Assembly (NCBI GenBank): GCA_016872645.1
Contig: VGZH01000010.1
Coordinates: 1-64,000 of the forward strand
DNA: 64,000 nt
DNA from: Planctomycetota bacterium
GTDB lineage: Bacteria; Planctomycetota; Planctomycetia; Planctomycetales; Planctomycetaceae
Direction: 5' to 3'
Part shown: one piece after another, positions 1-64,000 of the stretch
How positions within the stretch are numbered: the first letter of the stretch is position 1
How the letters are laid out: every line of letters begins with the position of its first letter
The notes under the pieces: model-generated
Told to the model about the DNA's origin: nothing
The model's input: the letters and a program-made list of their open reading frames with translations, nothing else
Database searches by the model: none
Made by a program: the position numbers and the translations under genes

Positions 1-210
1 GCTCGTATTGGATTGCCGGCCACGGAATGGATGTTGGAAATCGGCACAAGGTTGATGCGCACGGAGAGCGAACTCGTGCTCAAGAGCCGTCGTGTGGTTC
101 CCAGCCGGCTGCGGGAATCGGGATTTGAGTTCGCGTATCCGTCGTGGCTCGGGGCGGCTCAGGAGTTGTGCGATCGTTGGAAGGGGAGCCAATCACCGGC
201 CCAATCGTAG
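1..210 (+). CDS. C-terminal fragment of a TIGR01777-type NAD-dependent epimerase (5' end outside window)
   Basis: The frame is open from base 1 to the stop at 208-210, so this is the end of a longer gene. The segment S-R-R-V-V-P-S-R-L-R-E-S-G-F-E-F, followed by Y-P and a short helix, matches the C-terminal DUF1731 region of TIGR01777 (SulA-like) epimerases, where a similar vLPkrLleaGF.FryP motif closes the protein. These are short-chain dehydrogenase-fold proteins whose physiological substrate is mostly unknown. The last 52 bases overlap the 3' end of the convergent gene on the other strand. An in-frame ATG at 25 or CTG/TTG codons could suggest a separate 65-residue gene, but the family match makes a truncated gene far more likely. 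Confidence 0.6.
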   Translation, partial: ARIGLPATEWMLEIGTRLMRTESELVLKSRRVVPSRLRESGFEFAYPSWLGAAQELCDRWKGSQSPAQS

Positions 211-824
211 GTCTCCAGCCCGGCGAATTGTTTCTTGTAGTCGTAGTGCGAAGGCTCACGAAACACGTAGCCGGGATAGTAGTAGCGGTAACCAGATTGT
301 TGAGCGTATTGGATTTCCAACAGCATCGTCGCGATGCCGGGACTCCGCCAGGCGTGATCGGGATGAAAGAAGCCGTAGATGCTGGAGACCGAGCAAGCAC
401 CGAGATCCAGATAACTCGCCGCGACGAGTTGTCGGCCGTCGAAGAGTGCGACTTCGGAATTCGCGCAGGGGATTCCGTGAGGGCTTGGCCCCAGGAACAC
501 TTCGAGCGATTCCGGAACGTTCTCCGTGAAACGCTGCTTGTGTTGATGGAACAATTCTTCGCGTTCCTCGTCAATTTCCGAGGGAGAGATTTGGAGTCGC
601 AGATCTGCGATCCTTCGGAGGACTCGGCGTTGGCTCTTGGACAGCGAAAACTGTTTGAGGTCCACTCGCAGCGGGATTACATGTCGCACTTCGTTTCCCG
701 ATAGTGTGTGCGAATAGCGAAAGAACATCGGACCAAAGTGACGCCAGCCTTGCTCCCAAAGAGCATCCATGTCCGCTGGCCGAGTCGACAGGAGAAACGC
801 GAATTCTTCGATGGGCGGCATCAT
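159..824 (-). CDS. Arginyl/leucyl-tRNA-protein transferase-like protein (Ate C-terminal domain)
   Basis: The 221-residue product resembles the catalytic C-terminal part of aminoacyl-tRNA-protein transferases (Ate/Bpt), GNAT-fold enzymes that attach Arg or Leu to protein N-termini to mark them for degradation. Family-like stretches are S-K-S-Q-R-R-V-L-R-R (about residues 62-71), the G-F-F-H-P-D-H segment (151-157), Y-Y-Y-P-G-Y (181-186) and Y-K-K-Q-F (196-200). The family's N-terminal cysteine cluster and its later C-P-x-C-R-x-C segment are not visible: the corresponding stretch after residue 38 reads S-H-T-L-S-G-N-E-V-R-H. It may therefore be a divergent or metal-free relative. ATG codons at 824 and 821 are both possible starts. 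Its 3' end overlaps the convergent epimerase gene. Confidence 0.72.
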   Translation of the reverse strand: MMPPIEEFAFLLSTRPADMDALWEQGWRHFGPMFFRYSHTLSGNEVRHVIPLRVDLKQFSLSKSQRRVLRRIADLRLQISPSEIDEEREELFHQHKQRFTENVPESLEVFLGPSPHGIPCANSEVALFDGRQLVAASYLDLGACSVSSIYGFFHPDHAWRSPGIATMLLEIQYAQQSGYRYYYPGYVFREPSHYDYKKQFAGLETYDWAGDWLPFQRSHNS

Positions 825-898
825 AAATCGCCGTCAGCGGTCCTGGCGGGCCGGAAAGACTCGATCGACCCTCAGTGAAACGCCAGCAATGCTCATGA

Positions 899-2272
899 CT
901 AAATCAGTTCCCGAATCGGTTGCACGCCGTCGATCACATATTGTGGGCGGCCGGCGAGGTCGGTGATTGTGGCGGTATTCACGTCGATGCCCAGCGAGTG
1001 ATAAAGAGTGGCGAAGACTTCCTGGAATGAAACGGGGCGATCTTTCGCATGCTCGGCATTGCGGTTGGTTGAGCCGATGACTTGACCGGTGCGGAGGCCT
1101 CCGCCGGCAAGGATTGCGCAGGCAACTTCCGGCCAATGGTCTCGACCGCCAACCGGATTGATCTTCGGAGTTCGTCCGAACTCGCCCCAAACGAGGACCG
1201 TCGTGGTATCAAGAAGGTTGCGGCGTTCGAGGTCTTCAATCAATGCCGAGAGACCGATGTCGAGCATCGGGAAGTGCTCGCGAGCGTTTGAGAAATTCGT
1301 CCCGTGTGGCATGCCGTGCCAGTCCCAACGGCCGTACGCGAGTGTGACGACGCGGACTCCGGCTTCAACCAGGCGGCGAGCCAGCAGGAAGTAGTCGTTG
1401 TTCAGCGGGCCGGCATCTCCGTAGCCCGCGGGCTTGTCGCTCCCTCGGCCGTAGCGGTCGCGCAGCTTCGGATCTTCCCGCTCGAGATCAATCGCCTCAG
1501 CCAGATTGCTGGAGGTCAGGATGCCGAAGGCTTGCTCGGTGAATTTGTCCATGCCCTTGAGCATTCCGCTGGCATCGACGTCGCGGCGGAGTGTGTCGAA
1601 GTTCTTCAGCAGCGACTTGCGAGTCCCGAAGCGGTCGGAATCGATGCCGTTGAGTACCATATCCTTTTTGCCTTCGGCGTTGGGCAGGAACGGAGCGTGA
1701 CTGGGGCCAAGGAAGCCAGGCTGACCGGGATCGGCCCACGTCGAGGTGATCATTTTTGGCGCGAGTCCCACGAACGGCGGAACGGCGGGATCGACGGCCC
1801 CTTGCAGTTTCGAAACGTGTGATCCCATCGACGGCCAGCCGCCGGCAATCTGATTGGCGAAGCGACGTCCCGTCTGACATTGAAACGCCGCGTGTCGCCC
1901 ATCCGACCCGACGAGTGAGCGGATGATCGCCAGCTTGTCAGTCATCGCCGCGAGCTTCGGCAACAGTTCACAAATCTGGATGCCGGGAACATTGGTCGCG
2001 ACCGGCAGGAACTCGCCACGAATCTCGGAGGGAGCATCGGGCTTCAAATCGACCAAGTCTTGATGCGGCGGACCACCGGACAAGAAGATGTTGATGACCG
2101 CTTTGTGGCGTGTAGATGGTTGGCCACTCGTGCTGGCAGCTTGTTCGGCTCGCAACAGTTGTGGCAATGAAAGGGTCGCGCCTCCCAACGCCAGACTGCC
2201 GATTTGCAGAAAGCTACGGCGGTCGAGTCGATCACAAAAGCCGTTCAGTCGGGGTCCAGCGATCGTCAGCAT
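899..2272 (-). CDS. DUF1501 domain-containing exported protein
   Basis: This 457-residue protein starts at an ATG preceded by GGAGG at a 7-base spacing; the GTG two codons upstream is less likely. Residues 18-42 hold a twin-arginine-type signal (D-R-R-S-F-L-Q-I-G, then a hydrophobic segment ending in L-R-A-E). The body shows DUF1501 landmarks: S-G-G-P-P-H-Q-D near the N-terminus and [10 protein letters not shown] followed by G-G-R-D-H-W-P near the C-terminus. DUF1501 is a sulfatase/alkaline-phosphatase-fold family greatly expanded in planctomycetes, often paired with DUF1549/DUF1553 cytochrome-like proteins. No such partner is adjacent here. The substrate is unknown. Confidence 0.92.
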
Positions 2273-3273
2273 CCCCACGCCTCCGTCGAATCCATAAGAA
2301 CCACGCGCCTTGTTTTCGGCGGGGTACAGTCTACCACTTCAGCCAACGAATGAAAGATGACTGATATTATTGGCCCTGGATCATGTTGGAAATAGTTTTT
2401 TTCGTCGCCATAGTGGGACGTGACGAACTCGCAAGTGAATCGCAAACAACCGATCAACACGGGTCTTGAAGTCGGCCTGTCGGTGGCAAGAACCTGATAA
2501 TGGACAGTTCCTGGAGCGAGGTCTCTTCGCCGCAGCCGCAAATCGAGGTTTGATTTCCGGCTCATCTGAGCTTCGGGTGTTGGTAAAAAAGCAGCTCCTG
2601 CATCACGAACGAATTCGACTGCTTGGCCCCATCCGAGCGCGTGGCGGCAAAGTGATCCAGCGGGAGGTAATTCCAGCGAAGTGTTTTTGGATTCAATGAT
2701 TGAGCGACTCGACCAAACATGTACGCCAAGAACTTAGAATTCAGACCGTGGACGGCTTTCGAGTGGCGATTCGATCTCTTTCGCAGGAAGACGTTCTGGT
2801 CTTTCTCCTGGCGGTTGATGGACGCGATGCAAACAATGATCTACGACGGTCGCCCATCGACGAAGAAATTGACGGCGAATCACGGAGTGGAGTTCGCGAC
2901 GGACAACGCCAGCGAAACTCGAAGCAGCCCGCCGGCACCGCTCGAAAGCGTTCCCGTAAATGGCCCCTCGACAAGGGCTCGAACGAGATGAGGCACACCG
3001 AGTCGAGCGAATGAATTCGTCGCCGCGTGCCATTCGGAAGTTCATCGGTGTTGTGTAACAGGGTCTTGCGCAGAAACTGCTTCCCAAACTAGCCACCAGA
3101 CACGGCGTCGCACAAGAACTTTGCATAGATTGATTCAGGGAACACGTCCTTGGCAGATGGGCTTGATGCTTGTCGATTGTTTGCTGTTGAGTTGAAATCT
3201 TGTCCAAATGACTTCATCTCGCGGTATTGCGGACGGGCGGAATTCCCTCGGCTGTTATTGGGAGGCATTGGCG
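2273..3273. other. About 1 kb without a supported gene
   Basis: This gap lies between the divergent DUF1501 and SHD1 genes and must hold both promoters. The short open frames in it (for example 2700-3014 forward and 2734-3207 reverse) overlap on both strands, lack a ribosome-binding site and match no family I recognise. It may be decayed coding sequence. The only clear signal is GGAGG at 3261-3265, the ribosome-binding site of the following gene. Confidence 0.5.
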
Positions 3274-5238
3274 GTGCGCACTTATCTTGGTACTCGGAGC
3301 GGATGGTTGTTGTTGGTTTGCGGCCTGATGACGTTTGGAACGCTGGCGGCCGCTGAATTACGACAGTGGTCGGACGCGACCGGCAAGTTCAAGATCAAAG
3401 CGAAGTTCGTCTCGCTGGCAGACGGCATCGTCACGCTGGAAAAGGAAGATGGCGAGGAGATTGAGATCGAACTGCAGAAGCTTAGCACCGCCGATCAAAA
3501 AGCGGCCAACGATGCTGCCAAGGCGAAAGACGACGATCCATTCAAATCGAAAGCGAAGCCGAAAGACGATCCGTTCAAAGCGAAGCCCAAAGGAACGACG
3601 ACGCCTGCTCAGCCAAATCGGCCAACTCGCCCGGGACGACCGGGTGCTCCGAAGACGACCGCCGAACCCGTCGATGACGGCGATGCGCCGGTCATCAAAG
3701 TGGATTGGTCGAAAGCGGATATCATCACGCTCGCTCCGCCGGAAAGCGGCTGGAAGGTTGAGCCGCCAAAAGTGAAGTTGCCCGAAGTTGGCGGCAAGCT
3801 CAAGCCAATCACGTTGCCACAGAAGGCGAATTTCTTCGAGGGGATGAAAGCGATCGTCATCGGCCGCGATTTGAAGCGTGCGGTCATTGGCTACAACATG
3901 GGCAATTCTCAACAGGGCGGGACGACACGATTGCTCGGAGTCGATCTGGTGACCGGCAAAGCGGGAGGTTCGGTGTCGGCGCCGGTGCAGATGGTGCCGT
4001 TGGCGATGCACGACGACGGCGATCAAATTCTAATGCGCCGCGATGAGTTCGGATTTGGAAATCTCGACCGGCTTGAAGTCTGGTCGATGAAGAGCGGCAA
4101 GATCGAGAAGCTCTTGATCTGCACGCCGTATGAAGAAGTCTCCGGAGGACCGCGAGACGTCACGTGGGCCGAATTCATCGACGCCGAACGTCTCGTCACC
4201 TCCAGTCGCGGCGGCAAAGTTGCGATCTGGAAGTATCCGGAAATGGAACCGATCTGCTGGTTCCAGGCGGCCGATAGCAAGCCGGCACTCAGCCAGGATC
4301 GCAAGCTGATTGCGTACTGCACCGGCGACAATGTCGGCTTGTTCGATGTCGAGAAACGCGAAGTGATCGCTCAGCAAGCGACCCCGATGAAATTGAATTG
4401 GCCGTTGCTGGCTTTCAGCCCGTCGGGCAAGCGGTTGGGCTGCATCGCCTTCGACAAAGTGTTGATGTGGGACCTCGCCACCGGCAAGTTGGAACAATCG
4501 TTCTCGCCGACGGGCTTGATGATTAAGGACAGCATCGAGTTCCCCGACGACGATTACATCCTCGGCAACGGCAAGTTCCTGGTCGACATGCCCAACCAAC
4601 TGAAGTTTTGGCAATTCGACGGGGCCGACCAGATTCGCTGCATCAACGGTGTGGCTTACGTCGGTGTCTCTGCCGGACACAACGCTCCGGGAGCATTGCT
4701 CACGATGACCTTGCCGCACGCTGGTGCGAAAGAACTGCTCAAGAAGGCGCTGACCGATCCCACACTGTTCGTATTGAAAGCCGGTACGACGGTGAAGCTG
4801 GACCTCGAAGGCATCCCCGACGTCGCTCAACGAGCGACCGTCGAGGCGGCGCTGACCAAACGCCTCGCCACGATCGACTGCAAGCCCGGCCCGGCGGGCA
4901 CCATCGACTTGGTGGCGTCGGTCGAAGGCCCGAAAGACCGCCAATTGCAATACCACGGAGCCGGCACCTACATGACCAAAGAATTTATGACGAAGTTGAA
5001 GTTCGTCTATGAGGGACAACCCGCCTGGGAATTCAGTGGCTCAAACATCTCGTTCATCATCAGCCTCAAACGAGGCGACAACATCGAGAACCACCTGCGC
5101 GAACGCGAGAAGCCTGATTACACCTTTTTCGACCGCGTCGAACTGCCAAAGTTCCTGCAAAAGCCCACGGCCGGCCAAGCGGCCGGTCGCTCACTGACGC
5201 TCGGCCAATCAACAATTACCACGGCCGGACTGAAGTAG
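3274..5238 (+). CDS. Exported SHD1-domain protein with WD40/PD40-like repeats
   Basis: I place the start at GTG 3274 because GGAGG (3261-3265) lies 8 bases upstream; the ATG at 3208 has no such site. The 654-residue product begins with a signal peptide (hydrophobic W-L-L-L-V-C-G-L-M-T, cleavage near A-A-A-E). It is followed by an SHD1 (SLA1 homology) domain at about residues 28-75 (R-Q-W-S-D-x-T-G-K-F, then L-E-K-E-D-G and L-S-x-x-D-Q). A Lys/Pro-rich linker follows at about 80-150. The central part (about 220-430) has beta-propeller-like blades such as K-V-A-I-W-K-Y and V-L-M-W-D-L-A-T-G. The combination of SHD1 and propeller is common in planctomycetes and of unknown role. It was probably exported to periplasm or cell surface. 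Confidence 0.85.
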   Translation: MRTYLGTRSGWLLLVCGLMTFGTLAAAELRQWSDATGKFKIKAKFVSLADGIVTLEKEDGEEIEIELQKLSTADQKAANDAAKAKDDDPFKSKAKPKDDPFKAKPKGTTTPAQPNRPTRPGRPGAPKTTAEPVDDGDAPVIKVDWSKADIITLAPPESGWKVEPPKVKLPEVGGKLKPITLPQKANFFEGMKAIVIGRDLKRAVIGYNMGNSQQGGTTRLLGVDLVTGKAGGSVSAPVQMVPLAMHDDGDQILMRRDEFGFGNLDRLEVWSMKSGKIEKLLICTPYEEVSGGPRDVTWAEFIDAERLVTSSRGGKVAIWKYPEMEPICWFQAADSKPALSQDRKLIAYCTGDNVGLFDVEKREVIAQQATPMKLNWPLLAFSPSGKRLGCIAFDKVLMWDLATGKLEQSFSPTGLMIKDSIEFPDDDYILGNGKFLVDMPNQLKFWQFDGADQIRCINGVAYVGVSAGHNAPGALLTMTLPHAGAKELLKKALTDPTLFVLKAGTTVKLDLEGIPDVAQRATVEAALTKRLATIDCKPGPAGTIDLVASVEGPKDRQLQYHGAGTYMTKEFMTKLKFVYEGQPAWEFSGSNISFIISLKRGDNIENHLREREKPDYTFFDRVELPKFLQKPTAGQAAGRSLTLGQSTITTAGLK

Positions 5239-5251
5239 CGCGACGCGCGGA

Positions 5252-5344
5252 GCAGTTGCAGAACCAGCACGAAGCGCGAGCGAGTGGCTAAACTTCCCGA
5301 AGAAGTCACTACTCGCTAACGCTTCGTGCTGGTTTTGAAACTGC
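5252..5344. repeat. Palindromic repeat, family A, copy 1
   Basis: Two arms of about 37 bases (5252-5288 and 5308-5344) are imperfect reverse complements around a 19-base loop. The core arm sequence is CCAGCACGAAGCG, then a two-base mismatch, then AGCGAGT. Related copies lie at 23358-23413 and 36607-36686. It fills the gap between two forward genes and could act as a transcript-end or stabilising hairpin. Confidence 0.8.
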
Positions 5345-5366
5345 GGCAACAAGGAATGAGGACCGC

Positions 5367-7472
5367 ATGACCTGCCGATTGCTCGTTGTTCTCCTGATGA
5401 TGTTTCTCACGACGGAAACAGATGCCGAGGATTGGCCAGCTCTGCCGGAACAAAACGGAGCCGTCGAGATTCCGGCTCAGGAGTGGCCGCTGCGTCCGGG
5501 GCCGCGTCGCGTCCGAGTGCTCGTGCATTTTCCCGGAGGCAAACTGGCGAATGTCGGCGAACGCACCGGTTTGATGCTGACGCTGCACAACTGGGGTGGC
5601 ACCGACTGTGTTGGCACGGCAAGCCCCACCGTGCTGGCCGAGAAGCTCAATGTCGTCACGCTCTGCGTGAACTATTTGCAGAGCGGCCCGAAAGACTCGA
5701 TCGAAGGCCCGGAACCGTATGACTTCGGCTACTTGCAAGCTCTCGACGCACTGCGAGCATTGTGGTGGCTCGATCACGGCCTGAAGGGCAGGGGGGTGAA
5801 ATTCGCGAGCGGTCGCGTCTTTGCGACTGGCGGCTCCGGCGGCGGTAACGTGACGTTAATGTGCCACAAGCTCGCGCCGCGCACGTTCGCGTGCGTCATC
5901 GACCTGTGCGGCATGAAGAAGTTGTCGGACGACATCGCCTTCAAATTGCCAGGGGGCAGCGATCTCGATGCTCGGTACAACCGCGATCCGGCGAGTCCGA
6001 ATTATCTGTCGCTCGATCATCAAGAACTGCGGTTCCTCGGCAACCCGGATCACCTGGCGGTGACGAAGTTGCTTGGATCGCGAACGAGGATCATCACCGT
6101 CCATGGTCGCGACGACACAACCTGTCCGTTCGCAGATGCGGTCGAAATGGTCGACTGGATGCAGCGTGCGAAGCTCGATGTCGAACCGCACTTCATCGGG
6201 AAGGATCGCATCGACGGTAAGGTCTTCACGTCGACGAGCCATGCACTCGGTAACCGGACGGAGATCGTCTTGCAGCTCGGTGCAAAAGTTCTCTCGCCCG
6301 GCGACTCCGACCGCCGCGAACGGACTGACCAGAGTGATTTCGAGCGGCGCGAGACGATCCGTTACGGTACTTCGAACGGTGTGTTTGAGATTGACTACGC
6401 CGCTGGCTTTCCAGTCGGACGCTTCGTCGCCAACGAACAGCTGCCAGAATATCCGAATCATCAAGACCTGTCGTTCGTGCTCGACAGCGACGGCACGAAA
6501 CGGAATGTGAAAACGTTCCTCGATTGGGCGAAACGTCGCGAGCATATCGTCCGTCACTTTGCGCGTGCGACTGGCCCGCTGCCTGGCCCGATGCGACGTG
6601 TGCCGTTGGACGTAAAGGTTGTCGAAGAAGTGAACGTCGGCACGCTGACTCGGCGGAAATTGAGTTTTCAGTCCGATCCGACTGATCGCGTGACGGCGTT
6701 TTTGTTTCTGCCCGTAGTTCACTTGGATCGCGTGAAATCTGGCACACGCGAACCGCGTGCGCCACAAAGCCCCGCCGTGCTCTGCCTGCAGCAAACCACA
6801 AACGTGGGCAAGGACGAGCCAGCCGGAGTTCGTGGCGATCCGAATTTGAAGTACGCCCTTGAACTGGCCCAACGCGGCTATGTCACGTTGGCTCCCGACT
6901 ATCCCAGCTTCGGAGAACACGCCTACGATTTCGATCCAAAGCACGGCTACGTCAGCGGCACGATGAAGGCCGTGTGGGACAACATCCGCGCCGTCGATCT
7001 GCTGGAATCACTGCCGGAAGTGGACGGGAATCGCATCGGCTGTATTGGACATTCGCTGGGCGGACACAACGCGATCTTCACGGCGGTCTTCGAGCCACGC
7101 TTAAAGGCGGTTGTTTCGAGTTGTGGCTTTTCTTCGATGCAAAAGGACGACGTGCCAAGCTGGAACGGACCGCCTTACATGCCGCGCATTGCGACCGACT
7201 TCAATAACGATCGTGCACGTCTGCCGTTCGACTTTCACGAACTGATCGCCGCAGTCGCTCCGCGTGCCTTCTTCGCCTCGGCAGCGACGAAGGACAATGA
7301 CTTCGATGTGAGTGGCGTCAAAGATGTCCTCGAAGCCGCTCGACCGATTTACGAACTGTACGGCAAGGCTAACGATCTGGTCGGCCATTACCCCGAGGCC
7401 GGACATTCATTCCCGGCAAAGTCGCGACAACGAGCCTATGAATTCTTAGATCGAGTGCTGCAACGCCGGTGA
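5367..7472 (+). CDS. Exported protein with two alpha/beta-hydrolase domains (esterase/dienelactone-hydrolase-like)
   Basis: The 701-residue product has a signal peptide (residues 1-20, ending T-D-A) and appears to fuse two alpha/beta-hydrolase units. The first (about 45-310) has an A-T-G-G-S-G-G-G-N nucleophile-elbow-like motif near residue 155 and a V-H-G-R-D-D-T-T acid-loop-like motif, as in PHB-depolymerase/feruloyl-esterase relatives. The second (about 420-700) carries a clean I-G-H-S-L-G-G-H elbow near residue 561 and an E-A-G-H-S-F-P histidine motif near 678, as in dienelactone hydrolases and acetyl-xylan esterases. A likely role is ester hydrolysis of polysaccharide or other polymer substituents, but the substrate cannot be read from sequence. 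GAGG just upstream of ATG 5367 supports the start. Confidence 0.8.
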   Translation: MTCRLLVVLLMMFLTTETDAEDWPALPEQNGAVEIPAQEWPLRPGPRRVRVLVHFPGGKLANVGERTGLMLTLHNWGGTDCVGTASPTVLAEKLNVVTLCVNYLQSGPKDSIEGPEPYDFGYLQALDALRALWWLDHGLKGRGVKFASGRVFATGGSGGGNVTLMCHKLAPRTFACVIDLCGMKKLSDDIAFKLPGGSDLDARYNRDPASPNYLSLDHQELRFLGNPDHLAVTKLLGSRTRIITVHGRDDTTCPFADAVEMVDWMQRAKLDVEPHFIGKDRIDGKVFTSTSHALGNRTEIVLQLGAKVLSPGDSDRRERTDQSDFERRETIRYGTSNGVFEIDYAAGFPVGRFVANEQLPEYPNHQDLSFVLDSDGTKRNVKTFLDWAKRREHIVRHFARATGPLPGPMRRVPLDVKVVEEVNVGTLTRRKLSFQSDPTDRVTAFLFLPVVHLDRVKSGTREPRAPQSPAVLCLQQTTNVGKDEPAGVRGDPNLKYALELAQRGYVTLAPDYPSFGEHAYDFDPKHGYVSGTMKAVWDNIRAVDLLESLPEVDGNRIGCIGHSLGGHNAIFTAVFEPRLKAVVSSCGFSSMQKDDVPSWNGPPYMPRIATDFNNDRARLPFDFHELIAAVAPRAFFASAATKDNDFDVSGVKDVLEAARPIYELYGKANDLVGHYPEAGHSFPAKSRQRAYEFLDRVLQRR

Positions 7473-7486
7473 CAATCCTCGCCGCG

Positions 7487-10400
7487 TCACTCGACATGGA
7501 AGCGTCGATCCAAGCGCGACCAATTTCCTTGACGATCGCGCACGCCGACTGTGAGCCGTCCTTCCGCCAGTTTGCGGAGTGGCTCCGCCAATTCCAATTC
7601 CCATACCCCCTGAGACTTTGCACGGAACTTAGCCGCGAGATTTTCGCCGGCGGCGATGCCGTTGATTGCGAAGTTCGCTCGAACCTCGAAGCTGTCGGGA
7701 TCGAGGCCGCTGTCGTAGTCGTGCAGGCCGATCAGGATGCGAGTCAGCGGTTTGTTCCGTCCCGGTTGCGGTAACGTCAGCGCGAGGATCGGCCGACTGT
7801 CGTCGAGCATCCAGCCGAGGCCGCGACGTTCCGGGTGCGCGGCATCGAAATCGAAATCAATCGGGCAGCCGAGGTCGATCCAGCGGACGATCGTACGGCG
7901 GTCTTCGTCGCTGAGCGGTTCGACTTTGATCGGCTTGCCATCGGGGCCGCGTGACGTCCCCGCGACGGCATCGGGAGGCGGCATTTGACTGCCCAGGTAA
8001 TCGAGGTCGTAGGCGTGACGGGCCTTTTGCGTTTCGACTTTCTCACCCTTGAGCGCGAAGTAGCCGGCTCCGGGTTCCGGTTCGGACGGATGATCGTCGT
8101 TGGTGAACCCGTCGAGTCGCTCGCCGAAGATTTTCCAGACGAGCAGGCTTCTTCGTGACTGAAGTTTGCGAATGTAGCGCGACGCGTTTGGATAGCCCCA
8201 CGAGTCATAGCCAATCGGTTTGTGTCCGAACTTCGCACGCTCGTCTATCGCCAGGCGCAAGTAGGTACCAGGGAACTTGCCGTGATGCTCGAACTGAATT
8301 TGTTCGTCGTCCGCATCGAGCACGAGGTTGCCGGCCGGCTTTTCCCACGACTTAGTGTGACACGCCACGCAGCTTCGCTTGAGGATCGGTTGCACGTCGC
8401 GGAAGTATTCGACGGTAAATGTAGCCCCACGCTTGAGCGAGGGGCGGAGGTCTGAACTCGTCTCCTTCGCGACTTTCGTTTCCTGCGCTCCCTGGCTGAC
8501 GCTTCGGGGTACCTGGCCGATCAACGGCGTCGTGTTAACCAAGTCCCATACGGCGTAGTCTGGCTTCGCGGCGGCCGTGAGTGAGAACTCGGTTGGCTTC
8601 TGGCTGTGAGCGTGGCAGCCTCCGCAGTCGTGGCGGATTTCACCGGGGCGAAGTTGATGCCACGTTTGAGCCATGTTCAGCACAAGCCCGCGCGCGTCGA
8701 GCGTTTGAAACGTGAACGCCGTGTCGGCCGGGATCTTCGCGAGGAAGCTCGTATCGGGATTGCCGTCGGCGTCGCGCGGCTCTTTTCCATCGGAGGTCAA
8801 CTTGCGAACCGGAATCTCGCCGAGGATTCGGAAGCGTTCGCTGGCGTGATTGAAAAATCGGCGGCCGGAATTTTCGCCACGACGACGATCGGTCGTTGGA
8901 TCCATCGCAATGATGCGGACGGCATGAATCTCATCATTCGAGTACAGCCCGGCGTCGGCTCCTTGATTGTGCCAGTTGAGCGGCATCCCATTGCCATGAC
9001 TGGTGAAGGCGTCGAGTCCGCGCCACGGATCGCGTCCACCAAAAAACGTCGAGGTCACTTCGCCGTCGCGGACGACTCCGTTCGGATAACTCTCGCGCTT
9101 ATACATGCTCGAAGAGCCGACGAGTCCGAACGGCGTTCCTTCCGGCAGGTGCTTCGACTTCGTGCCGTCGTTCGCCAACGGCGCGATCGTTCGCGGTTGT
9201 TTCATGCCGGTGATGTGCGAGTACGGCACGACGGCTCGTGGCCAGCATTCGTTGTAGTTCGGATCATTTTTGATCAGCCGCAACTGCGCCGGTTCAGTGA
9301 CGATCTCGCCGTTCTTGAGCAAGTAAATCCCCCCGTCCAACTGCGGCAGGTAGGTGTATTGATGATTGACCGGACCGGGTGAGTAACACGTCAGCAAGTG
9401 ATTGCTCGGCGCGGCGGAGGGGTGCGTGAACTTGCCGACCTTTGGCGACTCCTTGTCCTTGAGCACCGACGGATTCGCCGGGCCTTCAAAGCCAAGCGTG
9501 AACGGCGTCAGCGACACCGAGCCGGTCGGCATGAACGGCATCCGATACCAAATGCCTTTGCCGTTATCGTGTCGGCCGTATCGCCACGGCTTGTTCCGAG
9601 CATCCTGCATGAACGCTGGCCCGAATGCGGCGTAACCCTCTGGCGGCGTCGGCGGCAATTTGATGAACGCTCCGAAGCCGCTGTTGTTCTGGTTGTAGTA
9701 TTCCTCGATGACCAGCGAGCCGTCGCTCAACTGCGTCTGAAAGTGAAAGCCGTTCGACGCACCGCCCGGATCGAATGCGCTGATCAGCGGTCCCCAATTC
9801 GTGCCGTCGGGATGAATCGTCCAGATGCCCCACGAGATTTCGCTGCGAATGCCTTGCGACTCCAGCGAGCTGAACATGATCCGCCCGTCTTGCAACACGA
9901 CCGGATGCAACGCTCCGGCGATGTTCAGATGCCCGATCTTCTCGATGTTCTGGCCGAGACCGTCGTCTGAATCGTCCATCACGAAGAGTTGCAGCGAGAT
10001 CGCTGGATAACCCTTCGATGGACGGAAGCCGTCGCGATTGCTCGTGAAGACGACTCGCCCGCCCGGCAGCGGATACGCGCCCATGTTGAAGACGCCGTAA
10101 TCGAAATGCGACTTCCCCGGTTCGTTCTTGCGGAAGTCGCTCGACCAACTGGCCGCTCCGGTGTTGGGCGTGAAGGTCTGATCGGTCAGCTTGACGATCT
10201 TCCGCGTCTTCAAATGCAGCTTGAAGATGTCGGCCCCCGCTCGTGACGGCGACCACTGGTTGTAGTTTTGCAGGTCGTACAAGTACGAGTAGTAAACCCA
10301 CTCGCCATCGAACGAGATCACCGGGTCCGTCACCGAACCTTTGCCACCATCGACGAGGACTTCCTCCGAGCCGTCCGGATGCAGCAGCATCAAATCGGCT

Positions 10401-10633
10401 CCGGCTTCCATTGTGACCGGCTGCGAGAAGTCGGTGAAGTACCGCTTGTGAACCTTGTCTCCCGCCCGATCGGCTCGGACGTAGACGATGTCATAATCCA
10501 CCTTCACGCTCGGATCGGTCGAGACATGCGGGATGTTGACATCGAGCGTCTCGGTGAAGAGCGGCTCCTGCTGAGCCACGGTCACAGAATTCAGCAGACT
10601 GACCAACACCCACACCAAACAAGCACGAGTCAT
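7487..10633 (-). CDS. HzsA-related exported di-heme protein (PD40 propeller plus cytochrome c motifs)
   Basis: The start is ATG 10633, which has GGAGG 7 bases upstream and opens a signal peptide (M-T-R-A-C-L-V-W-V-L ... V-A-Q-Q). The longer open frame upstream encodes a repeat element. The 1048-residue product has an N-terminal propeller-like region with P-V-I-S-F-D-G-E-W-V and V-V-F-T-S-N-R-D-G-F blades. Two heme c motifs follow: C-G-G-C-H near residue 670 and C-V-A-C-H near 753. The C-terminal part has R-W-I-D-L-G-C-P-I-D, typical of planctomycete cytochrome c-like modules. This matches proteins annotated as HzsA-related after the hydrazine synthase alpha subunit, but HzsB/C partners are absent, so anammox activity is not implied. 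A palindromic repeat lies in frame at 8421-8513. Confidence 0.85.
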   Translation of the reverse strand: MTRACLVWVLVSLLNSVTVAQQEPLFTETLDVNIPHVSTDPSVKVDYDIVYVRADRAGDKVHKRYFTDFSQPVTMEAGADLMLLHPDGSEEVLVDGGKGSVTDPVISFDGEWVYYSYLYDLQNYNQWSPSRAGADIFKLHLKTRKIVKLTDQTFTPNTGAASWSSDFRKNEPGKSHFDYGVFNMGAYPLPGGRVVFTSNRDGFRPSKGYPAISLQLFVMDDSDDGLGQNIEKIGHLNIAGALHPVVLQDGRIMFSSLESQGIRSEISWGIWTIHPDGTNWGPLISAFDPGGASNGFHFQTQLSDGSLVIEEYYNQNNSGFGAFIKLPPTPPEGYAAFGPAFMQDARNKPWRYGRHDNGKGIWYRMPFMPTGSVSLTPFTLGFEGPANPSVLKDKESPKVGKFTHPSAAPSNHLLTCYSPGPVNHQYTYLPQLDGGIYLLKNGEIVTEPAQLRLIKNDPNYNECWPRAVVPYSHITGMKQPRTIAPLANDGTKSKHLPEGTPFGLVGSSSMYKRESYPNGVVRDGEVTSTFFGGRDPWRGLDAFTSHGNGMPLNWHNQGADAGLYSNDEIHAVRIIAMDPTTDRRRGENSGRRFFNHASERFRILGEIPVRKLTSDGKEPRDADGNPDTSFLAKIPADTAFTFQTLDARGLVLNMAQTWHQLRPGEIRHDCGGCHAHSQKPTEFSLTAAAKPDYAVWDLVNTTPLIGQVPRSVSQGAQETKVAKETSSDLRPSLKRGATFTVEYFRDVQPILKRSCVACHTKSWEKPAGNLVLDADDEQIQFEHHGKFPGTYLRLAIDERAKFGHKPIGYDSWGYPNASRYIRKLQSRRSLLVWKIFGERLDGFTNDDHPSEPEPGAGYFALKGEKVETQKARHAYDLDYLGSQMPPPDAVAGTSRGPDGKPIKVEPLSDEDRRTIVRWIDLGCPIDFDFDAAHPERRGLGWMLDDSRPILALTLPQPGRNKPLTRILIGLHDYDSGLDPDSFEVRANFAINGIAAGENLAAKFRAKSQGVWELELAEPLRKLAEGRLTVGVRDRQGNWSRLDRRFHVE
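8421..8513. repeat. Palindromic repeat, family C, embedded in frame in the HzsA-related gene
   Basis: The arms GTAGCCCC-A-CGCTTGAGCGAGGGG (from 8421) and CTCCCTGGCTGACGCTTCGGG (to about 8509) are imperfect reverse complements. The sequence has the look of a planctomycete intergenic palindrome. It encodes about residues 707-737 of the host protein, a Ser/Lys/Arg-rich linker immediately before the second heme motif, and it keeps the reading frame open. Confidence 0.6.
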
Positions 10634-10660
10634 GGCTGGTCCTCCAAATCGAATTGTCCG

Positions 10661-10771
10661 GCCGAAAGCCGTGAACCGATGGCCGAAAGCCGTTCTCTTT
10701 TTCGCGGAGTTTGTCGCGACAGGACAAAGGATAGCCACCAACGGCTTGCGGCTCACAGCGATTGGCCGTGA
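10661..10771. repeat. Imperfect inverted repeat upstream of the HzsA-related gene
   Basis: GCCGAAAGCCGT occurs twice (10661-10672 and 10682-10693), and a degenerate reverse complement (AACGGCTTGCGGCTCACAGC, from 10740) lies about 45 bases further on. It sits in the 261-base gap between two reverse-strand genes, next to the expected promoter of the HzsA-related gene. It may be another dispersed palindrome. Confidence 0.45.
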
Positions 10772-10894
10772 CAGCGTTTGGCAGGCGTCCCGGCGACAGT
10801 GTGGCTTGCGCGGCCAAAGAGACGCGAGACGCATCCGCCGCGATGCGGGCCAAGGGTGAGGCAAATCAGCTCCATTCACAATCACGCAGCCGAC

Positions 10895-12640
<1,746 letters not shown>

Positions 12641-12791
12641 GATGCGGTTTCCTTCTATGTGGTAGCGGCATTGTGGAGGCGAAGAGGGATTGAGAAAAGC
12701 CGGAATGATCAATCAAGAACTGAAAACGCTGAATGAAGATTACCCCGCCGGACCCCTGACCTCCGACGCCAGACCCCTTAGACTGCCCGTC

Positions 12792-13259
12792 ATGAAACGA
12801 ATTTTTTTGACGCTTGCTCGGTTCACGCTGGCTGCCTGGATTGGTGCAGCGGCGCTGTTTGTCGTGACGTCGATTGCCGAGCAACGCTCGCCGGCGTTTG
12901 GATCAGACGTAAAAAACGTACTGGCCGCACTGCGATTTCCGTCGTACTACGCCTTTGGATTTGTGCTCGTTGGTCTGGGGTTGGTCAGCGGGATGATTGG
13001 CATTGATCGAAGTCACGATGGTCGACGGTGGTGGGCGCTCGTCGGGAGTCTGGTGTTGGTGCTGCTATTGATGAGCATCGACTATTTCACGATTTACTCG
13101 CCGCTGTACGCGATCGTCACGGATCCGAGCGGAGTACGGGACGCTCGATTTCTGCAGTTGCATCGCTGGTCCGAGCAAATCAACACCGTCGATTTTACGT
13201 TGTGCGTCATCGCCGCGATCACCGTTTGCTGGCCGGAAAAACGTTTGCCTAACCCCTAA
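12792..13259 (+). CDS. Small integral membrane protein, DUF4149-like
   Basis: The 155-residue protein (ATG 12792) has about four hydrophobic segments: residues 8-27, 52-72, 84-104 and 137-150. The sequence R-F-L-Q-L-H-R-W-S-E-Q-I-N before the last helix resembles the L-H-x-x-S-x-x-x-N motif of DUF4149/TMEM205-like proteins. Function unknown. The gene stops 10 bases before the GspF-like gene and is probably co-transcribed with it and the cytochrome gene. The start is the first Met after a non-hydrophobic upstream stretch; no clear ribosome-binding site is present. Confidence 0.7.
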   Translation: MKRIFLTLARFTLAAWIGAAALFVVTSIAEQRSPAFGSDVKNVLAALRFPSYYAFGFVLVGLGLVSGMIGIDRSHDGRRWWALVGSLVLVLLLMSIDYFTIYSPLYAIVTDPSGVRDARFLQLHRWSEQINTVDFTLCVIAAITVCWPEKRLPNP

Positions 13260-13269
13260 CCCTGTTCAC

Positions 13270-14316
13270 ATGACCGCGACGCTCCCACTCAAGACGTTGG
13301 CAAATGCCTGCCGGTCGCTCAGCACCTTGCTGGAGTCCGGTGTCGAGGTGCGGAAGTCGTTTACGCTGGCATCGGGGAAGGTCAGCGATGCTCGCTGCCG
13401 CGAGGCATTTGCGGAAATCAACACGCAAATCGCTGCCGGGCACGAGATCTCGGCAGCGATGCGTGCGCAGGGGAAAACGTTTCCTGAACTGATGATCGAC
13501 ATGATTGAGATGTCCGAAGGGACCGGCTCGCTCCCCGAAGTCCTGACGCATCTGGCCGATCACTACGAAAACAATCTACGGCTGCGACGCGAGTTTGTCG
13601 GCTCGATCATGTGGCCGATGTTCCAACTCGTGGCAGCGGTGTTGATCATCGCGGGGTTGATCCTGATTTTTGGAATGATCCGCGACGATCCCGGCGGCCC
13701 GAACGTGAAACAGTTGGTCTTTGGCCTGTCCGGCGTCGGCGGAGCGATCATCTGGTTGACGATGACGTTTGGCAGCGCGGGCTTGCTGTGGGCCGGTTAT
13801 CAAATCGCGATCCGCAGTTTCGCCGCTCGACGATTGCTCGATCCGGTGTGGCTGCGACTGCCGGTGCTCGGAACTTGTCTGCAATCGTTCGCGATCGCGA
13901 GGTTTTCGTGGGCCTATTTTCTGACTCAGCAGTCGGGCATGCCCGTCGACCGCAGTCTGACCGCCAGCTTGAAGGCGACGAATAACGGAGCCTTCCAAAA
14001 CGCCACGCCGCTGGTCTGTGCTGGCATTCGTGAGGGCGAAGACCTCTCCGTCGTCCTGGCCGAGAGCCATCTGTTTCCGGAAGACTACCTGCACATGGTT
14101 GGCGTGGCCGAGACCTCTGGCACGGTTCCAGAGATGCTGCATCGGCTCAGCCCGCAGTTTGAGGAGCAAGCTCGCCGCAGCTTAAAGGCTCTGACTGCGG
14201 CGGTGAGTTGGACCGTGTGGTTATTGGTCGCGACCTTCATTGTCTTTTTTATCTTTCGATTCTTTTCGTGGTACGTCGGTATCCTCAACGATGCCGTGCG
14301 CGGTGCGGGGGGCTGA
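13270..14316 (+). CDS. Type II secretion / type IV pilus inner-membrane platform protein (GspF/PilC family)
   Basis: The 348-residue product has two T2SSF domains. The first (about residues 5-110) includes L-L-E-S-G-V-E-V-R-K and M-S-E-G-T-G-S-L-P-E-V-L and ends in a membrane segment. The second (about 200-345) includes Q-Q-S-G-M-P-V-D-R-S-L and V-A-E-T-S-G-T-V-P-E-M-L, followed by a C-terminal membrane pair. GspF proteins anchor the assembly ATPase to the pseudopilus/pilus machine at the inner membrane. No ATPase, pilin or secretin gene is adjacent. It lies 10 bases after the DUF4149-like gene and 6 before the cytochrome. Confidence 0.88.
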   Translation: MTATLPLKTLANACRSLSTLLESGVEVRKSFTLASGKVSDARCREAFAEINTQIAAGHEISAAMRAQGKTFPELMIDMIEMSEGTGSLPEVLTHLADHYENNLRLRREFVGSIMWPMFQLVAAVLIIAGLILIFGMIRDDPGGPNVKQLVFGLSGVGGAIIWLTMTFGSAGLLWAGYQIAIRSFAARRLLDPVWLRLPVLGTCLQSFAIARFSWAYFLTQQSGMPVDRSLTASLKATNNGAFQNATPLVCAGIREGEDLSVVLAESHLFPEDYLHMVGVAETSGTVPEMLHRLSPQFEEQARRSLKALTAAVSWTVWLLVATFIVFFIFRFFSWYVGILNDAVRGAGG

Positions 14317-14322
14317 GTCTCC

Positions 14323-15483
14323 ATGAAGCGATGGCTGGGAGCGTTAATCGGGATTGGCTTCCTCGCTCTGCTGTGGTGGCACCGGCCAGCAGGCCAGGAG
14401 GTGCCGAAGCAAGCCGCGATCCGCGAGCCATCGGAAGACGTCGTTCGTTGCAGGGTCTGTCACGCGTCGCAGTCCGAAGAGTTTTTGACGACAGGTCACG
14501 CGCTGGCATTGCGTCTGGCACACGATCCGGAAGTGCTGTCGCGATTCGCCGGCAAGACTGTGTCGGTCGGTCAGCCAGCGGTTTCGTTTCGATTTTGGGA
14601 GGAGAGCGGAACGCTTTGGAACGCCAACGAAAAGTCAGGCGTGAAAACACAGGTCCATTGGATGTTCGGCTCTGGGCATCACGGCATGACTCCCGTTGTC
14701 GTTGCCAAGAATCGGTACGGTGAAGATGAAGGCCCAGACTTGCACGTCAGTTGGTATCGCCCGCACGGCTTAGCGCTAACGATGGGACACGAGCCGGTGC
14801 TGACCGCCGATCCCGATTCGCTCGGCTCACTCAACAATGCGTCGGACACCAAGCAGTGTTTCAAATGCCACACGACGGAACTGACCAGGAAAGGCCGCGG
14901 GATTGAAACAGCCAATCTGCTTCCTGGTGTGCTCTGCTCAAAGTGCCACGCCAACGCGAAAGAGCACGCGGAGAAAATGCATGGAGGGGAAACCGCCTCC
15001 AGCAGCTTTGACGACTGGAAGTCGCTGTCCCCGATTCAGTCGGTTGATCGCTGCGGGGAATGTCATCGCTCGCCAACGGCATTCAAGCCAGAACAGATCC
15101 AGCCGGAGAATCGCGCGCTGACTCGATTCGCTTCCGTGGGTTTGCCGCTCAGCCGGTGCTTTCAGTTTCAAAAAACCCGACAACTCTCGGATGGCACAGC
15201 GCGGCGGCTCGACTGTTTGACCTGCCACGATCCGCATCGTCCGATGACGACCGATCCGCAACACTACAACAATGTTTGCCGCGATTGCCATTCCCGTCCT
15301 GACTCGCAAGATTCGGACTGCCCCAAGCAAATCATCACCAGCGACTGCGTCGGTTGTCACATGCCCAAAGTGCGAATGAACGCTCCGGTGTCATTCACCG
15401 ATCATTGGATTCGCGTGAGATCCGCATCTGAGAACGCCGCGTCTGCAGAGCCAACTTCAGCAACGCCCACAGCACCGAAGTGA
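14323..15483 (+). CDS. Membrane-anchored heptaheme cytochrome c
   Basis: The 386-residue protein starts with a hydrophobic anchor or signal (W-L-G-A-L-I-G-I-G-F-L-A-L-L) and then holds seven CxxCH heme c sites: C-R-V-C-H (near residue 43), C-F-K-C-H (180), C-S-K-C-H (205), C-G-E-C-H (244), C-L-T-C-H (298), C-R-D-C-H (318) and C-V-G-C-H (342). The paired spacing suggests a doubled-CxxCH multiheme electron carrier facing the periplasm. The C-terminal Ala/Thr/Pro tail has no motif. It is the last gene of a tight run with the DUF4149-like and GspF-like genes. The redox partner is unknown. Confidence 0.88.
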   Translation: MKRWLGALIGIGFLALLWWHRPAGQEVPKQAAIREPSEDVVRCRVCHASQSEEFLTTGHALALRLAHDPEVLSRFAGKTVSVGQPAVSFRFWEESGTLWNANEKSGVKTQVHWMFGSGHHGMTPVVVAKNRYGEDEGPDLHVSWYRPHGLALTMGHEPVLTADPDSLGSLNNASDTKQCFKCHTTELTRKGRGIETANLLPGVLCSKCHANAKEHAEKMHGGETASSSFDDWKSLSPIQSVDRCGECHRSPTAFKPEQIQPENRALTRFASVGLPLSRCFQFQKTRQLSDGTARRLDCLTCHDPHRPMTTDPQHYNNVCRDCHSRPDSQDSDCPKQIITSDCVGCHMPKVRMNAPVSFTDHWIRVRSASENAASAEPTSATPTAPK

Positions 15484-15519
15484 TCTCGCGAGTGGCACAA
15501 CTCTGGTTGCCGAACGTTT

Positions 15520-16989
15520 CTACTCGGTCACAGCAGTCAGTTCCTTGCGAAAGTCGGCGGCCGGGATGTCTTGGCCGGTCGCGGACTTGAACTGCGTCGC
15601 GAGCTGCTCGGCATAGACATCGATCGGACTGACGGTCTTGGCTCCACGTTCGCGAGCTTCCTTCATCACCGGACTTTCCCCCGGCATCGTCGTGACGTCA
15701 ATCGCCATCATGCTGGCTCGCAAATAGCCAGGATTAAACTCCTCCTTCTTGCCGCCGAGCTGCAGGTTGGGATCAGCGAAGACCACGACATCGGTCAGCG
15801 TGTTGTAGAGGTTTTGGTACGGCACAAACCGTACTCCCATCTGAATGGCGAGAGCCTGAGCTTCTTTGTCGTTCGAGCTGGTGACGCTGACCAAGCCTTT
15901 GCGTTTGGCGATGCCGAAGATCATCGACTTGGCGACTCCACCGCTGCCGATGACCAGCAGATTGCGACGATCCAGCGGGCGAGTATCAACGCCTCCCTTG
16001 CCCAAGGCCGATTCCAAGGCTTTGACTGAGCTCCGCCACAGACTGTTGTACGCAGTCCAGACTTCGTTCTGCTTGATCATCAGGTCACCATGTTGCGACA
16101 TCTGCGTGGCCTCTTCCATTTTCTCCGCGAGCGGCAGCATGCGCTCGGCCGTCTGACCGGCGGCGACCAGCACGTTGACCTTCAGCGCATCAAGCATCTG
16201 TTTGAACTTGTCGAACTTCTCGGTCGCTACTGGCAGGCAGCGCATGTTGAGATTGATTTTGTCGAACATCTTGTTCATGGTCCGCACGGTCGCAGGTTCG
16301 GCGTCCCCCAAGCCTGCGATCGCGAGCAGTCGCGTTTGCGGATTGATATTTCGCCAGCCGTAGGTTTCGTCGAGCTCAAACACCGTGGCCTGACCCTCGA
16401 ACGCCTCCATTCCTTTCTCGAGTGCGGCGTAAATCCACGGCGAGCCGTACTTCCGGCCCAGCAGCGAAAACGTCAAGCCGGTGCGTCCCAGGCCCAAACC
16501 GACGACGGGAATGTCTCGCTTCTTCGACACGGCCGAGAGCAGTGGCCACGCGGCTTCCAGCGTGGGCGTCGGCCAAGTGAATTTCACGACGTCGGCGTTG
16601 ACCTTTTTAGCCTGCTCAAAAATCGAATCGATGTTCGTCGTGAGCGGCCGATCCAAACTGGTATAGCTGATGACTCGCTTGGTCTTGCCGAATCGCGGAA
16701 TTGACGTCGCGGTTTCCAAATCCAGTTCGATGTATGCCGGGCCGGCAACGATCGCCTGCCGCAGTAGCGTGATGCGCTCTTGCTCCGTTCCTTCCCAGGC
16801 TCCCCCTTGTTCTTTGTTACGGCAGGAAACCAGGATTGGCTTGGGAATGTCTTCCATCAGTTCGGCGACATTGGGCTCCTTGATGAGATGGTCGAGGCCC
16901 AATTCGACAATGTCACAACGCGCCGCCGCGTTCAGTAAATCGGCTTTGGCCAGCGTGCGGGATTCGGGAGAAACCGATATGCAAATCAT
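15520..16989 (-). CDS. AroD-AroE fusion (3-dehydroquinate dehydratase I / shikimate dehydrogenase) with degenerate active sites
   Basis: The 489-residue protein aligns by eye with a type I dehydroquinate dehydratase barrel (about residues 1-205) followed by a shikimate dehydrogenase (about 220-489). In the barrel the Schiff-base Lys is kept (V-V-K-F, K136), as are Arg in S-C-R-N-K-E-Q-G-G and Gln in E-G-Q. The E-x-R motif, however, reads E-L-G-L-D, the catalytic His position in V-I-S-Y-T is Thr110, and the S-R motif reads T-F-S. In the second half the Rossmann motif G-S-G-G-V-A-K-S (348-355) is intact. The NVTxPxK motif reads N-V-L-V-A-A-G-Q and the NTD motif reads N-S-L, so catalytic Lys and Asp are gone. 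It may be a pseudoenzyme or a new activity, and I do not assign shikimate-pathway function. Confidence 0.8.
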   Translation of the reverse strand: MICISVSPESRTLAKADLLNAAARCDIVELGLDHLIKEPNVAELMEDIPKPILVSCRNKEQGGAWEGTEQERITLLRQAIVAGPAYIELDLETATSIPRFGKTKRVISYTSLDRPLTTNIDSIFEQAKKVNADVVKFTWPTPTLEAAWPLLSAVSKKRDIPVVGLGLGRTGLTFSLLGRKYGSPWIYAALEKGMEAFEGQATVFELDETYGWRNINPQTRLLAIAGLGDAEPATVRTMNKMFDKINLNMRCLPVATEKFDKFKQMLDALKVNVLVAAGQTAERMLPLAEKMEEATQMSQHGDLMIKQNEVWTAYNSLWRSSVKALESALGKGGVDTRPLDRRNLLVIGSGGVAKSMIFGIAKRKGLVSVTSSNDKEAQALAIQMGVRFVPYQNLYNTLTDVVVFADPNLQLGGKKEEFNPGYLRASMMAIDVTTMPGESPVMKEARERGAKTVSPIDVYAEQLATQFKSATGQDIPAADFRKELTAVTE

Positions 16990-17102
16990 GGTGTATGTGT
17001 CTCATTCCCATTGAGGAGTAAAAGCGAATCGTCTGGAGAGCCGGATTCGAAAAAGGAACGTCCGATGCGAAGGGGATCGCGAGGCACGTCCTTTCACAAG
17101 GT

Positions 17103-18278
17103 CTATTGGACTGCTCCCATAAATCTAATTTCGCAGTTTGGAAGCAGTTTTTTCAAGCTCGTGACCCCATTGATCGTGCAGCTTGTGCCGTTGATGTCCA
17201 ATCGTTGAAGGTCTTTGTTCTTGGCCAAGTTCTTTAGCGTGAAATCACCGACCATTGCCAAGTTTGTCAGAGAGAGTTCTTCCAGTCCTTTCGTGTTGGC
17301 CAGAACAATGAGCCCCTGGTCCGTGATTTGGTTGAAGCCAAGATTCAGTTTCTTCAGATGGTTGACTCCTTTGAGTGCCTGCAGAGCACGATCGGTGACC
17401 TCGGCTTGGCTGAGATCCAAATCTTCCAGCGTTTCGACGTTTCGCAGGAACTGCAGTCCCGCCAATCCGAACTGCGAATGTTGGGCATTCAAAACCCGCA
17501 AACCAGAATCTCCCTTTTTGCGTTTCAGAAACTTCAATCCGTCTCCGCGAATGGCCGTATGGCCAATCTTCAGAACCTCGAGTGACTTCATCTTTTCGAG
17601 AATTCTGAAGGCGTTGTCGGAAATTTGCGTGCCTGTGAGATTCAACGACTTGAGGTTTACCAAGTTCTCTAATGTGGCCAGCGCTGCGTCGCCAATGGTT
17701 GTTCGTTCCAGCGAGAGATCTTCAAGATTCTCTAAGTGTCCGAGCGTCGCCAGCATCGCCGGCGTGATGTTGATGTTGGTCAAATTCAAGCTGCGGAGCT
17801 TGGGCAACTCCTGAGTCACGGCGAAACCAACTTCGGTGATGCGAGTGCTGGTGAAGTTGATGGTCTCCAGGTTTTGCAGCTTGGCGAGATTCTTGATCCC
17901 TTCATCCGTGACTGGCGAAGAGTTCAAGTCCATGTTGTTGATGGACTCCGTGCCAGAGGACAAGTTGCAAACGCGCAGCAGATCATTGTCTCTCCGCTCC
18001 GTGGAGGATGTGTTGAGGAACTTGGCGATGGCCGCTTGCGGGTCTTCGAGGTTTGCTGCTGGTGTCGATTGATCGGGGACCGTTGGAGTGACGGTGTTGG
18101 CTTTCGGAGAGGCCTGCAGCGTGACCGCTGGATCGTTTAGTGGCGGCGGCGGTGCCGGTGTAGATGAAACTTCTTCGCAGCCCAGGCACACTACGATCAG
18201 CAACGCTCCAAGCCGGATCGACAGGAGATCTTGGACCAGTCCTGCCCGCAACAATTCAGTGGATGATATCTGAGGCAT
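17103..18278 (-). CDS. Exported leucine-rich-repeat protein, possible lipoprotein
   Basis: I start this 391-residue protein at ATG 18278, where AAGGAG lies 6 bases upstream; the open frame extends much further upstream only by chance. A hydrophobic segment ending V-V-C-L-G-C-E-E (about residues 23-34) could be a lipoprotein signal, though the lipobox is imperfect. A Pro/Ser/Thr-rich linker follows. From about residue 125 there are some ten 23-25-residue leucine-rich repeats of the bacterial type (L-x-x-L-x-x-L-x-L-x-x-T-x-I-x-D-x-x-L). Such exported LRR proteins are abundant in planctomycetes and are thought to mediate protein contacts. No partner can be named. Confidence 0.85.
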   Translation of the reverse strand: MPQISSTELLRAGLVQDLLSIRLGALLIVVCLGCEEVSSTPAPPPPLNDPAVTLQASPKANTVTPTVPDQSTPAANLEDPQAAIAKFLNTSSTERRDNDLLRVCNLSSGTESINNMDLNSSPVTDEGIKNLAKLQNLETINFTSTRITEVGFAVTQELPKLRSLNLTNINITPAMLATLGHLENLEDLSLERTTIGDAALATLENLVNLKSLNLTGTQISDNAFRILEKMKSLEVLKIGHTAIRGDGLKFLKRKKGDSGLRVLNAQHSQFGLAGLQFLRNVETLEDLDLSQAEVTDRALQALKGVNHLKKLNLGFNQITDQGLIVLANTKGLEELSLTNLAMVGDFTLKNLAKNKDLQRLDINGTSCTINGVTSLKKLLPNCEIRFMGAVQ

Positions 18279-18564
18279 GATCATCTCCTTGCAAATGACC
18301 AGCGTGACGAGATGCAAGCCGAGTGTAACGGAACTAGAGAATGTTTCAGACCACGTGACGCTCGACGGGACAATTTGATCGCAGTCAGCCACAAACCGGA
18401 ACTCAAGAGCGAGCGTGATTCCGGTTGAAACTCGCATGGTTTGGCTGGCCGACATTTGCGAGTCGACAGCGTTTCCGAGTCGCGAGGCGGAGCATATCAT
18501 CCGCCTTTGCGATGCGTCAGTCGCCGCGCGGGTGACGACTTGGATTTGCGGAGATTTCACGGAA

Positions 18565-19602
18565 ATGCACGATGCGATTCGCGACGCTCTGAACGCCGTC
18601 TTTGAGCGGCACGATGTCCCCGAGACGGTCTGCCAGTCTGCCGTCGCCGCGATCATGGACGGCCAGTGCGATGAAGCGTCGATCGCCGCCTTCCTGACAG
18701 CTTTGCGAGTCAAAGGAGAGGCGGTCGATGAGATTGTCGGGGCCGCTCGCGCGATGATCGAACGGGCTGAACGAGTGCCGACACACCGCACCGGATTGCT
18801 CGACACTTGTGGCACCGGCGGCGACGAACTCCATACCTTCAATATCAGCACGGCAACCGCGTTCGTCGCGGCGGCCTGCGGAGTTCCTGTTGCCAAACAC
18901 GGCAACCGTGGAGTATCGAGCAGTTCTGGTTCCGCCGACGTGCTCGAAGCCTTGGGGGTTCACACGCAACTGACGCCGGCCCAAGTCGGCCGCTGCCTCG
19001 ATGAAATCGGTATCGGTTTTTGTTTCGCTCCCGTCTTCCACGGCGCGATGCGACACGCGGCTCCAGTTCGCAAGGCTCTGAAATTTCGGACGCTGTTCAA
19101 TTTTGTCGGCCCGCTGACTAACCCCGCCGGTGCTGACTTCCAATTACTTGGGGCCTCGCGCATCGCAACCGCCGAGAAGTTGGCGAACGCCGCCTTGCGA
19201 CTCGGCCGAGGTCGCACATTGGTTGTCTGCGGCAACGATCAGCTGGACGAGGTCAGTCTGTGGGGGTCGACAACCGTCTTCGAAGCCGCGGCCGGTTTCG
19301 TCCAACGACACACTTGGTCCGCCGCGACCTTCGGCCTCGCCGAATGCGATGTCGCCGACCTGCGAGTCAGGTCACCCGCCGAAAGTGCCGACCGCATTCG
19401 AGCTGTCTTCAGCGGCGAACGTTCCGCCGCTCGCGACATCATCATCGCCAATGCCGCCGCCGCGCTCATCGCCGCCAAAGCAGAAATCGATCCCGTGCTC
19501 GCGGCGAATCATGCGGCCTGTGTGCTCGACTCCGGTAGGACCGCGGAGCTGCTGGCTCGATTCGTCGAGCAGACACGAGCCTTCGCCGGCCAAACGCCGT
19601 AG
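18565..19602 (+). CDS. trpD: Anthranilate phosphoribosyltransferase
   Basis: TrpD transfers the phosphoribosyl group of PRPP to anthranilate in tryptophan synthesis in the cytoplasm. The product, 345 residues from ATG 18565, has the expected family length. It shows the PRPP-binding C-G-T-G-G-D (near residue 82), N-I-S-T-A-T-A-F, the K-H-G-N-R motif (near 111) and G-S-A-D-V-L-E-A-L-G. The open frame continues 50 codons upstream to a GTG, but that extension is not family-like. No other trp gene is adjacent; the preceding LRR gene is divergent. Confidence 0.93.
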   Translation: MHDAIRDALNAVFERHDVPETVCQSAVAAIMDGQCDEASIAAFLTALRVKGEAVDEIVGAARAMIERAERVPTHRTGLLDTCGTGGDELHTFNISTATAFVAAACGVPVAKHGNRGVSSSSGSADVLEALGVHTQLTPAQVGRCLDEIGIGFCFAPVFHGAMRHAAPVRKALKFRTLFNFVGPLTNPAGADFQLLGASRIATAEKLANAALRLGRGRTLVVCGNDQLDEVSLWGSTTVFEAAAGFVQRHTWSAATFGLAECDVADLRVRSPAESADRIRAVFSGERSAARDIIIANAAAALIAAKAEIDPVLAANHAACVLDSGRTAELLARFVEQTRAFAGQTP

Positions 19603-19630
19603 ACCGCAATCCTTGTTCCCGATGTAAATC

Positions 19631-20884
19631 TCACGGCTTCGTCGCTTCGTCCACCAGCACGCGCAGGAACGGTTCGACATCGGTGACGAGACCGATCGAC
19701 TGAAACGTTCCGCGATCGGCGAGCTTGGTCACGGTCGCCGGGTTGATGTCGACGCAGACGGTCTTCACCGACGCCGGCAGCAAATTGCCCACCGCGATCG
19801 AATGCAGCGTCGTCGCGATCATCAGGCAGAAGGTGATCCCCTCGCCGTGGATCAGTTCGCGCATCGCCGTTTGAGCGACGAGGCTGTCACTGATGACATC
19901 CGGCAGAGGCCCATCGTCGCGGATGCTGCCGGCCAGCACGAAGGGAACGTCGTGCTTTACACACTCGAACATGATGCCGTCAGTGAGCACGCCCGATTCC
20001 ACCGCGCATTGAATGCTCCCCATCCGGCGGATGCGGTTGATCGAACGAAGATGATGCTCGTGTCCCTCGGCCGTTCCGCCGCCGCTCTTCATCGAGATGC
20101 CCAGGCTCGTGCCGAAGAACGATTGCTCGATGTCATGCGTCGCGAGCGCGTTTCCTGCAAACAGCAGATGCACATAACCCTCGCGAATTAGCCGGCTGAG
20201 ATGCTCGCGACTTCCGGTATGCACGACCGCCGGCCCGGCCACGACGAGAATCTTGCCGTCGCCTTGCTTAGCTCGACGCATCTCAGCGGCGATCTCGCGG
20301 ACGGTCACGTTCTTCGGCTTCTCACTGCTGACGGTGCTCTGCATGAATCCAAACACGCCGAGCTTGTCGCGATCGCGTCCGTGCGGCAGGACTCGTGTCC
20401 CGTGATGTCCTACGACAATCAAATCGCCCTTGCGGACGTCGGCCATCGGGAGCGTGGCGACTTTGTTTCCGGACGACACCACCACACCGCAATCCATCTC
20501 CGGCCGCTCGACCCGATACCACACGCTACCGATACGAACCTGCATTTCCTGATTTGTTGAGCAAAAGAAGCCTTCTGGAAACGCACCGTCCATGTCGGCA
20601 GGCACAAGCTGCGCGTCCTGCTGATGCACTCGCACGGCCCCGTGTCGCCCGATATCTCGCACGATCTTTTCGAGCTGTTCAGCCGAGTCCGCAGTGACCA
20701 GCAACCGCGCCGCGCTGGGGTCCTGCCGCCGTTGACCAACTGAGATCTCCAGAATCTCGAACCGTCCACCCTGGGACATGATTTCGTCGAGCACCTTCGG
20801 CAGCAACAAACTGTCGATGATGTGCCCGGCGAGTTCGACGTCATCCGTGAATGGCTGAGGAATCATGCGACGTTCACTAGTCAT
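19631..20884 (-). CDS. TIGR00300 (LOR/SDH-type) protein, possible ornithine cyclodeaminase
   Basis: The 417-residue protein starts at ATG 20884, with AAGGGG 6 bases upstream. The N-terminal part, with H-I-I-D-S-L-L-L-P-K-V-L-D and F-E-I-L-E-I-S-V-G, and the Rossmann-like V-V-A-G-P-A-V-V-H-T-G region identify the LOR/SDH domain family TIGR00300. Members include archaeal-type ornithine cyclodeaminase (ornithine to proline) and the C-terminal half of cyanobacterial ArgZ/AgrE. The amidinotransferase-like domain of ArgZ is absent here. It is divergent from the LarA-like gene. The exact reaction is inferred from family only. Confidence 0.75.
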   Translation of the reverse strand: MTSERRMIPQPFTDDVELAGHIIDSLLLPKVLDEIMSQGGRFEILEISVGQRRQDPSAARLLVTADSAEQLEKIVRDIGRHGAVRVHQQDAQLVPADMDGAFPEGFFCSTNQEMQVRIGSVWYRVERPEMDCGVVVSSGNKVATLPMADVRKGDLIVVGHHGTRVLPHGRDRDKLGVFGFMQSTVSSEKPKNVTVREIAAEMRRAKQGDGKILVVAGPAVVHTGSREHLSRLIREGYVHLLFAGNALATHDIEQSFFGTSLGISMKSGGGTAEGHEHHLRSINRIRRMGSIQCAVESGVLTDGIMFECVKHDVPFVLAGSIRDDGPLPDVISDSLVAQTAMRELIHGEGITFCLMIATTLHSIAVGNLLPASVKTVCVDINPATVTKLADRGTFQSIGLVTDVEPFLRVLVDEATKP

Positions 20885-20974
20885 CGTGAGCCCCTTCAAT
20901 TGGCGGTGAACCGGTGTCTGGCCGCGCGGGATCCTATATCCTTCGCCTTAATCTGTCCCGGCAACTTTTAAAGC

Positions 20975-21083
20975 GGGAACAAGTTCATCACACAGACACG
21001 GTGGGCAAAGAGGGCTGAAACAAGATGCAGCCGATCGACCTTTGAGCGACTCTGTACCCTCTGTGCCTCTTTGGTAAGTTCCC
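20975..21083. repeat. Diverged inverted repeat (CTCTGTGCCTCT family), copy 1
   Basis: GGGAAC at 20975-20980 and GTTCCC at 21078-21083 bracket two diverged arms, one with CACACAGACACGGTGGGCAAAGAGGG and the other with CCCTCTGTGCCTCTTTGG. The same wording recurs at 27349-27417. It lies in the divergent gap between the TIGR00300 and LarA-like genes. Confidence 0.45.
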
Positions 21084-21143
21084 TTTCCGTTTTTCTTGCG
21101 ACTCCCGCGACTTCGCGTGAGCGCACTTTTCAGGGCTCCGTCC

Positions 21144-22379
21144 ATGCACATTCTGTCTGAATCGCAAGTCCGCGAGTGGTTTGCTTGCCAGGTTCCCGCC
21201 AACGAATTCGCCAACCAGCGAGTGCTCGTCATTGTCCCCGACTCGACCCGCACGGCCCCACTGCCACTGCTGTTCAGCGCGTTGCATGACCGAATCAGTG
21301 CCGCCGTCAAGCAAGTGGACGTACTGGTCGCTCTTGGCACGCATCCGCCGATGCCGGAGGCGGCGATTGCCAAGATGCTCGGCATGAACGACGCCGATCG
21401 AGCGGCCGGCGGAAAGTACTCCACCGTCGGGCTGTTCAATCACGAGTGGGACAACCCCGCGCGGCTGATGACAATCGGTACTCTTACGCGATCCGACACG
21501 GAACAAATCACCGATGGCCGACTCTCGCTCGATGTGCCAGTGCAGATCAATTCGCGGATTGCGGATTACGACACGTTGCTGGTGCTCGGTCCGGTATTTC
21601 CGCATGAAGTCGTCGGGTTCAGCGGCGGCAACAAGTATTTCTTTCCCGGTATCTCCGGGCCGGAATTGCTCAACTTCTTTCATTGGTTGGGAGCACTCAT
21701 CACGAATGTTGGCATCATCGGAGTGAAGGGGACGCCCGTGCGAGCCGTCGTCGATCGTGCTGCCATGTTGATCCCGAACACTCGCCGAGCGATCACATTC
21801 GTCGTCGCCAGCGACGGCAATTTGCACGGCTTGTTCTTCGGCACGCCGGAGTCCGCGTGGGACGGAGCCGCCGACTTGTCGAGCCAGGTTCACATCAAAT
21901 GGATGGACCGGCCGTTCCAAACAGTGCTGAGCTGTGCTCCGCCGATGTACGACGAGCTGTGGGTTGCCGGCAAGTGCATGTACAAGCTCGAACCGGTCGT
22001 GGCCGACGGCGGCGAGCTGATCATCTTCGCCCCGCACCTCAGCGAGATTTCGGTGACTCACGGCCGGCTGATCGAAGAGGTCGGGTATCACGTCCGCGAC
22101 TACTTCACAAAGCAATGGGATCGCTTTAAGCAATACCCGTGGGGAGTCCTTGCCCACAGCACGCACGTCCGCGGCACCGGCACCTTCGAGAACGGCGTTG
22201 AGACACCGCGAGTCCGTGTCACCCTCGCATCACAAATTCCTCCCGACGTCTGCGCTCGTATCAACCTCGGCTACCGCGACCCCGCCACGATCAACGTCGA
22301 ATCCTTTGCCAGTCGGGAATCTGAAGGAGTTCTGTTGGTCCGCAAGGCAGGCGAGTATCTCTACCGATTGAAAGACTGA
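21144..22379 (+). CDS. LarA-like protein (lactate racemase-type, nickel-pincer cofactor family)
   Basis: The 411-residue product starts at ATG 21144. LarA enzymes use a nickel-pincer nucleotide covalently bound to Lys to racemise or epimerise 2-hydroxyacids in the cytoplasm. Family landmarks present are D-S-T-R-T-A-P (N-terminal nucleotide-binding site), A-L-G-T-H-P-P-M, F-P-H-E-V-V-G-F-S-G-G-N-K-Y-F-F-P-G (which supplies the His ligand and cofactor-binding Lys) and F-F-H-W-L. The key His and Lys residues are therefore conserved. A LarB gene needed for cofactor synthesis lies 18.5 kb away (40843-41532). The substrate is unknown; many LarA homologs are not lactate racemases. Confidence 0.82.
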   Translation: MHILSESQVREWFACQVPANEFANQRVLVIVPDSTRTAPLPLLFSALHDRISAAVKQVDVLVALGTHPPMPEAAIAKMLGMNDADRAAGGKYSTVGLFNHEWDNPARLMTIGTLTRSDTEQITDGRLSLDVPVQINSRIADYDTLLVLGPVFPHEVVGFSGGNKYFFPGISGPELLNFFHWLGALITNVGIIGVKGTPVRAVVDRAAMLIPNTRRAITFVVASDGNLHGLFFGTPESAWDGAADLSSQVHIKWMDRPFQTVLSCAPPMYDELWVAGKCMYKLEPVVADGGELIIFAPHLSEISVTHGRLIEEVGYHVRDYFTKQWDRFKQYPWGVLAHSTHVRGTGTFENGVETPRVRVTLASQIPPDVCARINLGYRDPATINVESFASRESEGVLLVRKAGEYLYRLKD

Positions 22380-22480
22380 CGAATAGGTTTGATGATGTCG
22401 TTGGAATCGGATCCGCAAAACGGGGATCGTGATGACATCGCAATGCTCGGCCAGAGGGGACGGCGGTCACGGCGATTGAT

Positions 22481-23305
22481 TCAGTTTCGCTGAGTGGGTT
22501 TGGCATCAAAAAGCTGCACGGGGTTGATTTTGAATTGCAGCATCTTGGCGGTTTCTCGGCCGTTGTCGCCTCCTTTGCGTTGCATGGTGATACGGCCGAT
22601 TTTCAGGTTGCCGGCTTTGGTGAGTTCGACCGGGCCTTCGCTGTAGAACTTGATGGCATCGGCGGAGGATCGGATCACCCACTTGGGTTTGTCGGTCGCC
22701 TTGTAGGTGACCATCATCCAGCCAGCGGCGTGAATGCCGTCACCGGCGAGCAGGTCGGAAACGATCTCGTCTTTGTTCTTCCTGAAAAACTCCAGAACGG
22801 CTTGCCGAGCAGTCTGGTCGAGTTCATCCAGGTACATTCGCCGCTTGTCGCGGCTGGGTTCGCGCGGCGGCGTCTCACCGACAAACAACTTCAGCGCCTC
22901 AACGACATCGGGCGGCATCTTCCACATTTCGGCGTACGTCTTCAGCCAGCGTTTGTCGATCTGATTGAAGCCGTTCGCACTGCTGACGAGCTTGATCGAA
23001 ATCCGTTCGATTGTTTCGCCGGACTTCGCTTTGACCGTCACTTCAACATCCGCTTTTTCACCATGCGGCTTCGACGCCGCGACGCTGTTGATCTCGTCGA
23101 ACGGATGATTCATCGCCTCCAGCCAGTCGCGAGCATCCGCATCGGTCTTCCACTTGTTGAACTTGTCTCGGATTTCATCCTCGTTCTGGAAGCCCCCCTT
23201 GGCTGTTTTCGAGCCGCGCTCAATCTTGGCGGCACCTGACTCCTGAGCCCTCACTGCATCGGTGCAGAGCAACAGGACGAGGAGAATCACGGAAAGCTGC
23301 TTCAT
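22481..23305 (-). CDS. Predicted exported protein with a type II restriction-endonuclease-like domain
   Basis: From ATG 23305 the 274-residue product opens with a convincing signal peptide (L-S-V-I-L-L-V-L-L-L-C-T-D-A-V-R-A-Q). The rest resembles a PD-(D/E)XK-type type II restriction endonuclease family. Telling stretches are K-A-D-V-E-V-T-V followed by I-S-I-K-L-V-S (a D...xxK core with Ser at the usual Glu position), G-F-N-Q-I-D-K-R-W, R-R-M-Y-L-D-E-L and I-T-M-Q-R-K-G-G-D-N-G-R. The last leads into M-L-Q-F-K-I-N-P at the C-terminus. I recognise this family from memory only. No DNA methyltransferase is adjacent, and export would separate the enzyme from host DNA. An alternative reading is a non-nuclease domain of the same fold. 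Confidence 0.6.
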   Translation of the reverse strand: MKQLSVILLVLLLCTDAVRAQESGAAKIERGSKTAKGGFQNEDEIRDKFNKWKTDADARDWLEAMNHPFDEINSVAASKPHGEKADVEVTVKAKSGETIERISIKLVSSANGFNQIDKRWLKTYAEMWKMPPDVVEALKLFVGETPPREPSRDKRRMYLDELDQTARQAVLEFFRKNKDEIVSDLLAGDGIHAAGWMMVTYKATDKPKWVIRSSADAIKFYSEGPVELTKAGNLKIGRITMQRKGGDNGRETAKMLQFKINPVQLFDAKPTQRN

Positions 23306-23357
23306 CGCAATGCTCACAGCGGCGATTGATTTTGCCCATGAGATGGTAGTGAGAAAT

Positions 23358-23413
23358 GGCACGACGCGCCAGCGAGTGGTGCAGCTTCAAACCACTCGCT
23401 GACGCGTCGTGCT
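23358..23413. repeat. Palindromic repeat, family A, copy 2
   Basis: Two 23-base arms (23358-23380 and 23391-23413) differ at only two positions when folded; the left arm reads GGCACGACGCGCCAGCGAGT and continues GGT. The loop is 10 bases. It lies between the helicase stop and the start region of the endonuclease-like gene. It is related to the elements at 5252 and 36607. Confidence 0.85.
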
Positions 23414-23426
23414 GGAATCGGAGGGA

Positions 23427-24857
23427 CTATCGCCCCGATGAGGCAAAACGATTGGGCTTTCCAAACCGGCGAGGCCGTTTGGGGCCACGGCCCGGAGGAC
23501 CACTGAATTCCCCGTTGGGAGTAGCCGGACGACGTGGTGCGTTGTTCGGACGGCGAGCGGAGTGAGTCGTCGGAGGAGCAGTGTCGCTGAAGGTTCGGCG
23601 TGGTTTGACGACTGCGTCAGTCTGGGGCAGCGAGTCGTTGCCTCGTTTGGCTCGTCGGTCATCAGCGTGGCCGGTGGTGTGAACTTGGCGAGGTGGCTCG
23701 GACGCAAACGCGGGGAGATCGTGACGCTGTTCCAGTTGCAGGCGAATCAATCGCTCGATCGACGTCAGCAAGCCACGTTCTTCCGGCGAACAAAACGAGA
23801 TCGCGATGCCGCTGGCTCCCGCTCGGGCCGTGCGGCCGATGCGGTGGACGTAGTTGTCGATTTCCATCGGCAAGTCGTAATTTATGACGTGCGTGATGCC
23901 ATCAACGTCAATGCCGCGAGCGGCAATGTCGGTCGCGACGAGCACACTCGTGCGGCCTGTTTTGAAGTTCGTCAATGCTCGCTGCCGTTGCGATTGCGAA
24001 CGGTTCGCGTGAATCGCAGCAGCGGAGAAATTGGAATCCTCCAGCATCCGCACGACTTTGTCGGCGCCATGTTTCGTCTTGGTGAAGACCAGCGTCCGAG
24101 TTACGCCTTCTTGTCGCAACAGATGCCGTAGCAAGCGAACCTTGTTCGGCTTCTCGACGAAGTAGACCGATTGTTGAACACGCTCGGCGGTGGTGGCCAC
24201 CGGCGTCACCTCGACCCGCTGCGGATGACAGAGCATCGAGTCAGCCAGTGTGGCCACTTCTTTTGGCATCGTGGCCGAGAAGAACAACGTCTGCCGCTTG
24301 GTCGGCACGTCAGCCACGATGCGGCGCACAGCCGGCAGGAAGCCCATGTCGAGCATCCGGTCCGCTTCGTCGAGCACCAGCACTTCAACGTGGCTGAGGT
24401 CGATGAAGCCTTGCTCGCGCAAGTCGATCAACCGGCCGGGAGTCGCGACGAGGATGTCCACGCCCGCTCGCAGTGACTTCACTTGGTGGTATTGGCTGAC
24501 GCCGCCAAAGACGACGAGTTGCCGCAGTCCGGTTCCATCACCGTAGGTCGCGAAGCTCTCGCCAATTTGCACCGCCAGCTCGCGAGTCGGCGACAATACC
24601 AGCACTCGGATCTTCCGGCGATCACCGCGGCCTTGCGGGGCGCGACTGGCTTGCAGCAGTCGATGCAGAATCGGCAGCGCAAACGCCGCAGTCTTGCCCG
24701 TCCCCGTTTGAGCGACTCCCAGCAGATCGCCGCCGGTGATCACCAGCGGAATGGCCTGCGCCTGAATCGGAGTCGGAGTTTCATACCCAGCCGTTTCCAC
24801 GGCACGCACGATTGGCTCGGCCAATCCTAAATCAGAAAACTTCAAAACACTCTCCAT
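23427..24857 (-). CDS. DEAD-box ATP-dependent RNA helicase (RhlE-like)
   Basis: The 476-residue helicase unwinds RNA duplexes in ribosome assembly or RNA decay. Motifs in order are the Q motif (P-T-P-I-Q-A-Q-A-I-P), motif I A-Q-T-G-T-G-K-T, P-T-R-E-L-A, T-P-G-R-L, D-E-A-D, S-A-T, A-R-G-I-D-V and H-R-I-G-R-T-A-R-A-G. The core ends near residue 370. The rest is a basic, Arg/Pro-rich tail (for example P-R-R-T-F-S-D, R-R-P-N-N-A-P-R-R), as is typical of RhlE-type enzymes. ATG 24857 is preferred to the TTG just before it. No ribosome-binding site is evident. Confidence 0.92.
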   Translation of the reverse strand: MESVLKFSDLGLAEPIVRAVETAGYETPTPIQAQAIPLVITGGDLLGVAQTGTGKTAAFALPILHRLLQASRAPQGRGDRRKIRVLVLSPTRELAVQIGESFATYGDGTGLRQLVVFGGVSQYHQVKSLRAGVDILVATPGRLIDLREQGFIDLSHVEVLVLDEADRMLDMGFLPAVRRIVADVPTKRQTLFFSATMPKEVATLADSMLCHPQRVEVTPVATTAERVQQSVYFVEKPNKVRLLRHLLRQEGVTRTLVFTKTKHGADKVVRMLEDSNFSAAAIHANRSQSQRQRALTNFKTGRTSVLVATDIAARGIDVDGITHVINYDLPMEIDNYVHRIGRTARAGASGIAISFCSPEERGLLTSIERLIRLQLEQRHDLPAFASEPPRQVHTTGHADDRRAKRGNDSLPQTDAVVKPRRTFSDTAPPTTHSARRPNNAPRRPATPNGEFSGPPGRGPKRPRRFGKPNRFASSGR

Positions 24858-25240
24858 CAAAAAGTTGGCCGCCGAGGTGACTCGTTCAAAGTGGAGTCGG
24901 CGAGGACCGCGAGCAGACTCAACAGAGAGTCCGCGTCACGGCCAATTGGCGGCTGCTCGAGCGGCGCCTTGCGATCGTCCGCGTGCGAGCGAATCAAAAA
25001 ATCCAGGATGAGATGTCTGACGGAATCCGTCAGCTCCACGCCATCAAACCTAGTCGAGTCCGATGGCGGAAATCACTTTCATCATCCACAGGAATCGGCG
25101 GGCAATGCCCGAAGTGCAAAGATTTTAGTAGCGGAGACGCCAATCCGCCAGACAGTTTTCGAACGAATTTGGAAACAGACCGTCGTTGGGACACCCTTGC
25201 CCGAACTGTCGTTCAATCTGACCGGATGAAAGCGGCCCAT
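24858..25240. other. Gene-free stretch of about 380 bases
   Basis: This gap separates two reverse-strand genes and must carry the helicase promoter. Short frames on both strands have no family resemblance, ribosome-binding site or coding bias. I see no clear hairpin or repeat. Confidence 0.5.
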
Positions 25241-26038
25241 CTACGGCCACAATTGCCACGCCGTCACGACCGACCCCAGCGCCAAGCAGTAATACGCGAA
25301 CCAATGCAGCTTCCGCTGCTCGACGATCCGAATCAGGAATCGCAACGCGAAGAGGCCGACGGCAAACGACACCACCGCTCCGAACAGCAGTTGGCCAGTC
25401 GCTAGTCCTCCTGATGTTCCGCGCACCATGTCGATCGCCTTGAGCAATACCGCTCCTCCCACCGCCGGCACTGAAAGCAGAAAGGAGAAGGTCGTGGCCG
25501 CTTGCCGAGTGACGCCAATCATCAGCGCACCGGCGATCGTGCTGCCGGAGCGAGAGACTCCGGGCAACGGCGCCAACGCTTGAAAGCAGCCGATCACGAA
25601 CGCATGTGGCAACGGAATCTGATCCAGTTCGAGCAGATTTAATTCCATCCGCTGTCCGGCAAACAAGAAGACGGCCGTGACCAGCAGGCCGAGTCCGGCA
25701 TACAGTGGCGAGGTCAAAGTCTGCTCAAACCAATCCTTCAGCAACAGCCCCACGATGGCCAACGGAACACTGCCGACGATGACGTTGATCAACAATCGTC
25801 GCCGCTTGAGCAATGACCACAGTTCCTTCCAGTAGACGACGATCGTGGCGGCCAGTGTTCCCAGGTGCAGGCCGATAATCAGCTCGACCGTTTCCGCGTC
25901 GGTCCTCTTCGTGCCGAACCACTTTTCGAGTAGCGTGCCGACGATGACCAAATGGCCGTCCGAGCTGATCGGCAGAAATTCGGTGATGCCTTGCACAACC
26001 GCTTGAATCAAAGTTTCCCAGAGCTGAACACCGTCCAT
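25241..26038 (-). CDS. uppP: Undecaprenyl-diphosphatase
   Basis: UppP (BacA) is an integral membrane phosphatase that recycles undecaprenyl pyrophosphate, the lipid carrier of cell-wall polymer synthesis. The 265-residue product has the expected length and about eight hydrophobic segments. It carries both signature regions: Q-G-I-T-E-F-L-P-I-S-S-D-G-H near the N-terminus and L-P-G-V-S-R-S-G-S-T in the second half. The usual S-S-S-G-H is S-S-D-G-H here. It lies 84 bases downstream of the alcohol dehydrogenase gene and could be co-transcribed. Confidence 0.93.
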   Translation of the reverse strand: MDGVQLWETLIQAVVQGITEFLPISSDGHLVIVGTLLEKWFGTKRTDAETVELIIGLHLGTLAATIVVYWKELWSLLKRRRLLINVIVGSVPLAIVGLLLKDWFEQTLTSPLYAGLGLLVTAVFLFAGQRMELNLLELDQIPLPHAFVIGCFQALAPLPGVSRSGSTIAGALMIGVTRQAATTFSFLLSVPAVGGAVLLKAIDMVRGTSGGLATGQLLFGAVVSFAVGLFALRFLIRIVEQRKLHWFAYYCLALGSVVTAWQLWP

Positions 26039-26122
26039 GAATGGCTCGCCGAAAGAGTGAACCGAACAAGTACGCGCGGACGGTAGCAGTCGCTCGCGAA
26101 CCGGTCGAGGTGAAGTCGGTCA

Positions 26123-27331
26123 TCACCAAATCCGTTCGAGCGTCATGAGTACTTCGTCGTGGGATACGTCGCGCGGATTCCCGTCCATACTGTTGCCGCG
26201 CGAGCTTCTTGCTATTGCGGGCAGTTGTTCTCGCGTGATGCCGAGTTCCGACAGGTGCGACGGAATATGGAAATATTGGTTCAGCGAGCGGATCGTGTCT
26301 TGGACACGCATCAAAGCGACGTTGTCGGAGCACGCTTGGTCAGCTCCTGGTTTCTTCGGAAGGCCGATCAGCCATCGCCCCAGCCGCCGGCCAATCTCCG
26401 TGAGGTCGGCCTTTGCAACATCGTGATTCAATTGCAGAGCACTCGGCAGCATCACGGCACAGGCCAAACCGTGTGGCACTTTCGCGTGAACGCCGAGTGC
26501 GGCGGCGACTCCGTGAGCAAAGCCCAACCCCGAATTTGCCAGCGCGAGGCCAGAGAGCAACGCCGCGTGCGACATTGCCTCACGCGAAGCACGGTGTTCG
26601 AGATCGCGCGACAGCATGAACATCGCCGGCAGCGCAAGTTCCAAGCCTTGCCAGCACAACGCACGCGGAATCGGTTTTGCTCTGCGTGATATCAGGCTCT
26701 CGATCAATTGCGTGATCGCGTCCATACCGGTGTGAGCAGTGATGTCGCGCGGCAGGCTGACGGTAAGTTCGGGATCGACGAGCACGATCTTCGGGATCAT
26801 TAGGTCGGATCGCAGACTTTTCTTGAATGGCGGACCGAAGGAGGAAATTACGGCATTCTTGGTCGCTTCGGTTCCAGTTCCGGCGGTGGTCGGCATCGCG
26901 AGCAGAGGGAGGGGAGGGCGGTCAATTGTCAGACCTCGACCGACCCCTTCAAGAAAGTCTTTGACCGAGTCGCCGTGCCGATTCGTGGCCAGAGCGGCGA
27001 CAGCCTTTGCGAGATCAATCGCCGATCCGCCACCGACTGCAATCACACAGTCACTGTCGCGGACGCCGAAACTCAACAATCGCTCGACGGTCGCATCGAC
27101 GTCCGTGACTTCCGGCTCGCGTGTCTGCGTCGCGAGTCGTTCAGTGGTCACTCCCAGAGACTGCATCGAGCGGCATAACTCGTCGATCGTGCCATTCGTT
27201 TCCAGCGTTCGCGAGCCGCTGACGACGAATGCTCGCGAGCCGAGGGACTTCGCCAGCGAGCCGATCTCCGCACGACGTCCCCAGCCGAAGACGATGCGAT
27301 TCGGAGCCAAGAAGTCGTACGGCACGAGCAT
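26123..27331 (-). CDS. Iron-containing (type III) alcohol dehydrogenase
   Basis: The 402-residue protein belongs to the Fe-ADH family, NAD(P)-dependent oxidoreductases of alcohols, aldehydes or maleylacetate. It shows the nucleotide-binding G-G-G-S-A-I-D-L-A-K, the T-A-G-T-G-T-E loop and metal-site regions G-M-D-A-I-T-Q-L-I-E, G-L-G-F-A-H-G and V-P-H-G-L-A. The second metal ligand, His in FucO-like enzymes, is Gln here (D-A-I-T-Q), a variant I believe is common in one Fe-ADH branch. The substrate is unknown. Its neighbours are a 2-hydroxyacid dehydrogenase upstream and uppP downstream, on the same strand. Confidence 0.88.
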   Translation of the reverse strand: MLVPYDFLAPNRIVFGWGRRAEIGSLAKSLGSRAFVVSGSRTLETNGTIDELCRSMQSLGVTTERLATQTREPEVTDVDATVERLLSFGVRDSDCVIAVGGGSAIDLAKAVAALATNRHGDSVKDFLEGVGRGLTIDRPPLPLLAMPTTAGTGTEATKNAVISSFGPPFKKSLRSDLMIPKIVLVDPELTVSLPRDITAHTGMDAITQLIESLISRRAKPIPRALCWQGLELALPAMFMLSRDLEHRASREAMSHAALLSGLALANSGLGFAHGVAAALGVHAKVPHGLACAVMLPSALQLNHDVAKADLTEIGRRLGRWLIGLPKKPGADQACSDNVALMRVQDTIRSLNQYFHIPSHLSELGITREQLPAIARSSRGNSMDGNPRDVSHDEVLMTLERIW

Positions 27332-27348
27332 TATTTGACTCTGTAATT

Positions 27349-27417
27349 CTCGGTGTTCTCTGTGCCTCTGTGTTTCAAATCCAAAGCGTCAAACACAGAA
27401 GCCCAGTGATCACGGAG
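27349..27417. repeat. Inverted repeat (CTCTGTGCCTCT family), copy 2
   Basis: The 27-base arms 27349-27375 and 27391-27417 match at about 22 positions when folded and share TCTGTGTTT at the loop side. The 15-base loop is CAAATCCAAAGCGTC. It fills the gap between two co-directional dehydrogenase genes. Confidence 0.65.
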
Positions 27418-27428
27418 GAGTAGGTCGA

Positions 27429-28427
27429 TTACCAATACCATCGTGATTTCAGTTCGGCGTTGACGACAGCCCCTTCCGGCCACTCGTTGCGGCTCAGCTT
27501 TATGATGTTGTGAGCGCACTCGATACCCATGTCTTCCGAACTGCGAGTGTCTGTGCCACCCAGATGCGGCGTAAACACCACGTTATCGAGCTTTAGCAGA
27601 GGGTTGTCCGCCGAGGTCGGTTCCTTCTCGAAGACGTCGAGTCCCGCTCCGAACAGGTGCCCCGATTTGAGGGCCGGGATCAAATCCGCTTCAACAACCA
27701 AGCCACCGCGAGCCGTGTTGATGAAGACGCTCCCCGGTTTCATCTTGGCGAAGAACGCGGCGTTGCACATCCCGTGAGTCGCGTCGTTCAACGGGCAATG
27801 CAGGCTGACAAAGTCCGATTGAGCGAGCAGGTCATCCAATTCGACGAGCGGAATTCCGTGTTTGGCGACAAACTCGCGGTCGGGAAATTGTTCATGAGCG
27901 ATGACCTTCATTCCAAGCGCGGCGCATCGAACGGCGGTGGATTTGCCGATCCGCCCGAGTCCGATCAGCCCGACGGTTCGGCCGCGAATTGGGGCGGTCA
28001 GCTTCTGGACCCACGCTCCCGTTCTCATCGTGCGGTCATTAAGGGCGATGTTTTTTGTCACGCCCAGCAACAGGGCGAGCATCAATTCGGCAACCGCTTC
28101 GTGATTCGAGTTGGGGGTGATAGTCAGTGCGATGTTGCGTTCCGTAGCAGCCGGGACGTTGACGCGGTCGTATCCGACTCCGGCTCGCGCGATGACGCGC
28201 AGCTTCGGACAGGCGTCGAGCACTCGCGGGGTGAAGTACTCGCCACCAGCGATGATCGCGACGCAGTCTTGAAGCTCAGCGATCGTTTCTTCTTCTGGCC
28301 CCAGCCCACGCGTGAACGTCGGGTTCTTCGGGTAGCGGATGTCGAACCCTGCGTCAGTCAAAGTTCGAGCGTACGGCGCTTCGGGCTTATGGAGGAACGC
28401 CTCGGGAGCAATCAACACAGTCGGCAT
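27429..28427 (-). CDS. D-isomer-specific 2-hydroxyacid dehydrogenase (phosphoglycerate-dehydrogenase-like)
   Basis: The 332-residue NAD-dependent enzyme has the family's two-domain layout. Visible are G-L-G-R-I-G-K for NAD binding (about residue 157), the catalytic Arg in N-T-A-R-G-G, Glu in D-V-F-E-K-E-P and His in T-P-H-L-G-G. It lacks the C-terminal ACT domain of long SerA enzymes, so it could be a short phosphoglycerate dehydrogenase or a glyoxylate/hydroxypyruvate reductase. AAAGGA 9 bases upstream supports ATG 28427. It is cytoplasmic. Confidence 0.88.
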   Translation of the reverse strand: MPTVLIAPEAFLHKPEAPYARTLTDAGFDIRYPKNPTFTRGLGPEEETIAELQDCVAIIAGGEYFTPRVLDACPKLRVIARAGVGYDRVNVPAATERNIALTITPNSNHEAVAELMLALLLGVTKNIALNDRTMRTGAWVQKLTAPIRGRTVGLIGLGRIGKSTAVRCAALGMKVIAHEQFPDREFVAKHGIPLVELDDLLAQSDFVSLHCPLNDATHGMCNAAFFAKMKPGSVFINTARGGLVVEADLIPALKSGHLFGAGLDVFEKEPTSADNPLLKLDNVVFTPHLGGTDTRSSEDMGIECAHNIIKLSRNEWPEGAVVNAELKSRWYW

Positions 28428-28581
28428 CGGTCAGTCCTTTCAAGAAAAAGTGGGGCGGGATGGTACGCCGCTGATGGCTTCGATGCGACTGACGGACAAG
28501 ATTGATCATTGCTCGTTGATCATTGGCTATTTGTCCGCGAATGACGAATGACCAAGGATTCAGGTTTTCCCGTTGTTACCG

Positions 28582-29985
28582 CTACTTCGGAATCGCTCGG
28601 CCGTGCGGATCAACGCCGGGGCGGTCGAGGTCATGGTCCAACTCGGCGAGCAATTCGGGATCGAGGAAGTGTTCGACCTGTTCGGCACTCTCGTGAAAGC
28701 GACCTTCGCCGAGCAGGAAGTGTTTCGCGAGGAACGATTCCCACAAGCGATGCGAGCGGACCAGTGTGCGTGCGGCCTCTCGCCCGATGTCCGTCAGTCG
28801 TGCGTCGGAGTGTGAGCCGGTCAGCCAACCGCGCCGCATCAGCAGCCACGTCGCGATCCGCGACTTCCACGAGTGTGTCGTGATGTAACGATGCCACGAC
28901 GTTCGCTGGCGGACGTCTGATGAATCCGCATCGGCAATCACACGCGGGGCCGTTTCTTCCATGCGATAGAGCTGTCCCAGCACGTCCTCGCTGGCGATGC
29001 GCAGCTTGAGCAACAACCGATGCCAGACCCGAACAGCCAGGCCGTATCTCGGGCCGAGCAGCATTGCCAGCACGAACAGGAATCCGGCGGCGGCGGCCAT
29101 CATTCCCGCCGAACTGGCGTCCTGGACATCGGCGATACCGATGCTCCGCGAGATCAGCGGCGGCAGAGTCAACGCCGAAACATGCCCCAACGCCGCGCTG
29201 ATCGCCCCGATCAGCAGGCTTAGCCCGATCATTCGGGGCAGTCGATCTGTCAGCAGGTACGCGGTTGCGGGCGGAATGATCAGCATTGCGATCACCAGGA
29301 TGCTGCCGACACTCTCGAACGCCGCGACCAACGTCATTGCCGTCAGCCCCATCAAGCCGTAGTGCATCGTCTGAGCCGGAATACCCAGTGTCGTGGCCAA
29401 CGCCGGATCGAACGCGCTCAGCCGAAGCTCTTTGAACAACAATATGGTCAGCAGCAGATTGATCAGCAGGACGAATCCGTTGACGATGACAGCCCGCGGT
29501 ACGCCTGACTTGCCGACAGTTTCCATCGGAGCGGTCACGATCTCACCGTAGAGCACGCAGTCCAGGTCGATGTGAACGTTGTCCGCAAACGCTCGGATCA
29601 GCAGGAGCCCCAGCGCGAACAGTGAGGTGAAGACGACGCCCAGCGCGGCGCTGCTCTCGACGTTCCCGAGTTTCTGCAACGACTCGGTCAACCATGCCGA
29701 CAGGACGCCAACGACGATCGCTCCGACACACATCGCCACGTGCCGCACCGATAGCTCCGTCGTCGGGCTGATGACCTTGGCCTCCACCAGCCAATGCGAC
29801 ACGAAGAACGCGCCAACAACTCCCAACAAAGACGTGTGACTGATCGCATCCCCCATCAAGCTCTGCTTTCTCAGCAAGAGAAAACATCCCGGCAACGCAC
29901 ACGCCATCGCCGCCAGCGCCCCGATCACGACGATCCAGGTGTCGAGCAGCGTCCAAGTTTGCAGTGGAGTGAGGAGCGAGTTCAC
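28582..29985 (-). CDS. Metal ABC transporter permease fused to a DtxR/MntR-like regulator domain (second permease)
   Basis: I prefer GTG 29985 (V-N-S-L-L-T-P-L-Q-T-W) because family proteins start this way and the upstream ATG 30057 would translate a repeat element. The first 300 or so residues form a ZnuB/MntB/TroC-type permease with eight to nine membrane segments, including R-K-Q-S-L-M-G-D-A-I-S-H and L-F-K-E-L-R-L-S-A-F-D. The last 120 residues resemble DtxR/MntR: a wing (R-R-G-W-L-T ... A-R-L-T-D-I-G-R), S-H-R-L-W-E-S-F, then A-E-Q-V-E-H and a C-terminal D-P-H-G. The His/Glu/Glu/His metal ligands of MntR are all kept. It is the last gene of the metal-import operon. Confidence 0.85.
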   Translation of the reverse strand: MNSLLTPLQTWTLLDTWIVVIGALAAMACALPGCFLLLRKQSLMGDAISHTSLLGVVGAFFVSHWLVEAKVISPTTELSVRHVAMCVGAIVVGVLSAWLTESLQKLGNVESSAALGVVFTSLFALGLLLIRAFADNVHIDLDCVLYGEIVTAPMETVGKSGVPRAVIVNGFVLLINLLLTILLFKELRLSAFDPALATTLGIPAQTMHYGLMGLTAMTLVAAFESVGSILVIAMLIIPPATAYLLTDRLPRMIGLSLLIGAISAALGHVSALTLPPLISRSIGIADVQDASSAGMMAAAAGFLFVLAMLLGPRYGLAVRVWHRLLLKLRIASEDVLGQLYRMEETAPRVIADADSSDVRQRTSWHRYITTHSWKSRIATWLLMRRGWLTGSHSDARLTDIGREAARTLVRSHRLWESFLAKHFLLGEGRFHESAEQVEHFLDPELLAELDHDLDRPGVDPHGRAIPK

Positions 29986-30011
29986 GGTGGTTGGTTGCTT
30001 CGTGTTGAATT

Positions 30012-30093
30012 TGACAAGGTGACGAGATGACAAGGTGAGAAACGCAGCTCGATTCAATCACCTTGTCACCGAGTCACCCCCTCATCTTGTCAC
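30012..30093. repeat. TGACAAGGTGA inverted repeat between the two permease genes
   Basis: The left arm (30012-30039) holds TGACAAGGTGA and TGACAAGGTGA separated by CGAGA-type sequence. The right arm (30058-30093) holds TCACCTTGTCA and TCATCTTGTCAC. Folding gives a strong hairpin straddling the stop of the upstream permease (30090) and the possible early start of the next gene. It may be a mobile palindrome or may tune expression inside the operon. Confidence 0.7.
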
Positions 30094-31481
30094 GTTCCCG
30101 ATGCTCCGATCGGATGCGGACTCGGTGGCACCCCATGCGGAGATTCGCCACCGAGGCGGCGTTCGAGTTCGGCCAATTGATCGGGATCGAGAACGTGTTC
30201 AATGCCATCCGCTCCGCGATCCACCAATCGTGGATCAAGGTCGGTTTGGGTGAGCAGATAAATCTCCCAAAGGCGATGCCGTCGGACGGCGTCGCGAGCT
30301 TCCTCAGCTCCGCGTAACGTCAGGTGGTATCCGTCCTTCGAACTTAAAACCAACAAGCCGTCACGAACGGCGGTCGCGATCAAGCCGTGAAAGCGACCTC
30401 TCGGCCATTGCCGCGTGACGGACAACACGAGGGCGTCGATCTCGTATATCGTGAGCGATTCTGGAGTCGTTTCGTCCGAGCCGAGAATTGGCTCGAGAAG
30501 TTCGTAGCAGGCTCGCAGCAAATCACTGCGACCGATCCGCTGCTCGAATTGACGTTGCGATCGCCATCTTGGAAACAGCCCGCGCTCCTTGCCGAAGACG
30601 AGGCTTACGAGGAACAGCACCGAACCCGTGAGCACGATGACTGCTCCTGCTGCCAGACGCGGAAACGACGAACTGAGCACGACACCCCCGGCACAGCTTA
30701 CTCCGCCGATCACGGCGGCGAGGATCGACATGATTTTCAAATCGTTCGTCCAGAATCGAGCGGCTGTCGGCGGGATCAGCAACAAGGCCACAACCAGCAG
30801 CAGCCCGACGCTTTGCAGGCCGATCAACGTGACCGTCACGGCCATCAGCGTCAGCAGCCCATCGAGCATCGTCGTACGGTAGCCGCGAGCCGCTGCGAAC
30901 TCTTCGTCAAAGCATAGCAGCGAGAGTTCCTTGAACACGCCGCCGCAGAGCACAATCACAGCGACCGAGATTCCGCCAATCAGCCACACGTCCGCCGCGA
31001 CCAGCGAGGCTGTTTTGCCGAACACGAAGTCTCTCAAGCCGGCGACGTTTCCGGTTTTCGTTTTCTGCACGACGGTGAACAGCGCGGTCCCCACGCCGAA
31101 AAACAAGCCCAGCACGACCGCGAGCGCGGCGTCGTCTTTGATCCGTGTCCAACTCCGAATCGCCAACGTCATCGCCATGCCGAGCAATCCGGTGACGAAT
31201 GCTCCGAGCAATAACACGCCTGTCGATCGTCCGCTGCCGGGCGAGAAGCGTTCGGCCAGCAGAAACGCGAGTGCGATTCCCGGCAACGCTGCATGACTGA
31301 CGACGTCTGCTGCCAAGGCTCGCTTGCGCAGGATCAAGAACGCCCCGACCAACCCGCCACTGATGCCAAGCATCGTCGTCCCCGCCAACACGACGCGTGT
31401 GTTGTAATCGCGCAACGAGATCGCGCGCGAGAACAATTCCCACAACGAATCGTCAGCAAGCAGAGCCGAGGCAGACATCAC
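30090..31481 (-). CDS. Metal ABC transporter permease fused to a DtxR/MntR-like regulator domain (first permease)
   Basis: The 463-residue protein starts at an ATG overlapping the ATPase stop by 4 bases, so the two are translationally coupled. Residues 1-300 are a ZnuB/MntB-type permease ([18 protein letters not shown], several membrane segments). The soluble C-terminal part (about 320-463) looks like a DtxR-family regulator: L-T-L-R-G wing, [15 protein letters not shown] and S-P-H-G-V-P. One metal ligand expected to be Glu is Asp here. The architecture recalls Chlamydia YtgCR, a permease-repressor fusion processed to release the repressor. Confidence 0.86.
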
Positions 31482-32317
31482 CGACTCCTCGGCTGCGCCA
31501 TCTTCTCGCTGAGTTGATCGAGCAGTGCCAATTTGCCGCCGTAAGTCTTTCGCAGGTTTTCTGGCGTGAAGACCTCTGCCGTTGGACCAGCTGCGATCAG
31601 ACGCATGTTGAGCAACACCACTTCGTCGAAGTACTCGTCAACCGTCTGCAAATCGTGATGCACGACGATCACCGTCTTCCCCGATTCGCGGAGCGACCGC
31701 AGGACCTCCACGATCGCCCGTTCGGTCGAGGCATCGACTCCGGCAAACGGCTCATCCATGAAATACAGGTCGGCGTTCTGAGCCAACGCGCGAGCCAAAA
31801 AGACTCGCTGCTGCTGACCGCCCGAAAGCTGATTGATCTGCCGGTCCGCGAAGTCCGCCATCCCCACGCGATCGAGCGACTGCCTCGCAGCCTCGCGGTA
31901 CTTCCGTGAGACACGCCGCAACCAGCCGATCTTGCGATACATTCCCATTGCCACAACGTCGAGCGCGGAGACCGGAAAATCCCAATCGACACTCGTACGT
32001 TGTGGAACGTAGCCGACACGATGACGCTGTTGAGAATATGGCTCGCCGAAGATCAGCACTTGTCCCGCCGCACGCGGCACCAGGTCGAGAGTGGCTTTGA
32101 TGAGCGTCGTTTTTCCCGATCCGTTCGGCCCGACTATCGCGATCAACTTTCCGCTGGGAGCCTGGTAGTCGATGTTCCACAACACCGGCCGGCGATGATA
32201 CGCGACCGTGACGTCTTCGATGAGCAATGGAACCATCGACGCCGGTGACTGAGCCGCGACGGGTCTCGGCAGCGGTTCCTGCATCGCTTCATGATCGACG
32301 ACGACCGAGGTACTCAT
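31478..32317 (-). CDS. Metal ABC transporter ATP-binding protein (ZnuC/MntA/YtgB-like)
   Basis: The 279-residue ATPase powers import of a divalent metal through the two permeases encoded after it. It shows Walker A G-P-N-G-S-G-K-T (near residue 60), Q-loop G-Y-V-P-Q-R, the signature L-S-G-G-Q-Q-Q-R, Walker B L-Y-F-M-D-E-P-F and the H-loop V-V-H-H-D. It overlaps the binding-protein gene upstream and the first permease downstream by 4 bases each. An N-terminal extension of about 30 residues precedes the ABC core. Confidence 0.92.
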
Positions 32318-33324
32318 GGCTTCTCCACTGTTGATCGGAAACCGCCCTCAGGAGCTTGGCCTCCCAACGCCCGGGTGATCGTTGTGGCATTGTGATCGAT
32401 CATGCCGATGTACGTTCCCTCGTAAGTGCCAGCCTCTCCCATCGCGTCGGAGAATACTTTACCGCCAATTTTGACCGTCCAGTCACGCTTCCCGGCCCCC
32501 TCAATGACGGCCTTCAGGCTTTTGTCAGAGACACTGCTCTCGACGAAGATCGCGCCGATCTTGTGCTCGACCAGAAAATCGACGAGCAGGTTGACATCAG
32601 CGACTCCGGCTTCGGACTCCGTCGAGATGCCTTGCACTGATTTGACCTCCATACCGTAGGCGCGAGCGAAATAGCCGAACGCATCGTGAGCGGTCACGAG
32701 CACTCGTTGCTGTTCGGGAATGGATTGGAGGCTCATCCGAACGTACTCATCCAATTTGACCAGTTTCTGCTGATACGCCTCCGCACGACTGCTGAAGTCC
32801 GTCGCATGATCGGGATCGAAGTCACGCATCGTCTTGGTGACCGTGTCGACGCACTGGCTCCAAAGTTTGACATCCATCCAGACGTGCGGATCGAAGTGGC
32901 CGTCGAATTCGGGAGGCTTCCGCAGAACCATCGGATCGAGCGATTCGGCGACGCCCACGACTGGCTTGCCGGATTTCAGTCGCGCGAGCGAGTCCTCCAT
33001 TCGGCCCTCCAGCATCAAGCCGCCGTAAAAAATGACGTCGGCTTCGGTCAGACGCTTCACGTCTTCACGGGTCGGCTTGTAGAGATGTGGATCAACTCCT
33101 TCGCTCAGCAATCCGATGACCTCACCACGATCGCCGACGACTTCACGAACGATGTCCGTCAACATGCCGACGGTTGTCACAATCTGTGCCTTGCGAGCAG
33201 TGGTTTCCGCGCCGCCAGAAGTCACAGGGGCCACAGAGGCGGAGGTGCGATCGCCACTGCATCCGAAGGTGCCGATAAGACAGAGAATTAGCCAGAATTG
33301 GAACTTACGAAGCAGGAAAGCCAT
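32314..33324 (-). CDS. Metal-binding lipoprotein of an ABC importer (ZnuA/TroA/YtgA-like)
   Basis: The start is ATG 33324, with AAGGAG 8 bases upstream; the longer frame to 33384 is unlikely. The 336-residue protein has a lipoprotein signal ending I-G-T-F-G-C-S-G (lipidated Cys near 22). It is a cluster-A-I (TroA-fold) solute-binding protein. Four metal-ligand positions can be read: His in V-D-P-H-L-Y, His in F-D-P-H-V-W, His in T-A-H-D-A-F-G-Y and an acidic residue in I-D-H-N. There is no long His-rich loop, which in this family leans towards Mn or Fe rather than Zn, but specificity is uncertain. It is the first gene of the four-gene importer operon. Confidence 0.9.
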
Positions 33325-33443
33325 CGCGGGAACTCCTTCGAGGATCAACCGCTGATCCTCGAACTTAAAAGTTTGAGTGCCCAAAACCTATCGCGGGCCG
33401 GGAACTTGGTCAATCTCGTTCTCGGAACTTGGCGAAATTCGGG

Positions 33444-33749
33444 CTACAGCGAGCCGAGGAACTCGGTCATTTCACCGGCCGCGTGGCGGTCGCCGGTACG
33501 GAGCGCGACAGCGATCCCGGTTTGGAGCAACGGTTTCGCTTGATCGACCTCATCGAGGCGGACCAGCAACTGAGCCCATTGAAAGTAGCCGGCGACGTAG
33601 TCGGGATGGTCCTTCAGCAGTTTTCGAAAGTGCTCCTGCGCGATTTCATGCTGACCGTCCGAAGCGCAGCACATGGCCAAACCGTATCTCAGAAACGGAT
33701 CGTTTGGCTCGGCGGCGAGAAGTTGTTCGAGTTGTTCGCGTCGTGACAT
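33444..33749 (-). CDS. Small tetratricopeptide-repeat protein
   Basis: This 101-residue protein starts at ATG 33749 (AAGG upstream). It contains about two TPR units: D-P-F-L-R-Y-G-L-A-M-C-C-A-S-D-G and Y-V-A-G-Y-F-Q-W-A-Q-L-L-V-R-L, each with the small/large residue pattern of TPR helices. No signal peptide is seen, so it is probably a cytoplasmic protein-interaction adaptor. It lies 119 bases upstream of the metal-importer operon on the same strand; a link is not established. Confidence 0.72.
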   Translation of the reverse strand: MSRREQLEQLLAAEPNDPFLRYGLAMCCASDGQHEIAQEHFRKLLKDHPDYVAGYFQWAQLLVRLDEVDQAKPLLQTGIAVALRTGDRHAAGEMTEFLGSL

Positions 33750-34202
33750 TTGGGCAAACCTTGTCGCAGCGTGCGTTGAGGGATGAGTAAGCGAAGGAGG
33801 TCCAAGCGTGAGACAGTTTCGTGAATTGACCCTCGCCTGAACTCCCCATGTCCGTTTGTAGCGCGAGTAGCGATCGAAGGGAAGCACTCGCGACCGACGA
33901 TTGCCGCCACGAACTAGGGAACGGTGAGCGAGGTTCGACACTTGATTCAACCGCCGACGGAGGACGTCGAAGCCGGCACTTCCTGGGTTCAGGAGCGACA
34001 AAGCCCTCACAATCGGACCTCGGTCGTGTTAGGCAAGTTTTACGCGTTCCGACGTGATGCCTGCAGCAGTTGTGACGCGAGAGTCGATGCACACGAGCAC
34101 GGAGGTGGATGGATCGCGCTCCGTGAGTTTGGTCGGGTCCCTGCCGGAGGCAACAGGTCCCGAAGATCGTCCGTCGCATCTCGAGATCAGAATTCGCCTC
34201 CC
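33750..34202. other. Gene-free divergent region of about 450 bases
   Basis: This gap lies between the divergent TPR and HtrA genes and should hold both promoters. A 7-bp hairpin (CGCGAGT 33862-33868 with ACTCGCG 33886-33892) is present. The HtrA open frame extends into it, but without signal-peptide or family features. Confidence 0.5.
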
Positions 34203-35582
34203 ATGCTGCTCCGACCTCTCGCATCCGGACTGTGTGTTGCTGCGATCGTTGTCAACAGTTTGGCCTTCGCCACTGAACTGCGGATGACTCCAGCCGTTAA
34301 AGCGATTCAAAAGGCGATGCCCTCTGTGGTCAACATCCACAGCGAGAAGCCTGCCGAAGACTCCGACAGCCATTTGACCGGAAAAGATCGCAAGATCAAC
34401 GGCATGGGGACCGGAATCATCGTCGACGAGCGCGGCTATATCGTCACGAATCATCACGTTGTTGCTGGCGTCGAAACATTGCGAGCAACGCTTTCGGATG
34501 GCAGCACCTATACCGCTCGCGTGATTTCGTACGACAAAAAACATGATCTTGCGATCATCAAGGTCGACGCAACCAAGCCGCTCACAGTTATGCCGCTCGG
34601 CACGTCCTCAGACCTGATGCTCGGTGAGACGGTCTTCGCGATCGGCAATGCGTTCGGCTACGAGAACACGGCGACGCAAGGTTTGGTCAGCGCGCTGAAA
34701 CGAGACGTCGAAGTCAATGAAAAGCAGGGGTACAAGAACCTGATTCAGACGGACGCCAGCATCAATCCCGGCAACAGCGGGGGACCGCTCATCAACATGG
34801 ACGGCGATGTCATCGGCATCAACGTCGCCATCCGAGCCGGTGCACAACGCATTGGCTTCGCGATTCCGATGGATGATGCTCGTCGAATCATCGCCGAGTT
34901 ACTCAGCTGTGAGCGACTCGCGCAGACGTATCACGGCACAATCCTGACCGATGTGAAAAAGGGTGAACAACGATTCGTCCGCGTCGAGGGCTTGAAGGCG
35001 AACAGTCCGGCGGAGCAATCGGGCCTGCGAGTTGGTGACGTGGTCACCAAGGTTGGCGCGATTCCAGTGGTCGATGCGACCGACTTCGAGCGTGCGTGCC
35101 TCGGACGTCCCGCCGGAGAGAAAGTCGAAGTCACGCTCAAACGAGGCGACAAAGTTGAAACCACAACCATGATGCTGGCGACTCTCGCTGGTGGACGTCG
35201 CACTGGAGATTCGAACCAAGGGATCGTGCGTGCTCAAAGCGAGGATGCGACTCACGACAAAGCGTTTCGGATGATGGGAATTCGAATCTCTCCCGTTTCC
35301 GAAGCTGAGAAGCGACAGCTCGGCGACAAGTACCGTGGTGGAATGAAAGTCACGGAAGTAAAAGCCCAGAGCAACGCCGCTCAGAACGGCATTCGAGTCG
35401 GAGACGTGTTGGTTGGTCTGCACGTCTGGGAAACTGTGACCTACGACAACATCAACTACGTGCTCGACCACCAGCAACTGCACACGTTCAACCCGCTGAA
35501 GTTCTACATCCTGCGCGGTTCCGAGACGCTCTACGGACACCTGCAAGTGGCCCCGCTTCAGACGGCGACGAAGACGAAATAG
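34203..35582 (+). CDS. HtrA/DegP-family serine protease with two PDZ domains
   Basis: The 459-residue exported protease probably degrades misfolded periplasmic or envelope proteins. ATG 34203 opens a signal peptide (R-P-L-A-S-G-L-C-V-A-A-I-V-V, cleavage after A-F-A). The trypsin-like domain carries the triad His in T-N-H-H-V-V (H85), Asp in K-H-D-L-A-I (D115) and Ser in N-P-G-N-S-G-G-P-L (near 192). PDZ-like regions follow at about 250-340 and 370-450, including G-L-R-V-G-D-V-V-T and G-I-R-V-G-D-V-L-V. The length is typical of DegQ-like proteins. ThiL follows on the same strand after 89 bases. Confidence 0.92.
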   Translation: MLLRPLASGLCVAAIVVNSLAFATELRMTPAVKAIQKAMPSVVNIHSEKPAEDSDSHLTGKDRKINGMGTGIIVDERGYIVTNHHVVAGVETLRATLSDGSTYTARVISYDKKHDLAIIKVDATKPLTVMPLGTSSDLMLGETVFAIGNAFGYENTATQGLVSALKRDVEVNEKQGYKNLIQTDASINPGNSGGPLINMDGDVIGINVAIRAGAQRIGFAIPMDDARRIIAELLSCERLAQTYHGTILTDVKKGEQRFVRVEGLKANSPAEQSGLRVGDVVTKVGAIPVVDATDFERACLGRPAGEKVEVTLKRGDKVETTTMMLATLAGGRRTGDSNQGIVRAQSEDATHDKAFRMMGIRISPVSEAEKRQLGDKYRGGMKVTEVKAQSNAAQNGIRVGDVLVGLHVWETVTYDNINYVLDHQQLHTFNPLKFYILRGSETLYGHLQVAPLQTATKTK

Positions 35583-35671
35583 AAGTCTCGCTGACGAATG
35601 GCCGGGCATCAGCTCTCTGAATTCTATATGCTCCTCGTGTTCGAACTCCTTTGTTCTTCGCGAGACTGCTC

Positions 35672-36589
35672 GTGCCCGACCGCAATGAACTCGCTCTGAT
35701 CGACTGGATTCGCCAGCGAGCCGCGTTTGTCTCGAATCTGCAAGTCGGCATTGGCGACGATTGTGCTGTTTGGCAGCCCAGCGGTTCGCCCCTGCTGTTC
35801 ACGACCGATGTGCTGATGGAGGGCGTCGACTTCCGAGTCGACGAGACGACGCCTCAACTGATCGGTCGCAAAGCGATGGCCGTGAACCTCAGCGACATCG
35901 CGGCAATGGCTGGACGACCGCTGGCGGCGCTGGTGGGTGTTGCTCTGCCGAAGTTGCGAGGCTTTGACTTTGCCAAGCAACTTCACGAGGGGATGCAGTC
36001 GCTCGCCGATGAGTTTGGCGTCGCAATCGTCGGCGGCGACACGAACACTTGGGACGGACCGCTCGTCATCAGCGCGACCCTGATTGGTGAGGCGACGGAA
36101 CAAGGTCCGGTTCGACGTTCGGGTGCGAAGCCGGGAGATTGGCTATTTGTCACCGGCCCGCTCGGCGGCAGCATCCTTGGTCATCATTTAACGTTCACTC
36201 CGCGAGTCCGCGAGGCCCAGGAACTACACCGTCTGGTCGATTTGCATGCGATGATCGACCTCAGCGATGGACTCGCTGCTGACCTGCATCATCTGCTCGA
36301 CGAAAGCGGTGTCGGTGCGACGTTGTTTGAAGATGCTATTCCAATTTCTAAAGCGGCAGGTGGGATGACTGACAACCGCAATTCGCTCGATCATGCTCTG
36401 AACGATGGCGAGGACTTTGAATTACTCTTCGCCGTCTCAGCCAGCGACGGGGCGAAGCTTCTCCCGACGACAGGCAATGCCACCGCGATGCGGATCGGTG
36501 AAGTCGAGAGTCACCCGGGATGTCGCATTCAGATGCGTGACAGGATCGTGCGCGAGGTGAAGCGGGGCGGCTGGGAGCACTCGTTTTGA
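35672..36589 (+). CDS. thiL: Thiamine-monophosphate kinase
   Basis: ThiL phosphorylates thiamine monophosphate to thiamine diphosphate in the cytoplasm. The 305-residue product has the expected length and PurM/SelD-fold motifs: V-G-I-G-D-D-C-A-V near the N-terminus, T-T-D-V-L-M-E-G-V-D-F, N-L-S-D-I-A-A-M-A-G, I-V-G-G-D-T-N and I-D-L-S-D-G-L. It lacks the Cys/Sec-containing N-terminal loop of SelD, so it is not a selenophosphate synthetase. The GTG at 35672 gives a family-like N-terminus; the TTG at 35651 is an alternative. Thiamine diphosphate would serve the decarboxylase encoded at 10895-12640. Confidence 0.9.
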   Translation: MPDRNELALIDWIRQRAAFVSNLQVGIGDDCAVWQPSGSPLLFTTDVLMEGVDFRVDETTPQLIGRKAMAVNLSDIAAMAGRPLAALVGVALPKLRGFDFAKQLHEGMQSLADEFGVAIVGGDTNTWDGPLVISATLIGEATEQGPVRRSGAKPGDWLFVTGPLGGSILGHHLTFTPRVREAQELHRLVDLHAMIDLSDGLAADLHHLLDESGVGATLFEDAIPISKAAGGMTDNRNSLDHALNDGEDFELLFAVSASDGAKLLPTTGNATAMRIGEVESHPGCRIQMRDRIVREVKRGGWEHSF

Positions 36590-36606
36590 GTTGCCTGGCG
36601 GTCAGT

Positions 36607-36686
36607 TTGCCCAGCACGACGCGCGAGCGAGTGGTTGTTTCAGCGGAGCAGGGCCGCTCGCTTGCGCATCGTGCTTGTCGGGCAAG
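36607..36686. repeat. Palindromic repeat, family A, copy 3, between convergent genes
   Basis: The left arm (from TTGCCC at 36607, through AGCACGACGCGCGAGCGAGT) folds on the right arm ending GGGCAA near 36686, with a few mismatches. The core AGCACGA-GCGC-AGCGAG-GG matches the copies at 5252 and 23358. It sits between thiL and accC, whose 3' ends face it, where a bidirectional transcript-end hairpin would be expected. Confidence 0.8.
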
Positions 36687-36699
36687 GCAATAATGCCGG

Positions 36700-38046
36700 T
36701 CACTTTCCCAGCAGAGTCTGTTCGACGTACTTCGTGTGGACGGTGCCGGCTGCGAAGTTGGAGTCGCGAAGCATTCGTTTCTGAAGCGGGATTGTCGTTT
36801 TCACGCCCTCGATGACGAACTCGTCGAGTGCTCGCAACATGGTCGTGATGGCTTGCGCTCGCGTCGGACGGTGGACGATCAATTTGCCGATCATCGAATC
36901 GTAGTATGGCGGGATGCGGTAGCCTTCATAGACATGCGAGTCAAAGCGGACTCCCGGCCCGCCGGGCAGACGCAGCTTGGTGATCGTGCCGGGTGAGCCT
37001 CGGAAATCGTTATCCGGGTCTTCGGCGTTGATGCGGATTTCGATCGCGTGGCCTCGACACTCGATGTCCTTTTGCTTCCACGGCAACTCTTCGCCGGCGG
37101 CGACTCGGATTTGAGCTTGGATCAAATCGGTGTCGGTGACGAGTTCCGTGACCGGATGCTCGACCTGGATGCGGGCGTTGACTTCGATGAAATAAAAATT
37201 GTTGTCCTTATCGACGATGAACTCGCAGGTGCCGGCGTTCGTGTAGTTCGCGGCTTTCGCGAGCCGGCACGCGGCAGCGCAAATCTCCTCGCGGACATTC
37301 TTCGGCAGCTTCGGACTCGGAGCTTCCTCGATCAGCTTTTGGTGTTTGCGTTGCATCGAGCAATCGCGTTCCCACAGGTGGACGACGTTGCCGTGCGTGT
37401 CGGCGATGAACTGCACCTCGACGTGCCGGGGGTTCTCGACGTACTTCTCCATGTAGACGCCAGCGTTTTTGAACGCCTTCTCGGCTTCTTGAGCCGCCTG
37501 CTTCAGGCCGCTGACGAGTTCGGCTTCATCGCGAGCGACCCGCATCCCCTTGCCGCCGCCGCCAGCCGTGGCCTTGATGAGAATCGGATAGCCGATCTGC
37601 TTGGCCGTTTTGATCGCGGCTTTATCGTCGGTGACCAGTCCCTCGGTGCCGGGGACGGTCGGGACTTTGGCCTCCATCGCGGCCGTGCGAGCGGTCACTT
37701 TGTCGCCGAGCCGCCCCATCGCCTCGTGGCTGGGGCCGATGAACGTGATCTTGCACTCTTTGCAGACCTCGGCGAAGTGCGCGTTCTCGGAGAGAAACCC
37801 GTAGCCGGGATGAATCGCCTGCGCCCCGCTGACCTCGCACGCGCTGATGATCCGCTTGATTTGCAGATAACTCTCGCTGGCCGCCGCCGGCCCGATGCAA
37901 TACGCCTCGTCCGCCAGCGACAGGTAATGCGCCCCGCGATCCCCTTCGCTGAAGACAGCGACGGTTTCGATACCCAGCTCTTTGCAGGCCCGAATAATTC
38001 GAAGTGCGATCTCGCCTCGGTTGGCGATGAGAATGCGTTGAAACAT
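36700..38046 (-). CDS. accC: Acetyl-CoA carboxylase, biotin carboxylase subunit
   Basis: AccC carboxylates the biotin on AccB using ATP and bicarbonate, the first half-reaction of fatty-acid synthesis. The 448-residue product has the standard length and motifs: [10 protein letters not shown] near the N-terminus, the ATP-grasp glycine-rich [25 protein letters not shown] and [10 protein letters not shown]. It is the last gene of a pepP-accB-accC run; a perfect 26-base palindrome separates it from accB. Confidence 0.96.
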
Positions 38047-38059
38047 GCGTCTCTCTTTG

Positions 38060-38085
38060 GAGTGCGGTGATGCATCACCGCACTC
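38060..38085. repeat. Perfect 26-base palindrome between accB and accC (family B)
   Basis: GAGTGCGGTGATG is followed directly by its exact reverse complement CATCACCGCACTC. The flanking TTTG resembles the TIGR-like element at 60946-61087, which carries the same GGAGTGCGGTG core. It fills most of the 47-base accB-accC gap. Confidence 0.85.
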
Positions 38086-38093
38086 TCAATAAA

Positions 38094-38606
38094 TTACGGC
38101 TTCACTCGGAACAGCGGCTGGCCGTATTCGACGGCGTCGCCGTTGTTGACGAGGACCTCGGTGATCGTGCCGGAGATCTCGGAGGGGATTTGGTTGAAGA
38201 CTTTCATCGCCTCGATGATGCAGACGACCGTGTCAGGCTTGACCGTCGAGCCGACTTTCACAAACGTCGGCTCGCCGGGTGTTGGCGAGGCGTAGAACGT
38301 TCCGACCGTCGGACTCTTGATCACCAGGCCATCTGCCGCAGCCGAGGCTGCCGCCGGGGCACTCGGAGCCGCCGCTTGCGGGGCCGGCGCGTGATGGACG
38401 GCTGGCGGAGCGTAGTTCGGAGCCGGCGGCGCGTACCCGCCGGGAGCCATCATATTGATGACTTCGGCCGGGCCGCGTCGGAGCACCCAGCGTTCCTCGG
38501 CTTTCCGAAGATTGACCTCGGTGACGCCGTGCTTTTCCATCATCTCAATGAGTTCGCGAACCCGTTCGAGATCGAACGAACCCGCCGGGGGAGATTTGTC
38601 AGCCAT
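38094..38606 (-). CDS. accB: Acetyl-CoA carboxylase, biotin carboxyl carrier protein
   Basis: AccB carries the biotin between the biotin carboxylase and carboxyltransferase of acetyl-CoA carboxylase. The 170-residue protein, from ATG 38606, has an N-terminal helical part ([15 protein letters not shown]), an Ala/Pro-rich linker at about 60-90 and a C-terminal biotinyl domain with I-E-A-M-K-V, whose Lys (near 132) is biotinylated. The frame is open to 38768, but the upstream part is repeat-like and not family-like. It is second in pepP-accB-accC. Confidence 0.93.
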
Positions 38607-38768
38607 GCGTGGTTTGCCTCGTGGTTTGGTCATTTTTGGAGTGGGGCGGGTCATCACCGCTTTGGTTTGCGGCGAAGCCGCTTTGGTTTTTTGTGTAAGT
38701 TGGCTGATTTTAAGAAATGAAAGTGGCGGCGCCACGATCAAAGGCGGTGCAGATACCCGCTCTCCCAA

Positions 38769-39872
38769 TCAGCCCAGGTCTTTCGGTAACGATGACAACA
38801 CCTCATTGCCGTCCGGCGTGACAAGCACGTCGTCTTCGATCCGCACGCCGCCGAATCCCGGCAGATAAATCCCCGGTTCGACGGTCACGATGTTTCCGGG
38901 CTGCAGTTCGCCTTCCGCAATGCTGCTGAGTCGGGGTTCCTCGTGAATGTACAGGCCGATGCCGTGCCCTAACCCGTGGCCGAAGAAGTCGCCGTAGCCA
39001 GCCTCTTCGATCACCCTGCGAGCGGCCGAGTCCACCTCTTTGAGCTTGGCTCCGGGGTAGATCGCGGCGATGCCGGCAAGCTGAGCTTTGAGCACAACTC
39101 CATGAAGTTCCAGAAGTTGGCTGGGGACGGTACCGGTGGCCAAAACACGGGTCAAGTCAGACCGATAGCCACTGGGAAGAGCCGCTCCCCAGTCCACGAG
39201 CAGGAACGTCGACTCGCTGATTCGGCGCTCGCCAGGTCGATAGTGCGGCATCGCCGATCGGTCACCTACGGCGATGATCGGTTCGAACGCGGCGCGATCC
39301 GCTCCGAGCCGTCGCATGGAGTGTTCCAACTCGTGAGCGACTTGCCGCTCGGTCAGGTCGTCGGTGAGCGTGGCCTTCATGGCGATGAACGCTCGCTCGG
39401 CGATGCGGATAGCGAGCCGGGTGGCGGCGATCTCGTCATCGTCTTTGATTTGGCGGAGCCTCTCGACAATGTCGGCCAGCGGTTTGATTTCGATTCCCTT
39501 GCCGGCATCGGTCTTGTCGATCGCGTCTTGGATTCGAGCACGTTCACTGACGGTCAGGATGTGCGACTCAACTGCCAGTTTTTGTGGCCGAGCCTTCGCG
39601 ATCACCGCGGCGGTTTGGTCGTGTGTTTTCGTCTTTTGCGTCCGAATGTCGACTTCCAAACCTGGGCATTCCTCAGAAATCTGCGTCTGATACCGGCTGT
39701 CCGAGATCAGCACGCGGACGCTCGACCCGATGAGCAGTGCGCTGCTGTCCCCCGAAAAGCCGGTGAGGTAGCTGACGTTCGATACGCCCGTGACGAGCAT
39801 CGCATCGACTTCGGCCTCGCGAAGGCGTGACAGTAGTTTGTCTTGTCGAGCCAGGAATCGTTCGGGTGGCAT
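38769..39872 (-). CDS. Xaa-Pro aminopeptidase/dipeptidase (M24 metallopeptidase)
   Basis: The 367-residue enzyme cleaves the bond next to proline in peptides. It has a creatinase-like N-terminal domain (T-G-V-S-N-V-S-Y-L-T-G-F-S-G) and an M24 pita-bread domain whose five metal ligands can be read: Asp in L-V-D-W-G-A, Asp in R-S-D-L-T-R, His in G-H-G-L-G-H-G-I-G, Glu in V-E-P-G-I-Y and Glu in R-I-E-D-D. ATG 39872 with AGAGG 7 bases upstream is chosen over an earlier frame start. It precedes accB, a neighbourhood seen in many bacteria. Confidence 0.9.
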   Translation of the reverse strand: MPPERFLARQDKLLSRLREAEVDAMLVTGVSNVSYLTGFSGDSSALLIGSSVRVLISDSRYQTQISEECPGLEVDIRTQKTKTHDQTAAVIAKARPQKLAVESHILTVSERARIQDAIDKTDAGKGIEIKPLADIVERLRQIKDDDEIAATRLAIRIAERAFIAMKATLTDDLTERQVAHELEHSMRRLGADRAAFEPIIAVGDRSAMPHYRPGERRISESTFLLVDWGAALPSGYRSDLTRVLATGTVPSQLLELHGVVLKAQLAGIAAIYPGAKLKEVDSAARRVIEEAGYGDFFGHGLGHGIGLYIHEEPRLSSIAEGELQPGNIVTVEPGIYLPGFGGVRIEDDVLVTPDGNEVLSSLPKDLG

Positions 39873-40046
39873 AGTTTTCCTCTGAAGGTGGACACGGATC
39901 GTAGACCAATCGGTTACGATCGCCAACAAATCTCGGTTTCTGGTCGATCGCCTTCGTATTTCGCGTTCGAGTGCGGACATTTTTGAGCTGGGCCGTCGGT
40001 CGTGCCGCCGCCGCGCGATTCTGCCGCCCCATTTCCAACGAGGCCA

Positions 40047-40781
40047 ATGGTGCGACTTCCTGTCATGCGTGGCGTCATTGACCGCAGGATTCTGGTCAAT
40101 TACCGAGTCGATCCGACCGTGCTGGCTCCGCTGTTGCCAGCTCCTTTTCGACCGAAAATAGTGCGTGGTTTCGGGCTGGTGGGGATTTGCTTGATCCGGC
40201 TTAAGGAAATCCGCCCGTCATTTTTGCCATCGTGGCTGGGAGTTTCCTCCGAGAACGCCGCGCATCGCACGGCCGTCGAATGGGACGAAGATGGATCGAC
40301 TCGCGGGGGAGTCTACGTCCGCCGCCGCGATACAAACTCGTGGCTCAACACGCTGGTCGGCGGACGGCTGTTTCCCGGATTCCACCACCATGCGACTTTC
40401 GAGGTTCGAGAATCCCCCGAGACTCTGGCGGTAACAATGCGGAGCGACGATGACGCGACCAGCCTGAGCGTTCGCGGACACCTCACCCCAAAATGGTCAC
40501 CGACGTCGGTGTTCTCGTCGCTTTCCGAGGCGTCGGCGTTCTTTGAGGCGGGGGCGATCGGCTACTCTGCAACTCCGGTGGCTTCGCGGTTTCAAGGACT
40601 CGAACTGCGCTGCAGCCACTGGTACGTCGATCCACTGGAGGTCGAGGAAGTCCGCTCGAACTTCTTCGAGAACTCATCACTGTTTCCGAAAGGCTCGATC
40701 GAGTTCGACTGTGCCTTGCTGATGCGAAACATCGCTCACGAATGGCATGAGCAAGCCGATCTGTGCTGCGCGGCTGCATGA
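40047..40781 (+). CDS. DUF2071 (YqjF-like) protein
   Basis: The 244-residue product, started at ATG 40047, fits DUF2071: an early V-N-Y-R-V-D-P-T-V-L-A-P-L-L-P motif, then R-G-G-V-Y-V-R-R-R-D and a late L-E-L-R-C-S-H-W-Y. The family has an acetoacetate-decarboxylase-like fold and no agreed function. No signal peptide is visible. The GTG at 40002 is an alternative start, and the ribosome-binding evidence (GAGG, 3 bases from ATG) is weak. It is divergent from pepP and upstream of larB on the same strand, 61 bases apart. Confidence 0.8.
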   Translation: MVRLPVMRGVIDRRILVNYRVDPTVLAPLLPAPFRPKIVRGFGLVGICLIRLKEIRPSFLPSWLGVSSENAAHRTAVEWDEDGSTRGGVYVRRRDTNSWLNTLVGGRLFPGFHHHATFEVRESPETLAVTMRSDDDATSLSVRGHLTPKWSPTSVFSSLSEASAFFEAGAIGYSATPVASRFQGLELRCSHWYVDPLEVEEVRSNFFENSSLFPKGSIEFDCALLMRNIAHEWHEQADLCCAAA

Positions 40782-40842
40782 GTCACCGGCGGTCGATAGA
40801 CTGCGAACTTGATTTTCGTTTTCCCCAAGAGGCTGCTACCTC

Positions 40843-41532
40843 GTGACCACACCCGCTACTGCTATCACGGACTCTGCGAGAGTCGATCTGGATCGCCAAC
40901 GTCGCTGCGGTTTTCCAGAGGTTGTTTACTGCGAAGGGAAGAGCGTCGAGGCGGTCGAGCAGATTTTTGAGGCACTCGTCGCCGCCGGCCAAGACGCGTT
41001 CGCGACTCGTGCCTCAGCCGAGCAATCGGCCGCGATTCAGCGGCGTTTTCCTCAGGCGATGCTCAATTTGGTGGCACGCACGATCCGAGTTCCGTTGCCC
41101 GGCAAGCATCCGCCGGTTGGCAAAGTCGCGGTCGTGACGGCCGGCACGTCGGATCGCCCCGTGGCAGAAGAAGCGCTGGAAACGCTGCACTGGATGGGCT
41201 GTGCGGTTGAGCGAATTGAGGATGTCGGAGTCGCCGGGCCGCAGCGGCTGTTGGCGGTCGTGCCGCAGCTTCAGGATTGCGACGTGGTAGTTGTCGTCGC
41301 CGGAATGGAAGGTGCGCTGCCGTCGGTGGTCGGCGGTCACGTCGCTTGTCCGGTGATCGCAGTGCCGACGAGCGTTGGTTACGGTGCGTCGTTCGGCGGC
41401 ATCGCCGCACTGCTGGGAATGCTGAACAGCTGCGCGGCCAATGTGACGGTTGTGAACATCGACGCAGGATTCAAGGCGGGATATGTGGCGGGAATGATCG
41501 CGAAGCAGAAGTCAGAAGGCAGAAAGCAGTAG
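40843..41532 (+). CDS. larB: Nickel-pincer cofactor biosynthesis protein LarB
   Basis: LarB carboxylates and hydrolyses nicotinic acid adenine dinucleotide, the first step in making the nickel-pincer nucleotide used by LarA enzymes. The 229-residue product (GTG start, AGAGG upstream) has an N-terminal helical part and a PurE/AIR-carboxylase-like domain. That domain shows V-V-T-A-G-T-S-D-R-P-V-A-E-E-A, V-V-A-G-M-E-G-A-L-P-S-V-V-G-G and V-P-T-S-V-G-Y-G-A-S-F-G-G. LarC and LarE are not in the window, but a LarA-like gene is (21144-22379). It is followed 8 bases later by nnrD. Confidence 0.92.
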   Translation: MTTPATAITDSARVDLDRQRRCGFPEVVYCEGKSVEAVEQIFEALVAAGQDAFATRASAEQSAAIQRRFPQAMLNLVARTIRVPLPGKHPPVGKVAVVTAGTSDRPVAEEALETLHWMGCAVERIEDVGVAGPQRLLAVVPQLQDCDVVVVVAGMEGALPSVVGGHVACPVIAVPTSVGYGASFGGIAALLGMLNSCAANVTVVNIDAGFKAGYVAGMIAKQKSEGRKQ

Positions 41533-41540
41533 GCAGTTTC

Positions 41541-42389
41541 ATGCGGATGATCGACCAACTTCCGTCGGCACCGGTTCGGCCGGCGGACGCACACAAGGGG
41601 ACGTTTGGGCGAGTGCTCGTGATCGGCGGCAGCCGTGGCATGTCCGGTGCGACGAGTCTGGCTGGCCTGGGAGCGTTGCGCGGAGGAGCGGGCTTGGTCT
41701 ACCTCGCCGTTCCCAGCGAGATTCTACCGGTCGTCGCCGCGATGGAGCCGTCGTACTTGACGATTCCGCTGGCGACCGACGAGGAACACGGCTGCCTCTC
41801 AGCCGATGGGCTTAAAGGGTTGAGAACGGCGTGCGTGGGGAAGGATGCCCTTGCGCTCGGACCTGGATTGGGCCAGTCACGCGGTGTGGCAACGATCGTA
41901 AACTCATTGTTCTCAGAAGTATCGCAGCCGATGGTGGTCGATGCCGATGCTTTGAATGTGCTCGCGCCGCAGAGGGCCGCTGGGCCACGGATTCTTACGC
42001 CGCATCCGGGCGAGTTCGCTCGACTGATCGGCAGCGACATCGCAACTGTCCAGCAGCAGCGAGCGAAACTGGCGGCAGAATTCGCGGCGGCTCACCGCGT
42101 CATCTTGGTGCTGAAAGGTCAGGGGACCGTCGTCACTGACGGTGATCGCGTTGCGATCAATCGCACCGGCAATCCGGGGATGGCGACTGGCGGCAGCGGC
42201 GATGTCCTGACCGGCTTGATCGCCGCGTTATTGGCTCAAGGAATGCCGGCCTTCGAGGCCGCGCAGCTCGGAGCGCATCTGCACGGACTGGCCGGAGATC
42301 TTGCGGCAGCGGAGTTGTCTCAACCGGCGCTGATCGCGTCGGACCTGCCGAAGTTTTTAGCTCAAGCTTGGCAACGGTATCTCGGTTGA
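41541..42389 (+). CDS. nnrD: ADP-dependent NAD(P)H-hydrate dehydratase
   Basis: NnrD repairs hydrated NAD(P)H in the cytoplasm. The 282-residue protein corresponds to the C-terminal dehydratase domain of YjeF only, without the epimerase (NnrE). Ribokinase-like motifs are G-T-F-G-R-V-L-V-I-G-G-S, T-P-H-P-G-E-F and N-P-G-M-A-T-G-G-S-G-D-V-L-T-G. ATG 41541 lies 8 bases after larB and is preferred to the long overlapping frame starting at 41277. Linkage with larB is plausible because both touch nicotinamide nucleotides, but this is inference. Confidence 0.9.
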   Translation: MRMIDQLPSAPVRPADAHKGTFGRVLVIGGSRGMSGATSLAGLGALRGGAGLVYLAVPSEILPVVAAMEPSYLTIPLATDEEHGCLSADGLKGLRTACVGKDALALGPGLGQSRGVATIVNSLFSEVSQPMVVDADALNVLAPQRAAGPRILTPHPGEFARLIGSDIATVQQQRAKLAAEFAAAHRVILVLKGQGTVVTDGDRVAINRTGNPGMATGGSGDVLTGLIAALLAQGMPAFEAAQLGAHLHGLAGDLAAAELSQPALIASDLPKFLAQAWQRYLG

Positions 42390-42398
42390 GCGACTCGA

Positions 42399-43586
42399 TC
42401 ACTTGGCGGCCAGCGGGATCTCCGGGCTGGATGCTTCGGGATGTCGCTTTAGAAGCTCGCTGAGTTGGAACGAGAAGTATTTTTGCTCAGCGGCCGGTTT
42501 CTTGTCAGCCGTGGCATTCGCGACCCAGAGTTTCGTGGATTTCGGTTCGAACAACACGTTGTGCAAGTTGGACTTCATCGCAACGGGTCGGGACATCAAC
42601 TCGATCGCCGCTGCGGTATCGAATTTTCCGTGGCCGGCCTGGGCTCGTTCGACCAGCAGCTTGTAGCGGTCGCCTGCCGAGAGCAGGACGCAGTCCTTCA
42701 CGGCAGTCGGCAGTAGCGGGTGCGACTCCCCTTGTTTGACAAGCGAGAAGACTCCGGCCGAGGCTTCCATCCCGACGGCGGTGTTCGTCTTGCCGTCGGC
42801 GACGACATAAAAGTACTGGCAGGTGCGGCGATTGTCGCGAAAGATGCTGATCGCGGTGTCGAGGTCTTTTCCCTTTTCGAGCACTTCGCGGACGAGGAAC
42901 GCCATCGGGACGCCGGTCCAAAGACCGAGTCCGCCTCCTCCCATTTCGCCGACGCTGACGTGTTCGGCGTTCATCCCCGTCACCGAGCCGATGAACCCTG
43001 CGTAGGTCACGTTGACGAAAGGAATCCCGCCATCCGGTTCAGCGACGACGAGCACGGCGTGTTCCTGCAGGCCCCAGTCGATGGCGTAGTCGAGCACTCG
43101 GCCGTGATACAGCGTGCCGTCTTTCGTGGCAGAGTTGGCAATCGCGAAGCCGCTGCAATGGAACAATTCGGGAATGAAATTGCCGGCTCGAGCATCGGAC
43201 ACCTTGAGGCCAGAACCCTCGGCGAGTCCCGCGAGTTCTTCGAAATATTTCTTCGGGACGTACTGCTCTTGGATGCCGATGATTAACTCAATGCCGTGCC
43301 GCGGCTTGACTTTAAGGCCGGCGACTTCGACAAGAGTCGTCTCACCTTTGACGTCCAGAATGTTATGCATGTTCGAGCGGACTTTGTCCCGAAGCAGTGC
43401 TCCGTGCTGAAAGCCCATTTCGCGGGGAGTCCCTTTCAGGTGCAGTACGTCGTAGCCTTCGATCCGTTCCAGCCAGCCTTTTCCGCAGCGAGCCACCGTC
43501 TGAGCGGCAACAGGGTCGGACCAGGGTGCCAATACGATCCACATGGCGACACAAGCCAAGGCCAAGCGAACTCGCGAAGACAGCAT
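42399..43586 (-). CDS. Exported C45-family autoproteolytic acyltransferase/hydrolase
   Basis: The 395-residue protein has a signal peptide (L-A-L-A-C-V-A-M-W-I-V-L, ending V-A-A-Q) and resembles the acyl-CoA:6-aminopenicillanate acyltransferase / C45 Ntn-hydrolase family. The expected N-terminal-nucleophile Cys is in E-L-F-H-C-S-G-F-A (near residue 145). Other landmarks are H-G-R-V-L-D-Y and A-G-F-I-G-S-V-T-G-M-N. Family members self-cleave before Cys and hydrolyse or transfer amide-linked acyl groups. The substrate is unknown. AAGGAG upstream supports ATG 43586. The C-terminus has a conserved L-H-N-V-L-F-E-P. Confidence 0.82.
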   Translation of the reverse strand: MLSSRVRLALACVAMWIVLAPWSDPVAAQTVARCGKGWLERIEGYDVLHLKGTPREMGFQHGALLRDKVRSNMHNILDVKGETTLVEVAGLKVKPRHGIELIIGIQEQYVPKKYFEELAGLAEGSGLKVSDARAGNFIPELFHCSGFAIANSATKDGTLYHGRVLDYAIDWGLQEHAVLVVAEPDGGIPFVNVTYAGFIGSVTGMNAEHVSVGEMGGGGLGLWTGVPMAFLVREVLEKGKDLDTAISIFRDNRRTCQYFYVVADGKTNTAVGMEASAGVFSLVKQGESHPLLPTAVKDCVLLSAGDRYKLLVERAQAGHGKFDTAAAIELMSRPVAMKSNLHNVLFEPKSTKLWVANATADKKPAAEQKYFSFQLSELLKRHPEASSPEIPLAAK

Positions 43587-43855
43587 GGGAAACTCCTTTA
43601 GCTAGCAGTGGACTACCGCGACCAAGAATTGAATGGCAAATGAGGTTATCAACCCCAAATGCCCGTATCTAGGTTGTTTGGCTGATTGATTGCCAACCGG
43701 CAATCCCCGGCAAGAACCCGGTTTGGGGTCATTGACGTTGGAAAATCAAGAGCCGTATCATCCGGGCCATGTGATTGGCGGAGAGCTGGTCGCGTCGCCG
43801 TTCATTCAGTGATTTCTTTCCCGGCGACTTTCATCACATCGGTAGAATTCCTCGG

Positions 43856-46417
43856 ATGTTTCAGGACTTCGGCAAGCTGGTATCACGAACGTGGCCGTTG
43901 TTGCTGGTCGCTTGGCTGGTGGTTTTGATCGGCCTGAAATTACTGGCTCCATCTTGGGGAAGTGTGGCCCGCTCCGGCGAATTCGCGTTTTTGCCAAAGG
44001 ATTCTCCCAGCCTGGCTGCGGAGGAGATTTTCCAAAAGGCATGGGGAACACCGCTTGCCAGCAACCTGGTGATTGTCGTGCGTCGCGAGAGCTCGCCGAC
44101 CGGACTGCTCGACGGCGACAAAGCCTTTATCAATGAGGTTTTACGAGAACGGCTACAAAAGATTGGCGACGAGGAAACGGCCTTTCTTCAGCCGCAGACT
44201 GCACAGCCTGCGAACATTCCTCGACAGGCCAGCGGTGAAGAAGCTGGCTCTGCCGATGAACTCAAAACCATCGAGGTTCGAACCCTCTCGGACAAATCGG
44301 TGGGCCGACTTCTCAACAGCGAAGATAGGCAGGCGTCGCTTGTCCTGATGGAACTTCCGACTGAGTTCTTGGACTCCCGCAACGCCCGATTGATCGAGCG
44401 AGTCGAGAAACTGATCGAGCGCAATGGGGAACTGCAATCCAACGGGCTTGTCCCGAGCGGTCTGGACTTGGCATTGAGCGGGTCCGCGACGGTTGGCCGG
44501 GACATGATGCGGGCAGCGCGTGAAAGCTCGCGAGACACAGAGCACTGGACGGTCTTGCTGGTCTTGTTCCTGCTGATTCTGATCTACCATGCTCCGCTGA
44601 TGGCAATAATTCCGCTGATGACCGTTGCGGTCGCCACGGAAATTTCGCTGGCTCTGCTGGCCTGCCTTGCGCAAGCCGGGGTCGTCAATCTGTTCTCCGG
44701 CATCGAAGTCTATGTCAAGGTGCTCAGTTATGGGGTTGGTGTCGATTACTGCTTATTTCTAATTGCCCGGTACAGGGAGGAATTAAACGAGGGTGCGACG
44801 CTCGACCAAGCGGTAGAGAACTCGCTGGCCAAAGTCGGCCATGCCCTAATCGCGAGCGCCGGGACAGTCATCTGCGGCATCTTCATGATGTACTTCGCTG
44901 AGTTCGGAAAATTCAGTCAAGCGGGGATTGCCATCACCGTTGGCTTGGTGATTGTGTTGATGGCGGCACTCACATTTTCGCCGGCACTGTTGCGGATGGC
45001 CCGGCACTGGGCGTTCTGGCCGCGCCCCACCGGTCAAAGTCTCGTACAGACCGCCGGATGGGTTTCGGCGACATCGCTATGGTCACGGTTCTTCGAGCGG
45101 AACTGGGGGCAACTGGCTTGGACGAAAGTCAGCGACTTGGTGCGATGCCGACCCGGCACCGTGCTGCTGACCAGTGTCCTGATCATGGCGCCATTTGCCT
45201 GGGTCGGCGTGCAGTTTCATGGCCACCTCAGTTATGGCTTGCTTAGCGAATTGCCGCAAGAAACCACCAGCGTTGTTGGGGCCGTGGCGGTTGCAGAGCA
45301 TTATCCTCCGGGAATCGCCGGGCCTATCACGGTGCTCATTCAGGCGGAATCGGGGTCGTTTCTCGATGAGGATGACGGCAAATTGACCGACCAAGCCAAG
45401 GCCATCATCAAAATGCTGACCGAGCAACTTCGAGAACAGCAGGAAGAACTGCAATTAGCCGACGTCCGCACGATGTTGCATCCGTTTGGCGGGGGACTTT
45501 CCAACATCGCTCATGATGATGCGGCGCGGCAGAGCAGCGATTCGGAAATCCAACTGACAAGCGGATCGAAGCTGCTCAGCGGTCTTGCCAATAAGTTGGA
45601 ATCCCAGCGCATGACTCAGCACTACGTCAGTTCCAACGGCGACCTGCAGGGGCGCGTCCTGCGATTCGATCTTGTCTTGCAAGAGGATCCATTCGCACGC
45701 AACAGCATCGCACAATTCGAATCGATTCGCCGTTCGATCGAAGCATCGATTCCGGCAGGAATGAAAGTTTTCACACTGGGTCCGACCGCGAGCATTCGTG
45801 ATCTCAAAGCGGTGACCGACCGCGATCAAATCCGAATCGATATCCTCGTCCTCGGGGGAGTGTTTTTGATTTTAATGGCGTTGTTGCGGCGACTGACGAT
45901 CTCGCTGTACCTGATCGTCAGCGTCTTCTTTAGCTATCTGGTGACACTGGGAATGACCTTCGCCGTCTACTGGCTGATGAATCCTTCCGGGTTTGCGGGG
46001 TTGGACTGGAAGGTGCCGATGTTTCTGTTCACGATCCTGATTGCGGTCGGCGAAGACTACAACATCTTTTTGATGACTCGCATCGACGAAGAACAACGCC
46101 GGCATGGTCCGGTGGTTGGCGTCATCGTCGCCCTGCAAAAGACAGGCAGCATCATTTCGAGTTGCGGTATCATCATGGCAGGAACATTTTGCTCGCTGCT
46201 GGCTGGATCGCTGGTGGGACTCCATCAATTGGGCTTTGCGCTGGCCTTCGGCGTGCTCTTGGATACGTTCGTCGTGCGGCCGATTCTCGTGCCGGCATTT
46301 CTGGTGCTGCTGTACGACGGGCGTCTGAAAAGCCTCAAACATTTGCTGGCTCGCGCTGACCAACCATTGTCATCTGCGGCCGAAGTGACTCAACCCGTGG
46401 ATGTGGGAGGCGAATGA
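43856..46417 (+). CDS. MMPL/RND-family membrane transporter
   Basis: The 853-residue protein has the RND layout. It has an N-terminal helix (R-T-W-P-L-L-L-V-A-W-L-V-V-L), a large periplasmic loop and five to six membrane segments with the Y-G-V-G-V-D-Y-C-L-F-L motif. A second helix/loop/helix half follows, with an A-V-G-E-D-Y-N-I-F-L-M motif. The acidic residues (D, E-D) in those motifs are the expected proton-relay positions. MMPL members export lipids, hopanoids or drugs; the cargo is unknown. ATG 43856 directly precedes the N-terminal helix. Its stop overlaps the start of the thioredoxin-like gene, so the two are translationally coupled. Confidence 0.88.
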   Translation: MFQDFGKLVSRTWPLLLVAWLVVLIGLKLLAPSWGSVARSGEFAFLPKDSPSLAAEEIFQKAWGTPLASNLVIVVRRESSPTGLLDGDKAFINEVLRERLQKIGDEETAFLQPQTAQPANIPRQASGEEAGSADELKTIEVRTLSDKSVGRLLNSEDRQASLVLMELPTEFLDSRNARLIERVEKLIERNGELQSNGLVPSGLDLALSGSATVGRDMMRAARESSRDTEHWTVLLVLFLLILIYHAPLMAIIPLMTVAVATEISLALLACLAQAGVVNLFSGIEVYVKVLSYGVGVDYCLFLIARYREELNEGATLDQAVENSLAKVGHALIASAGTVICGIFMMYFAEFGKFSQAGIAITVGLVIVLMAALTFSPALLRMARHWAFWPRPTGQSLVQTAGWVSATSLWSRFFERNWGQLAWTKVSDLVRCRPGTVLLTSVLIMAPFAWVGVQFHGHLSYGLLSELPQETTSVVGAVAVAEHYPPGIAGPITVLIQAESGSFLDEDDGKLTDQAKAIIKMLTEQLREQQEELQLADVRTMLHPFGGGLSNIAHDDAARQSSDSEIQLTSGSKLLSGLANKLESQRMTQHYVSSNGDLQGRVLRFDLVLQEDPFARNSIAQFESIRRSIEASIPAGMKVFTLGPTASIRDLKAVTDRDQIRIDILVLGGVFLILMALLRRLTISLYLIVSVFFSYLVTLGMTFAVYWLMNPSGFAGLDWKVPMFLFTILIAVGEDYNIFLMTRIDEEQRRHGPVVGVIVALQKTGSIISSCGIIMAGTFCSLLAGSLVGLHQLGFALAFGVLLDTFVVRPILVPAFLVLLYDGRLKSLKHLLARADQPLSSAAEVTQPVDVGGE

Positions 46418-47727
46418 TGCGTGGAGCGGCTTGGATCGCATTTTTGATCATCTGCGTTGTGACGCTCAGTCACAGGAGTGTGGCCCAAGACTCCATCCCA
46501 GGTTGGCACTCGAATCTGGAGGAAGCTCGCAAGCTGGCGGAATCGACGGGCAAGCCCTTGTTCATCACGTTTCGTTGCGTGCGTTGACCGGAGTGTTGGC
46601 TGTGGGATGGGCAGGTTGCTCAGGAAGACCCCGAAATCCGTCAAGCTCGTGCGGACTATATCTGCGTCCGCGTGACCTCGATGAATCGGGTGGACATTGC
46701 GCGCTTCGAGTTTGACTTCGACACGACTTGGGCCGCCTTCTTCACGGACTCGAAGCTGCGCATCTACAGCCGGTACGGAGGCCGCGACGAGCATGAACCG
46801 GAATCGCGGCTCAGCAAATCATCATTATTGCAAACTATGCGTGAGTCATTGGACGCTCACAAATTGGCTCGGGCCACGGTAACCGGCGGGGCCGAGGCTG
46901 TGCCGCCAGCGGCGCCGATTTGGCATCCAGAGCCGATTTCGTCGACGACACCGCTCGACATTCCGCTGCTGAAGAAGAGTCACAACGGCTGTGTTCACTG
47001 TCACCAAATTCGTGAATACAGCCTGTTGCAGGCGTATCACGACAAGCGTTTCCAGCGTGAGATGTTGTTCACGTATCCGCTGCCCGAATCGCTCGGTATC
47101 GAGGTCGACCGCGTTCACGGGCATCGTGTGGCAAAAGTTGGAGATGGTTCCCCAGCCGCCGATGCCAAGCTGAGTTCTGGAGACATTATCACCCGCTGCG
47201 CAGAAGTGCCGATTCGTTCGGACCTCGACTTGCGGTGGGCGTTGCATCGTCTGCCACCGACGAGCAAACGAGTGACTCTGCTGGTGGAACGACAAATGTC
47301 CAATCTTGGCGATTCAGCGGCGCGTTCCACCGAAATCGTTTTGTCGCTGCCAAACGGGTGGCGGCAAAGCGAATTGAGTTGGCGCAAGTCCTCCCGCAGC
47401 GTTCCTTCGGATTGGGGTTTTCGCGGCGCGGCGCTCGCCAAGTTTGAACGTCGCGAAGCCAATTTGCCGGAGTCGGGCTTGGCCATTCGAGTCTTGTCGA
47501 TCAAGCCGCGAGGATTTGCGCAAGCTCTTGGTCTGCACAAAGGTGACGTCATCACGGGCTTAGCGGGGGACACACGCGAACGTTCGCTCGACCGACTTCG
47601 TTCGGACATGCTGCGACGCTTTGCCCCAGGCGACGAGGTTCGGCTGACAGTCCTCCGGAGCGAGCAAACGCTGGAACTCAGCGGAAAATTCCCCGCTTGG
47701 TTTACGGAAGAAACAACAGTGCCGTGA
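46417..47727 (+). CDS. Candidate selenoprotein: exported thioredoxin-like protein with PDZ domains, in-frame TGA at 46585-46587
   Basis: ATG 46417 has GGAGG (46406-46410) 6 bases upstream and overlaps the MMPL stop by one base. The frame reads a signal peptide (A-A-W-I-A-F-L-I-I-C-V-V-T-L ... V-A-Q) and a thioredoxin-like start (E-A-R-K-L-A-E-S-T-G-K-P-L-F-I-T-F-R). Then comes C54-V-R-TGA57-P-E-C60, after which the same frame stays open to 47727 (436 residues if TGA is decoded). The TGA falls where the family has the second Cys of CxxC, so selenocysteine is the best reading. Downstream are a C-V-H-C-H heme c motif and PDZ-like regions near about 230-300 and 350-430. A plain caller would start at 46672. 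Nonsense mutation or sequencing error remains possible. Confidence 0.7.
46591..46621 (+). promoter_or_regulatory. Candidate bacterial SECIS-like hairpin after the TGA
   Basis: By hand, GAGU (46591-46594) pairs with GCUC (46618-46621) and GGCUG (46598-46602) pairs with CAG-(g)-UU (46612-46617), leaving a 9-base loop UGGGAUGGG (46603-46611). The loop begins 16 bases after the TGA and has G at its second position, which fits the loose bacterial SECIS rules. The stem is imperfect and includes G-U pairs, so this is weak evidence. Confidence 0.3.
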
Positions 47728-47741
47728 TTCGCTCGGAAGAA

Positions 47742-49304
47742 TCACTCCGGCAAAAGGCGGGCGATCAGCAGGCTGCGGTCGTCGACCTGGCCGGGAGCGG
47801 CGAAGGCACTCTGTCGGTTCCAGACACGATTCAGCAGCGTGAGAGTGTCGGCTGCATGGAGATTGGGCTCGAGCGACCGCAGGATGCCGTCTATTCCGAA
47901 AAACTTGGAATCAACACTGCGTGTTTCGGAGACGCCGTCACTGTAGCAGACCAGGACGTCGCGAGGTTGCAGTTCGATCGAGTCCGAGGTGTATTTGGTC
48001 TCCTCGACGATTCCCAACAACAAATCGTGCGATGCCACCGAAATGACTTCGTCACCGCGCAGGAGTAATGGGCTTGGATGTCCCGCATTGGTGTACGTGA
48101 ACTTGTTTGTCTGCGTATTGAGTACGCCGTAGACGAGGCTCATGAAATGCGGCAGTCGCCGAGTGTGAAACAAGGATCGATTAACGAGTTCGAGAACTCG
48201 CGCCGTGTCACGGGCGTCCTCCGGGCGGCTCGCCAGTTGGGCTTCGAGAGCTCCGTGAACTCCGGTCATCACGACTGCGGCAGGAACGCTGTTGCCGGTC
48301 GCGTCACCAATAAAGATGGCGATCTCGTGGCCAGAAAGCGCCCTGATCTCACACAAATCTCCGCCGATCTCGAAGCGGCTACTCACGCGCCAGGCGGCCT
48401 CGAAGTTCGATCGCCGCAGCGTCCTGGCGGGCGCATCGCCTTCCGTCTCATTGAGCGACAAGAGCTCATTGCGCAACCGTTGGTGCGTCGCGGATTCGCG
48501 TTGCCAGACGACTTGTTCCAGCAGCGATGCGATCTGAAAACTCAGCGAATCCAGAAGCTGCTTTTCGCGCGGTTCGAGGATCCTCTGCCGACGATCGAAG
48601 AACCACAATGTTCCCAGCACACCACAGGCGGCTTGCACTGGCAGGCAGAAGCCGATCGAAGCATCGGCCGGCAGCCAGCCATTCGACGTTCCATCATCTC
48701 GCCGCAGCACAATGTGTGTACCGCACGACAGCACTTGCAGGTCCGGCGGTTCATTCCGCAACAACCGATTCGCCTGCGGGATGAATTGAAATTCGATTCG
48801 ATGGGACACACGCAGCCGCAACTCATCGCCAGAAGGTTCCATTAGGAAAAGTCCGGCAGATCGAAAGCCGGTTAACTGCAGCCCGGCCCGCAGCAGTTGT
48901 TTGATCGCACCGAGCATCTCCGATCCCTGAGGAACGGACTGTTTGCGATTGACGAATGGCTCAAGCTCAAGAGTCTGGACGTCCGATTGGCGAATCGTTG
49001 AGAAGACTTGTTGAACCAAATCGGCCAGCCCCTGGGAGAGTTGGCTGACCATCGCAAACGATCGATCAACTTGTCGCTCGTGAGGCAAATCGAGTCGCAA
49101 TTGGCCGAGCAGTTGTTGGCCGTCGCGAAGCTCGGTTTGCCAGCAGGATTGCCGAGGAATCATCAACGCGCTGTCGGAGGATTGATCCGCCGGAATATAT
49201 CTCAGCGGCCAACCAGTCGCGTTGGAAAAATGCGTACACAATTCCGGCACCCACTCGTCGGAACGACGCTGCGGGTAACCTCGTGTTTTGGGTGCGGCCA
49301 TCAT
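47742..49304 (-). CDS. SpoIIE/PP2C-type serine/threonine phosphatase with a GAF domain
   Basis: The 520-residue protein has a long N-terminal region, a GAF-like domain at about 145-260 (A-G-L-F-L-M-E-P-S-G-D-E, F-C-L-P-V-Q-A-A-C-G-V-L-G) and a linker helix. A C-terminal PPM/SpoIIE phosphatase lies at about 300-520. Metal-binding motifs are G-G-D-L-C-E (first Asp), G-D-A-T-G-N-S-V-P-A and Y-S-D-G-V-S-E-T. Such proteins dephosphorylate anti-sigma-factor antagonists in partner-switching stress pathways. No STAS or kinase partner is adjacent. It converges on the candidate selenoprotein gene (14-base gap). ATG 49304 or 49301 could be the start. Confidence 0.88.
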   Translation of the reverse strand: MMAAPKTRGYPQRRSDEWVPELCTHFSNATGWPLRYIPADQSSDSALMIPRQSCWQTELRDGQQLLGQLRLDLPHERQVDRSFAMVSQLSQGLADLVQQVFSTIRQSDVQTLELEPFVNRKQSVPQGSEMLGAIKQLLRAGLQLTGFRSAGLFLMEPSGDELRLRVSHRIEFQFIPQANRLLRNEPPDLQVLSCGTHIVLRRDDGTSNGWLPADASIGFCLPVQAACGVLGTLWFFDRRQRILEPREKQLLDSLSFQIASLLEQVVWQRESATHQRLRNELLSLNETEGDAPARTLRRSNFEAAWRVSSRFEIGGDLCEIRALSGHEIAIFIGDATGNSVPAAVVMTGVHGALEAQLASRPEDARDTARVLELVNRSLFHTRRLPHFMSLVYGVLNTQTNKFTYTNAGHPSPLLLRGDEVISVASHDLLLGIVEETKYTSDSIELQPRDVLVCYSDGVSETRSVDSKFFGIDGILRSLEPNLHAADTLTLLNRVWNRQSAFAAPGQVDDRSLLIARLLPE

Positions 49305-49500
49305 CACAGACTCTGGGAAGGAGGTCTGATTGAGATCGGCCTTTTTGAGGAATTTGACGACTGTTGTTCACTGCGTCGAGCAGCCTCGCGAAGCGCGATG
49401 GGCGGTCTTGCGGCTTGAGTCGCCAAAACCGAAGGCATTACAGTGCGGTCGTCGGGATGTGCCGATTTGGCCGATTGATCCAGTTTTTGGAGGTCTGCGG

Positions 49501-50055
49501 ATGAAAGCGATTCGTGGTTGCGCTGGTGTGGCGTGTCTGGTTGCTGCAGTGGTTGCCTTTGGAGCTGACGAGTCAGCGACTGTTACGATCCGAAACGCTC
49601 ACTTGTGTTGCGGCGGATGCGTTGATGGCGCGAAGAGCGCCCTCGACGGCCTCGAAGGAATTTCGGAGGTGAAGGCGGACGTGAACAGCAAGTCGATCGT
49701 CTTCGCGGCCAAAAGCGAACAGGCCGCAATGAAAGGGATCGAGAGTCTTGCCGACCATGGTTTTTTCGGCAAAGCGGCGTTCGGAAAGAAGGATTTGAAT
49801 TTTCCGGAGGTCGGAGCCAAGAAGGGCGAGAAGCGAGATTCGCTGACATTTACCGGAGTGCATCTTTGCTGCGGAGCATGCCGAAAAGCGGTTCACGAGG
49901 CGTTCACGAAACTCGACGGCATGACATCGATGGAGATTGACGCGGCGGCTCAGACTGTGAAACTCAACGGGGCAGGACTGGTTGTTGCGGACGCAGTCGC
50001 GTTGCTGCAAAAGGCTGGCTTCTACGGCAAACTCGCGAAAGCCGAAAAGAAGTGA
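49501..50055 (+). CDS. Exported protein with two heavy-metal-associated (HMA-like) domains
   Basis: The 184-residue product (ATG 49501, GGAGG 7 bases upstream) has a signal peptide (A-G-V-A-C-L-V-A-A-V-V-A-F-G-A). It then has two copies of an HMA-like fold of about 70 residues. Each begins with a metal-site motif: H-L-C-C-G-G-C near residue 35 and H-L-C-C-G-A-C near 121. Each also has an L-D-G-(L/M) helix and an F-(F/Y)-G-K end. Typical HMA proteins have CxxC; here it is CCxxC preceded by His. It could bind copper or another soft metal in the periplasm. Function is unproven. Confidence 0.82.
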   Translation: MKAIRGCAGVACLVAAVVAFGADESATVTIRNAHLCCGGCVDGAKSALDGLEGISEVKADVNSKSIVFAAKSEQAAMKGIESLADHGFFGKAAFGKKDLNFPEVGAKKGEKRDSLTFTGVHLCCGACRKAVHEAFTKLDGMTSMEIDAAAQTVKLNGAGLVVADAVALLQKAGFYGKLAKAEKK

Positions 50056-50112
50056 CAATGGATTCGGATGGGCGCATGCATCGCGATCCGAGTGCTCAAT
50101 CGAAGCCCCGCG

Positions 50113-51195
50113 TCAATCGTTCGGGCTGTCTGCCGATCCTGCGTCTGCCATTGGAGTCGCTTGAGCGACTCGCGAAACACTTGTTGCCGCTGGTTTCGCC
50201 GCGACTGGGGTTTCCATGTCGCTTTCAAGTTCGGCGAGGATGCCGTCGTCGATTTCCGAGAGGTCTCGGGGCGGAAGTTGGGACAAAGTTTTCCCGGTCG
50301 AGTCCGTTTCATCGGCGTCGGTTGTGCGACGAATGGACGGCCCCGATTTGGCGGGTTTGAACTTCGGCTTCCGATTCGTCGAGTCCGAGGACTCAGCCGC
50401 GTCATTTGACTGTTCCGTCACTTTTCCCGAGGGCTTCGTTGTCGGCCGCAGAGTTTTCACTGTTTGGTCTGGTGAGATGCGACTGGATGAGTGGACGCTG
50501 CCGATTGAGCCGCTGGTCGAGCGTGTCTCAGTAAGATCGGGGATGTTCAGCTTCATGCCGATCTTCAAATCGTTCACGCTTTTCAATTGGTCACGATTGG
50601 CCTGAAAAACTTCTTGATACCGAGCCTGGCTGCCCAGGTACTTTCCAGCGATCGAGGACAACGTCTCTCCATCGGTGACAATGTGGGTGCGACCTTTGGC
50701 CGACGTCGCAGTCAAGGCATCGGTGCCGCCTCGGCGAGCCGTTGATTGGTCCTTGTTGGCAACATCCCATTCAGTGTTGTGAATCGGAATCGGAACGGCC
50801 GGCGCATCCTGCGGCGAAGGCGTGAGTGTCGAGAATTCTGACGACATTGGATTTCGGTCGTTGCCGAAAAGCGGATCTCGCGAACCATTCACGCGGTTGC
50901 GTTGAGCGGTTCCAGGGCTGGAGGACGGATTGTCTCGGAGAAAATCTGGCAAGTCGTTTGGATCGAAACCACTCCGAGATCGTTCGGCCGCACGTCGCGG
51001 ATCGTTTCCGCGAGTTCGAGTGTCCGGGTCCGAGTACGGTCTGCGGTTGAGGTGCGCGATCTCTTGATCGAGTTTGTTTGGGTCCTGCAGCTCTGGCCCG
51101 TTGTTCCGAGGCGCGTCGTCTCGAAAAAAGAACGCTCCAACGATGCTGCACAGCAGGATCGCCAACGCCAATCCCACTTTTTTGTCCCGGTGCAT
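50113..51195 (-). CDS. LysM-domain protein with N-terminal membrane anchor
   Basis: The 360-residue protein (ATG 51195, AAGGAG upstream) starts with a single hydrophobic segment (V-G-L-A-L-A-I-L-L-C-S-I-V-G-A-F-F-F), then a long disordered, Pro/Ser/Arg-rich stretch. A LysM domain follows at about 165-215 (H-I-V-T-D-G-E-T-L-S-S-I-A, K-Y-L-G, I-G-M-K-L-N-I-P). The C-terminal 140 residues are low-complexity Ser/Thr/Lys. LysM binds peptidoglycan-like GlcNAc polymers, so the protein may link membrane and cell wall. No enzymatic domain is present. Confidence 0.85.
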   Translation of the reverse strand: MHRDKKVGLALAILLCSIVGAFFFRDDAPRNNGPELQDPNKLDQEIAHLNRRPYSDPDTRTRGNDPRRAAERSRSGFDPNDLPDFLRDNPSSSPGTAQRNRVNGSRDPLFGNDRNPMSSEFSTLTPSPQDAPAVPIPIHNTEWDVANKDQSTARRGGTDALTATSAKGRTHIVTDGETLSSIAGKYLGSQARYQEVFQANRDQLKSVNDLKIGMKLNIPDLTETRSTSGSIGSVHSSSRISPDQTVKTLRPTTKPSGKVTEQSNDAAESSDSTNRKPKFKPAKSGPSIRRTTDADETDSTGKTLSQLPPRDLSEIDDGILAELESDMETPVAAKPAATSVSRVAQATPMADAGSADSPND

Positions 51196-51547
51196 GACTT
51201 GAGTCTCCTTTGCCGCAGTAAACACACGAGGTGCGATCTCAAGGAGAATGTGCGCTATGCGCGGACGTTGACGGTTTGAAACATGCCGGCAGTTCAAGAA
51301 TTTCAGGCATGACCGGCCGGATGCTCCGGTCTTGAGTGATTTGCGCGAGCCATCGCCAGATTTCCTGAAGCGACCTGTCTGCGAATTTGACTTCGCGACA
51401 ATCGTTACTTTCGGACAACTCGGTGCGATCCACCAACTGCCGACACAGGTCGCAACGGATCAATACTTCGTTTCGGACTCGAAAAGCATTTGATATCTTG
51501 CCGCCTCGCTTCGGGGCGTTTGTGACATAACAACAGGGCAAAGCATC
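51196..51547. other. Gene-free divergent region of about 350 bases
   Basis: The gap between the LysM gene and the divergent aspartokinase gene must hold both promoters. I see no convincing gene, repeat or riboswitch-like structure. A lysine riboswitch would be expected in some phyla, but I do not recognise one. Confidence 0.5.
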
Positions 51548-53332
51548 GTGTCGATTATTGTGCAGAAGTTCGGTGGAACCAGCGTGGCGACCGCCGAGAA
51601 GATACTGGCGGCGGCCCAGCGCGCGGTGGATGCCAAACGCAAGGGACATCAGGTGGTGATGGTGATTTCCGCTCGCGGACAGAAAACCGATGAGCTGGTC
51701 GATTTGGCCAATGAGATTTCTGACAACCCGCCCGCTCGAGAAATGGACATGCTCCTGGCAACCGGCGAACAGGAAGCGGTCGCACTTGTGGCGATGGCGA
51801 TTCAAGAACTCGGGGAACCGGCCGTCAGTCTTACTGGTGCTCAGATCGGAGTGCTCACCGACAATACTTTCACGAAGGCACGCATCAAAAAAATCTCCAC
51901 CGAGCGAATGCGAAAGGCTCTGGACGCGGGCAAGATCGTGGTGGCCGCTGGTTTTCAGGGTATCGACGAGGACTTCAACATCACGACTCTTGGTCGAGGT
52001 GGCAGCGACACCACGGCGACCGCGCTGGCCGCTGTGTTGCAAGCGGAAGAATGCGAAATCTACACCGACGTCGAAGGGATCTTCACCACCGATCCGCGCA
52101 TCGTTAAAAACGCCAGGAAACTCAATCGCATCTCGTATGACGAGATGCTCGAACTGACCAGCCTGGGCGGCGGAAAGATGCACTCGCGGTCGATTGAGTT
52201 TGCGAAAAAGTACCGAGTACGACTGCGAGTACGTCCCGGTTTCAACGACACGCTCGGCACGCTGATCTGTCCCGAAGCAGACGACGATGGCCCGATCGCG
52301 ACCGGTTTGGCGCTCGTGAAAGACGAGGTTCGTGTCAGTTTGTGTGACATTCCCGATCGCCCCGGCGTGATGAGTCTGATCTTTGCGAAGATGGCTCAAC
52401 GGAAAATCTCGATTGACATGGTCGTGCAAGACGTCGCCAGTGGGGGGCTGGCTCAAGTATCGTTCACTGTCCCGCAGAACGATCTTGCGGAGACGCTCAC
52501 TGCGGCAGAAGAAGCGGTCACGGAACTCGGAGCGGGCATGGTGCAGCACGGCACGAATGTCGCAAAAGTTTCGAGTGTCGGCACCGGGATGCGGCATCAC
52601 ACCGGAGTCGCGGCGGTGATGTTTCAAGCTCTCGCCGACCAGGGCATCAGCATCGGCATGATCACAACCGGCGACATCAAGATTTCATGTCTCGTCGATC
52701 GGAGCCGTTGCCTAGACGCTCTGAAGGCCGTGCATGACGGATTCAAACTTCACGAAGATTCCGCGGTGGCTCCGCTCGTAGGCTGGGAAGCGAAGCCCGA
52801 AGCGACATTGTCGCACCACTCGCGTGATGAATTGGAACGAGACGTGGTGAGCCGCCTGGCACACATGGAAGACATCGTCGTCAGTGAAGTGCTGCTCGAT
52901 GCCGACCAGTCGCGAGTCAGTATTCGCAATCTGCCTGATGAGCCGGGGGTTGCTGCAAAGATCTTCACGGCTGTTGCCGAAGGCGGAGTCATGGTGGACA
53001 TGATCGTCCAAAACATCAGCCAGCGCGGGCACGCCAACTTGTCGTTTACGGTCCTGCGCAAAGACCTCGATCAATGCCTGCTTCTGGTTCGCGAAGTGCT
53101 CGAACCGTGGCGTGACGCGGCACTCAGTTTTGAACGCGACATCGCCAAATTGTCGGTGATGGGTATCGGTCTCCGCAGCCATACTGGTGTTGGCGAGAAG
53201 ATGTTTCGTGCCTTGGCTGGTGCCAACGTCAACATCCAGATGGTCAGCACCAGCGAAATTCGCATCAGCGCAGTGGTCTCGCCAACTGACGGGCAACCTG
53301 CGCTTCAGGCATTGTTGAAGACCTTTGATTAG
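51548..53332 (+). CDS. lysC: Aspartate kinase with four ACT domains
   Basis: Aspartokinase phosphorylates aspartate, the first step to lysine, threonine and methionine. The 594-residue protein (GTG start) has the kinase domain at about 1-260 with V-Q-K-F-G-G-T-S-V and G-R-G-G-S-D-T-T-A. Instead of the usual two ACT domains (about 400-residue proteins), two ACT pairs follow at about 265-410 and 430-594. Each pair contains D-x-P-x-x-P-G-V-type and G-x-G-(M/L)-R-x-H-T-G-V motifs. The duplicated regulatory module is expected to respond to end-product amino acids. MR/MLE-type gene follows after 28 bases. Confidence 0.92.
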
Positions 53333-53360
53333 TTGCTGACGAATTCGACTCATGTGACCC

Positions 53361-54551
53361 ATGCGAGTTACACGCCTCACGGCCTTTCACGTCCGCATTC
53401 CGCTGAAGCACAAAGTGCGTCATGCATCTCATGCACGTGAGGATACCGATTCGCTGATCATACGCTGCGAACTCGACAACGGCGTAATCGGCTGGGGTGA
53501 GGGATTGCCGCGGCCATACGTCACCGGCGAGACCATCGACAACGTCTGGACCTTGTTGGCCGAAAGCGATCTTCCGCGACAAATAACGGATCCGTTCAGC
53601 AATCTGTCGCAGGTGATCTCTCTCGCTGATGAAATCAAGCTCAAGATCCCTGGGAGTGTTGGCATGTTTGGCCAACGCGAGTGTTTTGGAAATTCTGCCA
53701 AGTGTGCAATCGAACTCAGTCTGCTGGATGCTGCCGCACGTTCCGAAGGGGTGCCGCTGTCGAGAGTCACTGAACTGTTGCCTGAATCGTTCGCGATTCG
53801 CCAGTCAAAAACCGACGTTCGATATTCCGCCGCCATCACCGCCATGTCTCCGTGGGCCACCACAGTCAGAGCTTGGAAGATCTGGCTTTACGGCTTTCAC
53901 CAATGCAAACTGAAAGTCGGCCTCGACGGAGGGGATGATGCGGAGTTACTGCGTCGCATCCGCAAGATCCTGCCAGCAAGCCGAGTGGAATTGCGGATCG
54001 ATGCTAATGAAGCCTGGACGTGCGATAACCTGGAGTCGAAGTTGGCACCGCTGTTGCCATGTGAGATCACGTCGCTCGAACAACCAGTTCCACATTCGAT
54101 CGTTGAAGGCTTGGCCAGATTGCGGGGTCGGATCGGCGTCCTGCTGATGCTCGACGAGTCGTTGTGCAGCCTGGCCGACGCTCGTCGAGCCATCGAATCA
54201 GGACTATGCGACTTGTTCAACATTCGGCTGTCCAAGTGCGGCGGCTTCGTAAACTCCCTCCGATTGGCCGCACTCGCGCATCAAGCGGGACTCGGCTATC
54301 AACTTGGTTGTCAAGTCGGCGAGACAGGCCTCTTGTCAGCCGCCGGTCGACACTTCGCGTGCTCAGTCGCAAACATTCGATATCTGGAAGGCAGCTACGA
54401 TCGCCATCTTGTTCGCGAGCGGCTGACAGTTCAAGACATCACATTTGGCAGACGGGGAGTCGCACCGGCGCTCACTGGTCCGGGATTGGGTGTCACCGTC
54501 GATGAAGGGGCGCTTCGACGAATCACTGTTCGCGAGCAGCACCTCCTGTAG
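53361..54551 (+). CDS. Enolase-superfamily enzyme (mandelate racemase / muconate lactonizing type, possible dipeptide epimerase)
   Basis: The 396-residue protein has the two-domain enolase-superfamily layout. Catalytic features are K-x-K in Q-C-K-L-K-V-G, metal ligands Asp in I-D-A-N-E-A-W, Glu in L-E-Q-P-V and Asp in M-L-D-E-S, and a late Lys in R-L-S-K-C-G-G. This pattern (KxK plus late Lys) is the MLE-subgroup set, used by dipeptide epimerases and o-succinylbenzoate synthases. The substrate cannot be read. It lies 28 bases after aspartokinase and may be co-transcribed with it. Confidence 0.87.
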   Translation: MRVTRLTAFHVRIPLKHKVRHASHAREDTDSLIIRCELDNGVIGWGEGLPRPYVTGETIDNVWTLLAESDLPRQITDPFSNLSQVISLADEIKLKIPGSVGMFGQRECFGNSAKCAIELSLLDAAARSEGVPLSRVTELLPESFAIRQSKTDVRYSAAITAMSPWATTVRAWKIWLYGFHQCKLKVGLDGGDDAELLRRIRKILPASRVELRIDANEAWTCDNLESKLAPLLPCEITSLEQPVPHSIVEGLARLRGRIGVLLMLDESLCSLADARRAIESGLCDLFNIRLSKCGGFVNSLRLAALAHQAGLGYQLGCQVGETGLLSAAGRHFACSVANIRYLEGSYDRHLVRERLTVQDITFGRRGVAPALTGPGLGVTVDEGALRRITVREQHLL

Positions 54552-54581
54552 GACGAGCGCTCTTGTCCGTTTCGCTTTTGG

Positions 54582-56183
54582 CTACTGCGGGCCGTTGGAT
54601 TCGACATCGACGATGCTCGCCGTCGGCTTCGAAAGATCGACAAGCAAGGGTTGCGGCGTATCGACGAACGAGTGATTACCGGCAGCATCGCGTGCAACGA
54701 GGCGCACATAAAGTCGTGAAGGCACACCTTGGCCGACGCTCCAAATGTAGCTGCCTGTGTCGGGTTGCCATCCGCAGATCGGCTCCCAAGGTCCATTTGG
54801 AGTGGCCGAATACGCCAACGAGATGGGCTTGTCGCTCGGGTTGTCGTCGGCGATGCGCCAACTGATCGTGAGCTTGTTCATCTGTCCGCCGGCACCTTGC
54901 TGAATCGGTGACAGTTGCAGTTGCGGGGGAGTGCGATCGACTACGATGACAACTGACGGCTCTTCACCTGGCTGCGGCGGATCATTGGCAAGTCCCGCTC
55001 CGCTGCGCACTCGAATCGAAAATCCGTAGAGGCCATCTTCGGGGACTTCGACCACGAACGGGCTTTGTTTGTCGGCATCGTCGCCATATTTGAACCACTT
55101 CTGGCCGTTGTTCTGGGTGACGAACAATTCAACGGCACTGACTCCGGAAGGGCCGACGTCGTCAACGCGGTAGTTGACTTCGAAGCGATTTGATTTCACC
55201 GCGCGGAAGCGGCCGCTCGAGTTGAAGCGACTCCGGTTCGGGCCCCATTCAGCCGTGTTGACGCGGCCTTGGCCTGCAGTAGATGAATTCGATGTTGTCG
55301 GAACTGAATTGGCGATCTTTGCTTCGCTGGGGAATTGCGTCGGAGCCTGTGCAGAAGTGGCCAATCGATTGCCGGGGGCAGCAAATCCTGAGAACGGCTC
55401 AGAAGGTGGCGGTGGTGCGACGCTGTTGCTGGCCGATGGGCCGAAGGGGAAGTTGCTGGTGGATTCGGGCAACGGCGGCAATTTACTGCCAGCGATTGGC
55501 TGAGTGTGGTCCGCGGCATCGGGACGCTTGCGCATCGGAGCAATTTGTTGGCTCGCTTGAACAGCCACCGCCGTTTGCGCGGATCCGACATTTCCAGCTC
55601 GGTCCGTCGCGGAGCCGCGCACGGTAACCTGTCCACCGCTTGGCACACTCCAACTCGTCTGTCCCGCTGCTTGAGCTTTGACACTGACCGGCAGCCAGTT
55701 GGCACCACCTTGCGAGAACTCCAAGGTCAGTTTTGTGGGGTCGAGATTCGTGTCGGAAACGCTCCAGGAGAGTTGTACTTTTCCTGCTTCGGACTGCTGT
55801 AACAACAACTGCAAATCAGGAGGCGTCCGATCGACAATCACAACGAGTCCGGGTTCGACAACATTCGCATCCGGGTGTAACTGATTTGCCCCATCGAGCG
55901 TTCGTACGGCAAACCAGTATTCGCCGTCCGCAGCGGCCTTGAAATCGAAGCGGCCCGCCTCAGGAGCAACGGTCTGCACATGTCGCCATTCCGAGCCAGC
56001 ATTCCGAGACAGGAAGAGTCGAATCTCTTTGGCGCGCAGCCGACGCATTTCCGCTTGATCAAAACGATAGGGAATTCGGAATCCCGGCTGATTAGTGACG
56101 ATCGGTTGGGGCTGTTGTGCCCAAGCCGCCGTCGAATACGCCAACACGGCGAACCCGCAGAGCATACGAAGAAGCGGCTTCAT
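54582..56183 (-). CDS. Exported planctomycete protein with repeated Ig-like/beta-sandwich segments
   Basis: The 533-residue protein (ATG 56183, GGAG 8 bases upstream) has a signal peptide (L-L-R-M-L-C-G-F-A-V-L-A ... A-W-A-Q). Two or three related beta-rich modules follow: one set contains Y-W-F-A-V-R-T and the other Y-G-F-S-I-R-V-R-S, each leading to V-I-V-D-R-T-P-P. The pattern V-D-x-x-x-P, then A-x-D-x-A-G-N, is typical of Ig-like or Big repeats in bacterial surface proteins. A Pro/Ser-rich linker lies at about 270-370. No catalytic motif is seen. A surface or cell-envelope structural role is likely. Confidence 0.75.
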   Translation of the reverse strand: MKPLLRMLCGFAVLAYSTAAWAQQPQPIVTNQPGFRIPYRFDQAEMRRLRAKEIRLFLSRNAGSEWRHVQTVAPEAGRFDFKAAADGEYWFAVRTLDGANQLHPDANVVEPGLVVIVDRTPPDLQLLLQQSEAGKVQLSWSVSDTNLDPTKLTLEFSQGGANWLPVSVKAQAAGQTSWSVPSGGQVTVRGSATDRAGNVGSAQTAVAVQASQQIAPMRKRPDAADHTQPIAGSKLPPLPESTSNFPFGPSASNSVAPPPPSEPFSGFAAPGNRLATSAQAPTQFPSEAKIANSVPTTSNSSTAGQGRVNTAEWGPNRSRFNSSGRFRAVKSNRFEVNYRVDDVGPSGVSAVELFVTQNNGQKWFKYGDDADKQSPFVVEVPEDGLYGFSIRVRSGAGLANDPPQPGEEPSVVIVVDRTPPQLQLSPIQQGAGGQMNKLTISWRIADDNPSDKPISLAYSATPNGPWEPICGWQPDTGSYIWSVGQGVPSRLYVRLVARDAAGNHSFVDTPQPLLVDLSKPTASIVDVESNGPQ

Positions 56184-56401
56184 TTGAACGTCTCCATCGG
56201 CCGGAAACAGGAGTCTCACCGGTGACTGCAAAATGCCACCAGGCAGAGCATCCGCGCGATGCACCATGCCGTGCCGTCCGTATCGGCCGCAATTGGCGTA
56301 GGACTTGAAACGAATATCCGCACTTCGCTGACATTGCCGATGAGGGAGAATAGGCAAGGCGGTCGAAATTGCCGTTGTGGGGCAAGCGTCCGCAATTCGG
56401 C

Positions 56402-57016
56402 CTAATGGCGCTGTCCAGCTGCAGAATAGTACGGATTTCGGCCCGCTGCGTGGTCGGTCGTATCCAGAATGTCGCCAACTTCAGGGACTGAGTTCCGAAT
56501 CGCGACCTCGACACCTTGTTTCAATGTCGTGTCTGCCGAAGAGCACCCCTGGCAGCCTCCTCCCATTTGCAGGAAGACAGTATTGCCTTGAACGTCGAGC
56601 AAACGAATCACACCACCGTGACTGCGAACCGATGGAAGAATGTCTCGGTCAATGACGGCTTGCACTTTCTCGCGAAGGACGTCGACGGGTGGAATACGTT
56701 CGCGCAAGATCGGATTGACCGCTTCGAGGCCCGTCGCGATGTGTTCGCGAATCGCGGCTCCGATTTGCTTGCCGACAACTTGCCATGGTTCCGGAGTGCG
56801 TTTCGTGACAGTCAGCAGCTGATGCGAGATCAGCACTCCGGCAACACCGGGGATCGCAAACAGCCGCTCAGCCAAAGGCGAACCTTCCGCCGCCTCTCTG
56901 CTGCCGAAGAAGTAGGCCTGGTTGGGGTAGACGGGCCGATCCACCGTGAAGCGACACATCACGGGAATTGACATTGGTTCGGCAGTGATTTTGATATCGG
57001 CGGTCATTTCGTCCAT
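56402..57016 (-). CDS. NifU-like iron-sulfur scaffold/carrier protein (Nfu type)
   Basis: The 204-residue protein has an N-terminal Nfu_N-like domain (about 20-105, with G-S-P-L-A-E-R-L-F and V-A-G-V-L-I) and a C-terminal NifU-like domain (about 115-185). The latter carries the cluster-binding C-x-x-C in G-G-C-Q-G-C-S and L-P-S-V-R-S-H-G-G in front of it. Nfu proteins pass [4Fe-4S] clusters to client enzymes; sulfite reductase encoded at 59242 is a plausible client, though this is inference. Two ATG codons (57016 and 57007) are possible starts. Confidence 0.88.
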   Translation of the reverse strand: MDEMTADIKITAEPMSIPVMCRFTVDRPVYPNQAYFFGSREAAEGSPLAERLFAIPGVAGVLISHQLLTVTKRTPEPWQVVGKQIGAAIREHIATGLEAVNPILRERIPPVDVLREKVQAVIDRDILPSVRSHGGVIRLLDVQGNTVFLQMGGGCQGCSSADTTLKQGVEVAIRNSVPEVGDILDTTDHAAGRNPYYSAAGQRH

Positions 57017-57128
57017 GCTCCTCGTGTCGAAATCTTCAGTTGCTTATCCAAGACGTATCAAACAGCAAGGATAGCGAACCAAACCAAGGCTGCCCATATC
57101 CCGCGAAATTGGAGTTGCCGCAAAAGCG

Positions 57129-57162
57129 AACTGCCCGACTCCAAAACCGGAGTCGGGCAGTT
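57129..57162 (-). terminator. Hairpin terminator of the 57207-59093 gene
   Basis: A perfect 14-bp stem (AACTGCCCGACTCC at 57129-57142 with GGAGTCGGGCAGTT at 57149-57162) encloses a 6-base loop. On the reverse strand the stem is followed by CGCTTTT, so it is a fair terminator for the gene ending at 57207, though the T-run is short. Confidence 0.75.
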
Positions 57163-57206
57163 GCCATGTGGAGCTCAAGTTAACCAACGTAGTGCAGTCG
57201 GTTGAA

Positions 57207-59093
57207 TCAGTTCACGGGCACGACCGGATTGAATCCCGCATTACCTCGCTTGCCAATCGGTTCAATCCGATTGAAGTTAATTCCCCCGTTGGAACCGTTC
57301 AACAGATCTGCAAAGAGGGAGTAGTTTCCGGCATCACTTGCACGCAGCCGCGGCAAACCATTCCCGCCATTCAAATCCATCAGTCCCAAGAAAGCCGAGT
57401 TGAAAGCGATTCGGTTCACCGGATCCGTAGGCCTTGCGTTGGCGCCTGAAGGTGCCGCGTTGCCGCTCCATTCGGCAAACGAACTCAGGATCATCTGCCA
57501 CTTCCGCATCGTTTTACCCTGCGTGGGTGTGCCGGTCTCTGCAACGTCGGCGGTTTCCAGGACTGGAACTTGTGGTGAGTTTCCGCCACCGGTGAATTGC
57601 AGAGCTCCGCCGGCGGGGCTTCGGCGCTGTCGAATCCCTTTTTGTAGTGGCGTCGTCGATGCGACGCCGGTCTGAGCAAATCCTCCGGCATGTAACATCA
57701 GTTCTTCCAAAAATGCTCGACCCACAAATTGATTGTAGATGCCGTCTCCGATGTAGTTCGCATTGTCCAAGTAGTCTCCGAAAATCGTCTGTCGATCACG
57801 AAAGAAGGCACGATCCTCGTTCGTTGCACCGGCAACTTGAACGCGAGTGTTGAACGTGAGAGGCAGATCGTTGTCCTCTGTCCACAGCAGCGGAGTCACT
57901 GGTTGGCCCTTGCGATCCGCTGTAATTGACGAGTCACCAAGATCTTCCAAACGATCCAAATGGTAGTGGGAGTCCGACAAGGACAAACCAGCCTGTCTAA
58001 CCAACCGATCAGCACCACGACCGGTGATTCCCAGATTGGTAGCGACAAGAGCATCCAAATCGGTGTAACGGGCTTGACCAACGGCATAAAAACCCGCAGT
58101 GACTGCACCCGACGCCGAGACTTGTGGTCCAATTGACTGAAAAGCTCGCGAGTATTGAATCGAACGCTGGGGGATCGTTCGCGTAATGGCAGCAGGATTG
58201 TATCCCGCCAGCGCTTCGCGAATTGCGATGTAGGTCGCCAGTACCTGATTGTAGACCGTTGGGTCATCACGCTCTTCGAATCGAACCACTCTCCAACCCG
58301 TCAGGTTGTTCAATGCCCTTTGTCCCGTCGCAACGTTGCCAGCCGTTGCATCGAGAATGAAGTCCGTATTTTGATTTTGATTATTGTTATTACCACCCCC
58401 TTGAGCGTTGAGTCCACCCTGAATAACAGCTGCGATTTTCACCACATATCCCGGGTTCGTGGAGAGGTTCGGATACTGTGTTCGCGAGAAATTATTCGTG
58501 TTGTTTTGACTGTTGGCGCTCCCCACGTTGCTTGTTGGATCAGGCAGATACAAGAACTGTCCTGCCTGAAGCAAAGTACCGACGTTGATACGGGGGGTCC
58601 GATTGTTGCCACCGCCCCCTCCCTGGGGACGAGCTTGCAGTAACGTGGGACTTGCGAGATTGAACGTACCCGGCAATGGAATCGGTGCTAAGATCGCGAC
58701 CTTCTGCTTCGATACGCTCTTGCCGTAGATTCGATTAAACGGCTCATTTTTGCCGGCAATAATTTCGGCCTCGTTGGATCGCAAGTACAGAATTGCCAAC
58801 TCAACCTGCTGTTGGGCCACCATATGATTCAGTCGGATGCTCTGAGCGGCTGCTGACAACTTAGCAGGGTCAGCTCCGTTTGACGGGTCAAGCAAGTTGT
58901 CAAATTGCAGCACCGCCAAGTCTTGGGGCCGAATGATTGCATTCGCACCGGTCAGTAACGCCGGGATGCCAGCATCCGATGCGGGATTCAAAACATCGTT
59001 GGGCACGAACTGAGCCTGAGCAAGCCCAGTCTTCGCAGATGCCAACGCGATCGCACCTGCCACAAGTAGCGAAAGCCATTTTTGGAAAACCAT
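57207..59093 (-). CDS. Exported protein of unknown function
   Basis: The 628-residue product (ATG 59093, GGAG upstream) has a clear signal peptide (W-L-S-L-L-V-A-G-A-I-A-L-A-S-A, cleavage near L-A-Q-A). I do not recognise the family. Gly/Asn-rich low-complexity runs occur at about residues 150-170 and 230-245. The remainder is a mix of helical stretches (for example A-L-S-A-A-A-Q-S-I-R-L-N-H-M) and coil, with no cysteine cluster, catalytic motif or transmembrane segment. The composition suggests a stable extracytoplasmic structural protein. A strong hairpin terminator follows it. It may be a lineage-specific cell-envelope protein. Confidence 0.8.
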   Translation of the reverse strand: MVFQKWLSLLVAGAIALASAKTGLAQAQFVPNDVLNPASDAGIPALLTGANAIIRPQDLAVLQFDNLLDPSNGADPAKLSAAAQSIRLNHMVAQQQVELAILYLRSNEAEIIAGKNEPFNRIYGKSVSKQKVAILAPIPLPGTFNLASPTLLQARPQGGGGGNNRTPRINVGTLLQAGQFLYLPDPTSNVGSANSQNNTNNFSRTQYPNLSTNPGYVVKIAAVIQGGLNAQGGGNNNNQNQNTDFILDATAGNVATGQRALNNLTGWRVVRFEERDDPTVYNQVLATYIAIREALAGYNPAAITRTIPQRSIQYSRAFQSIGPQVSASGAVTAGFYAVGQARYTDLDALVATNLGITGRGADRLVRQAGLSLSDSHYHLDRLEDLGDSSITADRKGQPVTPLLWTEDNDLPLTFNTRVQVAGATNEDRAFFRDRQTIFGDYLDNANYIGDGIYNQFVGRAFLEELMLHAGGFAQTGVASTTPLQKGIRQRRSPAGGALQFTGGGNSPQVPVLETADVAETGTPTQGKTMRKWQMILSSFAEWSGNAAPSGANARPTDPVNRIAFNSAFLGLMDLNGGNGLPRLRASDAGNYSLFADLLNGSNGGINFNRIEPIGKRGNAGFNPVVPVN

Positions 59094-59241
59094 GACGAAA
59101 TTCTCCCGCGAATTCAAACAAACCGAACTCATGGCGATCCCGACGGGTTCGCCAAGGTCAGCTTAACCGTCGTCATAGTTTACGGAGGCCAAAAAGCCAC
59201 GGTCAACGGAAAATTGAATGAAGTTTCCATAACCTCTTCGT

Positions 59242-60936
59242 TCAATTCGATCCGTCCCGCACTTGCAGATCAGCCAGACCCTTCCGATGACAAAAATCAC
59301 CGAACGACTCCGTCTCCGTTCGCTCGGCTTTGAAGTACGATAGGATCGGTGATACCGATTGTGCGATCTCTTCCAGGGGAACTTGGTCTCGAAAAAGGAA
59401 TGCCAAGCGAGTTCCTTCGGCATTGCCTCCCAAGTAGACGGTGTATTTGCCTCGCGATTTTCCGACCAATCCGATGTCCGGTGTGTAGGGGCGAGCACAG
59501 CCGTTCGGGCAACCGGTCATGTGGACGGAAATCCGCTCGCCGACCAGGTCGAGTTTACGGAGTTCGATTTCCAGCGCGTCGATCACGCGCGGCAGGACTC
59601 TTTCAGACTCGGTGACCGAAAGAGCACAGGTCGGGAGTGCCGGGCAGGCGATCGAGAATCGCCGGATCAGCGTCAAGTCCTCGGCGGCAGTCATCCCGTG
59701 ATCGGCGAGTATTCGTGAAATGTCTGCTCGATCCTGTGGCTGAATATCACAGAGGATGACACCTTGCAGCGCGGTCAATCGGGTGTTCATCCCGTATTTG
59801 TTCAGAATCGCGCGCAGGCCCGTCTTGATTCGCAACGAGCCATCGTCCTTGATGCGTCCGTTCTCGACGTTGATGCCGAGAAACAGTTTCCCGTCTCCTT
59901 GGTCGTGCCAGCCCATGTGGTCGTCGACGCCGGTGATTTCGACGTTGCGCGCTTCGGCAAGTTTTCGGCCGAGGTGCTCTTCGACTTTGCTTCGGAAAAA
60001 GTCGAGGCCGTGATTGGCGATGACGTATTTGAGTCGCGCGAGCTTGCGGTCGTGACGATTGCCGGTGTCGCGAAATGCTTTCACGACTGCTCCCGCAACC
60101 TCAACAGCCTCTTCGGGGGAGCAAAAGGCCATCCGCTTGGCCACTGCGGCGAACGTCTTCTTGTTCGCCGGCGTGACTCCCTGGCCGCCGCCGACGTAAA
60201 CATTGTAGCCCTCAATCTTGCTGCCATCGTGGATTGCAACGAAGCCCAAGTCGTAGGTCAGCACGTCGACGCAGTTGTCTTCCGGTAGGCTGATCCCAAT
60301 TTTGAATTTGCGAGGCAGATAGTTGGCTCCGTAAATCGGTTCTTCGACCGGTTGAAAGTCCGCGACGTTTTCCTCATGGCCGGTTTTCTCGTCACGGAGC
60401 CAAAGGTCAAAGTAGGCGTTCGTTCGCGGGCGCAGGTGCTCCGCGATCTGATCGGACAGCGCCTGCATTTCACGGTGAATGGCCTTGCCGTTGAGCGGAG
60501 CCGGGCAGCACATCACGTTGCGATTCACATCGCCGCAGGCGGCCAGCGTGGTGAGTTTGATCCGATTGATTTCGCGGATCGTCTCGCGGAGGTTTCCTTT
60601 CAAGACGCCGTGAAGCTGGAAACCTTGCCGAGTCGTAATCCGCAGTGTGCCGTTGCCGAAGCGATCGCACAGATCGAGTTCGGACAAGAATTGCGCGGCC
60701 GTCACTTTTCCCCCGGGAACGCGAGAACGAACCATCATGCCGTAGGACTTCGCTTCGCCGGTGCCGCGGCCATCGCGATTTTCTTGCTGATAGGTTCCGT
60801 GGTTTTTCAGGAGCTGCTCCATCCCTTCGCTGAACGGCGTTTCGGGCGAAAGGAGTTCCTCGGCGATGGTCCCACGCAGTTGGCGGCTACCTGCCTTGAG
60901 ATGTTCGATCTTGCTAAGCTCCGGCACGTCCGACAT
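59242..60936 (-). CDS. Assimilatory sulfite reductase, siroheme/iron-sulfur subunit
   Basis: The 564-residue enzyme reduces sulfite to sulfide in sulfur assimilation using siroheme and a [4Fe-4S] cluster. Both nitrite/sulfite reductase halves are present: T-T-R-Q-G-F-Q-L-H near residue 100 in the first, and the cluster-binding pair C-P-A-L-P-T-C and G-C-P-N-G-C in the second. The Arg/Lys-rich siroheme-binding sites (S-R-V-P-G-G-K, R-I-T-T-R) are kept. The length fits CysI or ferredoxin-type Sir. A flavoprotein partner (CysJ) is not adjacent, so the electron donor is unknown. Confidence 0.92.
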   Translation of the reverse strand: MSDVPELSKIEHLKAGSRQLRGTIAEELLSPETPFSEGMEQLLKNHGTYQQENRDGRGTGEAKSYGMMVRSRVPGGKVTAAQFLSELDLCDRFGNGTLRITTRQGFQLHGVLKGNLRETIREINRIKLTTLAACGDVNRNVMCCPAPLNGKAIHREMQALSDQIAEHLRPRTNAYFDLWLRDEKTGHEENVADFQPVEEPIYGANYLPRKFKIGISLPEDNCVDVLTYDLGFVAIHDGSKIEGYNVYVGGGQGVTPANKKTFAAVAKRMAFCSPEEAVEVAGAVVKAFRDTGNRHDRKLARLKYVIANHGLDFFRSKVEEHLGRKLAEARNVEITGVDDHMGWHDQGDGKLFLGINVENGRIKDDGSLRIKTGLRAILNKYGMNTRLTALQGVILCDIQPQDRADISRILADHGMTAAEDLTLIRRFSIACPALPTCALSVTESERVLPRVIDALEIELRKLDLVGERISVHMTGCPNGCARPYTPDIGLVGKSRGKYTVYLGGNAEGTRLAFLFRDQVPLEEIAQSVSPILSYFKAERTETESFGDFCHRKGLADLQVRDGSN

Positions 60937-60945
60937 GAGTTTCTC

Positions 60946-61087
60946 ACTTTGGATCGCGGTGTGTCAGCCCCGCTTTGAATTCATTGTGAAGTTACTGTGG
61001 TTTGATGCGAATCCCTGGCTGACAGCTGCTCTGTTCGGGCGAAATCAGGTGCGTCCAGAGCGGTGCTGACACACCGCACTCCAAGGT
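60946..61087. repeat. MITE-like element with 31-base inverted repeats, family B
   Basis: The arms 60946-60976 and 61057-61087 match at about 24 of 31 positions when folded, sharing GCGGTGTGTCAGC. The internal 80 bases have no open frame of note. The GAGTGCGGTG core also occurs in the accB-accC palindrome at 38060. It lies in the divergent gap between sulfite reductase and pgpA. Confidence 0.7.
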
Positions 61088-61147
61088 CAGAACGCAGTGT
61101 AGTTTCGGTGTTTGAGCATGAGTAGAGAGCCTCCCGGCGATCATAAT

Positions 61148-61639
61148 ATGAGCTTGCTTGACCGCCTGGTTTGGCTGTATGCGACCGGTTGTGGAGTCGG
61201 CCTCGCGCCGATTGCTCCGGGGACGTTTGGAAGCCTGTTGGGTCCTCTGATCGTTGCGGGTTGGCAATCGCTTTCGCGACCGATTCACGAAAGCGTGCTT
61301 GTTGCCGTGGCCGGAGTTTTGTTGGGTGTTGTGGCCGCGCAGCGAACCGCCCGACGTTGTGGACTCGACGACCCCGGCTGTGTGGTCTGCGATGAGGTTG
61401 CAGCGTTCGCGATTGTCTTTGCGATGACGCCCGTGACCTGGGCGACCGCTGTGGTCGGCTTCGTGTGGTTTCGAGTGTTCGACATCGCCAAGCCGTGGCC
61501 GATCCGCCGACTCGAACGACTCCCCGGCGGCTGGGGGATCATGGCCGACGACCTGCTCGCCGGAGTCTTCGCCGCCGCAGCCTTGCAGGGGACGCTGTGG
61601 TTGTTTGAATTCATCGGAACTCTGAAATCTCAAATCTGA
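61148..61639 (+). CDS. pgpA: Phosphatidylglycerophosphatase A
   Basis: PgpA dephosphorylates phosphatidylglycerophosphate in the inner membrane, making phosphatidylglycerol. The 163-residue product (from ATG 61148) shows all family motifs: G-L-A-P-I-A-P-G-T-F-G-S near the N-terminus, D-E-V-A-A, F-R-V-F-D-I-A-K-P-W-P and G-G-W-G-I-M-A-D-D-L-L-A-G. Three to four membrane segments fit. ATG 61118 is an alternative start. It is followed after 14 bases by folD. Confidence 0.9.
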   Translation: MSLLDRLVWLYATGCGVGLAPIAPGTFGSLLGPLIVAGWQSLSRPIHESVLVAVAGVLLGVVAAQRTARRCGLDDPGCVVCDEVAAFAIVFAMTPVTWATAVVGFVWFRVFDIAKPWPIRRLERLPGGWGIMADDLLAGVFAAAALQGTLWLFEFIGTLKSQI

Positions 61640-61653
61640 AATCGGAAGTACTC

Positions 61654-62517
61654 ATGCCTGCGACATTGATTGATGGCAAAGCCGTTGCCGCGCGAATGAC
61701 AGCGGAGATTGCCGACGAAGCGGCGGCATTTCAGCACGCGACTGGAATTGTGCCGCACCTGGTTGCCGTATTGGTGGGAGACGATCCCGCCAGCGCGGTG
61801 TATGTCCGCAACAAGCAGAAGGCGTGCGAGAGAGCAGGACTAAAGAGCACGCTGCACAGACTCCCCGCAGAGACAACCGAAGTGGATTTGTTGCGAACGG
61901 TCGAGCGACTCAATGCGGATTCCGGAGTGCATGGCATCCTTGTGCAGTTGCCACTGCCGAAGCACATTCGCGAGCAAGTCATCCTCGACGCCGTTGTCGC
62001 TCAAAAGGATGTCGATTGTTTTCACCCGCACAATGTTGGCCTGCTAGTTCAGGGCCGTCCGAGATTTCTGCCCTGCACGCCCGCCGGCTGTCAGCGATTG
62101 CTGGCCGAATACAAAATCGAGACGGCCGGCGCGCACGCCGTCGTGCTTGGCCGTAGCGAAATTGTCGGCAAGCCGATGGCGATGTTGCTAATCCAGCGCG
62201 GAGCCGTCGCTGACGCGACCGTCACGATGTGCCATAGCCGCACACGCGAACTGGCTTCCATGGTTCGCCAAGCGGACATCCTCATTGCCGCGATTGGGAA
62301 GCCCCGTTTCGTGACCGCCGACATGGTCAAGCCCGGAGCCGTCGTCATCGACGTCGGTATCAATCGCGAAGGGGACAGGCTGGTCGGCGATGTCGATTTC
62401 GAGCCGGTCTCACAAATCGCGAGCGCGATCACTCCGGTCCCCGGCGGCGTCGGCCCGATGACCATTGCCACGCTGTTAAGAAACACGCTGACGGCGGCTC
62501 AACTGTCGGCCGGCTGA
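61654..62517 (+). CDS. folD: Bifunctional methylenetetrahydrofolate dehydrogenase / methenyltetrahydrofolate cyclohydrolase
   Basis: FolD interconverts methylene-, methenyl- and formyl-tetrahydrofolate in the cytoplasm. The 287-residue product has the expected length and motifs: catalytic Lys in Y-V-R-N-K-Q-K, V-Q-L-P-L-P-K, P-C-T-P-A-G and V-L-G-R-S-E-I-V-G-K-P-M for NADP binding, then P-G-G-V-G-P-M-T. It lies 14 bases after pgpA and 31 bases before the esterase gene on the same strand. Confidence 0.96.
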   Translation: MPATLIDGKAVAARMTAEIADEAAAFQHATGIVPHLVAVLVGDDPASAVYVRNKQKACERAGLKSTLHRLPAETTEVDLLRTVERLNADSGVHGILVQLPLPKHIREQVILDAVVAQKDVDCFHPHNVGLLVQGRPRFLPCTPAGCQRLLAEYKIETAGAHAVVLGRSEIVGKPMAMLLIQRGAVADATVTMCHSRTRELASMVRQADILIAAIGKPRFVTADMVKPGAVVIDVGINREGDRLVGDVDFEPVSQIASAITPVPGGVGPMTIATLLRNTLTAAQLSAG

Positions 62518-62548
62518 TTCGAGGATCACTCGTCCCAGGAGATTTGTC

Positions 62549-63484
62549 ATGATCGCCTTTGTTCGACGATTCACCGGGTTGCTCATTGTGCTCTTGGTCT
62601 GCGATGGTGCATGGTCGCAGGAAAAGGTTGCCGCTCCGAAACCGCCGCAACTGGATGTCAAGTACGGCCCTGCTGAGCGCAACGTGCTCGACTTCTACCA
62701 AGCCAAGTCGGAGCAGCCGACACCATTGGTCATTTATATTCACGGTGGCGGCTTCGTCGGTGGAAACAAGAACGTCGCACCGGCACAGGTGAAGATGTTT
62801 CACGATGCGGGCATCAGTGTCGCGTCGATTCATTATCGCTTTGTCGATGGCAAAGACGTCATCTTCCCCGCTCCGCAGCACGATGGTGCTCGCGCGGTGC
62901 AGTTTCTGCGGAGCAAAGCCAGGGAGTGGAACATCGACTCGAAGCGTGTCGCCTGCTTTGGCGGTTCCGCCGGTGCCGGCATTTCGATGTGGATTGGATT
63001 CCACGAAGACCTCGCCGATCCCCAGAGCGTTGATCCGATCAAGCGGGAATCGACTCGCATCCAGGCGATCGGCACCTTTGGCGGGCAGAGCACGTACGAT
63101 CCCATCAAGATCAAAGAGTTGATCGGCGGCCGCGCCTGGGAACATCCTTCGATCTTCAAGGTCTACGGAGTGCGTACTGCGGAAGAGGCTCTGCATCCGA
63201 CGCCGGAGAAGCAAAAACTCTACGACGAGTCTTCGGCCTACACGCATCTGACGAAAGACGATCCGCCGTTGTACATGGTTTACACGGAGGCCGATGGGCC
63301 GCTCCCTGCCGACGCCCGACCGGGCCAAGGCATTCACCATCCGAATTTCGGCCGGCACCTCAAGGCCAAGATGGATGAGCTCATGATTGAAAACGTCTTC
63401 GTCAACCAACCCGGTGGCAGACACCGCAACGTCCATGTCGAGATGCTTGAGTTCTTCCAGAGGCAGTTCGCGAAGGTGAAGTGA
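62549..63484 (+). CDS. Exported alpha/beta-hydrolase (HSL/carboxylesterase-like)
   Basis: The 311-residue protein (ATG 62549, AGGAG 8 bases upstream) has a signal peptide (T-G-L-L-I-V-L-L-V-C-D-G-A-W-S-Q). The hydrolase domain has the oxyanion-hole H-G-G-G-F-V-G-G motif (near residue 70) and the nucleophile elbow F-G-G-S-A-G-A-G (near 139), with Y-T-E-A-D-G-P as a possible acid loop and N-V-H-V-E-M near the C-terminus as a candidate His. Typical family substrates are short acyl esters. The physiological substrate is unknown. Confidence 0.88.
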   Translation: MIAFVRRFTGLLIVLLVCDGAWSQEKVAAPKPPQLDVKYGPAERNVLDFYQAKSEQPTPLVIYIHGGGFVGGNKNVAPAQVKMFHDAGISVASIHYRFVDGKDVIFPAPQHDGARAVQFLRSKAREWNIDSKRVACFGGSAGAGISMWIGFHEDLADPQSVDPIKRESTRIQAIGTFGGQSTYDPIKIKELIGGRAWEHPSIFKVYGVRTAEEALHPTPEKQKLYDESSAYTHLTKDDPPLYMVYTEADGPLPADARPGQGIHHPNFGRHLKAKMDELMIENVFVNQPGGRHRNVHVEMLEFFQRQFAKVK

Positions 63485-63860
63485 CCATCGTTCCAAGTGC
63501 GCCTCTCGCGGCCCGTGTCCGAGTGCAGTTGTTGGCGACGATCGGCAGATTTCTGGGCCATTCCGCGACGTTCCCAGCCGAACTTGGAACTTCGGAGTGA
63601 ATCCCCGGGGATGTGTTTTGATCGTCGCATTGGCTAATGGTCGGGAGCACGTCCCGGGCAATGGCATTTCGAATTCAGAAATGCCCGACAATCCTCTGGG
63701 ACGTCGAATGCGGGCCGTTCGCGGTGTCTTTGAGCCAATGGACGGGCTGCTAAGTCCGCGATAACGTGCCACATCATTTACCCGCGCCGCTGGGTCTTGC
63801 TTTCGTTGCACTCATTCCGCGTTTTGCGGTTCCTTGATTCCATTCCCGCATGAGGTTGCC
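63485..63860. other. Gene-free stretch upstream of the DUF1559 gene
   Basis: No gene is supported here. It contains an 8-bp hairpin (GGCATTTC 63663-63670 with GAAATGCC 63678-63685, loop GAATTCA), and GAGG 5 bases before the ATG at 63861. The promoter of the DUF1559 gene is probably in this stretch. Confidence 0.5.
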
Positions 63861-64000
63861 ATGTCACCGCGCCCGTTGCACAAGCATCGTTCCGGTTTCA
63901 CGCTGATCGAGCTGCTGGTGGTCATCGCCATCATTGCCATTCTGATCGCCTTGCTGTTGCCGGCGGTGCAACAAGCTCGTGAAGCGGCCCGAAAATCTCA
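63861..64000 (+). CDS. DUF1559 pilin-like protein, N-terminal part (3' end outside window)
   Basis: Forty-six complete codons are visible: a short basic start, [20 protein letters not shown], then [13 protein letters not shown]. This is the prepilin-type methylation motif with the hydrophobic helix that begins DUF1559 proteins, which planctomycetes encode in large numbers. They are probably exported through a type IV pilus/type II secretion-like platform. GAGG lies 5 bases before the ATG. The C-terminal DUF1559 domain would be outside the window. Confidence 0.9.

Follow-up and report, generated by a model that had tools for sequence, protein, structure and literature searches.

Type I dehydroquinases (AroD) act through an imine between the substrate and Lys170, the formation and hydrolysis of which are aided by His143 (PMC9902378), and their catalytic set is described as E86/H143/K170 (PMC11796326, PMC9902378). 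As described in PMC9074039, the H143Q mutant of E. coli AroD loses all activity, and a study of the H143A mutant cited there bears the title 'Stalled catalysis in a histidine to alanine mutant'. In fungi, duplicated modules of the AROM protein serve as the regulators QutR, GaaX and TanX, for which the working hypothesis set out in PMC10512348 is that they are inactive and recognise an inducer. As described in PMC12610400, deletion of the repressor gene in A. niger derepresses the quinate genes.

Here we describe a bacterial AroD-AroE fusion with an altered active site, encoded in a 64,000-nucleotide stretch of Planctomycetota DNA (hereinafter the window). The relevant features are:

15520..16989, minus strand: degenerate AroD-AroE fusion paralogue of 489 aa (ORF, Pfam, phmmer, fold match)
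16354..16989, minus strand: type I dehydroquinase-like barrel, residues 1-212, conserved with an altered active site, Lys136 kept (Pfam PF01487 131 bits, residue tables, conservation)
15523..16353, minus strand: shikimate-dehydrogenase-like half, residues 213-489, of drifted sequence and without the catalytic Lys and Asp (fold match, residue tables, conservation)
16582..16584, minus strand: Lys136 codon, equivalent of the Schiff-base Lys170 (from residue number)
16660..16662, minus strand: Thr110 codon, at the catalytic His143 position (from residue number)

The reading frame is intact, running from an ATG start through 489 codons to a stop, in agreement with the first-pass annotation, which had called the gene intact and long. 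Homology of the barrel to the type I dehydroquinases is clear, with the Pfam DHquinase_I profile matching residues 3-210 at 131 bits against a cut-off of 22.2; the AroE half scores under its own Pfam cut-off (15.2 vs 24.3 bits). A phmmer search aligned residues 24-476 with the Arabidopsis DHQ-SDH fusion (E 1.2e-32), and that enzyme (2O7S) is likewise the best fold match of an AlphaFold2 model built from 42 aligned relatives (mean pLDDT 93), with Z 38.1 over 467 residues, 2.3 A and 23% identity. The match spans model residues 1-489, a barrel followed by an AroE fold in a single chain, and judged by this predicted fold the protein is an AroD-AroE fusion. On NCBIfam NF006802 it falls far below the cut-off (72.6 vs 598 bits); the canonical AroDE of the same genome, at 177.6 bits, is also under that cut-off and passes only TIGR00507 (aroE), with 219.3 vs 200.2 bits.

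Residue equivalences were taken from an alignment to 14 canonical planctomycete copies; the E. coli numbers other than E86, H143 and K170 are those we take to apply, and the placement of the barrel residues discussed here in the pocket is predicted from homology and this numbering. The barrel keeps E46 (E29), R82 (R57), K170 (K136) and Q236 (Q200), and has changed R48 to G31, E86 to Q61, H143 to T110 and R213 to S175, the E86 position being Gln throughout the window's genus. Thus, only one of the three residues of the E86-H143-K170 set of working dehydroquinases survives (Q61, T110, K136). In the AroE half S14, S16, K65, N86 and D102 correspond to P232, T234, A281, D302 and L317, whereby both the Lys65 and the Asp102 of working shikimate dehydrogenases are gone, and the Rossmann GxGG is present (G348, G350, G351). 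The first-pass annotation had reported the Schiff-base Lys at K136, E-L-G in place of the E-x-R motif, Thr110 at the catalytic His position, replacement of the Arg of the S-R motif, and, in the dehydrogenase part, a retained Rossmann motif with the NVTxPxK and NTD motifs replaced, all of which the alignment bears out. Its more general statement, that most catalytic residues are lacking in both domains, holds for the AroE half and for the catalytic triad, two of whose three members are lost, but not for the barrel pocket as a whole, where E46, R82 and Q236 are kept. Neither the 2O7S fold alignment nor the 14-copy alignment places a canonical His, Lys or Asp elsewhere in the sequence.

The substitutions are themselves conserved among 80 named loci. 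These are the best of 150 found, hence the nearer relatives, and partly lie on the same contigs as the 37-genome family set considered below. Across these best 80 of 150, the equivalents of K170, E46, R82 and Q236 are each present in 80/80, and an Asp of the canonical barrel is replaced by Glu88 in 80/80. The catalytic His is found in none of the same 80, its position being occupied by Thr (65), Ala (11), Ser (2), Val (1) or Asn (1), with the 11 Ala copies constituting one sublineage; the R213 position is Ser in 79 and Thr in one, and the R48 position is Cys (54), Gly (11), Arg (11), Ala (3) or Ser (1). In the AroE halves of these best 80 of 150 loci, Lys65 and Asp102 are each found in 0/80, and the second and third Gly of the GxGG each in 62/80. 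Of 20 sequences fetched from the families f3 and f97, one is canonical; the 19 degenerate copies all have Arg at the R48 position, Thr (18) or Val (1) at the His position, Ser (10), Thr (4), Ala (4) or Pro (1) at the R213 position, and Lys (18) or Arg (1) at the Lys position, the Arg being that of relative G424. As the f3/f97 copies still hold Arg48, the His and Arg213 were lost early and Arg48 later, in the window's family. Among the 40 degenerate rows of the tree described next, the Lys is present in 40/40 and the His position is Thr in 37/40, the exceptions being G018 (His), G029 (Arg) and one of the G036 copies (Asn).

A tree of 54 proteins splits the 40 degenerate from the 14 canonical rows with support of 100/100. 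A quick, bootstrap-free tree rooted on 9 sequences from other classes recovers the degenerate copies as a clade (SH-aLRT 100) with a stem of 0.99 changes per column, and places the class's canonical AroDEs (94) as its sister group. The simplest history suggested by these sequences would be that the gene was duplicated once, close to the base of the class, then changed in a burst and was lost from several families. The degenerate copy is near-universal in the window's family, being present in 35/37 genomes (G027 and G032 are without it), in 17/17 family genomes of a second set and, in a wider search, in 82 family genomes, with at least two lacking a match. As two family genomes lack it in one search and at least two in another, it is not essential everywhere. 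Beyond the family, 25 genomes were found among the matches listed, of which G041 and G560 are canonical by their residues, leaving 23 with a degenerate copy (18 in f3, four in f97 and one in f4). Organisms represented in the best 80 of 150 loci are, among others, Thalassoglobus neptunius, Gimesia, Schlesneria and Planctomicrobium. Two oddities were also observed: in genome G532, of the family, the match to the degenerate copy covers only 292 residues and is interrupted by a TGA (C1:3296967-3297845), and G036 has a second, diverged degenerate copy (L039 5128-6639, minus strand) with an insert in the AroE half that carries a C-x-x-C pair (CPHC).

The shikimate pathway of the window's genome is not dependent on this copy: there is a canonical AroDE at C51:34620-36080, 27% identical to the window protein and with the motifs EYRLD, SYHNF, IIKLA, VTIPHK and NTD, and both AroB and AroC are present. 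A search of the genome for another dehydroquinase, type II included, found none besides this canonical AroDE. Given the presence of the latter, and with no other dehydroquinase found, it is the degenerate copy that was free to change. The degenerate gene (contig C10) is not linked to the canonical one (contig C51), and a canonical-type match occurs in 37/37 family genomes. The genome further codes for a stand-alone AroE-like protein on contig C3 (L034 934-1884, minus strand; TIGR00507, 219 bits), adjoining an ORF that resembles a sugar-binding protein; it may be a catabolic quinate/shikimate-type dehydrogenase.

The degenerate gene is under strong purifying selection. For 66 pairs among 12 genomes of the genus, NG86 gives median dN/dS values of 0.051 (whole gene), 0.029 (barrel, 58/66 pairs usable) and 0.069 (AroE half), as against 0.079, 0.075 and 0.085, respectively, for the canonical AroDE, all with a rough dS since synonymous differences reach about 0.5 per site; within the genus, then, the barrel dN/dS is lower in the degenerate than in the canonical copy. 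In a matched comparison of 21 genomes having both copies (210 pairs), the barrels come out roughly as a draw, with mean pairwise identities of 60.7% (degenerate) vs 63.2% (canonical) and the degenerate barrel more alike in 100/210 pairs. The AroE halves differ sharply, with 34.1% vs 53.9% mean identity and the degenerate copy lower in 210/210 pairs. Counted as invariant columns in the same 21 genomes, degenerate vs canonical, the barrel has 35 vs 45 and the AroE half 8 vs 48. An unmatched column count (76 vs 61) had made the degenerate barrel seem more conserved than the canonical one; the matched parity overturns this, the earlier count having overstated the degenerate barrel because its canonical rows spanned more families. 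By these sequence comparisons, the barrel is the part that the cell is keeping, with the AroE half having drifted. Taken together, strong purifying selection, family-wide retention and conserved substitutions show that the gene is kept for something besides the two textbook reactions, which upholds the first-pass suggestion of another reaction or a non-catalytic role.

One relative offers a functional context. In genome G039 a single 936-aa ORF (L044 5045-7852, minus strand) combines an N-terminal Ser/Thr kinase with a C-terminal degenerate AroDE (Pfam Pkinase 5.8e-49, DHquinase_I 1.4e-25), the kinase part being of the Hanks type with HRDLKPSN and APEQ motifs recognised by eye. Ser/Thr kinases of this type are often fused to sensor domains. 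This fusion, a single case, is what is expected if the AroDE module binds something and reports it; it is one of three degenerate relatives in that genome and sits on a long branch in the tree. By eye, no further kinase fusion was seen in 13 long-open-frame loci (selected from more) or in seven further loci; when 396 genomes of the class were searched using the fused domain, no other frame above 623 aa was among the matches listed, and no second kinase-AroDE fusion was among the frames listed in the family and class genome searches. Three long-open-frame loci from other planctomycete genomes (L237, L239 and L247) have an AroDE with a C-terminal shikimate-kinase-like part, its P-loop motif recognised by eye, and the rest resemble spurious open frames.

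The survey of gene neighborhoods covered 103 loci, one of them a slice of the window, with some contigs entering twice and inflating the counts. Of 26 neighbor clusters found in at least 8 of the 103 loci the majority are other-frame ORFs of the gene itself, and the real neighbors are a protein of about 814 aa encoded upstream (20 loci), trpD (15) and the window's ThDP decarboxylase (8). A conserved operon was considered and rejected, as no neighbor is family-wide among the 103 loci; nor does a conserved regulator adjoin the gene family-wide in them. In the 23 loci of other families no neighbor occurs in more than four, except ORFs overlapping the gene. With no conserved neighbor, regulator or operon over the family, no partner is indicated. 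In genomes of the genus the degenerate copy has trpD and an indolepyruvate-decarboxylase-like gene close by, a hint, no more, toward aromatic metabolism. In the window, these are trpD (anthranilate phosphoribosyltransferase; 18415-19602, plus strand; TIGR01245, 377 bits) and a ThDP enzyme (10895-12712, minus strand) nearest to the indolepyruvate/phenylpyruvate decarboxylases of TIGR03394 at 427.5 bits, below the cut-off of 554.5. The longest ORF of an LRR protein (17103-18905, minus strand) overlaps the trpD start, and the LRR gene therefore probably starts further in. Beyond trpD are a nickel-pincer-nucleotide-dependent ornithine cyclodeaminase (19631-20899, minus strand; TIGR00300, 526.6 vs 410.8 bits) and a LarA-like protein (21096-22379, plus strand) whose best NCBIfam match is a putative hexonate epimerase (165 vs 500 bits). 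These two divergent neighbors place members of two NPN-using families side by side.

We observe a separate clade under purifying selection, in which the residues for both reactions are absent and a specific altered pocket surrounds a nearly invariant Lys. These features are best explained if the protein arose through an ancient duplication of the planctomycete AroDE fusion and was then neofunctionalised, and the window protein is very probably a retained paralogue that performs neither textbook reaction. As to what it does instead, we give a probability of roughly 0.45 to its being a pseudoenzyme whose barrel binds a carbonyl metabolite as a sensor. Because the barrel keeps the Lys and loses the His, we infer that it would bind carbonyls without turnover: a small carbonyl compound, of the shikimate/quinate type or a relative, would still be bound, probably held as an imine on Lys136, and with the His that forms and hydrolyses the imine gone, binding would act as a signal instead of leading to a reaction. 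The AroE half, being inert, might be a scaffold or an output surface, and the metabolite would be reported to a partner, as QutR/GaaX would. A carboxylate-bearing ligand of the shikimate type cannot be taken for granted, given the loss of Arg213 and, in most copies, of Arg48. A bolder and less likely version is a bacterial family of covalent metabolite sensors that evolved independently of the fungal repressors: the barrel, frozen at the Schiff-base stage by the His loss, would read a carbonyl intermediate, as a free protein in most family genomes and, in at least one relative, joined to a Ser/Thr kinase as its sensor half. Several observations speak against a sensor: in the family lineage of G018 the position is His; the Lys is replaced by Arg in relative G424; only one kinase fusion was seen, and its branch is long; and so conserved a pocket would also fit a new enzyme.

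That last alternative is the main rival: like a class I aldolase, the barrel would act on another keto compound by Schiff-base catalysis, at a site made up of Thr110, Glu88, Glu29 and Lys136, and the AroE half would be only structural. It draws on the invariance of Lys136, Glu29, Arg57, Glu88 and Gln200 (80/80 of the best 80 of 150 loci), on replacements that are mostly conserved in those loci (position 110 Thr in 65/80, position 175 Ser in 79/80), and on a barrel constraint close to that of the working enzyme, with the dN/dS of 0.029. However, position 110 varies across lineages between Thr, Ala, Ser, Val, Asn and Arg, which would be unusual for a residue that takes part in catalysis; the window's own genus has Gln instead of the acid at position 86; there is no metabolic operon; and one relative is fused to a kinase. 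Improbable, too, is a role as scaffold or activator, in which the protein would bind no ligand itself but would pair with the canonical AroDE, or with another enzyme of the shikimate pathway, and modulate its partner: a canonical-type copy to pair with exists in 37/37 family genomes and fold and length are those of the canonical paralogue, but the invariant positions crowd in the barrel (35 vs 8 in the AroE half) and include pocket residues, which is more than a scaffold needs, and the two genes are unlinked.

Residual activity as a weak dehydroquinase or shikimate dehydrogenase would accord with the kept Lys170, Glu46, Arg82 and Gln236 equivalents; we nevertheless hold it to be very improbable, as E. 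coli AroD is described as inactive once His143 is changed (PMC9074039), the AroE Lys65 and Asp102 are each retained in 0/80 of the best 80 of 150 loci, and the genome has a canonical copy. A decaying relic, which the 292-residue G532 match with its internal TGA might suggest, is the least credible reading and already contradicted by the whole-gene dN/dS of 0.051 and by the intact gene in nearly all genomes.

If the preferred reading of a carbonyl-binding sensor is true, bacteria and fungi would each have made a signal receptor from a duplicate of the same two shikimate enzymes, and the AroD barrel would be a recurrent template for metabolite sensing. The natural series of His to Thr, Ala, Ser and Asn lends itself to studying the change from enzyme to receptor. 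Annotation by fold or best match would name these proteins dehydroquinase/shikimate dehydrogenase, though neither reaction is expected of them, and the clade represents a tightly conserved gene without an assigned role in a phylum whose regulation is little known. A literature search covering few subscription journals turned up, among the papers listed, none that we recognised as describing such a planctomycete AroDE paralogue.

Among known systems, the plant DHQ-SDH (2GPT/2O7S; NF006802) has the same domain order, length and fold as the window protein, in which, by comparison, the triad is reduced to the Lys and the AroE Lys65 and Asp102 are gone. The next sequence match is the shikimate dehydrogenase-like HI0607 (1NPY), which aligns with the AroE half only (E 2e-12) and, unlike the window protein, is stand-alone and without a barrel. 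HI0607 is a working, though distinct, shikimate dehydrogenase. In the dehydroquinase domain of Candida albicans Aro1, the catalytic His is likewise replaced and the dehydroquinase activity lost, as described in PMC9074039, where the Lys is also reported as changed in three of seven Candida species examined. That inactive domain lies within a working multi-enzyme, whereas the planctomycete copy is a separate paralogue that keeps its Lys and whose AroE half is also without catalytic residues. As presented in PMC10512348, QutR/QA-1S, GaaX and TanX are likewise duplicated, inactive dehydroquinase and shikimate dehydrogenase modules (AROM-type) standing beside a working enzyme. However, the fungal repressors derive also from the shikimate-kinase domain, whereas the window ORF begins directly with the barrel, matched from residue 3, and their activator gene adjoins them, whereas the planctomycete gene is without a conserved regulator neighbor. 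Moreover, the planctomycete protein comes from a duplication of a bacterial AroDE, unlike the AROM-derived repressors. Hence, it is not a member of the fungal group and would, at most, work like QutR/GaaX, as an analogue of these regulators.

Follow-up and report, generated by a model that had tools for sequence, protein, structure and literature searches.

Comparative evidence for selenocysteine at an in-frame TGA of a planctomycete Trx7/PDZ-family gene

The locus and its encoded protein

The window analyzed here is a 64,000-nucleotide stretch of DNA from a bacterium of the Planctomycetaceae (contig VGZH01000010.1), and all features under study lie on its forward strand (Table 1). An MMPL/RND-type membrane protein gene, typed by an earlier sequence-only reading and by its appearance, ends in a TGA (46415-46417) that overlaps the ATG start codon (46417) of a second gene. 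The frame of this second gene closes with an ordinary TGA stop at 47725-47727 and contains a sole internal TGA, on either side of which it is open. Translation around the internal TGA gives T-G-K-P-L-F-I-T-F-R-C54-V-R-U57-P-E-C60, where U is selenocysteine (Sec). The sequence-only reading had put the gene forward as a candidate selenoprotein; when the GGAGG, the overlap with the MMPL stop, the single TGA, and the 436-residue frame on which it drew were re-read, all matched.

Table 1. Features of the locus in window coordinates
Feature	Position	Strand	Details
MMPL/RND-type membrane protein gene	43775..46417	+	ORF; MMPL type by earlier reading and appearance
Shine-Dalgarno-like GGAGG	46406..46410	+	6 nt 5' of ATG; read directly
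Predicted selenoprotein gene, Trx7/PDZ type	46417..47727	+	436 residues including one Sec
Signal-peptide-like N terminus	46417..46488	+	Hydrophobic stretch then S-V-A-Q-D; read from translation
Thioredoxin_7, residues 30-92	46504..46692	+	Pfam PF13899, 35.9 bits, cut-off 27
Redox motif C54-x-x-U57-x-x-C60	46576..46596	+	Position 57 Sec or Cys only
Predicted Sec-encoding TGA	46585..46587	+	Codon 57; 34 aligned TGA versus 18 TGC/TGT
Putative SECIS apical hairpin UGGGC-AGGUU-GCUCA	46608..46622	+	Loop 25 nt after UGA
C192-V-H-C195-H196, c-type-heme-like CxxCH	46990..47004	+	C192, C195, H196 in 38/38 homologs
First PDZ, residues 226-293	47092..47295	+	PF13180, 61.1 bits, over cut-off, two stretches

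The segment just before C54 had been described as thioredoxin-like, and Thioredoxin_7 (PF13899) was matched over its cut-off. The portion 3' of the TGA, described as family-like, is conserved as well and carries the CxxCH motif and PDZ. A second PDZ-like stretch covers approximately residues 334 to 423, with HtrA/DegS-type PDZ matches at 334 to 422. No cytochrome domain was matched in the selenoprotein by Pfam at E values up to 1, and no trypsin-like protease domain was identified in Pfam; the DegP, DegS, and HtrA models matched the PDZ parts only, far below cut-off. AlphaFold modeling on nine close homologs returned a mean pLDDT of 49.7, too poor for use, and statements on the fold and on the role of CxxCH therefore rest on sequence.

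Selenocysteine machinery, homologs, and a downstream hairpin

The genome from which the window derives was searched for the Sec machinery, and selA, selB, selD, and tRNA-Sec were all found, each over its curated cut-off. SelA (440 bits with PF03841 and 519.5 bits with TIGR00474), SelB (333.5 bits; cut-off, 242), and SelD (297 bits; cut-off, 125) are all full-length, and the tRNA-Sec (score, 75.3; cut-off, 47) was independently called by ARAGORN with the anticodon TCA. The selD sequence (L028; contig C23:9115-10047) closes a 753-codon frame, the first half of which resembles by eye a pyridine-nucleotide-disulfide/NADH-dehydrogenase-type oxidoreductase; SelD of this genome appears to be a fusion with an oxidoreductase-like half. 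Within the window itself, a frame at 35651-36589 was matched weakly by the SelD model and looks like a thiamine-monophosphate kinase (ThiL), not a second SelD.

Alignment of homologs showed TGA at the codon 57 column in 34 sequences (window gene included) and TGC or TGT in the other 18; no residue other than Sec or Cys occurred at this position among them. Every aligned homolog thus has one or the other, as expected if the TGA stands in for a redox Cys. All eight close relatives identified in a contig search (71 to 87% identity) carry TGA at codon 57, and across 101 genomes of the same family the codon persists in homologs down to approximately 30% protein identity. The TGA-carrying genomes of this sample (n = 20) came from 15 genera, and all 20 encoded a full-length SelA over cut-off versus 45 of the 101 genomes overall (hypergeometric P, 4.7e-9, relatedness ignored). 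In G032, the genome of L043, the sole close Cys form, selA over cut-off was not found, and the best match was far below it. The flanking cysteines vary little: C60 is present in all 38 homologs and C54 in 37, with L049 having Sec there. The exchange of Sec and Cys tracks the presence of the machinery, and no other result speaks as strongly for a Sec-encoding TGA.

The genome of the window also carries, close to a contig end, a Cys-containing (CVPC) paralog of the Trx7/PDZ family (L068; contig C102:207-1359), whose frame is interrupted by in-frame stops that reflect either a decayed gene or an assembly error. Near relatives of this planctomycete (L020 to L022) come from assemblies deposited as 'Candidatus Kuenenia stuttgartiensis', and further ones bear the label Planctomyces; these names may be wrong.

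At 46608-46622, a conserved stem-loop follows the TGA. Its five pairs are present in each of the 34 Sec sequences (32 distinct), with the outer U-A pair replaced by C-G in ten of the 32 distinct sequences, a compensatory change, and a middle pair varying among G-U, G-C, and A-U. When a sixth, less conserved pair was counted, 94.3% of cells were paired in the Sec sequences, and none of 500 shuffles matched this pairing or the covariation score of the set, although the covariation partly reflects shared descent and one pair has changed on both sides. In the 18 Cys homologs, the same columns were 27.8% paired, equal to shuffles, and the hairpin is absent. Among divergent Sec genes, codons 65 and 66, within the hairpin, had a synonymous identity of 100% (gene mean, 42%). 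More distant Sec forms swap the whole stem (e.g., CCAAC/GUUGG in L082 and GACC/GGUC in L079) and retain a hairpin spaced similarly from the UGA.

The window sequence agrees with the bacterial SECIS model (PMC13188914) in its loop (AGGUU or GGU), 5- to 6-bp stem, and 25-nt spacing. That model sets a free-energy threshold of −7.5 kcal/mol, and the window hairpin alone, at about −5.6 to −5.9 kcal/mol, lies above it and folds no better than shuffles; with flanks it reaches −14.3 kcal/mol, yet shuffles do as well. In relatives beyond the nearest group, hairpin energies are mostly −7 to −14 kcal/mol. Thermodynamic folding by itself did not single out the window hairpin; conservation and covariation did. 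The sequence-only reading had drawn a weak SECIS-like hairpin at 46591-46621, of which only the 3' part overlaps the conserved stem-loop. That placement was dropped in favor of 46608-46622, the element shared by the Sec sequences.

Alternative readings and possible role

Taken at face value, the internal TGA could be a genuine stop, produced by gene decay or sequencing error, or one after which the downstream part begins at an internal codon. The assembly is fragmented (213 contigs), and a 351-codon open reading frame does begin at GTG 46672. However, the TGA recurs in the 34 aligned sequences, many of them from independent genomes; the protein sequence both before and after it is conserved; and where TGA is lacking, Cys takes its place, with the conserved hairpin following the TGA forms only. 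Error or gene decay is unlikely, since neither predicts a recurring TGA, an exchange with Cys, and a TGA-specific hairpin, and because independent genomes keep the TGA at codon 57, sequencing error in particular can be ruled out. Overall, a genuine stop is very improbable.

Equally little credence attaches to translation of the TGA as an ordinary amino acid such as Trp, Gly, or Cys, through a reassigned code or leaky readthrough. An in-frame TGA considered by itself would look identical under that explanation, but the MMPL gene and the selenoprotein gene both terminate at TGA, so that TGA acts as a stop elsewhere and global reassignment is contradicted. Moreover, the replacing residue is always Cys, the TGA forms occur only together with selA in the 101-genome sample, and a SECIS-type element lies downstream. 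With the machinery in the genome, TGA kept by 34 sequences, and Cys otherwise, the selenocysteine reading is strongly supported by comparative evidence, and the TGA at 46585-46587 is almost certainly a Sec codon in a gene whose product belongs to the known Trx7/PDZ family.

If so, the UGA at codon 57 would be read as Sec by SelB and tRNA-Sec, directed by the downstream SECIS hairpin. Cys54 and Sec57 would then form the active site of the thioredoxin-like domain, with a reversible selenenylsulfide between them, and Cys60 would be an invariant third thiol. The two PDZ domains could hold protein substrates, and the invariant CxxCH could bind a c-type heme through which electrons reach or leave the redox pair. 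Judged from its domains and motifs, the protein is plausibly a thiol/selenol oxidoreductase of the periplasm with other proteins as its substrates; participation of a heme is a more tentative proposal, as no cytochrome domain was detected.

Compatible with Sec at codon 57 is a narrower role for the protein as a dedicated partner of the MMPL protein, for example in reducing or repairing the transporter or its cargo in the periplasm. The overlapping stop and start codons in the window would suit such a pairing, as would the same upstream neighbor in L020 to L027, L032, L033, L034, L038, and L047. However, no MMPL match was present in the approximately 1.3 to 1.5 kb available upstream of seven loci (L036, L037, L039, L041, L042, L044, and L045), nor in the upstream sequence of similar length available for the Cys form L043. 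As several homologs are without it over that distance, the selenoprotein does not need the MMPL neighbor, and a dedicated partnership appears unlikely. The coupling to an MMPL transporter proposed by the sequence-only reading thus holds for the closest relatives and, beyond them, for four genera (L033, L034, L038, and L047); it was not seen in most others within the flanks available, and as a family-wide trait it was rejected. The upstream MMPL protein at L038 seems to contain an inserted PDZ-like segment (TPATDSGLRPGDRIIEVEG...) that is lacking in the MMPL protein of the window.

Relation to known selenoproteins

The encoded protein matched the NCBIfam model NF041199 (trx7_PDZ_seleno) at 360.9 bits, over the equivalog cut-off of 300, across residues 29 to 423 and profile positions 2 to 388 of 390. 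This family, named 'Trx7/PDZ domain-containing (seleno)protein', has a CxxU motif and Thioredoxin_7 followed by PDZ, like the window protein, and nothing essential differs between them. An exported thioredoxin-like/PDZ selenoprotein had seemed new from the sequence alone, but the family is already catalogued, both by NF041199 and in a 2026 review that describes it as CxxU with one Sec and credits Zhang and Gladyshev 2008 (PMC13188914). The window protein thus adds to a family already known, and its organism is one in which the internal TGA would easily be missed. Standard annotation would end the gene at residue 56 or begin it downstream, and the active site would be lost. In the literature found, the NF041199 family is backed by computation alone; the comparative set adds clean support for Sec at position 57 and a defined SECIS.

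A phylum-wide search identified many Trx7/PDZ homologs with two in-frame TGAs. In the eight that were read (L049, L076, L079, L082, L087, L091, L094, and L104), the TGAs occupy both active-site Cys codons (UxxU), and in L104 a strong hairpin lies 3' of both (z, −3.07). The planctomycete Trx7/PDZ family thus probably includes a UxxU branch, in which one SECIS hairpin would serve two UGAs nine bases apart; the window gene is of the ordinary CxxU form. Among the few sources covered, PMC13188914 does not mention UxxU for the NF041199 family, and this form may be new. The CxxC, CxxU, and UxxU forms make up a natural series for the contribution of Sec to an exported oxidoreductase.

Zhang and Gladyshev 2008 described a CxxU selenoprotein, 'putative secreted serine protease MucD', from the Global Ocean Sampling set, giving only two Sec sequences (PMC2398784), and a review from 2022 includes a 'PDZ domain-containing protein' with Thioredoxin_7 and CxxU (PMC9312934). 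Given the credit in PMC13188914, the NF041199 family was probably first described in PMC2398784, as the MucD selenoprotein. By its description this selenoprotein shares CxxU with the window protein, and the name MucD would fit the PDZ similarity to HtrA/MucD. The Cys-containing planctomycete Trx7/PDZ homologs (e.g., L043, L054, and L058) have the same domain order, with CxxCxxC and CxxCH, but unlike the window gene they encode Cys at position 57 and are without the SECIS hairpin. SelW has a thioredoxin-like fold and is a separate family without PDZ or CxxCH, its resemblance to the window protein being one of motif only. In SelW-type selenoproteins the motif is CxxU (PMC13188914), and Sec stands in place of the second Cys of CxxC, as it does here.
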